Of a stretch of DNA of 64,000 nucleotides, positions 1-64,000 are shown one piece after another (position 1 is the stretch's first letter; each line of letters opens with the position of its first letter). The DNA comes from an uncultured Halobacteriovorax sp. (GTDB lineage: Bacteria; Bdellovibrionota; Bacteriovoracia; Bacteriovoracales; Bacteriovoracaceae). The translations under genes and the position numbers were made by a program. The stretch covers positions 62,001 through 126,000 of the forward strand of contig CAJXVS010000001.1 of assembly GCA_913061265.1 (NCBI GenBank), read 5' to 3'. The notes below the pieces were generated by a model that was given only the letters and a program-made list of their open reading frames with translations, was not told the DNA's origin and made no database searches.

Positions 1-249
1 CTTTAACTGACAAGAAAGTCTCTCTTTGGTTAGGTGAAAAACATTTCCTAAGAGCTGAATTTCTTCAAAGCCAGGAGGGTTTATATTATCTTCTCCAGAC
101 ATAATTTTGATCATGCAATCAGAGCATGAACCGTTCCCTCCACAGCTTGAGCGTACATAGATTTCTTCCTCACGGAGTCTCTCTAGGACAGGCTTATCTT
201 CTGAGATTTCTAAAACTGTACCCATTGGGTGTAATATTAACTTTGCCAT
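1..249 (-). CDS. [2Fe-2S] ferredoxin, partial (runs off left edge)
   Basis: Small electron carrier, probably cytoplasmic. Reading in reverse from an ATG at 249 the frame stays open to base 1, giving 83 visible codons without a stop. The protein has CGGNGSCSDC followed about 35 residues later by SCQLK. This is the C-x5-C-x2-C...C cluster-binding pattern of plant/adrenodoxin-type [2Fe-2S] ferredoxins. The start codon directly follows the TAG of the upstream gene with no spacer, so translation is probably coupled. The C-terminal end is outside the window, so a fusion to another domain cannot be excluded. The redox partner is not evident. Confidence 0.8.
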   Translation of the reverse strand, partial: MAKLILHPMGTVLEISEDKPVLERLREEEIYVRSSCGGNGSCSDCMIKIMSGEDNINPPGFEEIQLLGNVFHLTKERLSCQLK

Positions 250-534
250 CTATACGTACTTTTGTAGTTTTCTCTCGACTGTCTCAAGAACTTTGCCTTT
301 AAAGGCCCTTAGTAATAAACCAAACTCAGAAGAAAGCTCTACTCCATCATCTTTAAAGTTAAGAGCTAGTTTAAAACCCTTTCCCTTCGCAACGATAGTT
401 CCAGCGGCCTTATCTGTTTGAACGTCTGCTTTAACATTGAACTTGGCTATATACTCTTCAGTAATCTGAGCACAGGCCACATCAAAGGCTTCATCTTTAG
501 TAGTAACATTTGAATAAGGTACTTTTAAATCCAT
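250..534 (-). CDS. PHA-system-like small protein (PHA_gran_rgn-like)
   Basis: A 94-residue soluble protein with alternating strand and helix segments, ending in a basic helix (VERKLQKYV). Its length, the AKGKGFKLAL segment, and the pattern of a beta-rich middle followed by a C-terminal helix resemble the small putative polyhydroxyalkanoic acid system protein family (about 90 aa). No PHA synthase or phasin gene is nearby, so a granule role is not supported by context. Its ATG overlaps the dut TAA in a TAATG junction, and the ferredoxin start abuts its own stop, so dut, this gene and the ferredoxin look translationally coupled. The family call rests on my reading of a short sequence. Confidence 0.5.
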   Translation of the reverse strand: MDLKVPYSNVTTKDEAFDVACAQITEEYIAKFNVKADVQTDKAAGTIVAKGKGFKLALNFKDDGVELSSEFGLLLRAFKGKVLETVERKLQKYV

Positions 535-992
535 TATTTTTTTCCTGTACTTCCAAAACCACCAGCACCACGGTTAGTATCTCCAAGCGCATCTGCTACT
601 TCGTAGCTTGCTTGAATCACTGGGGCCAAGACTAGTTGGGCCACTCGTTCACCATGGTTGATAACTTCATCCTTACTTCCAAGGTTTCCAAGAATGACCT
701 TAACCTCTCCTCTATAATCACAATCGATTGTTCCAGGAGAATTACAAACCATAAGGCCTGTCTTAAAAGACAGACCAGATCTTGGGCGCACTTGAATCTC
801 ATAACCAAAAGGAATTTCCATCGCAAGCCCAGTAGGAACAAGTGTGCGTTCCCCAGGCTTGATAGTGATGGATTCCCCAGGACCTATCGAGGCGCGAACA
901 TCAGCTCCGGCCGCCCCAGTAGTTTCATAAGCAGGAAGCGCTAGCTCCCTGTCATAATTTTCTAAGAGTTTTACTTTTACGCTAACACTCAT
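534..992 (-). CDS. dut: dUTP diphosphatase
   Basis: Hydrolyses dUTP to dUMP and pyrophosphate, keeping uracil out of DNA and providing dUMP for thymidylate synthesis. All five trimeric dUTPase motifs are visible: AAGADVRA (1), PRSGLSF (2), [11 protein letters not shown] (3), [11 protein letters not shown] (4) and the glycine-rich C-terminal arm [11 protein letters not shown] (5), which closes over the active site. The 152-residue length is normal. The gene starts 2 bp after the pnp stop and its own stop overlaps the next start by one base, so it belongs to a pnp-dut-small protein-ferredoxin transcription unit. The motifs are complete and the call is firm. Confidence 0.97.
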
Positions 993-994
993 AT

Positions 995-3124
995 TTACTT
1001 ACTCTTTTTTGCTAGAGGAGCTGCAGCTTTCGCTGAAAGCTTAATTCTACCCATACGATCGATCTCGATAACTTTAACCTTGATCTTGTCGCCTTCAGAA
1101 ACATACTCATTAGGATCAGAAACTCTTTCATCAGAAAGCTCAGAGACGTGAACAAGACCAGAGATTCCTTGAGCGATATCAGCAAAGGCACCGTATTCTT
1201 TAATTGTTCTGACAACTGCTTCGTACTCAGTACCAACGGCTGGTCCTTCAAGTTGAAGTTGAACAAGAGAGATACACTCAGCGATCTTGTCTTTATCAAT
1301 ACCAAGAACACGAACAGTTCCGTCTTCTTCGATATCAAGGTTAACATCAAAAGATTCTTGAATAGCTTTGATGTTTTTCCCACCAGGACCAATAAGACCA
1401 CCGATCTGATCAGGCTTGATTTTGAAAGATTCAATTCTTGGAACGCCGTCTTTAAGTTCTTCTCTGTGAGTTGTAATAGTTTTTTCCATCTCACCAAGAA
1501 TATGATTACGACCTTCTTTTGCTTGATTCATTGCTTTTTCAACGATCTCACGAGTAAGACCTTGAATCTTAATATCCATTTGAAGTGCTGAGATACCGTC
1601 TTTAGTACCAGCTACTTTAAAGTCCATGTCTCCTAGGTGATCTTCATCTCCTAAAATATCTGTAAGGATCTTAAAACGAGTTCCATCAGTGATAAGACCC
1701 ATTGCAATTCCTGCTACTGGACTCTTGATTGGAACACCAGCATCTTGAAGTGCCATAGACCCAGAACAAACAGAACCCATTGAAGAAGAACCGTTAGATT
1801 CTAAAACTTCACAAACAAGTCTCGTTGTATAAGGAAATTCTTCTTTAGATGGCATAACTGATTTGATTGCTCTTTCAGCTAAGTTCCCGTGACCTAGTTC
1901 ACGACGACCAACACCTCTAACTCCACGAGCTTCACCTACTGAGTAAGGAGGAAAGTTATAATGTAGATAGAAGTTAGCGTATGAAAGACCGTCGATTCTG
2001 TCGGCCATTTGCTCACCTTTTGATCCACCGATTGTAGCTGTTGCTAGAACCTGTGTTTCCCCTCTAGTAAAAAGAGAAGAGCCATGTGGGCTTTGAAGGA
2101 TATTTGTCTCTGTTTCGATTTGACGAACTTGATCAAGACCACGACCAGCAATACGCTTATCTTCGTCAAGAATATCTGCTCTCATCATTTCATAAAGAAG
2201 CTCATCGACTGCTTTATAAGATTCTTTTCCAGCAGAGTCTCCGTCAGCGAGTCCCCATGCTGCCATGTCTGATGCCATTGCTTCTTTAACTTTTGCTTCA
2301 AGGCCCTTAACAGCTTTTTGTCTGTCCATCTTGTCATCAATTCCAAGAAGTGAACGGGCATCAGTTGTAAAATCAGCTTTTACTTTTGCCATCATTGTTT
2401 CGTTAGCAGCACTAGAGATGAATTCTCTCTTTGTCTTACCAACTTCAGCTTGCATAGTAGCGAAGAGTTTAACCATTTCTTTACACTGATCATGTCCGTA
2501 GAAGATAGCTTCTAGAACTTCTGGCTCAGGAACGATATTGGCTTCACCCTCAACCATTAGAATCGCGTCTGATGAACCAGCAACGATGATTTCAAGATCT
2601 GATTTTTCCCATTCTTCGTGGATTGGGTTGATACAAAGCTTCCCGTCAATACGTCCAACCTTACAAGTAGCGATTGGTCCTGCGAAAGGAATATCTGAAA
2701 TAGTAAGAGCGGCTGACGAACCAAGAGCAGCTAAGATCTCAGGATCTCCGCCTTCTGCGTCGTAAGACATAACTGTACATGAAACAACTGTTTCGAACAT
2801 ATAACCGTTAGGAAATAGTGGACGAAGAGGACGATCGATTAAACGAGCGTTAAGTGTTTCTTTAGTTGAAGGACGACCTTCTCTCTTAAGAAAACCACCT
2901 AGGAATTTCCCGGCAGCGTAGAATTTTTCTGTGTACTCAACTAAAAGAGGAAAGAAATCCATTCCTTCTTTCATAGCGCTTGCACTACATACTGTTGTTA
3001 AAACTTGTGTTCCACCACAAGAAACTAATACTGAACCATCAGCTTGTTTTGCTAAACGGTTAGTTTCAATTGTGATTTCTTTTCCACCCCAATTGATGGA
3101 ATAAACTTTTTTGTTTTCGTTCAT
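995..3124 (-). CDS. pnp: polynucleotide phosphorylase
   Basis: 3'-5' phosphorolytic exoribonuclease of mRNA decay, usually trimeric and often bound to RNase E. The 709 residues show the standard order: RNase PH domain 1 (about 10-215), an all-helical linker, RNase PH domain 2 (about 320-540), a KH domain with the [10 protein letters not shown] loop (about 560-620) and a C-terminal S1 domain ([21 protein letters not shown], about 630-695). A good ribosome binding site, GGAGAAGTAA, precedes the ATG. It follows rpsO after a strong hairpin terminator, the classic rpsO-pnp arrangement, so expression probably comes from read-through plus its own promoter in the 255-bp gap. Confidence 0.98.
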
Positions 3125-3333
3125 TTACTTCTCCATGCAGGCCCACTAATCCCTTGGTCTGCGATTTTATATAAAAATGTTAATTTGAAAGGTTGATTGT
3201 CGGATCAGATTATGGAATCCAAAGAATATTTCAAGATCATAACGGGTTTGGGGTGGGTTAAACACGGGTAAAATCTTCAAACATTCCCTACATTCCAGTG
3301 ACTCTCGTCCCTTCATACTTGTAAATTATATCT

Positions 3334-3366
3334 AAAAACGAAGGGGAAGCAATAGCCTCCCCTTCG
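3334..3366 (-). terminator. Rho-independent terminator between rpsO and pnp
   Basis: On the minus strand a 9-bp perfect stem (CGAAGGGGA with TCCCCTTCG) and a 10-nt loop are followed by TTTTT. It lies 13 bp downstream of the rpsO stop and upstream of pnp, as in other rpsO-pnp loci where partial termination sets the ratio of the two products. In the remaining 209 bp to the pnp start I saw only AT-rich sequence with a TATATAAAAT stretch that could be part of a pnp promoter. Confidence 0.85.
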
Positions 3367-3379
3367 GTAATATTTTAAA

Positions 3380-3658
3380 TTATTTTCTTAGTCCAAGATC
3401 AGCAATAAGCCCTTTGTAGCTGGCTTCGTTCTTTCTCTGTAGGTATCTAAGAAGTGACTTACGTGAACCAATCATCTTAAGAAGACCACGGTTTGAATGG
3501 TAGTCATGGATATGCTTACCAAAGTGTTCTTTAAGTTCATTAATTCTGTGAGTAAGGATGGCAACTTGAACAGCTGGACAACCAGTGTCTTTTTCGCCTG
3601 CTCCGTACTTTACTCCATAAGTTTTTGTAAGATCTGCTTTGATTGATGATGCTAACAT
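3380..3658 (-). CDS. rpsO: 30S ribosomal protein S15
   Basis: Primary 16S rRNA-binding protein of the small-subunit platform. The 92-residue length and the family signatures are clear: GSPAVQVAI-like (here [14 protein letters not shown]), [19 protein letters not shown] and [12 protein letters not shown]-like AAAGGA lies upstream of the ATG. It is followed by a strong terminator and then pnp. S15 often represses its own mRNA through a leader structure; the 73-bp leader to rpoH is available for that, but I cannot verify a fold. A weak AT-flanked hairpin (AGC/GCT then T-run) in that leader might end rpoH transcription. Confidence 0.98.
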
Positions 3659-3731
3659 AATTAGTTCCTTTACTTGCCCTACCCTCAGACGGATCCAAAA
3701 AGCGGGTGCTATTTCTAATAATTTGAGGAAT

Positions 3732-4691
3732 TTAGCGAATAAAATCAGACATGTAAACTTTTAAGTGATCAAGGAGACGGGCCTCTATCTGCCTAATCCT
3801 CTCCCTAGAGACACCATATTCATCAGCAATAGATTGAAGTGAAGGAGGAACCTCAGTAAGTAGTCGTTTTTTAAAGATTTCCTTATCCCTGTCCTTTAAA
3901 CCTTCTATAAAGGTGTCCAAGTTTTCTTTAAGAATCTCGACTCCCTGCCTATCAGAAACTTCTTCTTCTATACTTGGTGCGTCATAGGGAATAAAGTCTG
4001 CAATAGTGGATTTTCCTGACGCGTCGTTCGAAACAGGGGTGTCTATGCTCAGCTCGGAATTCTCAGGGGCCAGGCGCTTATCCATCAGGGCCACTGACTT
4101 TTCACTAACACCTAGGTTCTCAGCTATTGTTTTATTGTCAGGCTTGATCCCCATATTATCGAGACGATCTTTCTCTTTCATTAAGTTATAGAAAAGTTTC
4201 TTTTGCTCATTGGTCGTTCCAATCTTTACCAATCTAAAGTTATCTAAGATGAACTTAAGGATATAAGACTTTATCCACCAACTTGCGTAATAACTAAGCT
4301 TCGCCCCTTTTTCAGGGTTGTACTTAGAGACGGCCTTCATAAGGCCTATATTACCTTCTTGAATAAGGTCCATAACGTTTTGATGAGCTGACCTATATTC
4401 CATAGCAATCTTAACAACGAGCCTTAGATTGGCGGCCACAAGCTTCTTGGCGACTTCAATTTCACCGGTCTCAACGAGTTGCTTTGTTAGTTCACGCTCT
4501 TGTTCGATAGTGAGGAGGTCAACCTTTCCGATCTCTTTTATGTAAAGTGACAAAGGGTCTCCCGACTTAGGAGAATAAGGAGTGATATCCTTTGACGAGA
4601 TCTCAGCAGGTAAGTTCTTTTCATAAGGAACCAGAGAATTATCTAATTCTTCTGCCTCAATAATAATGTCATCATCTTTTTTATCACTCAT
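3732..4691 (-). CDS. rpoH: RNA polymerase sigma-32 type factor
   Basis: Alternative sigma factor of the sigma-70 family, heat-shock class. The 319 residues contain region 2 ([38 protein letters not shown]), a linker with [15 protein letters not shown] matching the RpoH box (QRKLFFNLR) that marks this class, and region 4 with the helix-turn-helix [18 protein letters not shown]. The acidic N-terminal 40 residues replace region 1.1. No convincing Shine-Dalgarno precedes the ATG; instead a promoter-like pair sits so close that the transcript could begin at the start codon. Expected targets are chaperone and protease genes. RpoD itself is less likely because region 1.1 and the large non-conserved region are absent. 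Confidence 0.9.
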
Positions 4692-4697
4692 AGATAA

Positions 4698-4727
4698 CTA
4701 ATATGGGAGCTAGTAGGAATTGGTCAA
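4698..4727 (-). promoter_or_regulatory. putative promoter of rpoH (possible leaderless start)
   Basis: Minus strand TTGACC, an 18-nt spacer, then TATTAG. Counting 7 nt beyond the -10 box reaches the A of the rpoH ATG. No GGAG-like sequence lies between the -10 box and the start codon. The match is good at -35 (5/6) and moderate at -10 (4/6). Confidence 0.45.
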
Positions 4728-4732
4728 GGGCC

Positions 4733-6451
4733 CTATTGTTTTAAATTAGCACTCTCTTCACGGCGCTTCTTAAGGTCCTTAAAGTATTCATCATCTCGAA
4801 CACTATTTTGTTTAACTTGATACTGATACCTAATATAGCGCAGAGCAAGAGGAGCAAAATTCAACTTCACAGGAATTGTGGCTAAGCCTTGTTCACCCTT
4901 AAAGGGTAGACCGTTATAGAGAACTAATTGTTCTAAGAGTTCCACAACAATTATTTTCTCGAGGTCCCCTTTCCATGGAGGAAGTCTAAATTTACTTCTA
5001 GCTTTTTGAACACTATCAGTAATTTCCATTTTAAACCTATCAACAATTTTCTTTTTCTTTTCTTTTTCTAAAGGAGAAATTCCATTCCACTCTTCTCTTG
5101 CCCACTTTAAAAAAGTCTTCGAGATCTTTAGATCAAAGTAACTGCTTATCTTACCTACCTTTTGATTAGCCCTGTCGAACTCTCCAAGGTTTACATCAAA
5201 ATGGACTGAGAATTTTTCTTCTACGTTCTTATAATATAAACCTCTATCAACAAGCTCTATCGTTAGGGGTTCCTCATAATAAAGATCTTTTGTATAATTA
5301 TTCGTCTGCCTCTCTGACCATCGGTCCCAGTTCCTATCTAAGGAGAGCCTTAGGAAGTCTTTAGCTTCGTTAAATGTTTCTGATCTTAAAAAGAAATCGG
5401 GAACACCTGTTACTTGACTAATAAACGAAGAGACCACAAGATTTTCTTCATCAAAACTAATCTTCTTGATCCATTCTTTAATCTTTGGTTCTTGATCTTT
5501 TGAGGTATAGTCGTAATCCCTTACTTCTTCACAATAGAGCCTGTTTAAATCTTCTTTAATTGACTTTGTTCCAGCACCTCTTGGGAATTCGCGAAGCATA
5601 GTTCTCTGATCCGTTTTTCTACAAATCATATTCTGACAAAGTACCTTAACAGTTCCTTGGTCTTCGTTGATGACGACCTTATTCTCTATGGGTCTCCACT
5701 CAAGTTTTTGTCCGGTCAGCTGTCTTGCAATAAAGCTAAAAATGACTGGGTGTCTTAGAAGAGGTACTAACAACCTAACATTATCTGTATCTCCTCCCCA
5801 TGAGCAAAAGGTCTTAAAAAGTTTGATGGTTTGAGCAAACTCTTGTTTCATTACTCTTTCTTTTGAAGTGATTTTATTTATTTTTTGTGGAAAAAGAGGA
5901 TCCCCTTCTACTGACGCTAAGTTATAATCATTTTTCTTAGTGAACTTAATCATCCAGTTCTTTTTTAATTGGGAAATACTAATTAAACTTAAGTTTTGTG
6001 AGCACCAATTTCCAATTAAGTTATCCCCTAATTTCTTATACTCCTCTTCGCTAAACTCGAAGTGATTCGCATATTTAGGCATGGCCCTAATGGCTGCATC
6101 AAGACCAATATATTGAAGCGTAGCAATTAAGGACCTCACCACTTTTCTTCTATCCCAATCTACGGAATATTGAACCTTAGGTTTTACTTTGCAAAAATTC
6201 TTTAAGTTTTGCCCTTCTTCAAAAAAGCCTCTGTATAGGGCCAATTTTCTTCTGTGCTCAAAGTCTTTAGACCCAACTTCAGTTGAACTTCTTACAGTTG
6301 TAAAAATATATTCTATGGGATCTGTGATTCGGTCGCGGTATTGATCAGAGAAATCTCCTAGAAGAATACTCTCTAGTGGTACCAAAGCATAGGAGACCGG
6401 CATAAAGATGCTAATAGCTATAAAAAAAATGAATATTTTTTTAAGATTCAT
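4733..6451 (-). CDS. exported protein of unknown function
   Basis: A 572-residue protein I do not recognise. The start at the internal ATG is preferred because GGAAGG precedes it with good spacing and it opens directly into a signal peptide (MNLKKIFIFFIAISIF...VSYA); an upstream ATG at 6478 would add nine residues. The mature part is mixed charged, mostly helical by composition, with a Cys-containing middle (CQNMICRKT) and repeated basic/acidic clusters near the C-terminus (KEKKKKIVDRF). No membrane segment appears after the signal, so it is probably periplasmic. It sits 41 bp upstream of rpoH on the same strand and diverges from another exported protein with only 75 bp between the starts. 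Confidence 0.7.
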   Translation of the reverse strand: MNLKKIFIFFIAISIFMPVSYALVPLESILLGDFSDQYRDRITDPIEYIFTTVRSSTEVGSKDFEHRRKLALYRGFFEEGQNLKNFCKVKPKVQYSVDWDRRKVVRSLIATLQYIGLDAAIRAMPKYANHFEFSEEEYKKLGDNLIGNWCSQNLSLISISQLKKNWMIKFTKKNDYNLASVEGDPLFPQKINKITSKERVMKQEFAQTIKLFKTFCSWGGDTDNVRLLVPLLRHPVIFSFIARQLTGQKLEWRPIENKVVINEDQGTVKVLCQNMICRKTDQRTMLREFPRGAGTKSIKEDLNRLYCEEVRDYDYTSKDQEPKIKEWIKKISFDEENLVVSSFISQVTGVPDFFLRSETFNEAKDFLRLSLDRNWDRWSERQTNNYTKDLYYEEPLTIELVDRGLYYKNVEEKFSVHFDVNLGEFDRANQKVGKISSYFDLKISKTFLKWAREEWNGISPLEKEKKKKIVDRFKMEITDSVQKARSKFRLPPWKGDLEKIIVVELLEQLVLYNGLPFKGEQGLATIPVKLNFAPLALRYIRYQYQVKQNSVRDDEYFKDLKKRREESANLKQ

Positions 6452-6526
6452 TTTCCTTCCCTGGAAAAAAGTTCTCATTCATATACCCTGTCTTAAGTTA
6501 TCGGTATGGATTCCGAAAGGCTTTAC

Positions 6527-7939
6527 ATGATTACAATGACTTTGGTCAATATTTTCCTGTACGTTTCAGTCAACCTTTACGCTAGTACTGGTGAGGTGGA
6601 CTGGTCCGCCCTTAGTAGTGGGCAGATAGAAGAATACCTTCAACTTCAAGAGGCGAATAAACGCGGCAGTGACTTAGATAACCTAAAGACAGCAAAAGAC
6701 TTTCTAATCAATGGTAATACTAAGATGGCCAGGTTTCATCTAGAACAGATCAACTTGAAGAAGTCCCCTGTTAAGTTAATTAGAAATCGCTACATGTCAC
6801 TTATAGAGTTTATAGAGGGTAATTACAGACAAAGCCTTAAGCTGATAAGCTCAGGACGATATAATGATGAGAAATATTATAAAGAAGTCTGCATGCTTCG
6901 TGTTCTCAACAGAATGGCACTCCATACACTCGATCAAGATAGAGTAACTAAAAGAAAAGTAGATAAGCAATTTCTCGGTGAATACAGAAACTGCTCGGTT
7001 AATACTTTAGAGTATTCAAAAACTCAGCACTATTGGCTCGATACCATGAGCCGCTTTAAGACACGGAATAAGGAATACTTAAAAGGCAGTGAAATAGAGA
7101 ATGTCAGCTTTGCTATCTCTAGTTTAGATTTAACTAGAATCTGGTTAAAGCTGGGCCTCTACCTTAATAAAGAAGAGCTAGTTAAATCAAATATTAAGAC
7201 TCTCCCCGCTAAGATGTATCAGTCAAACTCTGTTCGAGAACTACTAGGTCTCATGTACTATAGGCTTGATGACTTAGAGAAGGCCAATGAGTTTGTAGAA
7301 GGAATAACTTCTCCTAATGCTGAGAATATTAAAGGTAATATTAGGCTAAAGAATAAAGAGTATGAACTTGCCTTTGGTCATTTTAAAGTTGCCCTTCTTA
7401 AAAAAGAAAACAGCATCAATGCTCTTGAGAGGGCCATCCCACTGGCATGGTTATTAGGTCAATGGGAAGAAGGGATAAAGCTTCTCAGTAGGTTCATAAA
7501 GCCAGGTCAGGACGAGAGAAAGAAGCTTGCTCTTAATACTGCTTTTAAGATTAAGATTGAAGATTATAAAAAAGCGGAAGAACAACTTGTTGTCATTGAA
7601 AGACTTTTTAAAAGACAAGTTCCACAAGAAGTCGAGATCATGAAGTCCTATGTGGCCCTTCGAAGAAAGAAGATGAAGGATCTAGCAGAAAGTTCTAGCA
7701 TTGCCTGTAAACGCCATGACGGAGTCAATTGTTGGATTCAAATGCAAATGAGTATTTGGGAGAATTTAGGCTACACTATTGAGCGAGAAGAAAATATCTT
7801 CTCTGATGATGAACTAGATATCGAATCCTTAAAAGAAATGGCAGAGATCAGCCCATTAAAAGAATCTGTAATTATTGATCAAAAAGATATTGAAGAACTA
7901 GATTCACAAAAATTACAAATAGATCCAACTATACTCTAA
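6527..7939 (+). CDS. exported TPR-like repeat protein
   Basis: A 470-residue protein with a likely signal peptide (MITMTLVNIFLYVSVNLYAS). I chose this ATG because AAAGG lies 7 bp upstream; the in-frame ATG 21 bp earlier has no ribosome binding site. The rest is almost entirely alpha-helical with tetratricopeptide-like pairs, for example LLGLMYYRLDDLEKANEFVEG, NKEYELAFGHFKVALLKKE and IKIEDYKKAEEQLVVIER, spaced about 34-40 residues apart between about residues 230 and 400. Such proteins usually scaffold envelope complexes. The acidic C-terminal tail may be disordered. Its stop lies 1 bp from that of the convergent FecR-domain gene. Function unknown. Confidence 0.7.
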   Translation: MITMTLVNIFLYVSVNLYASTGEVDWSALSSGQIEEYLQLQEANKRGSDLDNLKTAKDFLINGNTKMARFHLEQINLKKSPVKLIRNRYMSLIEFIEGNYRQSLKLISSGRYNDEKYYKEVCMLRVLNRMALHTLDQDRVTKRKVDKQFLGEYRNCSVNTLEYSKTQHYWLDTMSRFKTRNKEYLKGSEIENVSFAISSLDLTRIWLKLGLYLNKEELVKSNIKTLPAKMYQSNSVRELLGLMYYRLDDLEKANEFVEGITSPNAENIKGNIRLKNKEYELAFGHFKVALLKKENSINALERAIPLAWLLGQWEEGIKLLSRFIKPGQDERKKLALNTAFKIKIEDYKKAEEQLVVIERLFKRQVPQEVEIMKSYVALRRKKMKDLAESSSIACKRHDGVNCWIQMQMSIWENLGYTIEREENIFSDDELDIESLKEMAEISPLKESVIIDQKDIEELDSQKLQIDPTIL

Positions 7940-7940
7940 T

Positions 7941-9818
7941 CTAAAAGAGATGCCCTACCCCAAACTTAAGACCAAACTTTGAAATTGAATTATCTGCATT
8001 AAAGCCAGTTGTACTCACAGATTGCTTTTGCTTCTGTATGCTTAGGCCTGTGTAAATAGTCCATCTCTTATTGATCCACCAGCGTGGTAGAAGATCAACT
8101 CCATACCCAAGGCCCGCACCAACTTTATGACTTCCACTTTCTTTTGGGATTGCGATGGTTAGATAAACCAGGCTATCTAAAGAAAAGCTTCCTGACTTGA
8201 TAAGATGCCCCTCTAACCCAAGTTTTAATTTAGGAATAGTCACTCTCTTTAAAAAGAGGCTACTTCCTGATGATTCAATATAGTGTTCTTGTTCAAGTAG
8301 TAATTCAGTTAAAAAGTTCCACCTTTTAGATAAATTGTAACGAACTCCTAAACCAAGTAAAACCCCATCTCTAGTGGGCTGGCCCACCTGTCCTTTTGAG
8401 CCTGTGTAATCAGTAGTCTTAAACCCAATACTAGTTAAGGGTTGCCAATTTGATTCAGAATTGTGACTCCACTTTATCATTAGGCTTTTAGCATTATCTG
8501 TATCAAACTCTCGTCCGCCTCCACCTGTCTCATTAGTACTGGTAAAAGTTTCGTTATATCCATACATTTCAATTTCTATAATATCTTTAGCTATCTTCTC
8601 AGTCTCAGACCAATTAGAGAAACCTGCATTCTTTACATTTTTAATATCATCGCCGGCCCATAATTTAGTTTTTGTAGCGTTGTTTAAGGAATCTGCTTGG
8701 GCCAAGAGAATTCGATTATCTCCTTTTGTGGAAGCAACAAAACCTTTTACAGCATCTAATTTTAAACCTCTTGGAGTCACATATTGACCTGTATCTTGAT
8801 CAATTGATCCAGAACCTTCTTTAGGAACATATACTTTTAGTTTTGAGTCAAAGAGAGAGTCGCTCTCAGGAGCAACATAAAGACCGGTATTTAAATCTAA
8901 GACACCACCTGATCTAGGGGCAAACTTCCCCGCTTTCTCGTCGAAGATTCCCTCTAAAGGTGCTTCTTGATCCGCTCCTTTAATAATGAGGTTCCTTTTT
9001 CCAATCTTTAATTTCTCAGATTTTACTTCTGATCTTCTTAACTTCTCCTTCATCTCTCCATTTTGATAAAGAGCATTTAATTGAACAGGAGAAATTTTTA
9101 CAGGAAGTGAAGCCCTTTTGATTGTATTAACAGTTCCAGAGTATTGACCTCTTTTAACAATAACGGCTTCGCTATTACCTAGTGCTTGATCCATACGGCC
9201 CTCAAGGTCGTAGGTCGGCCTAGACTCTACTACATCAATATCACCTGAAGCTGAGGTTTCAACCTTTTGATTCTTTAACTGCTTTCTTCTAATTTTTTTT
9301 AATCTTTTTAATTCCGCTGCAGGATCTTCTTCTACTTTGGCCATAGCAACCTCACCTTCATAGGCAAGGAGGGAGCTTACATTATTATCAGGGTTGTAAA
9401 CGGCCTGGAACTCAGTACCCCTTACGGCCATGGCAGCACTTCTGGTTTTTAGATAATACTTATGTTTTGTTTTTCCATCCGCTTTATTTACTTTAGAACG
9501 GATAGTTCCTTTAAGAAGATGAATAAAGCTAGTTCCGTCACTACGAGTCTCTAAGACTGAAACTTTAGATCTAGGCCCTACATTCATTGTTGTATTGTCT
9601 TTGAACTTTATCCTGATAAAACTCTTATCACCTGTTAAAAGACTAGAGTCTTGTCTAAGCTTATCACCAACTTTTACAGACCGAGCGATTTTAGCTCCTG
9701 GCTCTAACTGACTAACGTCCCCACGGATTTTTGTGACAGTGGCCACAAAGCCAGCTCCGTAAACAAGGGAAATAGTAGATATTGAAACTAATAAAAACTT
9801 AAGAAAAGTACTTCTCAT
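7941..9818 (-). CDS. FecR-domain outer-membrane protein with 16-residue repeats
   Basis: A 625-residue exported protein. Order: signal peptide (1-21, ending VYG/A), FecR domain (about 25-155, with VKVGDKLRQDSSLLTG, IRIKFKDNTTMNVGP and AMAVRGTEF), a basic linker, about five tandem imperfect 16-residue repeats around residues 288-366 (pattern G-x-x-D-x-x-T-G-x-Y-V-x-P), and a C-terminal region of alternating strands ending GVGHLF, as expected for an outer-membrane barrel. FecR domains commonly bind polysaccharide or peptidoglycan or sense surface signals. The barrel fusion suggests a surface or cell-wall anchoring role; this is inference. A sigma-70-like promoter lies upstream and the gene seems monocistronic. 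Confidence 0.8.
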   Translation of the reverse strand: MRSTFLKFLLVSISTISLVYGAGFVATVTKIRGDVSQLEPGAKIARSVKVGDKLRQDSSLLTGDKSFIRIKFKDNTTMNVGPRSKVSVLETRSDGTSFIHLLKGTIRSKVNKADGKTKHKYYLKTRSAAMAVRGTEFQAVYNPDNNVSSLLAYEGEVAMAKVEEDPAAELKRLKKIRRKQLKNQKVETSASGDIDVVESRPTYDLEGRMDQALGNSEAVIVKRGQYSGTVNTIKRASLPVKISPVQLNALYQNGEMKEKLRRSEVKSEKLKIGKRNLIIKGADQEAPLEGIFDEKAGKFAPRSGGVLDLNTGLYVAPESDSLFDSKLKVYVPKEGSGSIDQDTGQYVTPRGLKLDAVKGFVASTKGDNRILLAQADSLNNATKTKLWAGDDIKNVKNAGFSNWSETEKIAKDIIEIEMYGYNETFTSTNETGGGGREFDTDNAKSLMIKWSHNSESNWQPLTSIGFKTTDYTGSKGQVGQPTRDGVLLGLGVRYNLSKRWNFLTELLLEQEHYIESSGSSLFLKRVTIPKLKLGLEGHLIKSGSFSLDSLVYLTIAIPKESGSHKVGAGLGYGVDLLPRWWINKRWTIYTGLSIQKQKQSVSTTGFNADNSISKFGLKFGVGHLF

Positions 9819-9854
9819 TTTAGGTCGCCAATTTAATTATTTAACAATGGCTTA

Positions 9855-9883
9855 ATTTTCCTAAAAACTCTGTCTCGGGTCAA
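9855..9883 (-). promoter_or_regulatory. putative sigma-70 promoter of the FecR-domain gene
   Basis: Minus strand TTGACC, 17-nt spacer, GAAAAT (5/6 and 4/6 matches). It lies 37 bp upstream of the ATG in the only intergenic space before spoVR-like, giving a short leader. Confidence 0.45.
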
Positions 9884-9915
9884 CTCATTCTATTGTTTTA
9901 AATAATTATACCTGA

Positions 9916-11418
9916 CTAAGAACCCGTCTTAATTTCTTTGCCATCAAAACTCATAAAGGTCTCAACACCTTCTTGAGTCGTTGAGATATTAACAGGCCGC
10001 TTCCAAATGAAGTGAATATTCTTTAATGTCTCTGCCGCATAATTCAGATCAAGGTCAACACCCTGATGAACATGTCGTAAGAGAAGCTCACCTCTATTCT
10101 TAAAGTTAACTGCTTCAACTTCAATCACTGGTTGCCCAAAGTTAGTTAAGCTCGTGAGAAGCTTTCCTTTAATCTCTTCGAACTCTCTTGAATCTATCTC
10201 ATAACGGCCAGTTCTTGAGTTGTATTTATATGTGAAGAGTTGTTGTCTTTCACAGAATTCTTGAGTAAAGAACTCGTCAATAAAGGTAATATCATTGTGG
10301 GATTTTCTCACTTCAAAGATCTTTTCCCGCCCTAATCCTGTATCTAGATTCCAGTTCTCTTTGACTTCCATATTGGTGCATTCAAGATATTCTTTCCCAA
10401 ACTTCCCAGTATTCCAGCGGTATTCAATGTCACGAAAAAGCTCTATTCCAATTTTATATGGATTGATATTTTGCTTACTCATGGCCATGACTCCGGCATG
10501 ATGATCAGCAAAGTCAATAATCTCTGAAGCCTTTAAAGCTTTTTGAGTCATGATGGTTGAATGCCAATAACTGGCCCAACCTTCGTTCATAATCTTAGTC
10601 ATTCTTTGAGGTAAAAAGTAATAAGCTTCTTCTCGAAGGATTCCTAAAATATCTGCTTGCCACTCCTCTAAAGGAGCATGCTCAATTAAATAAAGCATGA
10701 CATCTCTTGGAGAGATATATCTTTCCGAATCATAATCAGAATTATGATCTTCTATTGGAAGTGGGGCTTGGCCTACTTGATCTCCATCATTACGGGCCTT
10801 TTGTCTCATAAATGACTTTAAGGCTGAAGACCTATCATCTGAGCTATCGTCTTGTTCTTCAACAACCATGCTCGCCATTCTTCTTCTTGCCACTTCTGGT
10901 GTTTCAAAAAGAACTGCTGGGTCTAATAAGTTTTCTAAACTTAAGATCTTATCAATAAAGACTTCGACAGCATCTTGTCCATAGCGGTCCATATAACGCC
11001 GGATCTTTGTGCCATGATTGGCCATGACGTCCATCATATTTTTATCTGTATTTGAGAACCAATAATTATTCTTAAAGAAGTCAGCATGGCCAAAAACATG
11101 GGCCATCACAATCTTTTGATCTACCCAGTGATTAGCGTTTAATAAGTAAGCATAGCAAGGCTTAGTATTGACAACCATTTCATAGATTTTCTGTAAACCG
11201 TAGGCATAGCCTTTAGAGAGTTGGTCATAGTCCATTCCAAAGCGCCAGTGTGGGTAACGGGCGGGGAAACCTCCCTGAGCAGCGAGAATATTAATCGTAT
11301 CGTAATCACAAACTTCGAAAACGACAGGATAGTAATCAAGTCCATACTCAAGAGCGTATTTTTCTATTTCAATTCTAAGTTCAGCTAGGGCGCCATCAAT
11401 AGGCTTTGATCTCATCAT
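9916..11418 (-). CDS. SpoVR family protein
   Basis: A 500-residue member of the SpoVR/YcgB family, a widespread cytoplasmic family whose molecular role is not settled; in Bacillus the homologue affects spore cortex. Visible signatures include the N-terminal YPVVFEVCDYDTIN and YPHWRFGMDYDQLSKGYAYG block, VMAHVFGHADFFKNN, and NEGWASYWHSTIM with conserved His/Glu that look metal-binding. It is the last gene of the prkA-yeaH-spoVR cluster, 2 bp after the YeaH-like stop, a gene order conserved across many Gram-negatives. GGGGAAG precedes the double ATG start. No membrane segment. Identification is firm; biochemical role is unknown. Confidence 0.93.
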   Translation of the reverse strand: MMRSKPIDGALAELRIEIEKYALEYGLDYYPVVFEVCDYDTINILAAQGGFPARYPHWRFGMDYDQLSKGYAYGLQKIYEMVVNTKPCYAYLLNANHWVDQKIVMAHVFGHADFFKNNYWFSNTDKNMMDVMANHGTKIRRYMDRYGQDAVEVFIDKILSLENLLDPAVLFETPEVARRRMASMVVEEQDDSSDDRSSALKSFMRQKARNDGDQVGQAPLPIEDHNSDYDSERYISPRDVMLYLIEHAPLEEWQADILGILREEAYYFLPQRMTKIMNEGWASYWHSTIMTQKALKASEIIDFADHHAGVMAMSKQNINPYKIGIELFRDIEYRWNTGKFGKEYLECTNMEVKENWNLDTGLGREKIFEVRKSHNDITFIDEFFTQEFCERQQLFTYKYNSRTGRYEIDSREFEEIKGKLLTSLTNFGQPVIEVEAVNFKNRGELLLRHVHQGVDLDLNYAAETLKNIHFIWKRPVNISTTQEGVETFMSFDGKEIKTGS

Positions 11419-11420
11419 CG

Positions 11421-12536
11421 CTACTTCCCCTTACCTAAAAAATCTTTAATAGAATCCAAAATGGCATCTTTATTTTTAATCTTTGAAAGGATCACTTCTT
11501 CGTTAGATTCGCCATATTTTGCATGGAGGTCTTTATAAAATTGTCCCGAACCATATCGACTTTCGACTTGACCATAACAAAAGACATTACTCTCAGGAAT
11601 AATGTCATTGTCTAAGATTTCAAGACAAAGCTTAGTATCATCAGTGGACCAGTTATCCCCATCAGAGAAATGAAAGGGATAGATATTCCATTCGGCACTA
11701 TTATAGTCACTTTGAATAATTTCTCTGCAGAGTTTTAAGGCCGAACTGATTAATGTCCCGCCCGATTCTCTGGTTTTAAAAAAGGTCTCTTCTTCAACTT
11801 CTTTAGCAGTAGCATCGTGAATAATATAACGAATCTCGATGTCCTTATACTGGCTTTTTAGCCAGAGGTTTATCCAAAAACTCTCTGTTCTAACAATTTC
11901 TTTTTGCTCGTCACCCATAGATCCAGAGACGTCCATCATATAGATAACCACGGCTGAGTTTTCAAACTCAACTTTGGCATCCGCACTTCGGTAACGCATA
12001 TCAGACTTAATAGGGACAACAACAGGATTGTTTGGATCGTATTGTCCCATAGCAATCTGTCTTTTTAGAGCTTCTTTATAAGATCTTTTATAATGCTTAA
12101 GTGAATCAGGACCTTGGGTACCAATGGAAGTATATTTCTCTGTTAGAGATTCCATTGTTTTTTTGCCTTTAGGCTCAATATTGGGAAGTTCCAATTCTTC
12201 ACCTAAAATAGAGGCCAGTTCATCAAGGCTTAAATCAACTTCAAGCTCTTTACTTCCCGCCTCGTTTCCGGCTTCACCTTCACCAGGTTCCCCTTCTCCT
12301 TCTTCACCTTCAACAGGATCACCTGCTTCACCGTCGCCTTGACCCATTCCCCCCTGTTGTTTATCTCCAAACTTGAACCTTGGAGTATCAATAGAGGGCA
12401 TGGGTATTTTAAATTGACCATCGCCTTTAGGGCTCGGCATCTCACCATTAGAGATATACTTACGAAGGTTATCTCTAATTCTGCCTTTTACAATTTTTCT
12501 AAACCTAGCATGGTCCCTTTTAATCGGGTGATCCAT
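11421..12536 (-). CDS. DUF444 (YeaH/YhbH) family protein with VWA-like domain
   Basis: A 371-residue protein. The N-terminus (about 1-55) is basic and carries the family signature [17 protein letters not shown] Gly/Glu/Asp-rich low-complexity stretch follows (about 60-100), then the C-terminal von Willebrand A-like domain with the MIDAS sequence [10 protein letters not shown] (about 195) and later SDGDNW. It is the middle partner of the PrkA-YeaH-SpoVR set, where it is thought to act with the PrkA kinase in stress or nutrient adaptation; the mechanism is not established. GGAGATTAA precedes the ATG, and the gene lies 12 bp after prkA. Confidence 0.93.
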
Positions 12537-12548
12537 TTAATCTCCAAT

Positions 12549-14603
12549 CTATGACTTTGCTGAGTCGCCTTTCGCAAAGATAGAAGCTACAAAGTTAAGG
12601 GCATCAGTGGCACAGATTTCACAGTAACCATGATTTTTGATAAGCCTCGACTTAACCACATCAATCTTCTCTTGAGTTTCTTTATCTACAACTTTAGAGA
12701 TAATTGTTGTTAGCTTAATTGAATCTTTTTGATCTTCAAAAAGCTTAAGCTCTAGGGCCCTATGAAGTCTTTCATTCATTTTGTAATCAAATTGTTTTCC
12801 TTCGATAGCAAGAGCACCAATATAGTTCATGATCTCTCTTCGGAAATCTTCCTTGCGGCTCTCTGGAATATCAATTTTCTCTTCAATCGAACGCATGAAC
12901 CTTTCATCAGCATCTTCTAATTTATTAGAATACTTATTTCTGATCTTCTCTTTTTGAGTATAGGCCTTAACATTATCAATATAGTTAGCGCATAAAGTCT
13001 GAATCGCTGTTTCATCTACACTGATAGCTTTTTGAACATCATTTTTAACTGTATCTTCATACTCTTGACGAGCAATAGCTAAGGACTCTTTCATATGATC
13101 TAACTGATCTGGTGAATTGATAAGCCCATGATGCTTAAGACCAGTTTCAAGTTCGTTGAAAACCATAAACGGATTCAAACAACCGACATGACCATTTTTT
13201 ACGAGAGCATTTGAGATTTTATCTTGAATATAACGAGGAGAGATCCCCTCTAGTCCTTCTCTTACCGCTTCTTTACGAAGTTCTTTAACATTGTCCTCAT
13301 TATAACCAGGAAGTGTTTTTCCATTATATAACTTTAACTTTTGAAGCTTTGTTAAGTCACTCTTTTTAGGCTCTTCTAGTCTAGTAAGAATTGACCAAGT
13401 CGCTGCCATCTCAATTGTATGAGGAGCAATATGCACATGAGGAATCTTTTCAGCATTAAAATCTTTTTGATAGATCCTTACCTCTTGATCAAGCCTCGTA
13501 ATATAAGGAACATCAATCTTTACTGTTCTATCTCTAAGCGCTTCCATAAATTCATTGTTTTGAAGTTTTCTAAATTCAGGCTCATTAGTATGACCTAAAA
13601 TAACTTCATCAATATGAGTCTGTGCAAACTTCTTAGGCTTAATACTCTGCTCTTGGGAAGCTCCAAGGAGATCATAGAGAAAGGCTACATCAAGCTTTAA
13701 CATCTCAATGAATTCAACGATCCCTCTGTTGGCGATATTAAATTCACCATCAAAATTAAAAGCTCTTGGATCTGAATCTGAACCATACTGAGCAATCTTT
13801 CTATAGTTGATATCCCCTGTAAGTTCCGTCGAGTCTTGGTTTTTTTCGTCTTTAGGTTGGAAAGTACCAATCCCAATTCTATCTTTTTCAGAGAGGATTA
13901 ATCTTTTCACTCTCACATGCCCCATAACTTTTTCCCAATTCCCATCATACTTCTCCATGTACTTGGCAAAAATAAAACGGTCAGCAGGACAAACTTCGCC
14001 TTTAATATTAATTTTAAGACCATCAACTCCCTTATTAACTTCTTCAAGGAATGACTTTCTAACTTCTACAGGAATTAACTTAAGTGGGTCTTCATGCATT
14101 GGGGAAGGGAATATTTTTTGACCGCCTAAGATATCAGTCTCTTCTTCGTCAAACCACTCGAAGGTATAAAGCGCCCCATCGTCGGTCTTAGCATAATGCT
14201 CTAATCCCTTCTTAATCATCCTTGCAATTGAAGACTTAGCCGAACCAACAGGTCCGTGAAGGAGAAGAACCCTTTTTTCTGTTCCATAACCAGCTGCTGC
14301 TGATTTAAAGAAGTTTGCTAACTTCATTAAATGAACATCAATACCAAAAACAGCATCTTTTCCACCATCAATTGGATCATCGAAAAAATGATATCTTGTA
14401 ATTTCTTTTTTATATTCGGTGTATTTAGTTTCACCGGCGGCCATGATCATGTCATGGATTCGTTGAAAGGCGTTTCTTGCGATCCTTGGATCTTCCGTTA
14501 CTTTGTCTACATAGTCTTGAAAAGTTCCAACCCAATGCAAGTGAGTAAAGTCACTTACTTTGTAGTTCTCCTTCATAAAATCAGTGATATTAATTTGGGC
14601 CAT
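12549..14603 (-). CDS. prkA: PrkA family serine protein kinase / AAA ATPase
   Basis: A 684-residue cytoplasmic protein. It has an N-terminal AAA-type domain with the P-loop [13 protein letters not shown] (about 110-125) and a C-terminal PrkA region; the family has been reported as Ser/Thr kinase and, in some species, as AAA+ protease. I placed the start at the ATG preceded by GGAGGG (MAQINITDF); an upstream ATG would add 15 residues without a ribosome binding site. First gene of prkA-yeaH-spoVR, transcribed away from a PP2C phosphatase gene. A TATAAT-containing promoter lies about 50 bp upstream. Residues 1-40 match the family N-terminus well. Confidence 0.95.
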
Positions 14604-14655
14604 GATCCCTCCGAGATAAGTTGAGCTCGAAATTCCCTTCCCGAGCATATTGAAT

Positions 14656-14684
14656 ATTATAACCTGTTAACTGCTCGATTTTAA
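14656..14684 (-). promoter_or_regulatory. putative promoter of the prkA operon
   Basis: Minus strand TTAAAA, 17-nt spacer, perfect TATAAT. Predicted start about 45 nt upstream of the prkA ATG. The -10 box is flanked by an inverted repeat CGAGCA (14642-14647) and TGCTCG (14672-14677), which could be a repressor site. Confidence 0.5.
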
Positions 14685-14719
14685 AAGACAAAAACTTACT
14701 TTACATACCGCACAGCTTT

Positions 14720-14769
14720 CCGAGTATTTAACTCACCTAATAGGAAATAATTGCCGAGTAAAACACTCA
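14720..14769. promoter_or_regulatory. two tandem dyad sites in the prkA/PP2C divergent control region
   Basis: Two copies of CCGAGT-N5-ACTCA, at 14720-14735 and 14754-14769, 34 bp apart start to start (about three helical turns). Each contains the 4-bp inverted arms GAGT and ACTC. They lie upstream of both the prkA and the PP2C promoter candidates, so one regulator could control both. The 331-bp gap (14604-14934) holds the prkA promoter, these dyads, a TTTGGG/CCCAAA inverted repeat at 14819-14835 and the PP2C promoter; I see no gene in it. Confidence 0.5.
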
Positions 14770-14872
14770 AAGATAAAAGGCCCTTAAACAAAGGTTTCAC
14801 TGGGTTCTGTCAAAAAGTTTTGGGTTGTCCCCAAAGATGGACAATTAAACTCATTTTTTTTGAAGCATAACG

Positions 14873-14901
14873 TTGACAAAAATTACCTACCCTCTCAAAA
14901 T
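14873..14901 (+). promoter_or_regulatory. putative promoter of the PP2C gene
   Basis: Perfect TTGACA followed by a 17-nt spacer and CAAAAT (4/6). The predicted start lies about 27 nt before the GTG start codon. The perfect -35 box makes this the likeliest promoter of the PP2C gene. Confidence 0.45.
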
Positions 14902-14934
14902 AAATCTTACTAATCTTAATAATAAAGAGGCATT

Positions 14935-15678
14935 GTGGGACTACTCTCTTCAGGAGCGACACATATAGGAATGAAGAGGAAGACCAATCAGGACTCGATC
15001 TATCTTAATCCTAAAAAGAACATCTTCGTTGTAGCCGATGGAATGGGCGGTCACAATGGTGGCGATATAGCTTCTGCCATGGCAGTTAAATATATTCCTG
15101 AATATATCTTAAAGAATTATGGTGACGAGCCAGTCAAGGCCACAGAAAAATCAATTCAATATGCCAATAATAATATCAAGGCCAGAGGCGAGCAAGATGA
15201 AAAACTAGTGGGCATGGGAACTACTGTTGTTAGTTTTTACTTCAAAGGCCCAAACCTCTACCTAGGAAATGTTGGCGATAGCCGCGCTTATTTAATAAAT
15301 AAGAAAAAGCTATTTCAACTCACTAAAGATCATTCTCTTGTTCAAGAAAAACTTAATTTAGGCCTGTATGACAGAACAGAGGCTGCAGCTGACCCTCAGA
15401 AAAATGTTCTCGTTCGAACAGTTGGCTTTGAAGAAGATGTTGAAGTTGACTCATTTACCTATAAAGTTTCGCGTAACGACATTTTCTTGTCCTGCAGCGA
15501 TGGTCTGCACGGGAAAGTAAGCGACCCGGACATTCTACATATTGTTGATAACTATATTCCCGATCCATCTAAGTGCACCCAAGTCGCCTTAGACGATTGT
15601 GTTAAAGCTCTCATCGCCCAGGCCAATGCCAATGGTGGGAATGACAATATCAGCGTCGTCCTTGTGGTCGCCAAATAG
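14935..15678 (+). CDS. PP2C-type Ser/Thr protein phosphatase
   Basis: Metal-dependent phosphoprotein phosphatase of the PPM/PP2C (Stp/PrpC) class, 247 residues, cytoplasmic. Metal-binding and catalytic motifs are in order: RKTNQDS (N-terminal), VVADGMGGHNGG (Asp/Gly pair), GMGTTVV, LGNVGDSRAYL, LTKDHSLVQ, FLSCSDGLHG and GGNDNISVVLV (final Asp). The start is GTG, chosen because AAAGAGG lies 6 bp upstream and the family usually begins shortly before the RKTNQDS block. It diverges from prkA, an unusual and suggestive pairing of a protein kinase operon with a phosphatase. The M23 peptidase gene follows after 100 bp. Confidence 0.95.
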   Translation: MGLLSSGATHIGMKRKTNQDSIYLNPKKNIFVVADGMGGHNGGDIASAMAVKYIPEYILKNYGDEPVKATEKSIQYANNNIKARGEQDEKLVGMGTTVVSFYFKGPNLYLGNVGDSRAYLINKKKLFQLTKDHSLVQEKLNLGLYDRTEAAADPQKNVLVRTVGFEEDVEVDSFTYKVSRNDIFLSCSDGLHGKVSDPDILHIVDNYIPDPSKCTQVALDDCVKALIAQANANGGNDNISVVLVVAK

Positions 15679-15778
15679 TCTTGCGTCATCTTTGATTAAA
15701 GTATTGAAAATGTTTACATCTACCCCGCCCTCGAATAAAATTATTCCACGCTGAAAAACCAGTCTTTAGGAGTCCTTT

Positions 15779-16846
15779 TTGGATCGTTATTTTACAGTCA
15801 TGCTTGTACCAGAAAGGGAAAAAGGAGTTCGATCTTTTCGAATTCCAAGGATTGTTTTTCAAGCCTTCGTTTTCCTTTTTGTTTCTTTCATGATCCTCTT
15901 AGGAATATTAAGTTACGATTATATAAAGATCTTAAGTGAGCTTCACCTCAATAAACATTTAACTATTGAAAACCGTCAGCTCCGTGAGCAGATTCAACTC
16001 TTTCAAATGAAGATCAATGCCCTTAACGAAGATTTAGAGCGGATAGATGTTTTTGAAAAGAAACTAAGGATCATCACTGGTATTGAAGACGTTGATATGA
16101 CCCAGGGTCTAAAGAAATCAAGCGATGATGCTAAGGACGTTAAAGCAGTTCCTCCTCAAAGCTCTATAAACTCAAGTAGTGAAGAACTTAAACGACTTGA
16201 AAATTATTCAAACGACGAAGATTATCTTAACTTAAAACAGTTATACGAACAAAAGATTGCAACATCCTTTGGCCTCTTAACGGGCTATTCCTATACCAAG
16301 GAGTGGAGTGAACTTAGTAAACAAAGTTTCTCTCTAGCAGGGCAATATGCTTCTTTTGATTTCAAATTCAATATTTTAAAGAAGTTTGTGAAGGACCTCG
16401 AAGTAGGAATTCACCAGCTTGATCAATTCATCCTAGATAAAGAATCATTTTTACGTTCAACTCCAACTCTCCTCCCCACTAAGGGATGGATTACCAGTTA
16501 TTATGGGCCACGAAAATCCCACTATGCTGGAAGGGTTAAGATGCATGAAGGTTTAGATGTAGGTGCTAAAACCGGAGAAGGAATCCTAGCCACAGCAGAT
16601 GGCGTGGTTATATTCTCTGGTCATAAACCCGGCTTTGGAAAATTCGTTCAAATGGATCATGGTTATGGTGTTGAAACCATTTTTGCCCATGCCTCGAAGT
16701 TGAACGTCAATAAAGGTGAAGTCATCAAGCGCGGTCAAACTATTGCTTACGTAGGTAGCACTGGTTATTCGACAGGTCCTCACGTGCACTATGAAGTGAG
16801 AGTAAACGGGACTCCCGTTGATCCTCTTTATTTCATTTTAGATTAA
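15779..16846 (+). CDS. membrane-anchored M23 family metallopeptidase
   Basis: Envelope peptidase or amidase activator of the LytM/M23 family, 355 residues. One membrane span (about 24-45) follows a short basic cytoplasmic N-terminus with RSFRIPR. A coiled coil (about 50-95) comes next, then a Ser/Lys-rich linker and the C-terminal M23 domain (about 235-350) with MHEGLDVG (zinc His and Asp), HGYGVETIFAHAS and GPHVHYEVR (zinc His). All zinc ligands of active M23 enzymes are present. The start is TTG with TTTAGGAGT upstream. It precedes secA by 28 bp. A role in peptidoglycan hydrolysis or activation of amidases is expected. Confidence 0.92.
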   Translation: MDRYFTVMLVPEREKGVRSFRIPRIVFQAFVFLFVSFMILLGILSYDYIKILSELHLNKHLTIENRQLREQIQLFQMKINALNEDLERIDVFEKKLRIITGIEDVDMTQGLKKSSDDAKDVKAVPPQSSINSSSEELKRLENYSNDEDYLNLKQLYEQKIATSFGLLTGYSYTKEWSELSKQSFSLAGQYASFDFKFNILKKFVKDLEVGIHQLDQFILDKESFLRSTPTLLPTKGWITSYYGPRKSHYAGRVKMHEGLDVGAKTGEGILATADGVVIFSGHKPGFGKFVQMDHGYGVETIFAHASKLNVNKGEVIKRGQTIAYVGSTGYSTGPHVHYEVRVNGTPVDPLYFILD

Positions 16847-16874
16847 GAGTATTTAAAAATTTAGGAGAAGTTAT

Positions 16875-19421
16875 ATGAACCCATTGAGAAAGATCTTTGG
16901 CAGCAAACACGACCGTGATGTTAAGGCGATGTTGCCATTAGTAAAAAGAATTAATTCATACGAAGAACAGATGAAGAAATTATCTGACGAAGAGCTTCAA
17001 GGACAAACCGTTAAGTTTAGAAAGAAGTTCGACGAAGGAACTCCTCTTTCTGAATTTATGGAAGAGGCCTTTGCAACAGTAAGAGAAGCATCAGTTAGAG
17101 TCCTTAAGATGAGGCATTTTGATGTTCAGCTTATAGGTGGAAAGACTCTATTTGATGGGATCATTGCAGAGATGAAAACCGGTGAAGGGAAAACCTTAAC
17201 CGCCACTCTCCCTTTATACCTACACGGCTTAAGTGGAAAAGGTTGTCATGTTGTAACTGTAAACGATTACCTAGCTTCTCGTGATGCTGAAGAAATGGGT
17301 CAACTCTTTAGATGGCTTGGCCTTTCAGTTGGTTGTATCGTCAATGATATGGATGATGAAGAGAGAAAGGATGCTTATAAAGCAGACATCACATACGGAA
17401 CAAATAATGAATTTGCCTTCGATTATCTAAGAGATAATATGAAGTTCGACCTCGAGGATTACGTCCAAAGAGATCATAATTACTGTATTGTCGATGAAGT
17501 CGATTCTATTCTTATTGATGAGGCAAGAACCCCTCTTCTTATTTCAGGACCTAGTGAAGGCAATACTGATCTTTATGGTGAGATGAATAAGATCATCCCT
17601 AAGTTAACTGTTGTAAAACATTTTACGGTTGATGAAAAAGCGCGTTCTTGTGTTTATACCGATGACGGAATTGAAGAGTTACAAAAGATTCTAAAGATTC
17701 CAAATCTTTTTTCAATGGAGCACTCAGAACTTCTTCACCATCTTAACCAAGCACTAAAGGCCCATTATCTTTTTAAGATCGATGTGGATTATGTTGTTAA
17801 AGATGGTCAGGTCATCATCGTTGATGAGTTTACCGGAAGGCTTAAAGAAGGATCACGTTGGTCGGATGGTCTTCATCAATCTGTTGAAGCTAAAGAAGGC
17901 GTAAAAGTTAAGAGTGAAAACCAGACTCTTGCTTCGATCACCTTTCAAAACTATTTTAAGCTCTACAATACTCTTTGCGGTATGACCGGGACAGCCGATA
18001 CGGAAGCGGAGGAATTCAGAAAGATTTATAACCTTGATGTTCTCGTCGTTCCGACTAACCTACCCCTCATCAGAGATGATCAGGCCGATATTATCTTTAA
18101 GAACAAAGCCGCTAAGTATAAAGCTGCAGCAGAACTGATCAAAAGCCTCCATGAAAAAGGTCAGCCAGTTCTCGTTGGAACAATCTCTATTGATAGTTCA
18201 GAGATCCTCTCAAATTATTTAAATGAGTGGAAAGTTCCACACGAAGTCTTAAATGCTAAACAACATGAAAGAGAAGCTACGATTGTTGCTAATGCTGGTC
18301 AAAAAGGCGCAGTAACAATTGCTACTAACATGGCCGGTCGTGGTACCGATATTAAGCTTACTAAAGAAGTCATTGATTTAGGCGGGCTCTATATTTTAGG
18401 GACTGAAAGGCATGAATCAAGAAGAATTGATAACCAACTAAGAGGGAGATCTGGTCGTCAGGGAGACCCTGGAGCATCAAAGTTCTTCTTATCGCTTGAA
18501 GATGATCTTATGAGAATCTTTGGAAGTGACCGAATTTCTAAGTTTATGGACACACTTAAGATGGGAGAAGATGAGCCTATCGAACATAAGATGATCTCTA
18601 ACGCCATCGCAAAAGCTCAGAAGAAAGTCGAAGGACATAACTTTGAAATTCGTAAGCATCTTCTTGAATACGATAATGTTATGAACGAGCAAAGAAGGGT
18701 TATCTATAAGCTTCGTAAAGATATCTTAGGTGATCAAGGAAATATGGAGTTCATCCACGAGATGATCGAAGAAGTATCTGAAGTTCTTATCGAAAACTAC
18801 CGTCCTCAGAGAAAGGTTCCACTAGATCATTGGCCTTGGGAAGAGATGCAAAAGGGATTTGAAGTAACTTATCATTCTGATTATAAAGTTTCGCCGTTAG
18901 AATGTGGTGAGAAGTATGATTCAGATATTCCTGGTTACTTCTCCTCTATTGGTAAAGAACTCCTCGAGAAAAAACTCTCTGCTTACGATGCAGAACAAGT
19001 TAAATACGCCATTAGAGAAATCCTTCTCTCAATCTTTGATCAGCATTGGAAAGATCACTTGCTTTCGATGGATCATATGAAAGAAGGGATAAACTTACGA
19101 GCCTACGCTCAAAAAGATCCGCTCACTGAATACAAGAGAGAAAGCTTCGGTCTTTTTGGGGCCATGAAAGTTGAAGTAAAAAAATCAGTCGTTAATAACG
19201 TCTTTAGTGTACAATTATATACAGTAGAGGAAATTGAGGAACTTAAAAGAAGGCAGCAAGCAGAACTTGAAGCCCAACTTGAATCCTCTAAAAAAGCTCA
19301 AGAGCAAGCCGAACAAAAAGCAAATCCTGCTCCCGTTCAACGTGGTTCTAATAAAGTAGGACGTAACGAGGTTTGCCCATGTGGTTCAGGCAAGAAGTTC
19401 AAGCATTGCCACGGAGCTTAA
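16875..19421 (+). CDS. secA: preprotein translocase ATPase SecA
   Basis: Motor of the Sec pathway, 848 residues, working with SecYEG at the inner membrane. Visible: N-terminal helicase domain with Walker A MKTGEGKT (about 100) and [15 protein letters not shown], the preprotein cross-linking region (about 225-360), second helicase domain with [10 protein letters not shown] and [13 protein letters not shown], helical scaffold/wing, and the C-terminal zinc-binding SEC-C motif [13 protein letters not shown], which binds SecB and phospholipid. The ribosome binding site TTTAGGAGAAG is strong. It is followed after 21 bp by the acidic protein gene, and preceded by the M23 peptidase gene. Confidence 0.98.
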
Positions 19422-19442
19422 TAATCCTCTAACAGGGGTTTT

Positions 19443-21122
19443 ATGAGCGACAATGATGATGATATAACAAAACCGGACATGACTCGAATCGAGGACTTGT
19501 CCGAGTTTCTACACCCAGAAGATCCGGAGGCTGACGCTCAGTTAGGCCTCCCTTCAACCCCAGACCAAGAAGATGAAGAAGAAGATGCTGAATCATTTGA
19601 GACTATGTCTCTTGATGATCTAGAAGAAGATGAATCCCCTCCTGCTTTTTCAGATGATGATTCTGAAGTTGAGCCAACTAGTTTTGGGGAAGATGATAAT
19701 GACTCTGGTGATGAGTTTTCATCAGATTCAACTCAGCCTGACTTTGAAGCCCCTAGTTTCAGTGAAGAAACAGATGAAGAAGAAACTACTTTTGGACAAG
19801 ATGAAGAGACCACCTTTGGCTTAGAAGAAGATGACGAATCTCAAAGTACTTCCTTTGGTGAGGATGAAACTTTTGAGAGCGCCTCTTTTGAAGAAAATGA
19901 AGACGATACTGATAATGAAGATTTCTCTTTAGAAGAAATGGATACTTTAGATGAAGAAGCAAAGCTTCAAGAAGAAGTTGATAATGAAATTCAAGAGGCC
20001 CTTGAGGAAGATGAAGACGAAAGTCAAGATAGCTTTCAAATGACAGAAGAGGAAGACCCCGTTGAAGAGCAAGAAGATCTAGAAGTTGATAGCGAAGAAG
20101 ATGATAACGAATTTGAACCTGAAACCGCTCAATTTGAATCCACTGATGAAGACTCTAGTGATTCCTTTGAGGCAATAGAAGAATCTACTACTCCTATGGT
20201 TCAGCAAATAAATGAGCCAATTGAAGATAGCTTCTCACAGACCCATCAACAAGAAGCCACCCCAAAGGCACAGCAACGAGAAACCTTTAAAGATTTAAAT
20301 GAATTTGGAAATGCCATCTCATATGGCCAAGTAGCAGCTGGCGGGAATCCTCCCTTTAGCATAGTTCTCAGAAAAATAAGATACCTAGAAGATAGTGAGA
20401 GAATAATAGAGATTCTAAGAGAGCATGGACTTTGTGATGAATCAAACGAAGCTGATTTTCAGCAAGGTCTCAATAATGGCTCTATGCTTATCAGTCAGCT
20501 CAACGAATATTCAGCGATCTATCTTGCTCATAAATTTAGAAGGTTTGATCTTGAGATCTTAGTTGGTCTTTCAGATGAGGTTCACCCTTCTAAGAACTAT
20601 GATATGGATTATAAAGGTCTTGTAAGAAAAGAGAATCTTACCCAAAACAAGAATGAAACATTCTCTCTTGAAGAGCAGGTCATCCAAGTTGAGGCCATCT
20701 TACTAGCAACAACTCCGACATTAGAGAACTATAGAATCGATCGTTACTTAGGACTTGTTAGCGCCCATATCATGATCGAAGAAGAAGAGTTTCAAAGACT
20801 TCAAGAAACTGATCTGAAGAATAAGAATGCTGAAGAAGTAGACCCTGATGAGTTACTAAGGGAATTAGATCAAGATCAATTTGAATCAAAGACTTCTTCA
20901 ATAGAAATTGGTCTTGAAGAAATCTATCAAAACCTAGCTGAGTCTCTAAAAGCAAAGGCCTTTAAGATGAAGGGCAATGCTGTTGTGGGAATTAATTATC
21001 AAATTACTCCTCTTATTAATCAAAAACCATCTGACCAAAGTCCGAGTATCAACTATAAGATAAGTTGCACTGGTAATACTGTTTGGGTTGGTGGAAAAGA
21101 GGCCCCTAGAAGTGAAGCTTAA
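19443..21122 (+). CDS. acidic repeat protein with YbjQ-like C-terminal domain
   Basis: A 559-residue protein I cannot name. Residues 1 to about 285 are strongly acidic and low-complexity, with about six copies of a short motif around (T/S)xF(G/S)xx(D/E), such as PTSFGEDD, APSFSEET, ETTFGQDE, TTFGLEED, STSFGEDE and SASFEENE. Residues about 290-400 form a globular region (FSIVLRKIRYL, IIEILREHGL). The last 75 residues (LKAKAFKMKGNAVVGINYQI ... YKISCTGNTVWV) look like the YbjQ/DUF74 fold. No signal peptide, so probably cytoplasmic. AGGGG lies before the ATG; the next gene starts inside its 3' end. Confidence 0.75.
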   Translation: MSDNDDDITKPDMTRIEDLSEFLHPEDPEADAQLGLPSTPDQEDEEEDAESFETMSLDDLEEDESPPAFSDDDSEVEPTSFGEDDNDSGDEFSSDSTQPDFEAPSFSEETDEEETTFGQDEETTFGLEEDDESQSTSFGEDETFESASFEENEDDTDNEDFSLEEMDTLDEEAKLQEEVDNEIQEALEEDEDESQDSFQMTEEEDPVEEQEDLEVDSEEDDNEFEPETAQFESTDEDSSDSFEAIEESTTPMVQQINEPIEDSFSQTHQQEATPKAQQRETFKDLNEFGNAISYGQVAAGGNPPFSIVLRKIRYLEDSERIIEILREHGLCDESNEADFQQGLNNGSMLISQLNEYSAIYLAHKFRRFDLEILVGLSDEVHPSKNYDMDYKGLVRKENLTQNKNETFSLEEQVIQVEAILLATTPTLENYRIDRYLGLVSAHIMIEEEEFQRLQETDLKNKNAEEVDPDELLRELDQDQFESKTSSIEIGLEEIYQNLAESLKAKAFKMKGNAVVGINYQITPLINQKPSDQSPSINYKISCTGNTVWVGGKEAPRSEA

Positions 21123-22536
21123 TTCACCCCTCCTAGAAGCAGAGAATCATTACCCTGTCTTAATCGTTGGTGGAGGAATTGTTGGAGCTGGTATCTTTAG
21201 AGACCTCTCCTTGCATGGCGTCCCTTCTCTCCTCGTTGAGAAAAAAGACTTCTCCTCTCAAACTTCTCAAAGCTCAAGCAAGATGCTTCACGGCGGAATT
21301 CGTTATTTAGAGAACTTAGATTTCGCCCTAGTCTTTGAGGCCCTCCATGAAAAAAACTTATGGTTAAAGCTAGCTCCCCACCTATGTTATGAGCAGCCTT
21401 TTTATATGCCTGTTTATAAAGATGCCCTTCGTCCTTTATGGATGGTTAAGTGTGGACTTTTTCTTTATGACTTTCTAAGTAGTTTTCAAAACTCTCCTCA
21501 CCAAACCAATAATACGGCGAAAACATTAAAAGATATAAAGCACCTTAGAGAGACAGGCCTTACGGGCTCTGGAGTTTATTACGACGCCATCGTAGACGAT
21601 GCGAAACTCACACTCGAAGTTATCTACGATGGTCTTACACACAAAGCCTCTCAGGCCCTCAATCATGTGGCGCTTGAGTCGGTCGAGATAGAAGGAAAGC
21701 TTTATAAGTGCCATCTCAAAGATGGTCTCACCGGTGATATGAGAATGATCACCACCGATAATCTAGTCTTTGCCACAGGTCCTTTTACAGATCAATTAAT
21801 GAATAAATTAGATATTGTTAAATGGGCCCCAAAGCTTCTCCCCTCAAAGGGAAGTCATCTATGGCTTTCAAAAGAGGCACTTCCCATAAAGCATCCTGTT
21901 GTTCTTACACCAAAAGATGGAAGAGTGATCTTTGTTATTCCAAGAAATGGTAGAGTCTTAGTTGGAACTACAGAAGTTCAACCTGAAGAGAACTTTTTTG
22001 ATATCGACTCTTCTCCTTTAGAGACGGACTATTTGATTCATAATATTAATGAATACTTTCCTAGTGCTCAGGTTAAAAAGGAAGATATCCTCTCTACTTT
22101 TGCTGGCATTAGACCTTTAGTAAAAGCTGACAGTGGAGATAAAGGTAAGACGGCAAGAGAGCATAAGCTTTTTCAGCCAAGGTCTAACCTCTATTTAATG
22201 CTTGGTGGAAAATATACTACCTTTAGAACCATGGCCTCTGATGTAGCTAGAGAGATTTGTTCTAAGGCGCGCATTCCCTATAGTTCAAATAAGACTAAGC
22301 AGCCCTTAAAGAGACCTTCAGCGGTTCTCCCATTTGATCCTACTACGTTTACAATCGAGAATGTACAAAAGGCCATGGAGAACGAGCTTGTTCGGACCTT
22401 TGAAGACTTACTTATTAGGAGGCTTGGGATTCCAAGCCTAGATCATTGGGATCATGAATTATCTTTTGAGGAATTCTTTAAAGAAATAGAGCCAGAACTT
22501 ACTAATCATTTTGGGATCAACCCACTTTTAAAATAA
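21112..22536 (+). CDS. GlpD-like FAD-dependent glycerol-3-phosphate dehydrogenase
   Basis: Probable oxidation of glycerol-3-phosphate to dihydroxyacetone phosphate, passing electrons to quinone at the membrane surface. 474 residues with the N-terminal FAD Rossmann motif VGGGIVGAGIFRDLS, and the family block SSSKMLHGGIRYLE. Further segments RVLVGTTEV, FAGIRPLV and LMLGGKYTTFRTMA also fit GlpD/GlpA. I chose the GTG at 21112 because AAGAGG sits 9 bp upstream; it overlaps the previous gene by 11 bp and suggests coupling. It is a little shorter than E. coli GlpD and has a short C-terminal domain. The substrate is inferred from the family. Confidence 0.85.
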   Translation: MKLNSPLLEAENHYPVLIVGGGIVGAGIFRDLSLHGVPSLLVEKKDFSSQTSQSSSKMLHGGIRYLENLDFALVFEALHEKNLWLKLAPHLCYEQPFYMPVYKDALRPLWMVKCGLFLYDFLSSFQNSPHQTNNTAKTLKDIKHLRETGLTGSGVYYDAIVDDAKLTLEVIYDGLTHKASQALNHVALESVEIEGKLYKCHLKDGLTGDMRMITTDNLVFATGPFTDQLMNKLDIVKWAPKLLPSKGSHLWLSKEALPIKHPVVLTPKDGRVIFVIPRNGRVLVGTTEVQPEENFFDIDSSPLETDYLIHNINEYFPSAQVKKEDILSTFAGIRPLVKADSGDKGKTAREHKLFQPRSNLYLMLGGKYTTFRTMASDVAREICSKARIPYSSNKTKQPLKRPSAVLPFDPTTFTIENVQKAMENELVRTFEDLLIRRLGIPSLDHWDHELSFEEFFKEIEPELTNHFGINPLLK

Positions 22537-23679
22537 GTAACTCATTCCAACTATTAATCTTGGTCCGGACTTTGTCGTTACGGATTCACTATCAGTATCT
22601 GTAACCGCGCTTTTAATCCCTTGGCTGTAAAAATCAAGCATTCCTCGAACGCCGAAGCCCGAAGCTGTGTAATACTTAGCTCCAATACCTAGACTAAAGA
22701 AAGTTCCACTACCTTTAGTTGTAGTATCTCCTGCAGTCGTTGAACTATTGATAAGTCCCAAGCTTCCGCTAATGAAACCAATAGGCTTTTGAAAAGAAAG
22801 GATATCATTAAAGAAATGCCAATTTGTTCCAAGTCCAATATTAGATTGTGAGGTTTTAACTTCTGTTGTCGTCGTATCAGAAGTTGTGGTTGTTGAACTA
22901 TAGTCAAAGGATCCGTAAAATGACAATTTTCTCAACCAATCTCTCCTATGGGGAAAGTACTTCTCTAAGGCCATGCCTATTCCCATTGTAGACTCTTTAC
23001 CCGTTGTAAGTTCTGATCCTTCTACCCCATCATCAACACTAGTGCTTAAAGAGTGCCATTGAAAACGACCAACCATCTCCCAAGACTTGTTAGAGAAAAC
23101 ACCTCTACCTGTAGCGTATGAAGATTCTTTAGAATCTAGGTTTCTTACGTAGGCGCTTCGAGAACCACCAGTATTTCTCATTGGTCGATTAACAGTCTCA
23201 TCTAGAACAGGTCCTTCTTTTAAAGACCCAAGCTCTTCTTCATCACTCATAGATGTGCTAGAACCACGAGACCTTCTTGTATCCCCTCTTGAGATAGAAA
23301 TAGTATCTGCACCGGACGGAATTGGTTCTAGGACTAAACTCTTAGAAGAATCGTCTGTAAGCTTTAACGGGCTTGAGATCTTTATATTTACGACTCTATC
23401 AACTGTGACGGCGTCTACATTTATAATTCTATAAATAGACCAGATACTTCTTGTAGGCGAAGCCTTTGAAACAACTCCTCTAGCAATCACTCCCGTTGTT
23501 AAAAAGAACTTTGCATGGTCACCAACAACCAGACCATCTTCAAGACCTCTATTTAAGAGGACTGTTTTTTTTGTAGAGGAAACACTTAAGATCCTCGTTG
23601 TTAATTTTTCATCGAGTTCAAGAGAGCTTGCAGCTCCAGAAAATAACAACATGAGTATGACTAGCCATTTACTATTCAT
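22528..23679 (-). CDS. predicted outer-membrane protein, paralogue of next gene
   Basis: A 383-residue exported protein of unknown function. Signal peptide (1-18, ending AAS/S), a small beta-rich N-terminal domain (about 25-105) including ILSVSSTKKTVLLNRG and GLVVGDHAKFFL, a Ser/Arg-rich linker with SISRGDTRRSRGSS, and a C-terminal half of alternating strands ending GMSYLF, typical of outer-membrane barrels. The N-terminal domain aligns by eye with that of the upstream gene, ten bases away on the same strand, so the two are a tandem paralogous pair and probably one operon. Its 3' end overlaps the convergent GlpD-like gene by 9 bp. Confidence 0.72.
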   Translation of the reverse strand: MNSKWLVILMLLFSGAASSLELDEKLTTRILSVSSTKKTVLLNRGLEDGLVVGDHAKFFLTTGVIARGVVSKASPTRSIWSIYRIINVDAVTVDRVVNIKISSPLKLTDDSSKSLVLEPIPSGADTISISRGDTRRSRGSSTSMSDEEELGSLKEGPVLDETVNRPMRNTGGSRSAYVRNLDSKESSYATGRGVFSNKSWEMVGRFQWHSLSTSVDDGVEGSELTTGKESTMGIGMALEKYFPHRRDWLRKLSFYGSFDYSSTTTTSDTTTTEVKTSQSNIGLGTNWHFFNDILSFQKPIGFISGSLGLINSSTTAGDTTTKGSGTFFSLGIGAKYYTASGFGVRGMLDFYSQGIKSAVTDTDSESVTTKSGPRLIVGMSYLF

Positions 23680-23689
23680 CTTTCCATCC

Positions 23690-25225
23690 TTAAAAATACG
23701 CGCTTAGCCCAACGGCCACTTTAAAGCGGTTTAAAGTTTCAGACCCATTGATCGAATCTAATGAGTTAACTGAATCCAATATAGAATACTTAGTAGGCTC
23801 ATAGCTAAAATGTAGCCCGAGCCCAAAACCTAGTTTTAGAATTTCGTCTTCTGTGTCTCCCGCCTTAAAACGGTACTTAAATCCCCACTGATAAATAGGA
23901 AGAGAAAGGATTGAAACTTTATATTCTTGAAAAAGCTCGGAAGAGAGAAGAGTTCCATTTCCTCTTGCTATTCCGACTCCTACATAGCCTACAACTTTCT
24001 TAATTGAAATTGGCTCATTCCAGAAATAATAATTTAAAAAACCTCGAAAGTTTCCAAATTTAACTCTAGCGTTAGTTTCGCTATTTACTGCGTAGTAAGT
24101 ATTCCCTTGTTCAAGGCCTACTTCAAAACTAAAGCTCTCTAAGAAATCAACAGTTCCCTTTAAGGGTGTTTCGTAGGTGATATTTAAGGCATAACCTATA
24201 CCTGTATTATTAGGATCATTTTCTGTCGTTACATTATCGACATCATTGGTAATCTTAATATTGAGCTCATGACCAACTTTTTCTGTTAGCGCTCTTGTTT
24301 GGCGTGCTCTTTCTTCAGCTATTCCTGATCTAATAAAGAATCTTCTTAGCTGCTTATCTTCCATGTCAGCTGACCAGGTTTGGCCATCTCTATCAATCTT
24401 AGCTAATGCTCGTCTACTAACACGACTCTCTTTTTTATTATTTCCCATAACATTATCAAAGACTGATTTTTGAGTGGACCTTTCACCTGCTGAATCTTTA
24501 TAAAGTGAGGCAAGCCCATTTGGCTCATCATTAATCTTACTGACAGCTCCATCAGTTGTTGATTTTGCAATCTCTTTATCAAGAGCAGACCTAATGGCAT
24601 CAGGTTTTACTCCTTTTTCAGACTGGTCGATAAAAAGAGTTTCAATTTCATCTAAATAATTGTCAGAGAACTCAGGATTCCCTCTTCCTTTCCAATTTAA
24701 ATATTTTGTTTGCTCAACATCATAGTCCACAGTAGGTTTAGTCTCATTCAAAGAAAGAGAGCTTTTATAATCCCCTTCTTTGAATACCATCTCAGAGGGA
24801 AGCCCTCTTCTTCTATCATCTACATATTCGCTTAAGCTCTTGGCCCTTGGGAGAAGAACTTTTTTCTCACGGATTTTGTAAGCTCGTCTTCCTTCAAGAA
24901 CGACAGTATCTCTTGAAAAGAGAATCTGTTTTCCTTTTTTTAGAAATTGAAAGTTTTCAATGTTTTTAAAGAACCAAAAAGATCGCTCGCTATGAGTCTT
25001 GATGACTTCAGCGTTGCCAACAAAATATAGTTTTGGTTTTGCAGGTGTGCCTGCTTGAAAATAGAATTGACCTGACTGGCCTTCACTCACGCCTTCAAGG
25101 GAGCCACGGTCAACAACGATACTAGAACCCGAACTAGAGACTTCTAATATTTTGATCCCTTGCATAGCAAAGGCCTGCCCTGTGAGTAAAAAGACTATAG
25201 AGAGTAAGTATTTTCTAGTAATCAT
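23690..25225 (-). CDS. predicted outer-membrane protein, paralogue of next gene
   Basis: A 511-residue exported protein of unknown function. Signal peptide (1-20, ending AFA/M), a small N-terminal domain with ILEVSSSGSSIVVDRG and EGVSEGQSGQFYF, a long charged linker (about 110-310) probably disordered, and a barrel-like C-terminal region (about 320-511) ending GLSAYF. The N-terminal domain matches that of the following gene: shared hydrophobic pattern, the (D/N)RG turn, and an aromatic SFWFF/SIWSI segment. The linker differs completely in length and content, so the pair has diverged around a conserved front domain and barrel. First gene of the pair; SD-like GGAAGG precedes the ATG. Confidence 0.72.
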   Translation of the reverse strand: MITRKYLLSIVFLLTGQAFAMQGIKILEVSSSGSSIVVDRGSLEGVSEGQSGQFYFQAGTPAKPKLYFVGNAEVIKTHSERSFWFFKNIENFQFLKKGKQILFSRDTVVLEGRRAYKIREKKVLLPRAKSLSEYVDDRRRGLPSEMVFKEGDYKSSLSLNETKPTVDYDVEQTKYLNWKGRGNPEFSDNYLDEIETLFIDQSEKGVKPDAIRSALDKEIAKSTTDGAVSKINDEPNGLASLYKDSAGERSTQKSVFDNVMGNNKKESRVSRRALAKIDRDGQTWSADMEDKQLRRFFIRSGIAEERARQTRALTEKVGHELNIKITNDVDNVTTENDPNNTGIGYALNITYETPLKGTVDFLESFSFEVGLEQGNTYYAVNSETNARVKFGNFRGFLNYYFWNEPISIKKVVGYVGVGIARGNGTLLSSELFQEYKVSILSLPIYQWGFKYRFKAGDTEDEILKLGFGLGLHFSYEPTKYSILDSVNSLDSINGSETLNRFKVAVGLSAYF

Positions 25226-25326
25226 CCTTCCCTGGATTCAATTATTTAGTAATATCAGCTCATTAGAATTTTAACACAGATAGGCGGAGGGTGCATAAAA
25301 TAGTTAAAAGTTGCCATGCATCAATA

Positions 25327-25355
25327 TTGAAATCTTGACCCAATCAGTCTATATA
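25327..25355 (+). promoter_or_regulatory. putative promoter of the small protein-trxB unit
   Basis: TTGAAA, 17-nt spacer, TATATA, within an AT-rich run TATATATAAC. The GTG start codon lies about 34 nt downstream. A TTGACC inside the spacer is an alternative -35 but would place the -10 box too near. Confidence 0.45.
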
Positions 25356-25389
25356 TAACTATCTTAAATTACATAAAAGGAAGTGCCCT

Positions 25390-25581
25390 GTGGCCCGAAA
25401 GAAATTCAAAAAGATCTACCGCTATTCATGCACCTTAACTGGTGAAGAGTTTAAAGTAACAACTGAGTGTAAAAACACTGATGACCTTATGTCCGTGAAG
25501 GCCTACTACGAATTAAATCCGGATAAGGATGACCGTCCAGAACATATAAAAGTTCAGCTAGAACAAGAACAGCAGCAGTAA
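25390..25581 (+). CDS. small basic protein of unknown function upstream of trxB
   Basis: A 63-residue protein beginning MARKKFKKIYRYSCTLTGEEF and ending in a Gln/Glu-rich tail. The start is GTG, with AAGGAA at good spacing. Two Cys residues (SC, EC) are present but not in a CxxC pair, so I do not call a zinc ribbon or ribosomal protein L33, although the size and basic start resemble one. The middle ECKNTDDLMSVKAYYELNPDKDDRP looks like a small helix-rich module. It precedes trxB by 12 bp and is likely co-transcribed with it. Role unknown. Confidence 0.7.
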   Translation: MARKKFKKIYRYSCTLTGEEFKVTTECKNTDDLMSVKAYYELNPDKDDRPEHIKVQLEQEQQQ

Positions 25582-25593
25582 AAAGGAAAATTC

Positions 25594-26526
25594 ATGGAAT
25601 CAAGAAAAGTAATCATCGTAGGATCTGGTCCTGCTGGATATACAGCGGCCCTCTATGCCTCAAGAGCTGACTTAAAACCTCTTGTTATCTTAGGTTCAGA
25701 ACCAGGCGGACAACTAACAACAACAACAGAAGTAGAAAACTTTCCAGGATTCCCAGAAGGAATTCAAGGCCCTGAGCTAATGGAAAATATGAAGAAACAA
25801 ACTGAAAGGTTTGGAACAGAATACCTTAGTGCCATGGTAACTTCTGTTGATCTATCTAAAAGACCCTTCAAAGTTGAAACAGATAATGGGGATAAGTTCG
25901 AAGCTGAAACTTTGATCATCTCCACAGGTGCATCGGCTAAGTACTTAGGTCTTGAAAACGAAAAAGAACTTATTGGTAAAGGCGTCAGTGCCTGCGCAAC
26001 ATGTGATGGATTCTTTTATAGAAATAAGATTGTCTATGTTGTTGGTGGTGGAGACACGGCCATGGAAGAAGCAACCTTTCTTACAAAGTTTGCAAGCAAG
26101 GTAACTATTGTTCATAGAAGAGATACACTTAGAGCTAGTAAGACTATGCAACAAAGGGCCATCGATAATCCAAAGATTGATTTTCTTTGGGATAGCGCTG
26201 TTTCAGAAATTCTTTTTGATGACACTGGAGTTACTGGTCTTAAGATTAAGAACTTAAAAACTGAAGAAGAAAACCAAGTTGATACTCACGGTCTCTTTAT
26301 GGGGATTGGACATTCACCAAATACTGGTTTTCTTAACGGACAAATTGATCTTGATGATCATGGCTTTATTGTTCCCACAAACTCGCCACACCCTGATACT
26401 AATATTCCTGGTGTCTTCGCTTGCGGCGATGTTCAGGACTCATATTATAGACAAGCTATCTCAGCTGCAGGATCTGGTTGTATGGCCGCTATTCGTGCTG
26501 AAAAATTCATCGAAGACCAAGCTTAA
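25594..26526 (+). CDS. trxB: thioredoxin reductase
   Basis: NADPH-dependent flavoenzyme that keeps thioredoxin reduced. 310 residues with the FAD-binding GSGPAGYTAALYASRA at the N-terminus, the redox-active CATC (about 135, SACATCDGFF), the NADPH-binding GGGDTAMEEA and the C-terminal FAD motif GVFACGDVQDSYYRQAISAAGSGCMAA split by the usual lengths. Every catalytic element of the low-molecular-weight class is present. AAGGA precedes the ATG. The gene ends before a strong hairpin terminator. Supplies reducing power for ribonucleotide reduction and repair of oxidised proteins. Confidence 0.97.
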   Translation: MESRKVIIVGSGPAGYTAALYASRADLKPLVILGSEPGGQLTTTTEVENFPGFPEGIQGPELMENMKKQTERFGTEYLSAMVTSVDLSKRPFKVETDNGDKFEAETLIISTGASAKYLGLENEKELIGKGVSACATCDGFFYRNKIVYVVGGGDTAMEEATFLTKFASKVTIVHRRDTLRASKTMQQRAIDNPKIDFLWDSAVSEILFDDTGVTGLKIKNLKTEEENQVDTHGLFMGIGHSPNTGFLNGQIDLDDHGFIVPTNSPHPDTNIPGVFACGDVQDSYYRQAISAAGSGCMAAIRAEKFIEDQA

Positions 26527-26561
26527 ACCCAACCACAAAACTCAACTGACTTAAAAAGTAT

Positions 26562-26606
26562 GAGAATCGGAAGTGACTGAAATCACCCGATTCTCTCTCT
26601 TTTTTG
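26562..26606 (+). terminator. Rho-independent terminator after trxB
   Basis: Stem of GAGAATCGG (26562-26570) with CCGATTCTC (26587-26595), extended inside by GTGA/TCAC across a 2-nt bulge, then a T-rich tract TCTCTTTTTT. Lies 35 bp after the trxB stop. Confidence 0.85.
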
Positions 26607-26710
26607 GTCCTATGCTTCATTTATTTTTGACGATGTACGCGTGTCTTGGAAAAATTATAAAAGAGGATCTTACGGAGTGAGATTCATTTGGGAAAACCAA
26701 GGAAGGTGCT

Positions 26711-27529
26711 ATGACCCCACTATTTCAAATGGAGACATTGAAAGTATTTTTGCAAACGGATGTGCGAAATCTTTATGTCCAATTTCAAGATAAAACCATT
26801 AAAAAACAAACACTTCTAGACCTTAGGGACATTATCGATTGGCTTCACGCTCATATTGAAGTGGATTCAGTCCTTCTAGGAACTGTTCATTCAGAGTTTG
26901 GGAGTGGGTGGAATCAAGAAGAATGGAAAACCCTTACCTCCACTGAAACTGAATTCTACATAGAAGAACTAAGACAGCTCTCGTTTGCCTTTATCCAGGT
27001 CCCTCAAACTGTAGTGGCCGATTTAAAAAGAGGCGCTAGTGGCGCTAGTCTTGAACTAGTTCTTGGAGCAGATCTTCGTATCATGGAAGAAGGTGGAAGA
27101 CTCGTCTTTGACCATCTTCAACAAGGAATGGCACCGGCCTCCGGTGGTTGTGGTCTCCTAAGTGCTCTAATGGGTCAGGCCCTAGCTAAGAACTGGGTTC
27201 AAACCTCCCTTCCGATACCAAGTCATTCATTAATTTCTTCAGGCTTTGTGCAGGAAGTTTATAATTTTCAAGACGGTTATACAGATACTCTTTTAGACGC
27301 TATCTCACATCAGTCTCCTGTTGCTAGAATTCAAACGAAGAAAACTTTTGGTGAATTCTTAATGGATGATATTAGAAAGACTCAAGCTGTTGAATCAAAG
27401 ATAGCTATGGGAGCCTATATCACTGGCGATTTCTTAAAATACCTTCGAGAAAAATCTCACAGTGTGTTTACTTCTGCTAGAGAATGGGGACAATCTATTC
27501 GCGGTGAAAGAAAAGATACTGCTGTTTAA
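26711..27529 (+). CDS. crotonase-fold (enoyl-CoA hydratase/isomerase-like) protein
   Basis: A 272-residue cytoplasmic protein with the crotonase fold. The oxyanion-hole region is recognisable (KRGASGASLELVLGADLRI, then FDHLQQGMAPASGG). The first catalytic Glu position of hydratases appears retained in LEL, but the second Glu (in FGQPE of hydratases) seems replaced by Gln or Leu. A different reaction, or a non-catalytic role, is therefore possible. AGGAAGG precedes the ATG. Its stop codon shares TTAA with the stop of the convergent HAD lipoprotein gene. Substrate unknown. Confidence 0.7.
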   Translation: MTPLFQMETLKVFLQTDVRNLYVQFQDKTIKKQTLLDLRDIIDWLHAHIEVDSVLLGTVHSEFGSGWNQEEWKTLTSTETEFYIEELRQLSFAFIQVPQTVVADLKRGASGASLELVLGADLRIMEEGGRLVFDHLQQGMAPASGGCGLLSALMGQALAKNWVQTSLPIPSHSLISSGFVQEVYNFQDGYTDTLLDAISHQSPVARIQTKKTFGEFLMDDIRKTQAVESKIAMGAYITGDFLKYLREKSHSVFTSAREWGQSIRGERKDTAV

Positions 27530-28416
27530 AAGAATAAAGAAATTAATCCATGGCAATTAGATTCAAGGGCCACTTTTTGTGCCCTTGGATTAACAGCTCG
27601 AAGAAGAGCAGAGCCTTTATCAAAGAAGTTTCTTCCTTTTTTAGTCACACTATTAGATTCAATTCCACTTTCTTTTAAGCGTTCTTGAACGAGCTCACTT
27701 AGGCCAAGCTCTGAGTTTTTCTTATCTTCTAGTGCTTGTTCTAGGACTCCAAAAGAGATGGCGAGCTTGTTTCTTTGCAGTTGCCACTTAGCTATAGAAG
27801 GAGGAACAAAGCTATCATCTGTTAAAACTCTTTGCGCTTCTTCAAGTTCTTTGCTTGAATCGATATGGTAAAACGACATGCCCATCCAAAGGATGTTCTC
27901 TCTTTGCCTGGGATTAAGGGCGTGCCTATAATCATCTTCAAACATAACGATCTTTTTCAAGTCTTCATTTACTAACTTAAGGTCTTTCTTCCATCTATCG
28001 GCGGGTGCTGGGTTTTCAAGATCTGCTGGAGGCTCTACTAACAAAAGATCTTCCCTATGCAGGGCCTTATGAGATACTTCGAGAAAGCTTCTTTGGCTTC
28101 CATCAAGAATAGTAATGGCCTCTAGGACCTTTATATTTCTTGAAGATGGACCACCGCTAAAAAAGGAAACTCTATATTTTGGGTCTAGAACTAAAGCTGT
28201 GACTAATTCTCTTGCCCAGTCATGAACTCTATAGAGTTCATCCCCTATTTCGATGATTCCTTTTCTTCCTTTTAAACTAGCATCAACCTTACTTATTAAA
28301 GTCCAATCAAGATCAAAGACGATGTCTATGGCATCAGGATTGTTGGCAGGAGAACGATGCCCGGTAGATGTACAAGAGCTGATCAGAATAAAGAAAAGGA
28401 GCAGAAGCTTTTTCAT
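27526..28416 (-). CDS. HAD-superfamily phosphatase-like lipoprotein
   Basis: A 296-residue lipoprotein (lipobox LISSC at about 11-15) with an apparent HAD phosphatase core: motif I FDLDWTLI (D-x-D-x-T), motif II FFSGG, a Lys-containing segment and motif IV MFEDDYRHA. The class most like it is the exported acid phosphatase or nucleotidase type. The C-terminal helices (about 190-296) are extra. It follows mevalonate kinase by 19 bp, so it may be co-transcribed with the mevalonate genes, but the lipoprotein signal places it outside the cytoplasm, so a direct pathway step is doubtful. AAGGAGTC precedes the ATG. Substrate unknown. Confidence 0.75.
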   Translation of the reverse strand: MKKLLLLFFILISSCTSTGHRSPANNPDAIDIVFDLDWTLISKVDASLKGRKGIIEIGDELYRVHDWARELVTALVLDPKYRVSFFSGGPSSRNIKVLEAITILDGSQRSFLEVSHKALHREDLLLVEPPADLENPAPADRWKKDLKLVNEDLKKIVMFEDDYRHALNPRQRENILWMGMSFYHIDSSKELEEAQRVLTDDSFVPPSIAKWQLQRNKLAISFGVLEQALEDKKNSELGLSELVQERLKESGIESNSVTKKGRNFFDKGSALLRAVNPRAQKVALESNCHGLISLFF

Positions 28417-28435
28417 GACTCCTTTTCGGCATTTC

Positions 28436-29350
28436 TTAGTTTGGCCGTACTTTTAATAGTGGTCTTATTTCATAGTGACCAAGTACTTGAGCAGTTTTCT
28501 CAAAGTCTTTTGTCATTCCGAGGATAAAACCTCCACCACCGGCTCCGCAGAGTTTTAAATAGAAAAGGCCTTCATCAATGCCACGTTTCCAGAGCTCTTG
28601 ATAAAGGGTTGGGATCATTGGTGTAAAATGTCTATATTGAAAATCAGAGAGCTGTCTAAAGAACTCGAAGAGTGAACTTACATTACCTTCCATAAATGAA
28701 GTGATACAGCCATTAGTAATAGGTAGGAGGACTTTTTGGCAAAGCCTATCGAACTCCTCACCCTTACATTTTTCAAGAAATAAATTAACAAGAGGTTCAG
28801 TTCTTCTGGGCCTTCCGGTATTTAATAAAAAGATTGCCCCATCTCCAGAGCTATAATCAGGAATATTAACAGAACAGACATCTGGGCCTTTTCCATTGAT
28901 AAGCATAGGAGCATTTTCAAAACTAATTAGAGGGTCTATTCCACTTGAAGAGCCATGAAAATGATTCTCCATCTGAGAGAAGATCTGCTTCATAACTGAG
29001 ATGCTAAGTTTCTTATCACCTGTTTTAAAATAACTTGAATAAATAGCGGCCACTAAAGCGCCACTAGAACCTAAACCATATCCTTGAGGAATTGAACTAT
29101 CAAAAAAGAGCCCGCGACCTACGTCGAACTCAAAGCTATCAATATCAAAGTTAGAGTCATATTCACTTCTAGCGAACATGCTTTTTAAATACTTTGAAAA
29201 GTCTCTAAGTTCAGGGTCGATAGATTTGTCATTCTTAAAGTCTAAGCTTCCACCAAATTTACCATAAGGAATAGATAAGGCCATGGAGTCTTTGATGATT
29301 GAGTACTCACCAAAAAGGAGTACTTTAGAATTAAAAGTTCTCTTATCCAT
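28436..29350 (-). CDS. mevalonate kinase (GHMP family)
   Basis: ATP-dependent phosphorylation of mevalonate to 5-phosphomevalonate. 304 residues with the three GHMP motifs: KVLLFGEYSIIKDSMALSIP (1), GYGLGSSGALVAA (2, phosphate loop) and LCGAGGGGFILGM (3). The substrate is assigned from the cluster and from resemblance to mevalonate kinases; phosphomevalonate kinase is possible. The gene start overlaps the mvaD stop by 8 bp and only a weak GAGA lies upstream, so it is probably coupled. Last of five isoprenoid genes in a minus-strand cluster. Confidence 0.85.
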   Translation of the reverse strand: MDKRTFNSKVLLFGEYSIIKDSMALSIPYGKFGGSLDFKNDKSIDPELRDFSKYLKSMFARSEYDSNFDIDSFEFDVGRGLFFDSSIPQGYGLGSSGALVAAIYSSYFKTGDKKLSISVMKQIFSQMENHFHGSSSGIDPLISFENAPMLINGKGPDVCSVNIPDYSSGDGAIFLLNTGRPRRTEPLVNLFLEKCKGEEFDRLCQKVLLPITNGCITSFMEGNVSSLFEFFRQLSDFQYRHFTPMIPTLYQELWKRGIDEGLFYLKLCGAGGGGFILGMTKDFEKTAQVLGHYEIRPLLKVRPN

Positions 29351-30365
29351 GATTTATCTCTGGACCATTTCCAACTTTATCATCAATCCACCTTCCCTCT
29401 TCAAGAAAAGGAGTAAGTTCTGATTCAATAAAGTTCTTAACTTCTTCTTTATTTTTAAGAGCGTAAAGTAAATGAACATTTGGCCCAGCATCTAGAGTAA
29501 AACAGACCGGAAGACCTGTTCTTTTTCTAAAGGCCCTCACTTTTTCAATAATTCCTAAGGACTCTGGTCTCATAAGAATAAAAGAAGGGGTTGAATTCAT
29601 CATAAGGCCATGAAGTTCTAAGGCCTCTTTCTCAACGAGATCACAGAAGTCCATTAACCTTTCTTCTTTCATAATTTGGTGCAACTGACTAACTCGGTCA
29701 GTGGCCTCTTTATATCTTGTCTCTGCGTAGGGATGAGAGTCCATCAAAGCATGACCTTCTCTACTGCTAACAGGTTTCTCTTTTGAAGAGACTATTAATA
29801 TGGCGTCTCCCCATTCGTTCCAAGATAGTGGAAGAGCATCCACTTTTGAAGCGAATTGATTGCTTGTCTCATCATTCCACTCACCCCAAGTTACAACGCC
29901 TCCGAAGAGACTACGGCAAGCAGAGCCTGAACCTAAGCGCGCAAATGAAGAGGCTTGTTCAAGGAAGTCATTTTTATGATCTAGGTTATTAGTAAGCTTT
30001 GAGACGACATGGGCAAAACACAGTGACAAGCTGGCCATAGAAGAAGCAGAACTAGCTATCCCAGCAGAGTGCGGAAAGGTATTACTGCTCTCAATCTTTA
30101 GATCTAGATTCTTAAGGACAGGATACTTCTCTTCCCAAGTTTTTCTAAACTTAAGGATCTTTTCTTCAAAACTAGGATTGGATTCACCCTCAAACAAGAA
30201 TAAAGTTTGAGAGTCTCCTTCAGACCAAGTCATCTTAGTTTTAGTAACCGAGTTTGAAAGAGTAAAACTCATTGAAGGGTTTTGAGGAATTTGAACTCCC
30301 CTCTTACCCCAGTATTTTATGAGAGCAATATTCGAAGGGGCTCTATACTCAATGGAGTTGACCAT
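29343..30365 (-). CDS. mvaD: diphosphomevalonate decarboxylase
   Basis: ATP-dependent decarboxylation of mevalonate diphosphate to isopentenyl diphosphate. 340 residues, with the family N-terminus APSNIALIKYWGKRG, the P-loop HSAGIASSASSMASL and a C-terminal TLDAGPNVHLLY that carries the catalytic Asp. GGAGCCCCAA before the ATG is a good ribosome binding site. The start overlaps the end of the preceding GHMP kinase gene by 17 bp. Phosphomevalonate decarboxylase, a relative used in some archaeal and bacterial variants, is not excluded by eye, but the GYDIA kinase upstream favours the classical route. Confidence 0.92.
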   Translation of the reverse strand: MVNSIEYRAPSNIALIKYWGKRGVQIPQNPSMSFTLSNSVTKTKMTWSEGDSQTLFLFEGESNPSFEEKILKFRKTWEEKYPVLKNLDLKIESSNTFPHSAGIASSASSMASLSLCFAHVVSKLTNNLDHKNDFLEQASSFARLGSGSACRSLFGGVVTWGEWNDETSNQFASKVDALPLSWNEWGDAILIVSSKEKPVSSREGHALMDSHPYAETRYKEATDRVSQLHQIMKEERLMDFCDLVEKEALELHGLMMNSTPSFILMRPESLGIIEKVRAFRKRTGLPVCFTLDAGPNVHLLYALKNKEEVKNFIESELTPFLEEGRWIDDKVGNGPEINHG

Positions 30366-31407
30366 TTGGGGCTCCGCCTTCGTGAGTTAATATAAGTTCA
30401 TTATAAGGAATGACTACTTCATATCCTTTATCATTAAAGTACTCTTTTGTTTTATCCGTAGACTCTTTAGAAGTGACTAGAACAAAGTCTCCACCCCATG
30501 CGCCAAGGGATTTTACTTCTCCCCAGAAATCAGAAAAGTTTCTTTCTTTGACTGTTTTCATTCCAAGGTTATCTGAGACAATTTGTTCATGATCCTTGAT
30601 AAGAACCTCAAACTCATTGATCTCTTGGCAATCTAGGATTGATTTAGAAATATAACTAAGAGTCTTATAAATAGTTGGAGAGAAAGGCTTCTTTTCAGAA
30701 TAATAGTTAATGGCCTCACGGCTATCCTGTTTTTTCCCAAGGTAGACAAAGTAGAGATTGGAATGAAAACTTGGCTCAAAGAGAACTGGTGACCAATGTG
30801 GTCCTTCGTTATCTTTTTCATACATGATAGGCCCATCAGATTGAGCGCAGGCGATATCATAACCAGAACCACCATAAGTATTAAACTGAAGTTCAAAAGG
30901 ACTTACATAGGCCCATTGAGCAATATTATAAATAAGAGTTGAGCTACTTCCTAGTCCCCATTCGAGTGGAAAACCTAAACGAGTTTCAACCGTTACATCC
31001 ATCTCATCCCTTAAGAAATGAGAGTTTTGTTTTCTAGCTTGTCTTAAGATCTTTTGAAGGAAAAGAACTTCTTGGCTAGGGTTTTCATCTAAACAATTGA
31101 AATGCCAGAATTCAAACTTGGCCTCAAGCCAAAGTCTTCCCTCTACGTCAAAGCTCTTCCAAACCATTACTGGGTTAAAGCTTGGTGAGTAATGAACGGC
31201 CATGCTCTGCCCTACTCTCGTTGGTAGAGCGATTGATTTTGCTCCATCAAGAACAAAGTACTCACCTGTTAAAAGGACTTTACCTTGTCCAAAGTAAAAA
31301 TGATCCGAGCTTTCCCCATCTAAACGAGGCCCTTCTTGATTTGTTCCATCCACATACTTGAGAAGTGGATTATCTTTTTCTGTTGATTCTATAATTCTCA
31401 CAGTCAT
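30349..31407 (-). CDS. GYDIA family GHMP kinase (probable phosphomevalonate kinase)
   Basis: A 352-residue GHMP kinase with the N-terminal GQGKVLLTGEYFVLDG, the P-loop GLGSSSTLIYNIAQWA, and the sequence SGYDIACAQSDGPIMYE, whose GYDIA motif defines a family usually found beside mevalonate genes, especially in Bacteroidota. Context makes phosphomevalonate to diphosphomevalonate the likely reaction, since mevalonate kinase and decarboxylase are present but no classical phosphomevalonate kinase is in the window. The C-terminus (AWGGDFVLVTS) matches GHMP motif 3 loosely. GGGGGA directly precedes the ATG. Follows HMG-CoA reductase by 11 bp. Confidence 0.83.
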   Translation of the reverse strand: MTVRIIESTEKDNPLLKYVDGTNQEGPRLDGESSDHFYFGQGKVLLTGEYFVLDGAKSIALPTRVGQSMAVHYSPSFNPVMVWKSFDVEGRLWLEAKFEFWHFNCLDENPSQEVLFLQKILRQARKQNSHFLRDEMDVTVETRLGFPLEWGLGSSSTLIYNIAQWAYVSPFELQFNTYGGSGYDIACAQSDGPIMYEKDNEGPHWSPVLFEPSFHSNLYFVYLGKKQDSREAINYYSEKKPFSPTIYKTLSYISKSILDCQEINEFEVLIKDHEQIVSDNLGMKTVKERNFSDFWGEVKSLGAWGGDFVLVTSKESTDKTKEYFNDKGYEVVIPYNELILTHEGGAPNGQLH

Positions 31408-31418
31408 TCCCCCAAACC

Positions 31419-32735
31419 CTACTGATAGTTCCTAAGGCCACTTAAGAATTCTCTTATGCCGCCGAACGATATTATTTCATCTTCAAATTTATTACGGACT
31501 ATTTCTTTTTCTGCGTCCGTCGCCTCTAGTTGATTGAGAATATTCATTAAGTGCATTTTCATATGCCCTTTTTGAATTCCTGTTGTTGTTAATGATCTTA
31601 GAGCAGAAAAGTTCTGCGCCAGACCTATAGTCGCGGATATTTCCATTAGCTTTGCCGCCGATGGTCTCCCTAACATATCAAGACTAACTTTTGCTAAAGG
31701 GTGAAGAGAGGTTAGCCCTCCTACTGTTCCTAGAGATAAAGGAAGTTCTAATTTAAATCTAAAGATATCATTAACAATTGATACGTCTGTCAGGCCTCTA
31801 TAAGAGCCGTCACGACAGGCCCAAGTATGACCGCAAGCTTCTACAGCTCTAAAGTCATTTCCAGTTGCCAGCACTACTGAATCAATCCCGTTAAAGATCC
31901 CTTTATTATGAGTCGTCGCTCTATTTACATCGATCTTTGCAATTCTAACGGCGCGAGAAAACTTCTCTGCGAATTCTCTCCCGCTCATTCCATGTGAAGG
32001 ATCTTCTAGATCATCCACATGACATTCAACCCATGCTTTAACTCGGCAATCAGGGGTATAGTTTGAAAGGATCGCCATTACGATTTGAATCTCTGAGTCA
32101 GCTCCATCAAACTTGCTCTCAACTATATCGGCAAAGTTCTTGGCCAATGATTCTAATACGGAATTTATAAAGTTTGCGCCCATAGCGTCGCAAGTATTGA
32201 ACTCACACCAAATTTGATAATAACCAGGCTCATCAAAGGTTCTATCGACTAATTTGATATCGAGGAGCCCGCCGCCTCTTTTTTCCATATTACGAGTAAG
32301 TGACTTTACTGAATCAAGAAGTTCATCTTTAACTTCATTAAAGAGAGTCTCAATCTTTGAAGTTGCCCCTTCCCAAATAAAGTGTACCTGTCCGATTTTA
32401 TTTAAGGAGATGACTTCAGACTTAAAGCCACCTCTATCCATCCAAAACTTTGCACTCTTAGCAGCTGCTGCCACAACAGAGCTCTCTTCAATGACCATAG
32501 GAACGCAAAGTAGTTCATCGTTAAGAAGAACGTTTGGAGCGACTCCGTAAGGAAAGTAAAAATTTGTTAATGTATTTTCTGAGAAGTCATCAAAGACTTG
32601 TTGCTCTTCTTTATCGTCGTGCCAGAATGACTTGATCAGTTTATTCACTGATGGTCTTCCTTCTAACACTTCATCAACTAAGTAGTTAATTTTTTCTAGC
32701 TTACTTAGTTTTGAGAATCCACTTACCTTATTCAC
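31419..32735 (-). CDS. hydroxymethylglutaryl-CoA reductase, class II
   Basis: Reduces HMG-CoA to mevalonate, the committed step of the pathway. 438 residues with class II features: FYFPYGVAPNVLLN, PMVIEESSVVAAAAKSAKF, DAMGANFINSVLE, and GLAQNFSALRSL near the C-terminus; no membrane-spanning domain, unlike class I. The length fits the bacterial class. It begins with GTG 8 bp inside the fni 3' end, with GGGG before it, so translation is coupled. NADH or NADPH preference cannot be read by eye. HMG-CoA synthase is not in the window. Confidence 0.93.
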   Translation of the reverse strand: MNKVSGFSKLSKLEKINYLVDEVLEGRPSVNKLIKSFWHDDKEEQQVFDDFSENTLTNFYFPYGVAPNVLLNDELLCVPMVIEESSVVAAAAKSAKFWMDRGGFKSEVISLNKIGQVHFIWEGATSKIETLFNEVKDELLDSVKSLTRNMEKRGGGLLDIKLVDRTFDEPGYYQIWCEFNTCDAMGANFINSVLESLAKNFADIVESKFDGADSEIQIVMAILSNYTPDCRVKAWVECHVDDLEDPSHGMSGREFAEKFSRAVRIAKIDVNRATTHNKGIFNGIDSVVLATGNDFRAVEACGHTWACRDGSYRGLTDVSIVNDIFRFKLELPLSLGTVGGLTSLHPLAKVSLDMLGRPSAAKLMEISATIGLAQNFSALRSLTTTGIQKGHMKMHLMNILNQLEATDAEKEIVRNKFEDEIISFGGIREFLSGLRNYQ

Positions 32736-33747
32736 CGTTTGCCCCTGAGGTTAGATATTTCTCCATCATACTTAGTCCTTCAATCTGATTCTTTAAGAAC
32801 AATTCGAAGGTCTTATAATCGCCCTGAGCGGCTATTAGCATCGCCTTAGCTTGACCATAAACAGAATTGGCTTTACAGGTTTGTACTAAGTGATGACCAT
32901 GAAGTGCGTTTTGCACTCCACCTGAGATGATGATTTCACTACAGAGAATATCTTTTTCTTCTTTTAATATTTGATTTACATAAGAGACCATTTCATCTGC
33001 AGTATGACCTACTAGGGCAAGTTCTCTAAAGCCCTTCTCTTCTTTTTGTCTTAACTGCTCTAAGCGCGAAAAGTTCGTTCCTCCGAAAGCGCCAAACTCG
33101 ATGGCCTTTAACTTTCTTTTCATCAGGGCCTTAAGACTTTTAGGTCCCATCCCTTGTCCTACTTCTTTAACTATAAGAGGGAATGAATTTTTCTCTAAAG
33201 CTTTATCAATACTCTCAAGTGGGCTCCTCTTGAGAAGATCACCTTCAGGTTGAAACCACTCCTGCATGGGATTGAGATGAATGATGAGACCATCCGCTTT
33301 TAAAGAAGAGACCATTCTTTCAATTTTTTCCCAGCTTCCATTTTCAAAAGCTTTTTCTATTTGAGCGATACCTAGGTTGGCATAGAGAGGCTGGTCTTTT
33401 ACTAGAGGTCTTAAATTAAAGTCATCGAAGAACTTATCTGATTCTAAAAGAGAACGGCAGGAACCTAATCCCATGCCTAATCCAAACTCTCCCACACCGC
33501 GGGCAAGGTTTTGATTGATATGACGGGCCGGTCCGGTTCCTCCAGTCATGCTAGAGACCCAAAGACCGGCTAAAAGATTCTTTCCAAGAAAATTTAGACT
33601 TTTAGGACCTTCATTTTCTGAGGGATGTGCCTCGAACAAAGGTTCATAATTGAATCTTTTATCCTTCAGAACTCCCGATATTTGGGATTCCATGGCCAAG
33701 TTAATATGGGCCAACTTTCGTTCTTCGGATGAGGGATCGTGATCCAT
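32728..33747 (-). CDS. fni: isopentenyl-diphosphate delta-isomerase, type 2
   Basis: Interconverts IPP and DMAPP with FMN and NADPH. The 339-residue protein has the type 2 signatures: RKLAHINLAMES near the start, FLGKNLLAGLWVSSMTGGTG, GEFGLGMGLGSCRSLLES and the FMN-phosphate region FGAFGGTNFSRLE. First gene of the isoprenoid cluster, with TTGGAGAAAA upstream of the ATG. It is separated by 105 bp from the RsmI-like gene, long enough for its own promoter; I found no convincing -35/-10 pair there. Upstream genes on the same strand may also read through. Confidence 0.93.
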   Translation of the reverse strand: MDHDPSSEERKLAHINLAMESQISGVLKDKRFNYEPLFEAHPSENEGPKSLNFLGKNLLAGLWVSSMTGGTGPARHINQNLARGVGEFGLGMGLGSCRSLLESDKFFDDFNLRPLVKDQPLYANLGIAQIEKAFENGSWEKIERMVSSLKADGLIIHLNPMQEWFQPEGDLLKRSPLESIDKALEKNSFPLIVKEVGQGMGPKSLKALMKRKLKAIEFGAFGGTNFSRLEQLRQKEEKGFRELALVGHTADEMVSYVNQILKEEKDILCSEIIISGGVQNALHGHHLVQTCKANSVYGQAKAMLIAAQGDYKTFELFLKNQIEGLSMMEKYLTSGANGE

Positions 33748-33852
33748 TTTTCTCCAATAAGATATTATTTTTGTGAGGTGCGTTTTTTAACATATTGAAC
33801 ACAGGACGTCATTGATCTTTTAGCTGATGACACGTAGCGAATGTACCGGATT

Positions 33853-34539
33853 TTATTGGGATATTATCAAAATAAACTCGGCCTTTTGGCCTTTTACTTT
33901 CCTTTGCAATAGAGAGGGCTTGCCCCTCAACAATTCTTGATTAGGGTGGTTAAGATTGAGGGCCATAAAGACTTGTTTATCAGGGAAGTGCCGGGCCACA
34001 TCTTCGATGGTCTTCCCTAATCTATAAGGGGTATCCATGATGATCAGAGATCTTGATTCCCTTTTAAGTTTATTAAAGTTCTCTTCCCGGTCTTCTTTTT
34101 TCGCGGGAATGAATCCACAGAAAATGAATTCATCTAATTTAAATCCACTCAAAGAAACGGCCAAAGAAATTGAGTTACAAAAGGGAGTTGAAGTTACTTC
34201 GATTGAATTATTATGACAGGTGTTGACCAGTTCAACTCCTGGGTCGCAAAAAGCAGGTAGTCCACCATCGCTCATCAAGAAGACATTCTTACCATTTTTA
34301 AGATGATCAATTAAGCGAGAGAGTTCATTTTCTCTACTATGCTCATTATAATGAACAAAGTTTTCTATCGCCTCTCTGGGAAGCCCCCAATGGAGCCATC
34401 TTCTTCTTCCTGGCTTTGGATCTTCAACAGCTATTATATCTTGATCTTCAACGGCTTTATGTAGGAGTGCTAAGGCAACTGGTTCTAAAGGGGAATTATC
34501 ATCAATGGGAGTTGGTATTAAATAGAGCTTAGATTTCAT
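33853..34539 (-). CDS. RsmI-like SAM-dependent methyltransferase
   Basis: A 228-residue tetrapyrrole methylase-fold protein. It matches the RsmI (16S rRNA C1402 2'-O-methyltransferase) pattern: N-terminal KLYLIPTPIDDN, the EDPKPGRRR segment, LMSDGGLPAFCDPGVELV (SAM-binding region) and IIMDTPYRLGKTIEDV. RsmI itself normally has PTPIGNL and a longer C-terminus, so this may be a paralogue with another RNA or small-molecule target. The start lies within the last 11 bp of the upstream U32 gene with no ribosome binding site of its own, suggesting coupling. Third gene of a U32-U32-methylase set. Confidence 0.82.
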   Translation of the reverse strand: MKSKLYLIPTPIDDNSPLEPVALALLHKAVEDQDIIAVEDPKPGRRRWLHWGLPREAIENFVHYNEHSRENELSRLIDHLKNGKNVFLMSDGGLPAFCDPGVELVNTCHNNSIEVTSTPFCNSISLAVSLSGFKLDEFIFCGFIPAKKEDREENFNKLKRESRSLIIMDTPYRLGKTIEDVARHFPDKQVFMALNLNHPNQELLRGKPSLLQRKVKGQKAEFILIISQ

Positions 34540-35707
34540 CGAAGTACACAGCAGCTTTGACGCTGATTCCTCCTACGTGATTGATAAATACTAAGTCTTC
34601 TCCAGTAGCCGTTTCTAAGTCAGTACCTTGGCAGTCTTGAAGCCTTTGAACTTCTAACTTTTTTTCTTTTCCATCAGGAGTGATCAATCTAAGTTTTGCT
34701 CCACAAGTTAAATGCCTTACGGGATTCTTTAACTTTAGCGCTAAGTAGTTTTTCTTATTAACTTCTAGAATTTGACCTAGATAGTTTTCATCTATCCTTT
34801 GAATTCTATGGTTTTTTAATTTTTTAAAGAGGACATCAGACTTATTGGTGTTAAAGAAACCTCTTATAAGTCTTTGAGGTGAGAGCTCTTTGATCCTATC
34901 AAAGCTCTCTTCAAGAGGGCTTTTTAAGAATTGATAGACTACTCTTTCTAAACTTTCATCCATAAACCTATTATCAATTCTTAAATGCTTGATGCCGAGG
35001 TCAGTTAATTCTTTGTGATGATCTAAGAGGCAATGATCACTTGGAAGAAACATAAAGGTGCCATGTTTATTCTCTAAAAGTGGGAATCCTTTATGAGGAC
35101 TCTCTTCACTTTGACCAGAGGCTTCTATCCAATGATTTGTATCTTTCATCTCTAAAGCGGCTTCACTTTCGCTAAGGCCGGATTTTAGGAGGTACCTAGG
35201 TGTATAAAAAAGAAGAATCCTTCCCATTCCTAAGAACTCAACTTCACAATCGACTTTAGGAAGTAGGTCCTTTAATTGCTGCTGACTCCACTCGATGGAG
35301 AGGATGATTCTAGTTATCCTTGATCTGTTAGTATCTAACCAAGAGTTAATCCCTCTTAGGTTATGATTCCCTGTCTCAAGATTGAGGTGAATATCTAGGT
35401 CAGTATTTTCTAAACACCATAATAAAGCGCCTGGGTCTTGAACTCTTAGAGCGCTAATATAGGTTAGGTCTATTTTTTTAAACTCTTCTAAGGAGGAGAT
35501 AAAGTTATCTTCCACCATGAGAATGTCCCACTCTAGATAAGTCTTTATTCCATTTTCACTTGCATCTTTAGCTAGTGCGTTTACTTCATCAATGCTTAAT
35601 TTACCTAAACGAGAAAGAGAAATGGGTTCAATAATGACTTGATCTATTAAGTTTTCTTTTAAAAATTTTAATTCTGTTGCGTTTGTTAGATAGGTTATGC
35701 CTTTCAT
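34529..35707 (-). CDS. U32-related protein lacking the Cys cluster
   Basis: A 392-residue protein related to peptidase U32 proteins by fold pattern and context: alternating strand and helix in the N-terminal half like a TIM barrel, with DQVIIEPISLSRLGKL and LDIHLNLETGNHNLRG. The four-Cys motif of true U32 family members is missing; its Cys residues (in WCLENT, VDCEVE, DHCLLD, HLTCGA) are scattered. It overlaps the upstream U32 gene by 4 bp and the RsmI-like gene by 11 bp. It may be a structural partner of the upstream U32 protein, as in UbiU-UbiV pairs, although UbiV keeps its Cys ligands. GGAGG precedes the ATG. Confidence 0.6.
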   Translation of the reverse strand: MKGITYLTNATELKFLKENLIDQVIIEPISLSRLGKLSIDEVNALAKDASENGIKTYLEWDILMVEDNFISSLEEFKKIDLTYISALRVQDPGALLWCLENTDLDIHLNLETGNHNLRGINSWLDTNRSRITRIILSIEWSQQQLKDLLPKVDCEVEFLGMGRILLFYTPRYLLKSGLSESEAALEMKDTNHWIEASGQSEESPHKGFPLLENKHGTFMFLPSDHCLLDHHKELTDLGIKHLRIDNRFMDESLERVVYQFLKSPLEESFDRIKELSPQRLIRGFFNTNKSDVLFKKLKNHRIQRIDENYLGQILEVNKKNYLALKLKNPVRHLTCGAKLRLITPDGKEKKLEVQRLQDCQGTDLETATGEDLVFINHVGGISVKAAVYFDEI

Positions 35708-36897
35708 AGTGCAAGCCTCCTTCTAACAAGGTTTAATTTCTCAGCTCCACTGATCCAAGGAATCTTAACGAGCTCCCCAGGTTTTGTTTTTTCTCTAACT
35801 TCACCAATAAAGTTTAAAACACTTGATGCACGAAAAGGCTGACTCTTTCCTTTAAAGGGAAGAAGTTCTAACTCATCTCCTACATAAAAGGCATGTCTAA
35901 CTTCAAGAAGAATGAACTCTCCTTCAACTAGGTCCGCCACGACTCCTGAGACTTCGTACTCTTTTTCATCGTGCTCACGTTCGTTGTAGATGCTATCTGC
36001 TCCAGCAGGTGCGCCTAAACTAGCACTTGAATAATCTCTATGAGTCACTTTCATTAACTCACTATCATAATAGGCCAATGACTCTTTTGAAATCTCCCCT
36101 TCAAGGGATAATTCTTTTAGTGCATCAGCATAGATCTTAGTTATAGTCCCAGCATAATGAGGCCCTTTCATTCGGCCTTCTACTTTTATTGAATCCACTC
36201 CCGAATGAACAAACTCTGGTAACAAGGCCACTCCCTCTAAGTCTTTAGAGCTCATAAAGGTAGACTTAGTCTGGGCACCACCTTTGTAATCAATAGAGTA
36301 TTCAAAGCGGCAACTATGAGCGCAACCACCTCGGTTACTATCTCGTCCTTGGGTATAATTGCTAATAGTACAGTTACCTGAATAGGCCATGCACATAGAC
36401 CCATGCACGAAGACTTCAACTTCTATATCTGCTTCCTCTTTTATTTTCTTTGCTTCTTTAAGGGTAACTTCCCTTCCTAGAACAACTCTTTCTACGCCCT
36501 TGGATTTCCAAAACCTTGCTGATTCTGTATTTAAGCAACTGGCCTGGGTCGAAAGGTGAACGGGGACATTGCAATTATTTTTAACAGTTTCAATAACGCC
36601 AAGGTCACTAACGATGACGGCATCGACTTTGATTTCTTCGAGGAGTCTTAAAAAAGAAGGAAGTTCTTCAAGATCTTCATCGTGAAGGAAACCATTTAAG
36701 ACGACATAGACTTTTGAGTTTCTCTCATGGGCGAACAAAACCCCTTCTCTAAGTTCTGCTTCTGTGAAGTTATCGGAGGCCGTTCTCAGTCCAAATTTTT
36801 GACCACCACAATATACGGCGTCCGCACCATAGAGGATGGCGATCTTGAGCTTATCTAAGGAGCCCGCTGGAGATAGGAGTTCTGGTATATTCTTCAT
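35704..36897 (-). CDS. peptidase U32 family protein (TrhP/RlhA-type)
   Basis: A 397-residue protein of the U32 family. Known members act in tRNA or rRNA hydroxylation (TrhP, RlhA) or ubiquinone hydroxylation (UbiU/V) using prephenate, not proteolysis. The N-terminal block PELLSPAGSLDKLKIAILYGADAVYCGG and the CMAYSGNCTISNY / GGCAHSCRFE segments with four Cys match an iron-sulphur U32 core. TrhP is the closest guess from the RDSNRGGCAHSCRF pattern. The protein is shorter than E. coli TrhP (453 aa), with a reduced C-terminal domain. No good ribosome binding site precedes the ATG. Confidence 0.85.
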   Translation of the reverse strand: MKNIPELLSPAGSLDKLKIAILYGADAVYCGGQKFGLRTASDNFTEAELREGVLFAHERNSKVYVVLNGFLHDEDLEELPSFLRLLEEIKVDAVIVSDLGVIETVKNNCNVPVHLSTQASCLNTESARFWKSKGVERVVLGREVTLKEAKKIKEEADIEVEVFVHGSMCMAYSGNCTISNYTQGRDSNRGGCAHSCRFEYSIDYKGGAQTKSTFMSSKDLEGVALLPEFVHSGVDSIKVEGRMKGPHYAGTITKIYADALKELSLEGEISKESLAYYDSELMKVTHRDYSSASLGAPAGADSIYNEREHDEKEYEVSGVVADLVEGEFILLEVRHAFYVGDELELLPFKGKSQPFRASSVLNFIGEVREKTKPGELVKIPWISGAEKLNLVRRRLAL

Positions 36898-36906
36898 ACT
36901 GATTCA

Positions 36907-36934
36907 TTGTGTTAGCAGAAAATTCCTATACAAT
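36907..36934 (+). promoter_or_regulatory. putative promoter of the SGNH-like protein gene
   Basis: TTGTGT, 16-nt spacer, TACAAT (5/6 at -10, weak at -35). The start codon lies about 50 bp downstream. This is the only plausible plus-strand pair in the 85-bp divergent gap. Confidence 0.35.
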
Positions 36935-36982
36935 AAAGAGTGTTAAATATTTAAATTAATTAAACGGAACAGAACGACACAG

Positions 36983-38107
36983 ATGGTCAAAAAGATTGCA
37001 TTATTCATCTTAGCTAGTTTTATGGCCATTATTGGTTACTCTGCCTATTTATGGGTAACCCAGCCCGTGCTAATCGCTCCTCTGCCCTATCATGTAGACA
37101 TCGATTATAAGAATCAAACTGACATAGCTGAAGCCGCCCATGTTCTCATTTTAGGGGACCGCCTAGCTGATAGCTTAAAAAGCTATATTCCAAAAATGAT
37201 CACAAACCTTAGCCAGAATTTGCAAGAACCGCTTAGGATAGTGAATTGGTCTGCCCCCCATGAAAGCCTTGGGCGAAGTCTGGATAAGCTAAAGAGTCTT
37301 AAGGTCCTTCCTAAGATGATCATTTATTTAGGAGCTTCCGAAGAGTTCTATGAAAAGAGATTTGAAATAAAGGATTCAGCCAAGATCCTAGAGAATGTTA
37401 AGAAATTCAGACAAGAGAATATATCAACTCTCCTTTATACTTTCCCCCCTATCTCAAAGCTAATCTATGCTCCCGTTGAGTTTCTTACTCTAGGAGCTTC
37501 AATTGTAAAAGATCCAGGAGATTTAGACTCACTCCTTCAGCAACAAAAGATGGAAGTGACTTTCAATCTTTTTGAAGTTGAGCTTGATGAATTCATAGCT
37601 TTTTCCAAAGAAAAAGGAAGCCATCTTGTTCTAGTGACGGCTCCCCTCAACTTAGAGATAAGCCCTCTTAAGGCCTGTGCTAATTCAACAACTGAGTCAC
37701 TTGAAACTTATCAAAGAAGTTTAAAGAACAGCTTAGAGGCAGGCTCTCATAAAGCGGTCCTTAATAAGATTCGAAGGCTTAGCGAGACCTCTATTGGGAA
37801 CTCTATAACTTATCACCTCTTAGGCAGGGCCTCGTTAGGCTCCGGCTTTTATGAAGAAGCTCGCAGCGCCTTCATCAATGCTGCCGCATATGATTGTGGA
37901 AACTGGCGCGCCCATCCGGTCTTTAACAGCTTAATAAAATCTAAAAGTAAGATATCTGGAAATGCCGTTTTGGACTTTGATGAAATCGTCAATCGTCACT
38001 TAGGTTTAAATGAATTATTTCTCAGTGACCATTTTCCTCAAAGTATCTATTATGGGCATTTTATAGAAGAATTAGAATTGGCCATCAAAGTAAAGTTTAA
38101 ATTATAG
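36983..38107 (+). CDS. membrane-anchored degenerate SGNH-like protein with TPR-like insert
   Basis: A 374-residue protein with one N-terminal membrane span (about 5-25). The extracytoplasmic part begins with HVLILGDRLADSL, resembling SGNH block I, but with Arg instead of the nucleophilic Ser after GD. A block III-like IIYLGASEEFYEK follows, then ILVT-type strands (HLVLVTAPLN), a helical insert like one TPR pair (HLLGRASLGSGFYEEARSAF), and LFLSDHFPQSIYYGHFIEEL, which looks like block V (D-x-x-H). So the fold is probably SGNH while the catalytic Ser is absent. It may bind rather than hydrolyse ester groups. It is followed after 9 bp by a cyclic-nucleotide-binding protein. Confidence 0.6.
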   Translation: MVKKIALFILASFMAIIGYSAYLWVTQPVLIAPLPYHVDIDYKNQTDIAEAAHVLILGDRLADSLKSYIPKMITNLSQNLQEPLRIVNWSAPHESLGRSLDKLKSLKVLPKMIIYLGASEEFYEKRFEIKDSAKILENVKKFRQENISTLLYTFPPISKLIYAPVEFLTLGASIVKDPGDLDSLLQQQKMEVTFNLFEVELDEFIAFSKEKGSHLVLVTAPLNLEISPLKACANSTTESLETYQRSLKNSLEAGSHKAVLNKIRRLSETSIGNSITYHLLGRASLGSGFYEEARSAFINAAAYDCGNWRAHPVFNSLIKSKSKISGNAVLDFDEIVNRHLGLNELFLSDHFPQSIYYGHFIEELELAIKVKFKL

Positions 38108-38116
38108 GAGTAAAAG

Positions 38117-38584
38117 ATGAGTGATGAAATTAGTGGACCGTTAACTCTTAATCTAAAAGCAGGCGAGCTTGTTTGTTGTGCTGGTCAAGAGGATTTCGAT
38201 CTTTATATTATTCACACAGGAAAACTCCTCATCTACGTGAATGACGGAACTAAGGTGACTCCTCTTGCATACCTTGGAGAGGGAGAATATTTAGGTGAAC
38301 TATCCTTCTTTGATCATATGCCTCGTTCGGCTCATGTCGCGACTTTAGAACCTACCACTCTTATTCAAGTACCTGTTGAAGAACTAGAGAGGCAGTTTCC
38401 TGAATGGCTTATTACAATTGCCCAGAACATTACTTCAAAGCTTAGAAGAACTGGGGATGTCATTAGACAAAAAGGCATCAGAAAACAAAACGTCGAGAGT
38501 ATAAAGCCCCTTTCTATGGATGAGCAAAGGCATTACTACCAACTTGTTGAAAAGTTTAAGAGTGAGAACAATATAGAAGGATAG
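38117..38584 (+). CDS. cyclic nucleotide-binding domain protein without effector domain
   Basis: A 155-residue cytoplasmic protein. The CRP-like cNMP-binding jelly roll occupies about residues 8-115, with the phosphate-binding cassette GEYLGELSFFDHMPRSAHV, including the Arg that contacts the cyclic phosphate. No helix-turn-helix follows; the C-terminal 40 residues are helical and charged. Probably a stand-alone sensor acting through protein contact. GGAGTAAAAG precedes the ATG. Co-transcription with the membrane SGNH-like gene (9 bp apart) suggests an envelope protein controlled by cyclic nucleotide binding, but the ligand is not known. Confidence 0.85.
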   Translation: MSDEISGPLTLNLKAGELVCCAGQEDFDLYIIHTGKLLIYVNDGTKVTPLAYLGEGEYLGELSFFDHMPRSAHVATLEPTTLIQVPVEELERQFPEWLITIAQNITSKLRRTGDVIRQKGIRKQNVESIKPLSMDEQRHYYQLVEKFKSENNIEG

Positions 38585-38704
38585 CCCTCAGGTACTGGTA
38601 ACAAGATGCGCCTAAAAAACCAAAAAACCTAAGTAGTCGGCGGCGAAATGACCTCAAACTAGTCAATTTGCCCCCAAATCCCCCTATTTTCAGCTGCCAA
38701 AACT

Positions 38705-38720
38705 TGGCACGACCTTCGCA
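38705..38720 (+). promoter_or_regulatory. putative sigma-54 promoter
   Basis: TGGCACG-N4-TCGCA, with GG and GC 12 nt apart as in -24/-12 promoters; one mismatch from TGGCACG-N4-TTGCA. Predicted start near 38730, about 59 nt before the lipoprotein ATG. The rest of the 204-bp gap shows nothing else certain. Confidence 0.5.
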
Positions 38721-38788
38721 ATATTAATAATAAGAACTTCCCAAGGATGGGAAGAAAAGCAGCAGTCTTCTCTTACAAGGAGGTAAAG

Positions 38789-38995
38789 ATGACAGCATCC
38801 GCACTTAAGTTAATCTTACTATTGTTTGTCCTAGGTCTTGTAAGCACTGGTTGTGCTAATCAAAACACGACGGCTAAAACCCAAGAGGCCAAGACCTCAA
38901 AGTATCCTGATGAAAATGATTATAAAGGAAAGCTTAAGGTTAAAGCTCCTAAGATCTCTCGTGATAATTATCACGCCTTCTTAGACAGTTACTAA
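38789..38995 (+). CDS. small lipoprotein
   Basis: A 68-residue lipoprotein. I chose the ATG preceded by the very strong AAGGAGGTAAAG; an ATG 42 bp upstream would add residues before the signal sequence and has no such site. Signal sequence with lipobox VSTGC (about residues 17-21), then a short Lys/Thr-rich tail ending in DNYHAFLDSY. No domain is recognisable. A sigma-54-like promoter lies upstream, and a strong terminator follows, preceded by two more hairpins. Likely an outer-membrane or periplasmic small lipoprotein made in quantity under sigma-54 control; function unknown. Confidence 0.75.
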   Translation: MTASALKLILLLFVLGLVSTGCANQNTTAKTQEAKTSKYPDENDYKGKLKVKAPKISRDNYHAFLDSY

Positions 38996-39012
38996 AAAAG
39001 AAATTCAATGTC

Positions 39013-39051
39013 CCTAGGTCGAAAGATCTAGGACTCTCTCCCTCACGAGAG
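39013..39051 (+). promoter_or_regulatory. two hairpins in the 3' UTR of the small lipoprotein
   Basis: CCTAGGTC (39013-39020) and GATCTAGG (39025-39032) close a GAAA tetraloop with one G-U pair; CTCTC (39034-39038) and GAGAG (39047-39051) form a second stem. They lie directly before the terminator, so the transcript would end in three stems in a row. Confidence 0.5.
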
Positions 39052-39082
39052 GCCCGGGTAGTCCGCAGCTACCTGGGCTTTT
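39052..39082 (+). terminator. terminator after the small lipoprotein gene
   Basis: Stem GCCCGGGTAG (39052-39061) with CTACCTGGGC (39069-39078), one G-U pair, 7-nt loop, then TTTT. It lies before the stop of the convergent L,D-transpeptidase-like gene and could also act there on the other strand, although that strand has no clear T-run. Confidence 0.8.
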
Positions 39083-39087
39083 CATAT

Positions 39088-39735
39088 TTATTTAAAGGCG
39101 TAAAGAATAGATCCATTCTCAGTGCGCTCAATCAATGATGAAATTTTATTGCTTTGAACTGCAGGACATCCATAACTTCGTCCTTGTTTAGAATTCTTTG
39201 GGCTAACATACTTTGCCCCATGAACAACAATGGCCCTTCTTCTAGCATTTGAATTCGTTGCTTCCTTTCCATCGAGACGCATTGATAATCCATTTTTTCC
39301 GTAATAGCGCTCGGCAGTTAAATAAACACCGAGACTCGACTTCAAAGAATTATTTACGTTTGAAAAATACTTCGCCATTCCTGTATGTTTTGGATCAGTG
39401 TTCTTTCCATGGGCCACATGAAGACTCTCCATTTCTCTGTTCACAAGATCCAGGATAAACATCCGTCTCTCTCCACTATGCTTAGAAAAATCGACGAGGG
39501 TTAAATAGTCTTGATTATCAACCTCACTATTGTTCTCTTGAAGATAAAGAAGAGCCTTCTTGAGGCCCTTACTTGGGACCCCAAGGGAAACAAAGAAGTC
39601 GTGAACATCAGTCTTAATTAACTCAACCCCGTCAACAGGGTCAAAGAGAGTTATCTCCTCTGTAGTCTCATCAGGGTTTGTGCAAGAAACTAGAAATAAA
39701 AAGCAGGTGAAAAAGAAGACTGAATAAAACTTCAT
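39088..39735 (-). CDS. L,D-transpeptidase-like lipoprotein (YkuD_2 family)
   Basis: A 215-residue lipoprotein (lipobox LVSC, about residue 18) with a murein L,D-transpeptidase-like catalytic domain of the YkuD_2 type. Visible: the substrate-side block LVDFSKHSGERRMFILDL, AHGKNTD, LGVYLTAERYYGKNGLSMRLDG, then RAIVVHGAKYV (catalytic His) and GRSYGCPAVQ (catalytic Cys). All active-site elements are present. It probably acts in the periplasm on peptidoglycan, forming 3-3 crosslinks or attaching proteins; the exact substrate is unknown. AAAGG before the ATG can pair in a hairpin with an upstream CCTTT. Confidence 0.85.
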   Translation of the reverse strand: MKFYSVFFFTCFLFLVSCTNPDETTEEITLFDPVDGVELIKTDVHDFFVSLGVPSKGLKKALLYLQENNSEVDNQDYLTLVDFSKHSGERRMFILDLVNREMESLHVAHGKNTDPKHTGMAKYFSNVNNSLKSSLGVYLTAERYYGKNGLSMRLDGKEATNSNARRRAIVVHGAKYVSPKNSKQGRSYGCPAVQSNKISSLIERTENGSILYAFK

Positions 39736-39736
39736 A

Positions 39737-39761
39737 AGATACCTTTGAAAAGGACGTATCT
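39737..39761 (-). promoter_or_regulatory. hairpin enclosing the ribosome binding site of the YkuD_2 gene
   Basis: On the mRNA strand AGATAC and GTATCT close a stem whose inside has CCTT and AAGG, so the AAAGG Shine-Dalgarno is paired. It ends just before the ATG. This could lower translation or act as a switch; the fold is not tested. Confidence 0.4.
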
Positions 39762-39932
39762 CTTAATTGTAAGCTAATAGCCTGCCCTGGAAAATGACCC
39801 GCCTTTTTTTGCCCCTACGGAAATTCTCCCTTAGAAAGTTTATTACTCATGTAAATTAACGACTTAACGTTTCGCAATAACCGACTTTTATTAATATTCC
39901 GGTAATGTAAAGTTTCTGTTAATTTTATCATT

Positions 39933-40763
39933 ATGAAAAAAACATCTCTTATCGCACTTCTTTTCCTCATCCTCGGTCTCTACCTCGGGAGAGAGTTCTT
40001 CTCTAAAGAAAGAATAGTCACTCATGTTAAATCTGAATTAGTCCCTATTACTAAAACGAAAACCATCTCTGTTCGAGATGAAGATGGCCTTAATGAAGCC
40101 AAAGAAATCTACGCAAAGGCCTTTCAGCTTTTCTTGGCCAACTTAGGTCTAAAACTTGATTCTGGTAAAAAAGAAAAGTTTGAGGAGCTCTTAAAAGACC
40201 CGAGTGAGTATCTTGCAATGACTAAAGAGAAGAGCAAGACAGAGGTCTTTATCCCTAGAGAGATAGACTTTACTCCGAGCGATTGGTTTAAAAAGTTCGT
40301 GCAAAAAGAAAAGGCCAATCTCAAACATATCACTGATGACTCACTTATCAGTGAAGCTCAAAGCTTTATCTTAAGTGACCCTGCCCTTTTCTATGCGCGC
40401 TCAAATCTTATAAAGAAGTTTCCTAAGATAAAAAAGTTCTTAGGAAATTATAAAGGCGTTCTTTATAGGATCGCTGGGGATAATAAAGGCCGAAGAGACG
40501 ATGTTCAGTTGGGCCTAGATTTTTCTATAAAAGATGATGACTCTATAACAGGATCTTTCTCCTTAAAACTTGCCGCTGATGGAGATGTTTACTCAAATTC
40601 TCAGGGACAAGGAGGAAATGGGGATATCAAGATAAAAGATGACTCAATTATTATTGAGGCCGGACCTGGTCGCTTCTTTCACTTTAAAGGTGAGAAGCTT
40701 GATATTGCAAACTTCTATGAAGGAGGCAAGCTTCAGGGCTTTGCTCGCTTTAATAAATTATAA
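39933..40763 (+). CDS. membrane-anchored protein of unknown function
   Basis: A 276-residue protein with one N-terminal membrane span or uncleaved signal (about 5-20, IALLFLILGLYLG), then a helical Lys/Glu-rich region (about 45-150) and a beta-rich C-terminal domain (about 165-270) with FSIKDDDSITGSFSLKLAADGD and IIEAGPGRFFHF. I do not recognise the family. No Shine-Dalgarno is visible before the ATG. The aldo/keto reductase gene starts 12 bp after its stop, so the two are likely co-transcribed, though their functions need not be related. Confidence 0.6.
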   Translation: MKKTSLIALLFLILGLYLGREFFSKERIVTHVKSELVPITKTKTISVRDEDGLNEAKEIYAKAFQLFLANLGLKLDSGKKEKFEELLKDPSEYLAMTKEKSKTEVFIPREIDFTPSDWFKKFVQKEKANLKHITDDSLISEAQSFILSDPALFYARSNLIKKFPKIKKFLGNYKGVLYRIAGDNKGRRDDVQLGLDFSIKDDDSITGSFSLKLAADGDVYSNSQGQGGNGDIKIKDDSIIIEAGPGRFFHFKGEKLDIANFYEGGKLQGFARFNKL

Positions 40764-40775
40764 TAAGGATTCAGT

Positions 40776-41618
40776 ATGACCTTTTTTAATTCAAACCGTG
40801 ACGTTAAAATGCCTAAACTCATTTACGGAACGGCATGGAAGAAAGAGGAGACGGCAAGTTTAGTTGAACTTGCCATAAACTCTGGTTTTAGAGGCATCGA
40901 TACCGCATGCCAACCAAGGCATTACAACGAAGCGGGCGTTGGTCTTGGAATTGAACGCTCTAAGATTGAGCGAAAAGAACTATACCTCCAGACAAAGTTC
41001 ACTCCCTTTGGTGGGCAAGATCCGGATGATTGTCCCTATGACCCAAAAGCTTCAATAGAAGATCAAATAATCACATCGCTTGGCGTTTCTTTTAAGAACT
41101 TAAAGACTGATTATCTTGATGGCCTGATCCTGCACTCTCCCCTTTCGACTTTAAGTGAGACCCTTAGGGCATGGCAGGTCTTAGAGAGCTTTGTTAATGA
41201 TAAAAAGGTTCGTCAGATCGGTATATCTAATTGTTATGATCCTGAGTTCTTTAAAGAGATTTATCTCAAAGCTTCGATTAAGCCTTCAGTTCTTCAAAAT
41301 AGATTCTATAGAGACACAGGCTTTGATAAGGAACTTAGAGAGTTCTGCCATATGGAGAAGATCATCTATGAGAGTTTTTGGACCTTAAGTCATAATAGAG
41401 ACTTCTTAGAAACTGAGTACATCTTATCCTTAGCAAAGAAGTATTCAGTCACACCAGCAGTTATCCTTTACAGAGCGGTTAGTGAAACTGGCATCATCCC
41501 TTTATGCGGCACGACTTCAGAGGAGCATATGAAAGAGGACCTGCTTCTTGAAGAATTTAATATTTTGCCTGAAGAAGTGGATAAAATTATGGAAAAATTA
41601 ACCAACCTTATAAATTAA
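40776..41618 (+). CDS. aldo/keto reductase
   Basis: NAD(P)H-dependent reductase of aldehydes or ketones, 280 residues, cytoplasmic, TIM barrel. The catalytic tetrad is visible: Asp in GIDTAC, Tyr in HYNEAGVG, Lys in QTKFTPFG and His in LILHSPLS. Cofactor-binding elements include GISNCYDPEFF and VLQNRFYRD. The unusual CQPRHY segment between the Asp and Tyr motifs fits the AKR group that acts on small sugar-like or dicarbonyl substrates, but I cannot assign one. The ATG has AAGGA upstream. Confidence 0.9.
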   Translation: MTFFNSNRDVKMPKLIYGTAWKKEETASLVELAINSGFRGIDTACQPRHYNEAGVGLGIERSKIERKELYLQTKFTPFGGQDPDDCPYDPKASIEDQIITSLGVSFKNLKTDYLDGLILHSPLSTLSETLRAWQVLESFVNDKKVRQIGISNCYDPEFFKEIYLKASIKPSVLQNRFYRDTGFDKELREFCHMEKIIYESFWTLSHNRDFLETEYILSLAKKYSVTPAVILYRAVSETGIIPLCGTTSEEHMKEDLLLEEFNILPEEVDKIMEKLTNLIN

Positions 41619-41635
41619 TAGAGTATCATTTACTT

Positions 41636-42445
41636 ATGTTCAGTCTCTTAACATTACTTGATGACGTCGCCACCACTTTAGATGATGTGGCCGTCATGAC
41701 AAAAGTCGCCATGAAAAAGACCGCGGCTCTCATGTCTGATGACCTTGCCGTTAATGCTGGAGTCATCGATGGAGCTGCCGCAGATCGAGAACTTCCCATA
41801 GTGAAAGCGATATTCTATGGCTCCCTTCTTAATAAGGTCTATTGTATTGTTGGTGTCTTAATCATAATGGCAATCTATCCCCCCCTCTTGATAGGAATAC
41901 TTCTAATAGGAGGACTCTATCTTTCTTTTGAAGGGGGTCATAAAGTTTATGAAAAATTATTTCACTCCAAGGAGAAGATCGAGCAATCGAAAAAGTTCGT
42001 AGGAACTGAAAAAAGCCGAATCAAAGGTGCCGTTCGGACAGATTTAATCCTCTCAATTGAAATTATTGTCATTGCAAAGAGTTCACTAAGTGGAAGCATG
42101 CTCGATCAAATTATAGCCCTTATTTTTGTAGGACTTGCAGCCTCTTTTTTAATCTATGGGCTAGTCGCGCTTATTGTAAAGATAGATGACTTTGGCCTAT
42201 TCCTTATAAAAAAAGAGTTTAAAAAGACGGGGCTTGCCTTGGTTAGGATCATGCCAAAGATAATGAAAGGTCTAGGAATTGTGGGAACTACTGCTATGTT
42301 TCTAGTAGGCGGTGGAATCATTGGTCACACTTTTCATATTCCTTACTTCGTGCCAGAAATTATTCAAAACCTAATAGTGGGACTTATAGCTGGACTACTT
42401 TGTGTCATTCCGTTTGAGATGTATCTAAAGTACAAAGCCCAATAA
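41636..42445 (+). CDS. DUF808 (YedI-like) inner-membrane protein
   Basis: A 269-residue polytopic membrane protein. The N-terminus LLTLLDDVATTLDDVAVMTK and SGVDGAAADRELPI-like segment match the DUF808/YedI family. At least five hydrophobic segments are present (about 62-80, 83-100, 140-160, 170-195, 225-265), with KKEFKKTGLALVRIMPKIMKGLG before the last pair. The family is membrane-bound with unknown function; the protein is slightly shorter than the E. coli homologue. Starts 17 bp after the aldo/keto reductase; a bidirectional terminator follows. Confidence 0.85.
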   Translation: MFSLLTLLDDVATTLDDVAVMTKVAMKKTAALMSDDLAVNAGVIDGAAADRELPIVKAIFYGSLLNKVYCIVGVLIIMAIYPPLLIGILLIGGLYLSFEGGHKVYEKLFHSKEKIEQSKKFVGTEKSRIKGAVRTDLILSIEIIVIAKSSLSGSMLDQIIALIFVGLAASFLIYGLVALIVKIDDFGLFLIKKEFKKTGLALVRIMPKIMKGLGIVGTTAMFLVGGGIIGHTFHIPYFVPEIIQNLIVGLIAGLLCVIPFEMYLKYKAQ

Positions 42446-42472
42446 AAAAGGGAGCCAACGCTCCCCTTTTTT
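42444..42472. terminator. bidirectional terminator
   Basis: AAAAAA, stem GGGAGC (42450-42455) with GCTCCC (42460-42465), CAAC loop, C, TTTTTT. The A-run on one side and T-run on the other let it work for both the DUF808 gene (plus) and mdh (minus), whose stop is 34 bp further on. Confidence 0.85.
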
Positions 42473-42505
42473 CAATTATACAAGTAACCAGGTACCTTTT
42501 AAAAT

Positions 42506-43495
42506 TTAAATAAGACCCATTTCTTTGACGGTGTCGCGCTCTGTTCTTAGTTCTTCAAGAGTTGTGTTGAACTTTGCTGTTCCAAACTCTCCATGCTTCC
42601 AAGATTCATCAACAACGAGCTTTCCATTTTCTGTACGGCATGGGTAAGAGAAGATAAGTCCTTCGTCTACGCCGTATTGTCCATTTGAACAAAGACACAT
42701 TGAATAGGTTTGTCCGGCGGGAGTATCGTGAGTTAGATTCCAAACTCCATCTACAACAGCATTTGCAGCTGAAGCAGCAGAAGATAGTCCTCTTGCTTTA
42801 ATAATAGCGGCCCCACGTTTTTGAACAGTGGAGATAAAATCATTTTCTAACCAAGATGAATCAGAGATTGATTCAGGTGCTGGTTTTCCATTGATTTGAG
42901 CATTATGAAAATCAGGGTATTGAGTCGCTGAGTGATTTCCCCAGATTGTCATATTAGTTACTGAGGCCACATCAACGCCAGCTTTTTGAGCTAATTGAGT
43001 CTTAGCTCTATTTTCATCAAGTGTAGTCATGGCGTAGAAACGATCATTAGAAATCTTAGGTGCTGCGTTCATAGCGATAAGACAATTTGTATTACATGGG
43101 TTTCCAACAACGAAAACTCTAACGTCATCTGCTGCGTTGTCATTGATGGCTTTTCCTTGACCAGTAAAGATTCCACCATTGATCTTAAGAAGATCGGCTC
43201 TCTCCATTCCATCTTTTCTTGGAACAGATCCTACTAGGATGGCCCAGTTAACATCTTTCATGGCAACGTTTAGATCATCAGTGCACACAATATTCTTGAG
43301 AAGTGGGAAAGCACAATCATCTAATTCCATGGCAACACCTTTTAGGGCGTCTAGTGCATGGGGAAGTTCAAGCAGTTGAAGCTCAACTTCTGTCTTTGGT
43401 CCAAACATAGCTCCTGAAGCTATTCTGAATAAAAGGGCGTACCCGATTTGTCCTGCAGCACCTGTTACGGCAACTTTGACGCGATTATTGGCCAT
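42506..43495 (-). CDS. mdh: malate dehydrogenase (NAD-dependent, MDH type 2)
   Basis: Oxidises malate to oxaloacetate in the TCA cycle. 329 residues with the N-terminal Rossmann motif [26 protein letters not shown] (substrate Arg), NPCNTNCL and [11 protein letters not shown], which has the catalytic His. The length and the sequence [12 protein letters not shown] are typical of the 325-330 aa type 2 group used by many Gram-negatives. AAGGAG precedes the ATG. It is probably monocistronic: the gene upstream diverges and a terminator lies downstream. Confidence 0.97.
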
Positions 43496-43564
43496 CTTTA
43501 ATCTCCTTATTTTATTTAAGTTTATTAACTCCCAAGAAAATAACAGAAGACAAGGTTCTTATAT

Positions 43565-43608
43565 AGGTATGCTGTGTTATGGCACGACGTTCCATATTGG
43601 TCATACCT
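43565..43608. promoter_or_regulatory. nested inverted repeat upstream of mdh / Asn-Arg-rich gene
   Basis: Outer arms AGGTATG (43565-43571) and CATACCT (43602-43608), inner arms ATGG (43579-43582) and CCAT (43592-43595), in a 149-bp divergent gap. May be an operator or an mRNA hairpin; function unknown. Confidence 0.35.
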
Positions 43609-43644
43609 AATCTAGTTCTATAGACTTGAGGCAGGAGAATACTT

Positions 43645-44241
43645 ATGTCTGAGGAAAATCAGGATAGCGGCGAAAAGAAAAAACCTAATAATAGAAATAG
43701 GAATAGAAACCGTAATCGTAATAAGAATAGAAACAAGAACAGAACCAATAGCGGCTCTACGCAAGATAGCGATAAAAAAGCCCCTAGCAATAAAAACCGA
43801 AGTAAAAAGAAGCGCCCTACTAATAACAAGCGCCGCTATAAATTAACCAAAGATGAATCAATCTACGTAAAATACCTGACTCTTATGGAGCATCATTTGA
43901 GTGCTAGAAAGAAGTACTTTGCTTTATTTGATAGGGCCGATCCGCAACAAAAGGCCAAGCTAGAGAGAAATTTTACTGGGTCTATGGCCAAGGTCAGAGA
44001 GTTTGAAGAAGCTCTTTCTGAAGAAGACCTAGCCGCTTTTAAGGCCAAGGTTAATGGTCTTAAGAACGATTCTACTTACAGTGAAAATCATGAAATAGCT
44101 TTTGATGCTGAGCCTGTCTCTTTTGATTCAGGAGCGGCTGAGCCTCATTATTTAGAGACTCAGAAAAATTCGAATTTTAGTGAAGATGTTGAAGAGAGTG
44201 TAGGCTCTATGGAAGACTACCTCTCTTATAAAGGTGTTTAG
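43645..44241 (+). CDS. Asn/Arg-rich basic protein of unknown function
   Basis: A 198-residue protein. Residues 1 to about 67 are low-complexity and strongly basic, mainly alternating Asn and Arg (NRNRNRNKNRNKNRT) then Lys-rich. A helical central part (about 68-140, VKYLTLMEHHLSARKKYFALFDRAD) and an acidic C-terminal tail with DYLSYKGV follow. No signal peptide. The basic Asn/Arg tail could bind RNA; this is only inference. The GGCAGGAGA site upstream of the ATG is good. The stop shares TTAG with the stop of the convergent XRE regulator gene. I do not recognise the family. Confidence 0.7.
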   Translation: MSEENQDSGEKKKPNNRNRNRNRNRNKNRNKNRTNSGSTQDSDKKAPSNKNRSKKKRPTNNKRRYKLTKDESIYVKYLTLMEHHLSARKKYFALFDRADPQQKAKLERNFTGSMAKVREFEEALSEEDLAAFKAKVNGLKNDSTYSENHEIAFDAEPVSFDSGAAEPHYLETQKNSNFSEDVEESVGSMEDYLSYKGV

Positions 44242-44543
44242 ACTGTAACTGGAGCTGTGATGCCTTCTTTGGCAGCAGACTCTAGGAAGTTGTTTAAAGT
44301 GCTTTCTTGATCTCTTAAGATGGCGGCTTTAAGCTCAGTTGGCTGAATGTCTAAGACTTCGCTAACTCTTCTAAGCATCTTCAGCGGAACATTACAGAGT
44401 GCTCTTTCAACGTTTGAAATAAACTGTCCATTCTTATACCCAAGCAAATGTGAAAGCTCAGATTGTGAATATCCCTTAGGGTGTGAAGTTCTTCTATCTC
44501 TTATTAATTTTGCGATATTTTCAAAGCAACGATTACCTGTCAT
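44238..44543 (-). CDS. XRE-family helix-turn-helix regulator
   Basis: A 101-residue DNA-binding protein. A Cro/C1-type helix-turn-helix spans about residues 8-65 (YSQSELSHLLGYKNGQFISNVERA then LRRVSEVLDI), with the pattern expected of the five-helix domain. The C-terminal tail is short and helical; no ligand-binding domain. AGGAGG precedes the ATG. The 108-bp upstream gap leads to the exonuclease III gene on the other strand. Its targets are unknown; autoregulation is typical of this group. It overlaps the convergent Asn/Arg-rich gene by 4 bp. Confidence 0.88.
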   Translation of the reverse strand: MTGNRCFENIAKLIRDRRTSHPKGYSQSELSHLLGYKNGQFISNVERALCNVPLKMLRRVSEVLDIQPTELKAAILRDQESTLNNFLESAAKEGITAPVTV

Positions 44544-44651
44544 GATTCCTCCTGTAACAAGATGTCTCTAAAAGTATTTTAAAATTTTATGAGGGCGAAG
44601 TCCCATGAAGATTTCTTTACAAATAACCTACATTTACAACGCGGAGCAAAG

Positions 44652-45437
44652 ATGGCGAAATTTAAGATAATGAGTTGGAACGTAAACGGTATCAGGGCCT
44701 GTACAAGGCATGGCTTCCTAGAATGGCTACAAACAGAAAAGCCCGACGTTATTGGTCTTCAAGAGACAAAGGCCCATATAGAGCAGCTAGAGGAGGAAGT
44801 TCTTTCCCCTAATGGTTATGAGAGTTACTACTTCTCTGGAGTCCGTAAGGGCTACTCTGGAGTGGCTTTTTATATTAAGAAGAAGTTCCCAATCGTAAAA
44901 GTCACTAATGGACTTGGAAAGAAGATCTTCGATGATGAAGGTAGAACTCAAATCTTAGAGAGTGAAGACTTTATTTTAATCAACGGCTATTACCCTAATG
45001 GTGGACGTGATCATTCAAGAGTAGATTTTAAATTAGATTTCTCTAGGGCCATGCTTAAGAAGGCCTTGGCCTTAAAAAAGAAAACCGGCAAAGAGATCAT
45101 CTTAACCGGTGACTTTAATACCGCTCATCATGAAATAGATTTAAAGAATCCAAAATCTAATAAGAAATCCACAGGCTTTCTCCCCCATGAAAGGGTTTTT
45201 CTCGATGAACTCTTAGAAGCAGGCTTTGTTGATATCTTTAGAGAAACTCATAAGGACGAGCCAGAACATTATACTTGGTGGACCTATAGGATGAATTGTA
45301 GAGAGAAGAATGTAGGCTGGCGTATTGATTATGTTTACGTCACTGAAGGGCTGCGAGATAAAGTAAAGAAATCTTTTCACCGCCCTGAAGTAAAAGGATC
45401 TGATCATTGTCCTATTGGTATTGAACTAAAATTCTAA
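44652..45437 (+). CDS. xth: exodeoxyribonuclease III
   Basis: AP endonuclease and 3'-5' exonuclease of base-excision repair, 261 residues. Catalytic motifs: MSWNVNGIRA, GLQETKA (metal Glu), YYPNGGRDHSR (Tyr), TGDFNTAH (Asp/Asn pair) and GSDHCPIGI (Asp/His). The start is placed at the ATG preceded by GCGGAGC; the open frame extends 21 codons further upstream but the additional N-terminal part is not conserved in the family. The stop shares CTAA with the stop of the convergent amidohydrolase gene. Confidence 0.95.
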   Translation: MAKFKIMSWNVNGIRACTRHGFLEWLQTEKPDVIGLQETKAHIEQLEEEVLSPNGYESYYFSGVRKGYSGVAFYIKKKFPIVKVTNGLGKKIFDDEGRTQILESEDFILINGYYPNGGRDHSRVDFKLDFSRAMLKKALALKKKTGKEIILTGDFNTAHHEIDLKNPKSNKKSTGFLPHERVFLDELLEAGFVDIFRETHKDEPEHYTWWTYRMNCREKNVGWRIDYVYVTEGLRDKVKKSFHRPEVKGSDHCPIGIELKF

Positions 45438-46750
45438 TTATTTTGATAAACGGACTCTCCGTTTAAGAAAGTCTGGGAGACAAGCTCTCCTAGGTTTTCT
45501 CGATTACCTCTTAGCATTCTTTTAAGAACGTCTTCAGCCTTATCTTCTTTCTTAAGAGAAGGTTTTTCTAAAATAATAAAATGGGCCAGTTTATTCTTTT
45601 GAAAGTTTCCACGAGTCTTTGATAACTGAAGAAGCTCTGCTCCTGCTTGAGTGGCCCTGTAAAGGGCTTTTGTATAGGTTGCCCCAGAGACTTTCTTCGT
45701 TTTGTTTTGAGTAACAAAAGACTTTATCACATCAAGCATTGAGAGGAAGGGTCCTCCTCCAATATCAGTGGCCAAGGCCCAGCGGACGCCAGCTTTTTCA
45801 ACCTTCTTAAAGTCAAAGAGTCCCGAACCTAGGCCCAGGTCCTTAACGGGAGCATTTGAAGTAGGGCAATGAGCAACGGCAGTCTTTGATTTTGAAAGCA
45901 TTGTAAGTTCATCTTTACTTAGATGAATTCCGTGCCCCATGATTGTTCGAGGACCTAGCAATCCACATTTTTTATAAATTTCAGTATAAGACTTAACTTT
46001 CTCGAACCCCTTATGCTCCTTATATAACCCTAGGACATAGTTGATTTCATTTTTAGTTTCACTAAGATGGGTTTGAATAAAGCTTTTATTTTTCTTAGCA
46101 ACCTGACTTCCCTCGGTCATCACTTCAGGATGAGTTGTGGGTGCAAACCTTGGGGTCATGGCATATTTCTTTAAGTATTTATTTGATTTAGATTTGATAA
46201 GCTTTAAGGCCTGCGACTTCGTTTGAGTAAGATACTTTGGAGAATTCATCGTCATGAGCACATTGCCAACAATATAATCACCCTTAAATTCTTTTAGCGC
46301 CCAGTCAACTGAGTGACCATGAATGGAAGCATAACAAGCTCCCCCAATAGTTCCGGCCTTAAGAAGGTCATTTGAAAAGGTCTTGGCCTTTTTCTTCGTA
46401 AAGTCTAAAGACTTAAACTTAGCTTCGTGAGGCCATGTGTACTCAGAGAGCCATTTTAAGAGGCTATCCTTTGGCATGGTTCGCACTTCATCTTGAACCC
46501 AATGAAAATGCATATCATAAAACCCAGGAGAGATGATTCCACCCGGAAATTCGCAAACCTCAATATCAGGCTTTTGCCCATAGAGTGCTAGGGCCTCTTT
46601 TTCCTTCCCAATAAAACACCATTTATAGCTTCCATCGCTGCGGAGGCGCGCGACGAGTGCCCCTTGCCTGACCCAACTGCAGGTTTTATCATTAAGGGGA
46701 TTTAAATAATCTGCCAAAAATATTTTATATTGGGCACGAGCCAAATTCAT
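45434..46750 (-). CDS. amidohydrolase (guanine/cytosine deaminase-like superfamily)
   Basis: Metal-dependent hydrolase, 438 residues. Metal and catalytic motifs in order: FYDMHFHW (HxH), THLSETKNE (His), MGHGIHLS (His), VAHCPTSNAPV and ATDIGGGP (Asp). This order fits guanine deaminase and related aminohydrolases. I start at the ATG opening MNLARAQYKIFL; the open frame extends 51 codons further into the divergent nfeD gene, where the sequence does not resemble the family. GGAG directly abuts this ATG, so the exact start is uncertain. Substrate unknown. The stop shares CTAA with xth. Confidence 0.82.
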   Translation of the reverse strand: MNLARAQYKIFLADYLNPLNDKTCSWVRQGALVARLRSDGSYKWCFIGKEKEALALYGQKPDIEVCEFPGGIISPGFYDMHFHWVQDEVRTMPKDSLLKWLSEYTWPHEAKFKSLDFTKKKAKTFSNDLLKAGTIGGACYASIHGHSVDWALKEFKGDYIVGNVLMTMNSPKYLTQTKSQALKLIKSKSNKYLKKYAMTPRFAPTTHPEVMTEGSQVAKKNKSFIQTHLSETKNEINYVLGLYKEHKGFEKVKSYTEIYKKCGLLGPRTIMGHGIHLSKDELTMLSKSKTAVAHCPTSNAPVKDLGLGSGLFDFKKVEKAGVRWALATDIGGGPFLSMLDVIKSFVTQNKTKKVSGATYTKALYRATQAGAELLQLSKTRGNFQKNKLAHFIILEKPSLKKEDKAEDVLKRMLRGNRENLGELVSQTFLNGESVYQNN

Positions 46751-46763
46751 CTCCAGGATGCTT

Positions 46764-48077
46764 ATGTTTTTAAAGAGTCTATTATTATTGCCTTTAATTT
46801 CTCTCTTTGTCCTCTCTTTTGCAGAGGCTGAAGAAGTTCCTACAACGCTTAACGTCGATAAGGTCCTGACCTTAACTATTGAAAGCACCATAAACCCGGC
46901 CACCTTGAACTATATTAAAACAGGATTTAAGCGCGCTGCTTCTGAGAAGTTTGATCTGATCAATATTGAGATCAACACTCCAGGTGGGCTTGTTTCAACC
47001 ACAAAAGATATCTTATCGGTTTTTGGAAGAAGTGAGATTCCTGTTGTTGTTTGGGTAAAACCAGAAGGGGCCAGCGCAACAAGTGCAGGGGCCATTATAG
47101 CCAGTGGTGCTCACCTCCTTTTTATGTCTGATGGCACTAATATTGGCGCGGCGACTCCTATCAATAACGACGGGGATATAAAATCAAAGGATGTTAGAAG
47201 AAAGGCCATCAATGATCTTGTGGCCCTTATTCAAAGCTTAAGTGAATCTAAGGGCAGAAACCCAAAACATTTTGGCTCTATGATTGAAGATGCCTCTAGC
47301 TATAAAGCTAAAGAAGCAAAGCTTAAGAACTTAGCTAATGCCATCGTCAATAATAGAAGAGAATTTAAAGAGGCCATTGATGGTCAGGTTATAAAGATTA
47401 AGGGAAAGCATTTTAAGATCAAGGCCAATTCTCTCGAGTGGAAAGATCAAAATTGGGATATGGGTCAAGAGCTTCTCAATATCTTCTCTAACCCTTCTCT
47501 TGCCTATATTCTCTTTCTCATAGGGGCCGCCCTTATTTATTTTGAGCTTCAAGCACCTGGGGGACTTATTGCAGGAAGTATTGGAGCTGTTTGCTTAGTC
47601 GTCGCAGGGATTGGTTTTCAAGTCCTCCCTTTAAACTTAGGCGCACTAGGATTGATCGTTCTCAGTTTTGTGCTTTTTGTTGTAGAAATTTATATTACCA
47701 GCTATGGGCTTATCTCCATTGCTGGAATCATTGCTCTCATCTTTGGTTCTATGTTCTTGTATAGAACCGATAACTCTTATTTAAGCTTAAGCACCTCTTT
47801 GATTGTCTCTACTGTGGGCGGAATTGGCGGTTTTATCGCCTTTGTTGGTTGGTATATCTTTAAAGATCATAAGAATATAGGCAGCGGTCGTTTTAATCAG
47901 TTAAAAGGAAAGAAGGCTTTGATAGTTGAGGCCCTAGACTCTGAGGGGAAAGATTATCTCTACTCCGTTAAAGTCGGTGGAGAATTTTGGAAGGCCTCAA
48001 GTAAGGTTGAACTAGAATTAGAAGGTCATTACGAGATTAAGAGTCAAGATACCAGTAGCATGCTGCTCATCATCTAG
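46764..48077 (+). CDS. NfeD family membrane-bound serine protease-like protein
   Basis: A 437-residue membrane protein. Signal peptide at the N-terminus (MFLKSLLLLPLISLFVLSFA), a ClpP-like serine protease domain (about 35-230) with INTPGGLVSTT, ASATSAGAIIASGA (catalytic Ser) and GTNIGAATPI, then several membrane helices (about 250-365) and the C-terminal NfeD beta-barrel domain (about 375-437). This is the long NfeD form that acts with stomatin-like slipins, here found three genes away. I chose this ATG because AGGA lies 5 bp upstream; an ATG 6 bp earlier lacks spacing. Confidence 0.9.
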   Translation: MFLKSLLLLPLISLFVLSFAEAEEVPTTLNVDKVLTLTIESTINPATLNYIKTGFKRAASEKFDLINIEINTPGGLVSTTKDILSVFGRSEIPVVVWVKPEGASATSAGAIIASGAHLLFMSDGTNIGAATPINNDGDIKSKDVRRKAINDLVALIQSLSESKGRNPKHFGSMIEDASSYKAKEAKLKNLANAIVNNRREFKEAIDGQVIKIKGKHFKIKANSLEWKDQNWDMGQELLNIFSNPSLAYILFLIGAALIYFELQAPGGLIAGSIGAVCLVVAGIGFQVLPLNLGALGLIVLSFVLFVVEIYITSYGLISIAGIIALIFGSMFLYRTDNSYLSLSTSLIVSTVGGIGGFIAFVGWYIFKDHKNIGSGRFNQLKGKKALIVEALDSEGKDYLYSVKVGGEFWKASSKVELELEGHYEIKSQDTSSMLLII

Positions 48078-49525
48078 AACTTTAATGAATACTGAACCCA
48101 TCCTGCAGTGGCCTTATGATTATTAAAATCATCATGAGTTAGTTTTATGCTAATCTTAGAATTATCTTTAAATGCTTTTCGAGAGTGTCCTATTGAAACT
48201 CCCGCGCCATCTTTATTCGTCCTCATTCCTACATCAACATATTGAGTCTTAGTCTCTCTATCACTGATCACCCAAGTGCCGCCATATTGACCATCCTGTC
48301 CGGCAACCACTCTGCCATCAACAAGAAGACCTGTATCGTAAACATTAAATTGCAAAGGAACTCCAACCCGGGCCATGCCCTGTTCATTCACGCTAAGACC
48401 CACGAGTTCATTGTTCTTATCATCTCGCAACTGCATGGCCGCTGTAGCCGCTCCATCTCTTTGAACAATTTGACTTGAAATGGCAAAGCTATCAAAATCT
48501 GTTCTTCCTTGGAGCCTAACAGTAGAAGTGGCGTCCACATCTAATTTTAAAAAATCTTTACGGTCTTTACTCGACAACTCCACTTCGGCCATCTGTTTGT
48601 CGCTAGACACCTCTGTCCCGGCCCTTAGAGTTGCGGACTCAAAGTGAGAGATTCCCTTTAATCCTATTAAGGTAACCTTCTTAGGAATAAAACTATCATC
48701 TTCAGTTTCTATTCCATAGTCTACAGTGAGTTCATCTTCTGGCACTAAAGTGTTTTCCTTTCCTTTTTTAACAACAGCATTACTTTTAATAGTTTTAGAT
48801 GGAGAAATTATTTTATCAAATTGCTCTTTCTTGGTTAGTAGTTTTTTTCTTAAAACGACTTCACTATGCCTATAGTAACTAACTGAAGCGAGGCCACTCC
48901 CGTTAGTAACTACCTTTACTACCACATCTTGATGGGGAGGTTTTGCCTTTAGGTAGTATGTCTTCTTTACTCCTGCTTCAGTGAAGTGAATCTGAGAAAT
49001 ATTCTTGAAGTTTACTTCTTCTGTAAAAAGCATGACATGGTTATTTAGGTCTAAGTTTTTATTCTTAGGAAATAGACCTTGAAAGCCATAGTCCATTTTT
49101 TTACAGCCTCCCGCAGATCCATTAAGAGCTCCTTGCCTATTCTCAGCTTGTGTAAAGTAAAAGAGCCCCTCTAGAGCATCAATCTCGTTATACACTGAAG
49201 AAGGTGTCCCTCTTGGTAGAGTCTTCTTTTGTTCCTGAAGGATTTTATTTACCTGCTCAGTGAGAAGCAGCAAGTTAGGGCAACCCACACAAACACTTCC
49301 TAGGTCGATCTCTTCTCTTCTTTTATCTTCTAAGAACTGAAGGTATTCGGGACTACCTTTATAAGCGGTTGTTCTAGAGTTCACTTCTTTGTACGCTTTG
49401 ACGGCTTGCTTCAAAAAGGCTTTTTTATCTTCCATAGGGTTCATTGATCCAAGGCGTTCGATTTCACCAGCATTAGAAATACTTGACAAAAACACTATCA
49501 ATATAAAGCTTATAAGAACTCTCAC
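48074..49525 (-). CDS. exported beta-rich protein of unknown function
   Basis: A 483-residue exported protein. Signal peptide (1-19, ending SNA/G), helical N-terminal part with a Cys pair motif SVCVGCPNLLLL (about 75-87) and GGCKK, then a long beta-rich C-terminal half (about 190-483) ending VQYSLKF, which may be an outer-membrane barrel or beta sandwich. No domain recognised. The stop shares CTAG with the stop of nfeD, and the gene lies between nfeD and slipin on the opposite strand, interrupting the usual order. Function unknown. Confidence 0.65.
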   Translation of the reverse strand: MRVLISFILIVFLSSISNAGEIERLGSMNPMEDKKAFLKQAVKAYKEVNSRTTAYKGSPEYLQFLEDKRREEIDLGSVCVGCPNLLLLTEQVNKILQEQKKTLPRGTPSSVYNEIDALEGLFYFTQAENRQGALNGSAGGCKKMDYGFQGLFPKNKNLDLNNHVMLFTEEVNFKNISQIHFTEAGVKKTYYLKAKPPHQDVVVKVVTNGSGLASVSYYRHSEVVLRKKLLTKKEQFDKIISPSKTIKSNAVVKKGKENTLVPEDELTVDYGIETEDDSFIPKKVTLIGLKGISHFESATLRAGTEVSSDKQMAEVELSSKDRKDFLKLDVDATSTVRLQGRTDFDSFAISSQIVQRDGAATAAMQLRDDKNNELVGLSVNEQGMARVGVPLQFNVYDTGLLVDGRVVAGQDGQYGGTWVISDRETKTQYVDVGMRTNKDGAGVSIGHSRKAFKDNSKISIKLTHDDFNNHKATAGWVQYSLKF

Positions 49526-49623
49526 CCCATCTTTTCGGTCTAAAAAGGTTCCCCCTTGAATTGTATAACCAGAGTAAAACCGTTAAGCTTTGGCAATAAA
49601 TATTAGATTTTACGGAGGAAACA

Positions 49624-50361
49624 ATGACTTTTATTCCCTTTATATTCATTGCACTTATATTAATCTTTAACAGTTTAAAGATCCTATCAGAATACGAAAG
49701 AGGTGTTGTCTTTCGCCTTGGGCGCTTTACTGGAGTCAGAGGACCTGGTCTTATTGTTCTCATCCCTGGCTTAGAGAAAATGAGGCGTGTTGATTTAAGA
49801 ACTGTCACTATGGACATTCCTAGCCAAGATATTATCTCAAAAGATAATGTGACTCTTAAGGTTAATGGTGTTGTTTATTTTAGAGTGAACAACCCAGAGA
49901 ATGCCATCATCGCCGTTGAAGACTATATTCAGGCCACCAATCAAATCTCTCAAACAACTCTAAGATCTGTGATTGGGCAATTTGAGCTCGATGATATCTT
50001 AAGCAAGCGAGATGAAATCAATAGTAAGCTACAAGTTATTCTTGATGATCAAACAGAGCCTTGGGGAATTAAGGTCTCAGCAGTAGAAGTTAAGGCGATT
50101 GACCTTCCTATCGAAATGCAAAGGGCCATGGCCAAGCAAGCCGAAGCAGAGCGAGACAAAAGGGCCAAGATTATTTCAGCTCAAGGTGAATTTGAAGCTT
50201 CAAAGAAATTAGCTGAAGCAGCTGCAGTCCTTGATACTCAAAAGAACGCCATTGTTTTAAGATACCTTGATACGATGAAAGAGATCTCTGGAAGTAATAA
50301 TGCTTCGACGACTTTCTTTCCTCTACCAGTTGATTTCTTAGCAACGATGATTTCAAAATAA
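49624..50361 (+). CDS. slipin (SPFH/stomatin-like membrane protein)
   Basis: A 245-residue SPFH-domain protein that forms cage-like oligomers on the inner membrane, usually working with NfeD. One N-terminal membrane segment (about 2-18), then the SPFH domain with LSEYERGVVFRLGRF, GPGLIVLIPGLEKMRRVDLR and DVTLKVNGVVYFRV-like strands, and a C-terminal coiled coil (EMQRAMAKQAEAERDKRAKIISA). The ribosome binding site ACGGAGGAAAC is excellent. The DOMON-like gene starts immediately at the base after the stop. Confidence 0.93.
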   Translation: MTFIPFIFIALILIFNSLKILSEYERGVVFRLGRFTGVRGPGLIVLIPGLEKMRRVDLRTVTMDIPSQDIISKDNVTLKVNGVVYFRVNNPENAIIAVEDYIQATNQISQTTLRSVIGQFELDDILSKRDEINSKLQVILDDQTEPWGIKVSAVEVKAIDLPIEMQRAMAKQAEAERDKRAKIISAQGEFEASKKLAEAAAVLDTQKNAIVLRYLDTMKEISGSNNASTTFFPLPVDFLATMISK

Positions 50362-50895
50362 ATGTGGAAAGAGTTAAAAGCTTTTAGTTCCCCCAAGGAA
50401 AACCTTACTCTTAGGAGTAGGGCCTGGGTGGAACTTTCTGTCTTAAAAGTAGCTTTTGAATTAATTGGTGACCTTGAGAATGTCTTAATCTCCAAGCCAG
50501 TAGACTTACCGGCCCGGGTTATTGGGTTATGGGAATCGACTTGCTTTGAGATGTTTATTAAGAATAACGAAAAAGAAGAGTACCTAGAGTTTAATTGCTC
50601 TAGTGCTAATAATTGGAATATCTTTTATTTTCCAAAAGAAAGAGCTGCCCTTAAAGAATTTACATCCATAACAAACCTTGCCTCAAGTTCGGTTCTAAAG
50701 CAGGATAAGCTCACTGTCTCTTTCTGGATTGATCTAAAAAAACTACCTATTGATTTTTGGATTGAAGGTCAAATGTCCCTAGGCCTTACTTCAGTTATCG
50801 AATCTACTTCTGGAGAACTTAGTTATTGGGCCCTCAATCATATTGATTCAAAGCCTAACTTTCATAACCCTAAGTCTTTTAATTTCTCTTTATAG
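50362..50895 (+). CDS. DOMON-like (CBM9-related) domain protein
   Basis: A 177-residue beta-sandwich protein without a signal peptide. The pattern fits the DOMON-like/CBM9-related family: LWESTCFEMFIKN near residue 60 and YWALNHIDSKPNFHNPKSF at the end, where Asp, Phe and His-Asn-Pro are typical. Such domains bind haem or sugars; a related domain sits next to murein genes in some bacteria. The ATG follows the slipin TAA with no spacer, so translation is coupled to slipin. The 3' end overlaps the convergent oxidoreductase gene by 17 bp. Confidence 0.75.
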   Translation: MWKELKAFSSPKENLTLRSRAWVELSVLKVAFELIGDLENVLISKPVDLPARVIGLWESTCFEMFIKNNEKEEYLEFNCSSANNWNIFYFPKERAALKEFTSITNLASSSVLKQDKLTVSFWIDLKKLPIDFWIEGQMSLGLTSVIESTSGELSYWALNHIDSKPNFHNPKSFNFSL

Positions 50896-51523
50896 AAGAA
50901 GATTCAATATTAAATTGAGTTTCCTCAGATCGAGATAGGGCCACCATGGTCTTAGCGATCTCTATAACTTCACTTCCTTCGTACTTTTTTAAGGGTCCTA
51001 CAAAGAGAGGTTTGAACAGCTTAAAGCCAATCATAGCGAGGGCCTCCGCTGGTCTTCTCTCGTCTCTTGTGCCAATTATAAGTGAAGGCCTAACTATATG
51101 AAGAAACTCAAGGTCTAACTTCTTGAGATCTCTCTCAAGATTCCCTTTTACTCGGCTATAAAAGAATGAAGATTCGGTTGTTGCTCCTAACGCGCTTACC
51201 ACGACAAATTGAGGAACATTATTTTTTCGCGCTAAGGTAGCGGCCTTGAGAGGAAATGCATGATCGATAAGTTCAAACTCTTTTTTACCACCAGCTTTTT
51301 TGATAGTAGTCCCTAAACAACAATAACAAGCGTCTACACGAAAAGCTTCTTCAAAATTTTCCATTTTGTTAAGAGGCGTTATGTACTCAATTATTTTTTG
51401 ATGATCAATGCCACAAGAGCGTCTTGAAATAAGATGAATACGCTCAACTTTTGTGTCCTGAAGCATTAAGTCTAACAAACGAGAGCCAACGAGTCCTGTT
51501 GACCCTAAAATTAGAACCTGCAT
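50879..51523 (-). CDS. NAD(P)-binding atypical SDR oxidoreductase
   Basis: A 214-residue Rossmann-fold protein. N-terminal VLILGSTGLVGSRLLDLML (GxxGxxG NAD(P) motif), CYCCLGTTIKKAGG, FVVVSALGATTESSFFYSRVKG (Ser and Tyr-x-x-x-Lys positions) and VRPSLIIGTRDE. It resembles HTATIP2/YtfG-like atypical short-chain dehydrogenases, often annotated as NAD(P)H-binding oxidoreductase. The substrate is unknown. GGGAG lies 10 bp upstream of the ATG. It ends inside the 3' end of the DOMON-like gene on the other strand. Confidence 0.85.
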   Translation of the reverse strand: MQVLILGSTGLVGSRLLDLMLQDTKVERIHLISRRSCGIDHQKIIEYITPLNKMENFEEAFRVDACYCCLGTTIKKAGGKKEFELIDHAFPLKAATLARKNNVPQFVVVSALGATTESSFFYSRVKGNLERDLKKLDLEFLHIVRPSLIIGTRDERRPAEALAMIGFKLFKPLFVGPLKKYEGSEVIEIAKTMVALSRSEETQFNIESSSIKRN

Positions 51524-51584
51524 TTGAGTATTCTCCCATTTACCAGTATCTTTAGTGTGAATAGATTATATTGGAGAATACCCC

Positions 51585-52802
51585 ATGGGAAAATCATTAT
51601 TATTGGCCTTTATTGCCTTAACGACTCTTAGTGCTTGTGGAAGTCTTTCCAACGTAGAGCCTATTCGAATTGTTCACTTTAATATAAAAGAGCTTGATAG
51701 CACAAAGATTAAAAAACCAGGTGCCCAGTTAAAAGCAGTCAAAAAGATTTTGGCCAAGCATGACTTCAATATCCTAAGCCTAAATGAAGTCCAGTATGAT
51801 ATTCCGGGAGTTCCTACTTATCGCTTTAAGACCCGAGGTGAGAACCTGAGACTGCTTGGGGGATTCTTAGATAAAAAATACAGTGACTGGAATTATTCAT
51901 TTCACCCGGCCAATACAGGAGCTTTCGCTCGTAAGAAAAAAAACGGGACTTACTATACTAATTTCTCAAGTAAAAATTCGAGAGATTATGCTGACCAAGT
52001 CAACTTTGGTCTCTTTCCTGGCCAGTACTCAACAGGCGCCCTCTTTGACTTTAAAAAGACCTATGAAGTCTTAGTCAAAGATTTAAAATGGATGGACTTT
52101 AATAAGTCGATCAAGATCACTCGTTATAAGCAGGCAAATGGAAAGGCGCTTCCAAAAGATATGGAACTCTTTGATAAAGGTTTTAGTGATGTCACCGTCA
52201 TGATCAAAGGAAAAGAAGTTCACCTTATCCTTCTCCATACTGTTCCTGCCTATCATTTTGGAAATAAGAAAAGCCCTAACTATAAAAGAAACGCCGATCA
52301 GTTAAGATTCTTAGAATGGTATCTTACCGGTAAGACAGATTTCCCTGTTGAATTAGAGCATGTTAAGCCACTCCCTCCAGGGACAGCCTTTATCGCTATG
52401 GGCGATTGGAATACTGATATCACCAATAAGAAAAACATGGGTTCTAAGATCCTAAGAAGACTCTTTACAAAGTTCACTCCGTGGATGAGTAAGCCCGAGA
52501 CGACCAATGAATCAGCAGGTTTTGCTAAGAAGCGATTAAAGCTAACTCTTGATTATATAATGTTTAGTGAGCACTTTGAAGTTGTCACAGCTGGAGTGGT
52601 TAAGCCCGTTGAGAACAGAGTTTATATGGGTTGTAATAATAACAAAGCTAAATTTAAGAACATCCCAGAGGATCGGGTTCTTACAAGTTGGTATGACCGA
52701 AAGAAAAAGAAGAAATGTTTCGTAACGGTAAACCGAGATTTCTATGAATTCAAGCAGGCCTCAGATCACTTCCCGATCTTTGCCAATTTAAAGTTTAAAT
52801 AA
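51585..52802 (+). CDS. EEP-family (endonuclease/exonuclease/phosphatase) lipoprotein
   Basis: A 405-residue lipoprotein (lipobox TLSAC, about residue 18) with an exonuclease-endonuclease-phosphatase fold. Motifs: VHFNIKELD and LNEVQYD (metal Glu), ILLHTVPAYH, AMGDWNTDI (Asp/Asn pair) and SDHFPIFANL (final Asp-His). The order and residues match active EEP enzymes; the Lys-rich inserts are extra. Being a lipoprotein, it probably degrades DNA or a phosphoester in the periplasm or on the cell surface. GGAGA before the ATG is well placed. Convergent gene lies 2 bp away. Substrate unknown. Confidence 0.85.
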   Translation: MGKSLLLAFIALTTLSACGSLSNVEPIRIVHFNIKELDSTKIKKPGAQLKAVKKILAKHDFNILSLNEVQYDIPGVPTYRFKTRGENLRLLGGFLDKKYSDWNYSFHPANTGAFARKKKNGTYYTNFSSKNSRDYADQVNFGLFPGQYSTGALFDFKKTYEVLVKDLKWMDFNKSIKITRYKQANGKALPKDMELFDKGFSDVTVMIKGKEVHLILLHTVPAYHFGNKKSPNYKRNADQLRFLEWYLTGKTDFPVELEHVKPLPPGTAFIAMGDWNTDITNKKNMGSKILRRLFTKFTPWMSKPETTNESAGFAKKRLKLTLDYIMFSEHFEVVTAGVVKPVENRVYMGCNNNKAKFKNIPEDRVLTSWYDRKKKKKCFVTVNRDFYEFKQASDHFPIFANLKFK

Positions 52803-52804
52803 AC

Positions 52805-53407
52805 TTAAGGCTTACAGGTAACGGATTTCTTAGGTGAGACAATCTTTAAAGATTTCATAATTCCGTTTCCGAGAATTAAGGTCATTTCAATATCTTCATC
52901 CTTAAAGTATTGAGCATATTCATTTGAATTAATATTCATATCCTTAACAATCATTTTTAATTCTTCTAAGCTTGAAGCTTCTTTTTTCTTTAGCTCCCCG
53001 CGCTTACCATTTTCTAAATCAAAGTTTGATAACATCATTCCTTCACTAGTGTTTTCAAGATAAAACTCTTCACTTTCACCAAAGTCATTAGTTGCAACAA
53101 TCTTATTCCAAGCGAACTCTCCAGTTTTGAAATCACGCTCAGAAAAGTACGCTTGTGCTAGTGCGAGTACTTCTTTTTGAATATCACTATAGCCTCTATT
53201 TAAACAACGGTTAAAGCCGGCTTCAAGGTCTGGGACTTCTATATAACCCTGAACATACCCATTTTTTAAGACGACACCCTTGCTTATTGTGGGAGCCTTT
53301 ATTTCTTCTTTTACAGTAGGAATGTTTTCACCATCTACTAATAACCAAAAGCTTACGCCTACAGTCGTAATGATGAGAAAGATGAGTAAATAGTGAATTT
53401 TTGACAC
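52805..53407 (-). CDS. membrane-anchored protein of unknown function
   Basis: A 200-residue protein with one N-terminal membrane anchor (about 5-24, IHYLLIFLIITTVGVSFWLL) and a helical-beta extracytoplasmic part with a few Cys (FNRCLNRG, VTCKP). The start is GTG with AGGA 8 bp upstream. No recognised domain. The segment NINSNEYAQYFKDEDIEMTLILG shows one conserved-looking fold. Lies tail to tail with the EEP lipoprotein gene. Function unknown. Confidence 0.6.
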   Translation of the reverse strand: MSKIHYLLIFLIITTVGVSFWLLVDGENIPTVKEEIKAPTISKGVVLKNGYVQGYIEVPDLEAGFNRCLNRGYSDIQKEVLALAQAYFSERDFKTGEFAWNKIVATNDFGESEEFYLENTSEGMMLSNFDLENGKRGELKKKEASSLEELKMIVKDMNINSNEYAQYFKDEDIEMTLILGNGIMKSLKIVSPKKSVTCKP

Positions 53408-53522
53408 AATATATTCCTGTATTAAAGAGTCATCTTATTACAGCATTTATCTCAAAACTACTCAATCTAAAAAAAACTAACATCACCCTTGCCATCCCTA
53501 AAAGGACTCCCATCTTAGAAGT

Positions 53523-53837
53523 ATGAAAGGTTATAGAAATATTCCATTCAAGAAGCTAAGCCTAGGACTTATTCAATTAAGCCTCCTTGCTAGCACCTTT
53601 GCCGTAGGAGTTAACTCTACGGCCTTTGGGAAGAACATAAGTTCTACTCCTAATAAAACCTCTCACAATAGCTGCTCCTTTAAGAAAGTAGACTCTCTCT
53701 GCCCTCTTAATCTGGTTGTACTACCTCGCTTAAAGAAGGTAGACCTAGGGTCAGAAGTTGAACTTCTCGGTTTTTGTTCTTTAAGTTTTAAAGGTCATCT
53801 CTCGCGCTACTCTGGTGTTTCACCTCCTCTAGTTTAA
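53523..53837 (+). CDS. possible small exported protein in a palindrome-rich stretch
   Basis: A 104-residue open frame that starts with a plausible signal peptide (FKKLSLGLIQLSLLASTFAVG) and then has a Ser/Lys-rich part with four Cys. The upstream site GAAGT is weak. The DNA contains several inverted repeats, including a 23-nt near-palindrome at 53601-53623 and hairpins near 53718-53741 and 53753-53775. So it may instead be a structured RNA. I do not recognise any domain. Treat this as a provisional gene. Confidence 0.35.
   Translation: MKGYRNIPFKKLSLGLIQLSLLASTFAVGVNSTAFGKNISSTPNKTSHNSCSFKKVDSLCPLNLVVLPRLKKVDLGSEVELLGFCSLSFKGHLSRYSGVSPPLV
53601..53775 (+). ncRNA. possible structured RNA within the 53.5 kb frame
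   Basis: GCCGTAG (53601-53607) pairs with CTACGGC (53617-53623); AGAAC/GTTCT (53632-53645) is a tetraloop hairpin; CTACCT and AGGTAG (about 53721-53742) is a longer stem; AGAAG/CTTCT (53753-53767) is followed by CGG and TTTTT, like a terminator. This is a string of four hairpins. It competes with the small exported protein reading. Confidence 0.3.
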
Positions 53838-53868
53838 ATAAATAATTTTAACTATTTCAATTAAACTA
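53830..53868. promoter_or_regulatory. inverted repeat upstream of the HPF-like gene
   Basis: TAGTTTAA (53830-53837) and TTAAACTA (53861-53868) are perfect 8-bp arms with 23 nt of AT-rich DNA between. The right arm abuts the AAGGAA ribosome binding site. Possible operator, or stem that blocks translation. Confidence 0.4.
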
Positions 53869-53878
53869 AGGAATCAAT

Positions 53879-54184
53879 ATGAAGATTGTAAGAGGCGAAG
53901 AAGCGCCACAAGTAAAACAAAGATCAACAGAAATATTAAACAGCTTATTAAAGAAATATCCAGAAGCAAGGGGATTTAAATTTTCTCTAACCGAAGACAC
54001 ACACTCGTTTTTCACGACAACTCTTGAAGTTCGAGTCGGAAAGAAGAAATTGATTGCAAAAAAAATTGGCGCATCTGCCAATGAATCCATTGGGCGAGCT
54101 TTTTCAGCATTGAAAAAGAGGCTCGAAAAAAACCTGCAAAGGAAGAAATTCTTTTTTAGTATACCGACATCTTATGCCGTATAA
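53879..54184 (+). CDS. HPF/RaiA-like ribosome-associated protein
   Basis: A 101-residue basic protein. The middle and end resemble the hibernation-promoting-factor fold: TTTLEVRVGKKKLIAKKIGASANESIGRAFSALKKRLEKNL fits the last beta strand and long helix of the YfiA/HPF domain. The N-terminal part is less like the family. AAGGAATCAAT precedes the ATG. A strong hairpin follows the stop. If correct, it binds the 30S decoding site in stationary phase. The 101-residue size fits the short HPF class. Other small basic RNA-binding proteins are possible. Confidence 0.5.
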   Translation: MKIVRGEEAPQVKQRSTEILNSLLKKYPEARGFKFSLTEDTHSFFTTTLEVRVGKKKLIAKKIGASANESIGRAFSALKKRLEKNLQRKKFFFSIPTSYAV

Positions 54185-54198
54185 ATTCAATTAGATCC

Positions 54199-54217
54199 GG
54201 GGGCGTTCGCCCCCTTC
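54199..54217. terminator. terminator between HPF-like gene and the convergent gene
   Basis: GGGGGC (54199-54204) with GCCCCC (54209-54214), GTTC loop, followed by TTC. Short T-tract, so termination may be partial; it ends just before the stop of the lipoprotein gene on the minus strand. Confidence 0.7.
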
Positions 54218-55924
54218 TTACATATTGATGGCGTCACGCCTAATTTGATAATAAATAAATTTTCCAACAACTTGATCAATAGCGTAGATAATTGATGCCT
54301 GAGTAATAGCGGCCTTCATATTCATCCCACCCATACACATTGTCTTGTAGATCCAAAGTCCCATCAGAAGACTCTTTGGAACATCCACCACATCGTAAGA
54401 CCTTACAAAGAGGTATCGATCCAGCGTATGGCTTCCAAGCTTAATATTTCCTGAGTTTTCATCATACAACTTAAGGGCAACGGCTTCCATTAGCCTCTCT
54501 TTCATCTCTTCGTCTTCAAGCTCCCCGACACTTATATCTTGTAAGCTTAAGATCTCATCAAATTCGTTCTTAGGTGCTGTTTCAGCTCCAGTGAAAAGAT
54601 CATTAGAGTATCGTTTAACCTTTTCAAAAAAGTATTCATTATTCAGAGAAGACATCATCTTATTATACTCTTCAATAAAAGCTGGGTCTTCTTGCTTTCT
54701 AGCTTTAAGCATTCTCTCATATTCTTCAGTCAGAAAAGAATTCTCTTCACCAAATTCTTTTTCATACATAGCAGCTTCAATATAATCAGCAGGAGTATAA
54801 AAGATATGAAGAGATATATTCTTCTTTAAGAAAGTAGCGGCTTGATCAGTCATAACGGCGTTATAGCCGTATTGAAAGATGAACTTCCATGCCAAGTCAT
54901 GTCCTAGCTTTCCGTACCAATCAAATTTTGTCTTATCCTTATCCCAGTTTGCGTAGGCGTAAGTAGCAGCAGTTGCACTAATGCCCATTCCCATAAAGAA
55001 CTTCGATGTCGACTTTGCTGCTTGTTTACTCTCGGCCGTAGGTTTTGTTGAACGGCAAGAATATTTTAGATTAGAATAAAGTTCTGTCATATCTTTTGCT
55101 TCACGCTTAGCAATTTCTTTTGCCTCGGCCTTTGAAGCTCCATTTTTGAGGGCCTTCTTTTCTAACTTTCGAGTTTGTTTAACTTCGTACTTATCGATAC
55201 TAGATCTGATCTTTCTAAACTTTCTTAAGTGCTTGGCCTTATTCTCTTTAAAGAACAATCCTGGCATGTCTCTTAAGGCCGCCATTTGATTCTTAGTTCT
55301 CATGGCAGTTGCGTAACTTAGGTATTCTTTTAAGATCTTCCAGTCTTCATTAGATTCCGGAAAACGAGAGAAATAACGGCTAAACTCTTGAAGCTCTTCG
55401 GGATTAAAGTCTGACTCCTCTAATAATCTTCTAAGGCGCATAACTTGATCAGAACTAGGGTTCAGTCTTCCTAGGATTTGATCCATGGTTTCATCAAGAT
55501 TAGGAAGTCCATCCCATGAACTAGGTGTTACCCTTACTTCGCCATAAGTAAAATCAAAGGCGTACTTAAGTTTGTTTTCATTTTTAATTAATGCAGGGAC
55601 TTCATCTGCTGAGATTAACCCTTCACTTAACATCTTATTGATTGTATTTGCATACATCTCGGAGAAGCCTTTAAACCTTCCTCGCCTAGCATTTAATGTT
55701 TTTAAGAATTTAAGTTTAGCCTTTAAGCTCATTGACTTTAACTTCGAAACACTTGTGTCGATGATCTTCTTTCTTGCTTTTTTAAAGCGGTCCTTTTTTT
55801 GTGAGGTAAAGAGGTCTTGTATGAGAGCTGAACAAGTTTTTTGAGTTATTGATGCAGGTTCGCGGCTTGTATAATGACTACAAGTGGCTAATAAAAAACA
55901 AAAGGATAATATAAGAATTCTCAC
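54218..55924 (-). CDS. large lipoprotein of unknown function
   Basis: A 568-residue lipoprotein (signal MRILILSFCFLLATCS, lipobox LATC at about residue 15). The protein is mostly helical and highly charged, with a basic stretch (KKRKKIIDTS-like, about 40-60), an Ala/Lys-rich segment and two hydrophobic segments (about 310-330 and 525-555) that may be membrane-active. Cys residues are few. Co-oriented and 5 bp after the larger upstream gene, so the pair is one transcription unit. No family recognised. Such pairs of large exported proteins are common in predatory bacteria, but nothing proves that here. Confidence 0.65.
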   Translation of the reverse strand: MRILILSFCFLLATCSHYTSREPASITQKTCSALIQDLFTSQKKDRFKKARKKIIDTSVSKLKSMSLKAKLKFLKTLNARRGRFKGFSEMYANTINKMLSEGLISADEVPALIKNENKLKYAFDFTYGEVRVTPSSWDGLPNLDETMDQILGRLNPSSDQVMRLRRLLEESDFNPEELQEFSRYFSRFPESNEDWKILKEYLSYATAMRTKNQMAALRDMPGLFFKENKAKHLRKFRKIRSSIDKYEVKQTRKLEKKALKNGASKAEAKEIAKREAKDMTELYSNLKYSCRSTKPTAESKQAAKSTSKFFMGMGISATAATYAYANWDKDKTKFDWYGKLGHDLAWKFIFQYGYNAVMTDQAATFLKKNISLHIFYTPADYIEAAMYEKEFGEENSFLTEEYERMLKARKQEDPAFIEEYNKMMSSLNNEYFFEKVKRYSNDLFTGAETAPKNEFDEILSLQDISVGELEDEEMKERLMEAVALKLYDENSGNIKLGSHTLDRYLFVRSYDVVDVPKSLLMGLWIYKTMCMGGMNMKAAITQASIIYAIDQVVGKFIYYQIRRDAINM

Positions 55925-55929
55925 AGGAA

Positions 55930-58047
55930 CTAATCGGCTTTTAATCCATTTCCTATAAGGAAACCATCAATAACACCCAAACCATCGAAATTACCTTCTC
56001 TAAAATAGGAGACAAATTCACTTTGATTGGTGTCTAGAGCCTCGAAAGAGCCGTGTAAAAAGACATTTGATATGCCAAAGAAGTTATAAAGATCAACCTT
56101 TGAGCTACTCTTCTCTGTTAGCTTATTCATAAAGTCTTTAAGCCTCCAAAGAGGGATATGTGTCATCTTCTCTTCTAGAGTGACCTTGGTTCTTTTTTGT
56201 AAACAAGATTCCCAAAGGTAGCGCCTCTTCCTAGCAGATTGAAATAGTTTAAACTTAGGCTTACAGCTCTTATAAGTCTTATGATCATAACTCTTGTGGT
56301 TTAATTCTTTCCAATACAAATCGAATTTCTTCTCTATTCCTTTTCTACAAAAGAAACTTCGGCAAATATTTTTGATGCCTGCGTAAACCTCTTTATAACT
56401 AAGAGTATTTAGGTGACCTAACCCTTCCTTCTTTATGATAAACCTACCATTTAGATGAAGAGGTCCATTAAGTCGATCATTTCGAAGAAGAACCCAAACC
56501 AAAGGATCTACGCCCCCATAACTTTCAAGGATTTCGATTGCTGCTCTTTTAGTTAATTTATTCAAGCGCCCAGAATCAAAACTCCTATCAATAGTTATTG
56601 AGAAGTTTTCTTTCGTTACTTTGTATTTGTTTTTAGATTCTAAAAGATTCTCTGTGCTTTTATACTCAAGCTCGAATCGCCTGACATCTGAAAGAGCATT
56701 ATTGATACTACTCCCTAGACCTAAGAGGGATTTTATCACTCCACTCATAAAGCGGCTTAAAAAGTTTTGAACAAAGGTGGTCTTCTCAAAGTAGTGTTTA
56801 AAGAATGTATGAATGGTATTGTCTTTATTAACCTCAACATGAGTTGTGGCCTGATCTTTTATTCCTCCTAAAAGGAGTAGGAGGTACTTTGAGTTCATTG
56901 TCGCTTTTTTAGATTCTTCAGTAGCTAAGACTAAGTGAGGATAACGTCTTCCATCAAAATGCCCAAAGCGAAAGGCGTCTTTTAATTGCCTTTGAAGCTC
57001 TTCGTCATAGTTAATTTCTTCGAGGTCCCTACTAGTAAAACTTAAATGTGTTTTATAGGAATGATCTAATTCATAGGAGAAATCAAAACTTAAAAGCGTA
57101 AAGCGAAGCAGTTTTAAGAAATCTATTTGCAGTGAGGCCCTAATTCCAACCTCTACCCCTAAGTTCTTTTCAACTTGAATTCTTAGTTTTTCACCTTCTT
57201 TAATTTGTTCTTCATCAGTTACGCCCTGAAGCTGAATACTAGCGAGCTTCTTATACTTAAGAAGGGCTCCAGCACTGGCCCAAATGGGACCAGATACAGG
57301 AAGGCTGCCTATGGCGCCGGCGCTAAAAGTTAATGAGTCCTCTTTTTTTAAGATCTCCCCTTCAGGGATATTTAAAAGCTTTTTAGGACTTATACTGAGA
57401 AAAGGCAGGAATAATTTATCAAATCTCCTAGTCAGTCCTTCATTATATGAATCAGCAAAATGGACCCAAGTGAACTTTCTTTTAAAGCTTAAACCAGCAA
57501 AGAGAGCGGCCTGTGATTCACCGATATCAATTGTCCCTTGATCTGAGAGCTTAGATAAAAGTGTAGAAGCGGAAACTTCAAAGCTAAACATATCCCTAAC
57601 TATCCAGCGCTCATCATCAAAAAGATCAGGAGATAATTGTCTTTCAATATTCACTTTGAAATCAATAAAGTCCTTTCCGTAGCGAATACCTATCTTGTTA
57701 AGACCTCCACCTACAAAAACATCTTTCCCAGCGAGGGCCCTTTCAGCTTGGCGTTTTCCAATATCTTCATAGTTAGCTCCAAACTCATCCATGATCTTTT
57801 TATAAAGAGGATGTTCCTTTGTAAGGTCTCCATTTAATCCAGATAAGAAGGCATCTTCATCAATGACGACAAAGTTATTAAAGCTAGTATCAACGGCGTA
57901 AGCTTTTTCAAAAGCAAAGAGAAGAAAAACTAAAAGTGGTAGAAACTTTAAAAGACTCATGGAGGGAAGATTAACCGATCCACCCTCTGCCTCAAGGGCA
58001 AATGATGGCCCCGAATCTAAATGTCTATTTTCCAAATACTTAGGCAT
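55930..58047 (-). CDS. large exported protein of unknown function
   Basis: A 705-residue protein. A hydrophobic signal-like segment (SLLKFLPLLVFLLFAFEKAYA) begins at about residue 31, after a 29-residue charged extension. The ATG at the start has AGGA; an internal ATG at residue 30 would remove the extension but has no ribosome binding site. The mature part is beta-rich in the first half (KIGIRYGKDFIDFKVNIERQL) and carries a Cys-containing region later (KNICRSFFCRKG, YKSCKPK, SCLQKRT) that may form disulphides. Two genes, this and the lipoprotein, form a unit. Function unknown. Confidence 0.65.
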   Translation of the reverse strand: MPKYLENRHLDSGPSFALEAEGGSVNLPSMSLLKFLPLLVFLLFAFEKAYAVDTSFNNFVVIDEDAFLSGLNGDLTKEHPLYKKIMDEFGANYEDIGKRQAERALAGKDVFVGGGLNKIGIRYGKDFIDFKVNIERQLSPDLFDDERWIVRDMFSFEVSASTLLSKLSDQGTIDIGESQAALFAGLSFKRKFTWVHFADSYNEGLTRRFDKLFLPFLSISPKKLLNIPEGEILKKEDSLTFSAGAIGSLPVSGPIWASAGALLKYKKLASIQLQGVTDEEQIKEGEKLRIQVEKNLGVEVGIRASLQIDFLKLLRFTLLSFDFSYELDHSYKTHLSFTSRDLEEINYDEELQRQLKDAFRFGHFDGRRYPHLVLATEESKKATMNSKYLLLLLGGIKDQATTHVEVNKDNTIHTFFKHYFEKTTFVQNFLSRFMSGVIKSLLGLGSSINNALSDVRRFELEYKSTENLLESKNKYKVTKENFSITIDRSFDSGRLNKLTKRAAIEILESYGGVDPLVWVLLRNDRLNGPLHLNGRFIIKKEGLGHLNTLSYKEVYAGIKNICRSFFCRKGIEKKFDLYWKELNHKSYDHKTYKSCKPKFKLFQSARKRRYLWESCLQKRTKVTLEEKMTHIPLWRLKDFMNKLTEKSSSKVDLYNFFGISNVFLHGSFEALDTNQSEFVSYFREGNFDGLGVIDGFLIGNGLKAD

Positions 58048-58139
58048 GAATTCCTATCGGAACCTGCTGAATATTGTTTATTAGATGATTTTTTTGCTTT
58101 TCTCTAAAAGACTCGAGAATATGACAACTTTTAGAGTCA

Positions 58140-59684
58140 CTAGATGTTCTTTTCTTTTTTAAGGATGCTCATTGCTATTTTTACACCATCTACAGCAGCC
58201 GAGGTAATTCCTCCAGCATGACCAGCACCTTCTCCGCAAGGGTATAATCCAGCGTGAGAAGTTGACTCAAGTGTTTCATAATCGCGGTCAATCGTAACTG
58301 GAGCAGAGGTTCTTGACTCTGGTGCTATAAGAATAGCTTTATTTAAAAATCCTTTTATTGATTTATCAAAATGACTAAAAGCTGTTTTTAAATGATCAAG
58401 AATAAAGCTTGGTAAGACTTCAGTTAAATCTTGTCTAAATAAACCTGAAGGACAACTAGACTTAGGTAAGTCGCCACTTCCGACTTTCCCTTCGAGAAAA
58501 CGATCAACCTCTATAAAAGGAACTTCTTTACCTGTTGCTTTTTCTACAGAGCAATTAAAAGCCGCGCTCTCTATCTTTCTTTGAAAATCAAGACCTGCTA
58601 AGAGGCCTCCTTCAAAATCGACGCCTGCTTCAACAGAGACTACTAAGGCACTATTAGACCAAGGAGAATTTCTCGCATAATTACTCATGCCGTTGACGAC
58701 GAGTCCATTATTTTCAGTACCACTTGAGAGGACATAGCCTCCGGGACACATACAAAAAGAGTAAGTTCCCTTAGAGGTCTCAGGATTTTCGTAGGAGAGG
58801 CGGTACCTTGCTGCCCCTAGCTCATTCTTTATAAAATCCCCGTATTGAAGTTCATCCATATATTTCCGAGGGTGCTCTATTCTAACTCCGACAGCAAAAC
58901 TTTTTGGCTTCATAGAGACTTTTAATTTTTCAAGATGCTGGTACATATCTCCAGCAGAATGACCTGTGGCCAAGATAATATTATTTGATCTTAAAGTTTT
59001 TCCATTGCTAAGAACTACCCCAACAGCAATATTATCTTCAAAGATAAGCTCGGTCGCTTTAGTTTTGTAGTGAATCTCACAGCCATTAGAGATGAGAAAT
59101 TCGGAGATCTTCCCAATGAGTACTCTAATCTTATTAGAGCCTAGGTGTGGATTAGAGATATAAGCCGTTTCTTCGGGGGCTCCGAAATCAACCAAGCGGT
59201 TCATAACATAGCTGACGAAGGGAGACTTGATACGAGTGATTAACTTTCCATCACTAAAAAGTCCTGCTCCCCCTTCACCATAACAAACATTACTTTCAGG
59301 ATTAAACTCTCCATAACGCCATGCTTTTGCAATGTCCTTCATACGCTCGTGGGCCCGCTCTCCTCTTTCAATAATGATTGAAGGAACCCCATAATCAGCT
59401 AAACGTAGAGCGCAAAAAAGGCCTCCAGGTCCAGCACCGATGATAATGGGTTTTTGGGAGAGACCACCTAAGTTCTTAAACTCTTCTTGTTGTTTAGTGA
59501 ACTTCTCTCCACTAGAGATAACTTCAATATTATACTGATAACGAGGGCGTTTCCCTCGGTTGGCCCCCCTAGCATCTAAGCTCTGGGAAAGAATTCTAAA
59601 GTCCACGGAATCAGGCGCCCGCTTCGTGACTTCCTGCTCCAAATCAGCTTCAAAATCTAATGTAAATTGTAGTCTCGATGGCAT
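58140..59684 (-). CDS. COG2509-type FAD-dependent oxidoreductase
   Basis: A 514-residue flavoprotein of the COG2509 group (uncharacterised FAD-dependent dehydrogenases). An N-terminal extra domain (about 1-85) precedes the FAD Rossmann motif IIGAGPGGLFCALRLADYG, followed by YGEGGAGLFSDGKL, TGHSAGDMYQHL, and the C-terminal AGHAGGITSAAVDG. A redox role without a known substrate. The start is ATG with weak GGTGG upstream. It lies alone between two unrelated genes on the minus strand. Confidence 0.85.
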   Translation of the reverse strand: MPSRLQFTLDFEADLEQEVTKRAPDSVDFRILSQSLDARGANRGKRPRYQYNIEVISSGEKFTKQQEEFKNLGGLSQKPIIIGAGPGGLFCALRLADYGVPSIIIERGERAHERMKDIAKAWRYGEFNPESNVCYGEGGAGLFSDGKLITRIKSPFVSYVMNRLVDFGAPEETAYISNPHLGSNKIRVLIGKISEFLISNGCEIHYKTKATELIFEDNIAVGVVLSNGKTLRSNNIILATGHSAGDMYQHLEKLKVSMKPKSFAVGVRIEHPRKYMDELQYGDFIKNELGAARYRLSYENPETSKGTYSFCMCPGGYVLSSGTENNGLVVNGMSNYARNSPWSNSALVVSVEAGVDFEGGLLAGLDFQRKIESAAFNCSVEKATGKEVPFIEVDRFLEGKVGSGDLPKSSCPSGLFRQDLTEVLPSFILDHLKTAFSHFDKSIKGFLNKAILIAPESRTSAPVTIDRDYETLESTSHAGLYPCGEGAGHAGGITSAAVDGVKIAMSILKKEKNI

Positions 59685-59729
59685 AATACATTTATAATAC
59701 CACCGCCAGATTAAAAACAGGAGTCAAAC

Positions 59730-60974
59730 TTGAAGGCCAAAGTCATTATCATTGGAAACGAACTTCTTTATGGTCGTATTAGAGACACCAATGGGCCATG
59801 GCTCGCAAAATGGCTGGATAATCAGGGCATAGAACTTGAAGAGATCCTTATTGTTAAAGATGATGAAAAGGACTTATTGGATGCTTTTAAAAAGGCTTGG
59901 GCATCAACAGAGTTGATCATCACCAGCGGTGGGATTGGTCCAACTCTTGACGATATGACCAAAGGCCTCATGGCAAAATTCTTCAACAAAGAACTTATCC
60001 CCTCTAAAAAGGCTGAGGCCATCGTTGTAGAGAATTATAAATACTACGATAGATCGTGGACTCCAGAGTTAAACACCTACCATCATATTCCGAAAGACTT
60101 TATTGTGACACCAAACCCAAAAGGTCTGGCTCCTGGGCTAGTTTACCAAGAAGAAAACAAGATGATCATGGCCGCTCCTGGAGTTCCTCGAGAACTACAG
60201 GCCATGGCAGAAGAGGAGTTTCTCCCTCTAATCAAAGACTATTTTAAGGGCCGATTTGAAAAGAAATATAGAACTGTCATCCGTACTTATAGAGTCCCAG
60301 AGGAGAAAATATTTGGTGAGCTCTGCCCAACTCTTTGGAATGACTTAAGTAAGTTTGGCTCAGTAAGCTCACTTCCTCAAATTATAGGTGTTGATATCAT
60401 CATTACCATGAGTGAGAAAGATGCCACTAAGAATGAAAAATTAATAAAAGAATATATTGCGAAATCAAACCTCGCAGAACATGTTTGGCAATGGGGTAAT
60501 GAAAAACTCCCTGAACTTGTCGTTAAAGAAGCTCTCGAAAAAGGAATAAAATTCTCTTTCGCAGAATCTTGTACAGGCGGTCTAACGGCAAGCCGTATCA
60601 CCGACGTCCCTGGATCCTCCGGAGTTTTACTATCCAGTTTGGTTACTTACTCAAACGATGCGAAGACAAATATCTTAGGCGTCGGAGGACAAACGATTAA
60701 GAAGTTTGGAGCCGTAAGTATCGAAACAGTTGAAGAGATGGTTGTTGGTGTCCGAGATAAAACTGGCGCTGACCTGGCTCTAGCTTTTAGTGGAATAGCA
60801 GGTCCCACTGGGGGAACTCCCCTTAAACCAATTGGAACCTTAGCTTTATCTTGGGCCAATAAAGAAAATGTTAACTCAGAGGTCTTTCACTTTTCTGGTG
60901 ATAGAGAACGCTTGAAGTTAAGGTTCTCTGAAATGGGCCTTTTTAAATTACTTCAAATGATCAGAGACTATTGA
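59730..60974 (+). CDS. cinA: CinA family protein (ADP-ribose pyrophosphatase / NMN deamidase)
   Basis: A 414-residue two-domain protein of nicotinamide and nucleotide salvage. The N-terminal MoaB-like domain has IIIGNELLYGRIRDTN and ITSGGIGPTLDDMTKG; the C-terminal PncC deamidase domain has FAESCTGGLTASRITDVPGSSG and FSGIAGPTGGT. All expected motifs of both domains are present. The start is TTG with AGGAG 6 bp upstream. Its 3' end overlaps the convergent small exported gene by 7 bp. Competence or SOS links are known in other bacteria but not shown here. Confidence 0.95.
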   Translation: MKAKVIIIGNELLYGRIRDTNGPWLAKWLDNQGIELEEILIVKDDEKDLLDAFKKAWASTELIITSGGIGPTLDDMTKGLMAKFFNKELIPSKKAEAIVVENYKYYDRSWTPELNTYHHIPKDFIVTPNPKGLAPGLVYQEENKMIMAAPGVPRELQAMAEEEFLPLIKDYFKGRFEKKYRTVIRTYRVPEEKIFGELCPTLWNDLSKFGSVSSLPQIIGVDIIITMSEKDATKNEKLIKEYIAKSNLAEHVWQWGNEKLPELVVKEALEKGIKFSFAESCTGGLTASRITDVPGSSGVLLSSLVTYSNDAKTNILGVGGQTIKKFGAVSIETVEEMVVGVRDKTGADLALAFSGIAGPTGGTPLKPIGTLALSWANKENVNSEVFHFSGDRERLKLRFSEMGLFKLLQMIRDY

Positions 60975-61417
60975 CCAAGCTTTGAAAAATCAATCTTTGT
61001 ATTCTTCTTTGGAGCTTCTTCAGGGGCTGGGATACTTGCAGGTTTTCTTCCACTAGGAGGATTCTGTCTCTCAACCACGCTAGGAGTATCAAGTGATGGC
61101 ATCCCTTTTTTATAATCGTGATCTATAAGCCGACTTGCTTCACCAGATTCAATTTTCTTTAATGCGACTTTTTTATATTTATCTAAGTCATTTTCAGTTA
61201 AACCACTCAACTCTTTTTTAGCATTTGCAGCTTGAGCCGGTGTGATCCTTCCCATTTCAACTAGCTGATCGACCATATTGGCGACTTCAGTTTTATCGAG
61301 CTTCATGGTCTTGAGCATCTTAACCATACCTTCATCCATGGCCATTAAACTAAATGAGGAAAAGATTAAAACTGTGGCAAGTGATCTTACTAAAAAACGT
61401 CCAAATATCTTCTTCAT
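60968..61417 (-). CDS. small exported helical protein of unknown function
   Basis: A 149-residue protein with a signal peptide (about 5-26, FLVRSLATVLIFSSFSLMA). The mature part is helical, with MVDQLVEMGRITPAQAANAKKEL (helix-turn-helix-like in pattern but exported) and a Pro-rich disordered tail (QNPPSGRKPASIPAPEEAPKK). AAAGGGG before the ATG is a good ribosome binding site. No recognised domain. It converges on cinA with a 7-bp overlap. The 250-bp gap beyond holds an inverted repeat CTCTAT/ATAGAG at 61608-61629 but no other gene. Confidence 0.65.
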   Translation of the reverse strand: MKKIFGRFLVRSLATVLIFSSFSLMAMDEGMVKMLKTMKLDKTEVANMVDQLVEMGRITPAQAANAKKELSGLTENDLDKYKKVALKKIESGEASRLIDHDYKKGMPSLDTPSVVERQNPPSGRKPASIPAPEEAPKKNTKIDFSKLGQ

Positions 61418-61607
61418 CTTTAACCCCTTTCATTTTGCTCAATATTGATTCTAACTTAGTTATCGGTTTTTTTTATTGATTAATTTAGTCGGTTAGTGAA
61501 AAAAGACTCAAAAAGCCAACGAAACAAGGCGAAAATGAGTTGTGATTTTATCGAAACACTTAATATTTTCAATCACTTAAGAAAAGTATGAACGAGATTG
61601 CCCATAC

Positions 61608-61629
61608 CTCTATGATAATCACTATAGAG
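61608..61629. promoter_or_regulatory. inverted repeat upstream of the right-edge lipoprotein
   Basis: CTCTAT (61608-61613) and ATAGAG (61624-61629) with a 10-nt spacer that contains GATAAT, a possible -10 box. A repressor site overlapping a promoter would look like this, but no good -35 box is present. Confidence 0.3.
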
Positions 61630-61667
61630 ATAAAGAACATTATGAATAATCCGAAAAGTAGTTAGTG

Positions 61668-64000
61668 ATGAATGAGAAACTGAGTGCCCATTTTTATAAA
61701 CAACTAACAACAGTCCTGTTGTTGATGTCTGTTATGGCACTAAGTTCATGCGTTCAATCCCCGTCAGGAAAAAGAAAGACTTCAGGAGCTAGTTCAAATA
61801 GTACAGACACCGGGACTCCTAATGCTCCAGAATTTTCAGAGAGTTTAAACTTCTTTCAAAATGGCGCAAGCCAATCAAGCTCAAATTTAAGTATCGATAC
61901 TTCTTTTGAAAATACCTTTTATCTTAGAGGTGAAGAAATTAACTCTGTGATTAATCCTTCAAATAAAAGTGTCGTGCAATGTCTCGTAGCTAGGTATCCT
62001 CAAAGCGTTACCAATAAACTCTTAGTCGTGGCCCTTTCGCCTCAGTTCTTTTTTAACTTTGCGACTCAAACTCAAGAGTACTATTACCTAGTTTCTCCAT
62101 CAGAGAAAGCTACCAATCAAACTTTTTGTAATAAGCCTGGAATAAATTCTGCCCTCTCTCTCAGGTTCCCTGGTGAGAGTATTTCTTTTTCTCTTAGTGA
62201 ATTATGCCCAACGTGTAGCAATTCAGTTTTAACTTCTGATGCGGTTGAGGTTCTTACAACTTCTGGTACTGAGATAAGCTCTATCGATACAAGTTACCTC
62301 TTTCTCAAATTAACAAATAGTGGTACTTCAACACCAATAGGGCCACAATGTGGGTCAACCACTGAGTGTGTCTCAAAAGGTTTTGATTGCTGTAGCTTTG
62401 GTCAATGTGTAAATGATAAGCAGTTAAAAGACGGCGTTGATACTAATTCATCAGATTTTTTACAAGCTGAGCAAGACATTCTTGCCGCTGCTTCTAATAT
62501 ATTTAACTACCCTAATTTTTTCCATTTATGTTCGGTCTCAGTTAATCCAGTACCAACTCCGACTCCTCTAGTAGACCCAAGTGTAAATGCTGCCAAAAGG
62601 TTTATTAGATTAAAAGAGCTCTTTGAGTGTACGACTCCTAGTGAAGGAGAGATGAGCTTATGCACAAACTCGACAGAGAACGCTAGTTTAAACGCGACCT
62701 ACCTAACAGGATTAGATGACCGTAGCTTCGTGGATATTTATAATGGAACAAACCCTGTTCCTAGTCACTCTATCAATAAGATTCAATTCGCAGGCGAAAT
62801 CCTTTTTGAGGACAGGCTTTTTAAGAAAGATAATTTTACTATAAACGGAATCAGTAAAGCCTCTAGTGGATCTCCTCTCGGAAATGACACTTTAACGGAT
62901 CCTGTTAGTATTTTTCTAGATCCCGCTTACGCCATTTCAGCCTCAGCGCCAGATCAGGACTTAAAGATTCAATATAAGATTGATGGCTCATGTAAGAAAG
63001 TCAGTACCTCACTTGCAAAATGTGAAAAGCATTATGTTCAAGGTGAAAACTTAAGTAAGGTTACGGATCACTTCCCTGCTAGCAATGAATTCTTTCTTCC
63101 TTTTTATGCTGACACTAATAAATCTATAAAAGTAGAAGTTGATGATACGGCTAAGCTTCAAGGCTCTCAATGGGCGCTTACCTTAACTTCCCCAGCGAAG
63201 ATTACCTTTCAAGGAGTTGGTCTTCAAGTCTATGATACCCAAAAAATAAAGATCACATACTTTGTTGATCTTAATAGCTTTGATGTCCTTCAGAATTTAC
63301 AGACGGCAAGAGATGAAATTAAGACCATCTGTGATTGCGGTACAACTGATTGTACCTTAGAAGAAGTAGTAGAGAATTCAGCTGTAGTTGACTACACTTG
63401 TATCTACCCTGAACCGGATATACCAGATGCTCCTCTTCAACAAACAGTCTTACTCTCATCAAAAACTGTGCCTGTTAGGTACTATGATGAAGATGGCGTT
63501 TATCAAAAAGATGTTACCTTTGATTCTAAGCCACAAGAAGGTAATGAGTTCAAATACACTAATGGTGATTTATTAAAGCCTAATAACGTCACTGACTACG
63601 TCGGGTTCAATGAGATCTATGGTAGCTTATCATCGGTTGGAACTACTGCTAATGCTGCTAAAGAAGTAAGTGTTACAAAAGGTAAAACCTACGACATCTT
63701 TGTTGATACTGGAACATTTTCAAGTTGCTACTTTTGTGGAACTGATTATTTTAGTAGTATTACAAAGCTCTTTCCAGCAAACTTTCAATCTAAGGGAGCT
63801 GGCTATACCCCAGACCTTACTACGACTGATCCTTTAATAGCATCAACCTACCCTGCCCACGATAAGATCTTTGGTAGGGCCTGCTTTGTGCCAGCCACTA
63901 TGATTCCTTGGACTCATAAGACCTCCTCAGATCGTCAGCAACAAAGAATAGCAAGAATGAATGCTCAGCATTTTCTCTTCTCAAATGGTTACCAGAGAGA
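61668..64000 (+). CDS. large lipoprotein, partial at right edge
   Basis: An open frame of 777 codons from ATG at 61668 to the window end, without a stop, so the C-terminus is missing. It has a lipoprotein signal (VMALSSC, about residue 28) after a hydrophobic stretch. The mature region is Ser/Thr/Asn-rich and beta-like, with many Cys (QCLVARY, CPTCSNS, CVSKGFDCCSFGQC, CDCGTTDCT-like), Pro-Thr spacer (NPVPTPTPLV) and FVPATMIPWTHKT. Likely a surface-exposed adhesin- or receptor-like protein held by disulphides; no domain recognised. A stop at 61659 closes the frame upstream. The ribosome binding site is weak. Confidence 0.75.
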   Translation, partial: MNEKLSAHFYKQLTTVLLLMSVMALSSCVQSPSGKRKTSGASSNSTDTGTPNAPEFSESLNFFQNGASQSSSNLSIDTSFENTFYLRGEEINSVINPSNKSVVQCLVARYPQSVTNKLLVVALSPQFFFNFATQTQEYYYLVSPSEKATNQTFCNKPGINSALSLRFPGESISFSLSELCPTCSNSVLTSDAVEVLTTSGTEISSIDTSYLFLKLTNSGTSTPIGPQCGSTTECVSKGFDCCSFGQCVNDKQLKDGVDTNSSDFLQAEQDILAAASNIFNYPNFFHLCSVSVNPVPTPTPLVDPSVNAAKRFIRLKELFECTTPSEGEMSLCTNSTENASLNATYLTGLDDRSFVDIYNGTNPVPSHSINKIQFAGEILFEDRLFKKDNFTINGISKASSGSPLGNDTLTDPVSIFLDPAYAISASAPDQDLKIQYKIDGSCKKVSTSLAKCEKHYVQGENLSKVTDHFPASNEFFLPFYADTNKSIKVEVDDTAKLQGSQWALTLTSPAKITFQGVGLQVYDTQKIKITYFVDLNSFDVLQNLQTARDEIKTICDCGTTDCTLEEVVENSAVVDYTCIYPEPDIPDAPLQQTVLLSSKTVPVRYYDEDGVYQKDVTFDSKPQEGNEFKYTNGDLLKPNNVTDYVGFNEIYGSLSSVGTTANAAKEVSVTKGKTYDIFVDTGTFSSCYFCGTDYFSSITKLFPANFQSKGAGYTPDLTTTDPLIASTYPAHDKIFGRACFVPATMIPWTHKTSSDRQQQRIARMNAQHFLFSNGYQR

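Follow-up and report, generated by a model that had tools for sequence, protein, structure and literature searches.

The PrkA-YeaH-SpoVR system is widespread and is strongly induced in growth arrest of other bacteria, and its mechanism is disputed; a kinase role has been claimed for PrkA, and a 2026 study ascribes negligible kinase and protease activity to a Bacillus PrkA (PMC13001217). In E. coli, the yeaGH promoter is bound by NtrC and the operon is subject to sigma-54 and sigma-S control (PMC4664914). The prkA-vWA-spoVR operon of Rhizobium etli is reported to be under (p)ppGpp, RpoN1 and NtrC (PMC3188799). A search of open-licence papers returned no description of the motif presented here or of prkA regulation in the order Bacteriovoracales.

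The window analysed is the whole stretch of 64,000 nt from contig CAJXVS010000001.1 (GCA_913061265.1), belonging to a Halobacteriovorax-like member of Bacteriovoracales with a genome of 3.97 Mb. The closest named relatives of this host belong to the same order (Halobacteriovorax, Bacteriovorax), and two sister species, G001 and G002, have a PrkA that is 98% identical to that of the host. The genes and promoters at the locus are as follows.

12549..14603, minus strand: prkA, first gene of the operon (Pfam AAA_PrkA and PrkA_C)
11421..12536, minus strand: yeaH (Pfam DUF444)
9916..11418, minus strand: spoVR (Pfam SpoVR)
14935..15678, plus strand: PP2C-family protein phosphatase gene, GTG start, divergent from prkA (Pfam PP2C)
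14656..14661 (read 14661-14656), minus strand: prkA -10 box TATAAT, without a clear -35
14873..14901, plus strand: PP2C promoter TTGACA-N17-CAAAAT, near-consensus sigma-70

The four gene identities had been proposed by a sequence-only reading of this DNA, and the Pfam assignments agree with all of them. A gene for an M23 peptidase and then secA lie downstream of the PP2C gene. Orthologues of prkA are present in 122 of 129 genomes of the order (E<=1e-200), and prkA and a PP2C gene are divergent neighbours in 102 of the 110 genomes retrieved, which represent 44 genera. This conserved neighbourhood points to a phosphatase acting together with the PrkA-YeaH-SpoVR system or in opposition to it.

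The locus resembles E. coli yeaGH in that the operon is orthologous and is there under a dimeric DNA-binding activator (PMC4664914). It differs in that the -10 is of the sigma-70 type, and neither NtrC sites (TGCACC-N5-GGTGCA, 1.1 genera against 0.9 in controls) nor sigma-54 promoters (TGGCAC-N5-TTGCW, 2.8 against 1.6) are enriched in the intergenic regions. The R. etli operon consists of the same three genes with prkA first; the locus described here differs in having no sigma-54 promoter signature, and a divergent PP2C gene is not mentioned in the passages on that operon (PMC3188799). Motifs for CRP (TGTGA-N6-TCACA; 2.8 against 2.3 genera), FNR (TTGAT-N4-ATCAA; 13.3 against 11.5), LexA in its E. 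coli-type consensus (CTGT-N8-ACAG; 1.0 against 1.5) and a LysR-type, OxyR-like factor (ATAG-N7-CTAT; 5.6 against 4.3) also occurred at about the level of the controls, the last sharing a gap of 7 with the dyad described below and differing from it in the arms. None of these six motifs fits as an explanation of the dyad. The sequence TTGAC-N4-GTCAA was found in 8.4 genera against 2.5, an excess that probably reflects TTGACA -35 boxes.

Conservation of the dyad between prkA and the PP2C gene

The intergenic region contains two copies of CCGAGT-N5-ACTCA on the plus strand, CCGAGTATTTAACTCA at 14720-14735 and CCGAGTAAAACACTCA at 14754-14769, spaced 34 bp from start to start. The copies are placed exactly as first read and are the only exact ones in the 3.97 Mb genome, where base composition predicts about 1.25; two within 34 bp are thus not attributable to chance. 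Allowing one mismatch, matches elsewhere in the genome are at chance level (41, compared with 48 for the reversed pattern). The elements considered below are these.

14718..14738, no strand: dyad 1, the putative 21-bp operator, exact in the window and the conserved copy; core CCGAGTATTTAACTCAC at 14720-14736
14752..14772, no strand: dyad 2, specific to the host genome; core CCGAGTAAAACACTCAA at 14754-14770
14743..14870, no strand: additional DNA of the host genome, about 120 bp with approximate boundaries, containing dyad 2 (from alignment with G001 and G002)
14642..14677, no strand: inverted repeat around the prkA -10, CGAGCA at 14642-14647 and TGCTCG at 14672-14677

When all short dyads were counted without bias in the 102 intergenic regions, GAGT-N5-ACTC came out on top (4 genera against 0.07 in shuffles), together with GAGC-N5-GCTC (3 genera against 0.03). 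Among 6-mers, CCGAGT ranked second in enrichment, behind only TTGACA, which occurs in 28 of the 44 genera against 5.3 in shuffles. A motif fixed from the window, CCGAG-N7-CTCGG, was then scored in 99 genomes of 43 genera with the host genus left out; at 8 or more matches out of 10 it reached 8.1 genera-equivalents at gap 7 and at most 1.8 at any other gap, which puts it at the top of 270 controls with permuted arms and gaps. The refined palindrome of 21 bp reads aCCYGASYNNNNNRSTCRGgt, and its position matrix (11.4 bits) finds sites of at least 6 bits in 78 genomes and 32 of the 44 genera, or in 26.5 genera-equivalents of 44 at 8.5 bits or above, leaving about a quarter to a half of the genera without a clear site. 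A matrix trained on half of the genera and scored on the other half found a site in approximately 54% of the held-out genera, compared with 2.9% of shuffles. These fixed-motif controls and held-out matrices replaced a palindromic expectation-maximisation with an independent-base background, which had drifted to AT-rich junk at every gap. Upstream of prkA outside the order, the matrix site is not reliably found.

With the same matrix, dyad 1 scores 14.3 bits and is the top site of the 64 kb window, and dyad 2 ranks fourth with 11.9 bits. A separate match of 13.5 bits lies at 61474-61494 of the window, between two divergent, functionally unassigned genes. In both sister species dyad 1 alone is present, in register (CCGAGGGCTTAGCTCGG and CCGAGCACTTAGCTCAA), and dyad 2 sits in the approximately 120 bp of DNA that is absent from them. 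Two close strong sites were found in just one other genome (G034), 23 bp apart. In this comparison of genomes, the conserved unit is the single dyad, not the pair. The initial proposal that the paired dyads form the element of one dimeric regulator is consequently kept in part: a single dyad, probably a dimer-bound operator, is conserved in the prkA/PP2C intergenic regions of the order, whereas the 34-bp pairing is peculiar to the host genome.

It is extremely improbable that the dyad is a chance or inherited sequence devoid of function. The motif is short, and neither the second copy nor the repeat at the -10 is conserved; against this, the dyad and its exact gap are kept in genera in which the intergenic DNA around them has diverged from that of the host, and for the single dyad the 270 arm and gap controls refute the idea.

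The promoter boxes that had been read on either side, TATAAT for prkA and TTGACA for PP2C, are present, and the two kinds of promoter are conserved throughout the order, the prkA -10 appearing at the corresponding place as ATTATA, ATTGTA or ATTTTA on the plus strand. The prkA promoter thus combines a conserved -10 with the absence of a good -35, and the PP2C promoter is near-consensus. The CGAGCA/TGCTCG repeat flanking the prkA -10, to which attention had also been drawn, does exist in the window, but it is disrupted in the two sister species (CGAGCT / TAGTCG) and is probably not functional. Another inverted repeat, GCTCG-N12-CGAGC at 14624-14646 in the presumed prkA leader, is identical in the three genus members. 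In the prkA leaders of genera g3, g16 and g60, a common short word, CC[GA]TCC[TG]T[AG]G on the plus strand, stands beside the prkA start.

A DNA operator or an RNA structure

An inverted repeat with a fixed gap is conserved among orthologous promoters, and it lies upstream of both predicted promoters, hence outside the predicted transcripts. Pairing between the half-sites across the order does not exceed what independent halves predict (Watson-Crick pairing of 0.24 against 0.29 at position 3 and of 0.29 against 0.37 at position 6), and this order-wide test did not bear out the apparent covariation of the arms in the genus (GAGT/ACTC, GAGC/GCTC). Folding of the two window copies is no stronger than that of shuffled sequences (z -0.7 and -1.4). 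Taken together, the independent halves, the weak folding and the position upstream of both promoters fit a protein that reads each half of a DNA site.

These same observations, with the lack of a T-tail at the window dyads, make it very improbable that the palindrome is an RNA hairpin, whether a transcription terminator or an mRNA-end structure, even if many of the perfect CCGAG-N7-CTCGG palindromes at other places in these genomes are stem-loops that resemble terminators. Stem-loops of the type CCGAG...CTCGG at L223, L233, L250, L259, L262, L264 and L269 are terminator-like in several genomes, several of them being followed by T runs on one strand.

We propose that the dyad is an operator, aCCYGASY-N5-RSTCRGgt, for a dimeric transcription factor in the prkA-yeaH-spoVR / PP2C region of Bacteriovoracales, most likely acting on prkA; we give this reading a probability of about 0.72. 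The binding of a protein is very probable in view of the conservation, the symmetry, the independence of the halves and the position relative to the promoters. In our judgement this is a genuine, conserved operator of a common type, belonging to an operon about which little is understood. Its conservation across predatory-type bacteria makes it a practical starting point from which to find the regulator through DNA-affinity capture.

The probable target of the proposed operator and the search for a regulon

The distance from the centre of the dyad to the prkA -10 is 67 bp in all three genus members, and across the order the distances cluster at 43-45, 54-57, 60-67 and 74-78 bp. Helical phasing on this side is weak (R=0.45 for a period of 10.5 bp, with a nominal p=0.009 that becomes p=0.034 if the period is fitted as well), and there is none in the distances on the PP2C side (p=0.37). 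The extra DNA of the host genome puts dyad 1 at 145 bp from the PP2C -35, compared with 25 bp in the sister species. In two related genomes of one lineage, G085 and G088, insertions of approximately 11 kb break the divergent pair (G085:C102:66308-77193 and G088:C2:65900-76785). With this island between prkA and PP2C, a site of 9.5 bits is retained near prkA, and the displaced PP2C gene has no site above 5.4 bits. In G060, where prkA and PP2C are also separated, no clear site was found on either side. The phasing on the prkA side, the site kept near prkA and a prkA promoter without a good -35, as opposed to a near-consensus PP2C promoter, favour an upstream activator site for prkA. This gene is the better-supported target, and control of PP2C by the operator is possible.

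Divergent promoters that share an upstream activator site are a general arrangement in bacteria. The present region resembles it in having one palindrome between back-to-back promoters and helical steps in the spacing, and differs from it in that the phasing is confined to the prkA side. The sequence-only reading had gone further, with one dimeric regulator controlling both the kinase operon and the phosphatase. Bound at a shared operator, such a regulator would activate or repress the two divergent promoters in step. Such joint control is conceivable, if somewhat doubtful. It would agree with the divergent gene order found in 102 of 110 genomes, and in most genera the centre of the dyad also precedes the PP2C -35 by 20-37 bp, which puts it at about -56 to -73, a usual position for an activator. 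It is at odds with the unphased PP2C-side distances, with the separated PP2C gene of G060, which keeps a TTGACA-like promoter without a dyad, with the PP2C genes of G085 and G088, which also lack one, and with the window itself, where 111-145 bp separate the dyads from the PP2C -35.

In the preferred reading, with prkA as the main target, the two-fold symmetric operator would be bound by a putative dimeric factor. For the prkA promoter it would be an upstream activator site of class-I type, with its centre near -79 in the host genome; the PP2C promoter may come under its influence as well where the two are close. Activation rather than repression is the most likely mode, as judged from position. 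In the host genome, dyad 2 is 34 bp more distant from prkA than dyad 1 and the PP2C gene has been displaced, and the pair would probably serve prkA. It can be surmised, as a rather doubtful extension, that an order-specific factor sets the balance between PrkA-YeaH-SpoVR and PP2C through this operator of 17-21 bp, tied to the predatory or growth-arrest cycle.

We regard as unlikely that the operator belongs to a broad regulon, including for example flagellin, sucA and secreted proteins, of a global growth-phase regulator. High-scoring matches in the host genome are mostly intergenic and often between divergent genes, a motif variant has approximately 16 matches against 2 for the reversed control in the g14 genomes, including sucA in two species, and 21 of 38 flagellin leaders score at least 8.5 compared with 1.2 expected. 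Nevertheless, the strict palindrome shows no genome-wide excess (15 genomes matched, the reversed control being similar), two extra sites that were tested (L055, L051) are not clearly conserved in the sister species, and the flagellin leader copies, which in the clearest cases stand downstream of a sigma-28-like promoter, show RNA-like pairing that includes G-U. Perfect palindromes across the genomes were set aside as a regulon, being mostly terminators or inside genes. The target searches thus established no regulon, and the leads are the sites upstream of sucA and the divergent promoters of the host genome. Operator-like sites lie directly upstream of sucA, encoding 2-oxoglutarate dehydrogenase E1, at L289 and L296 in two species of g14.

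The flagellin leaders were rejected as operator targets: their arms show RNA-type pairing with G-U included, which the prkA sites do not. In many genera one flagellin gene has, 33-55 bp ahead of its start codon, a palindromic stem-loop that is conserved (L315-L333; in the host genome, G000:C3:467897-467915). Where a sigma-28-like promoter is visible, the stem-loop is downstream of it. Because the arms pair with G-U included, this stem-loop is probably an mRNA leader hairpin.
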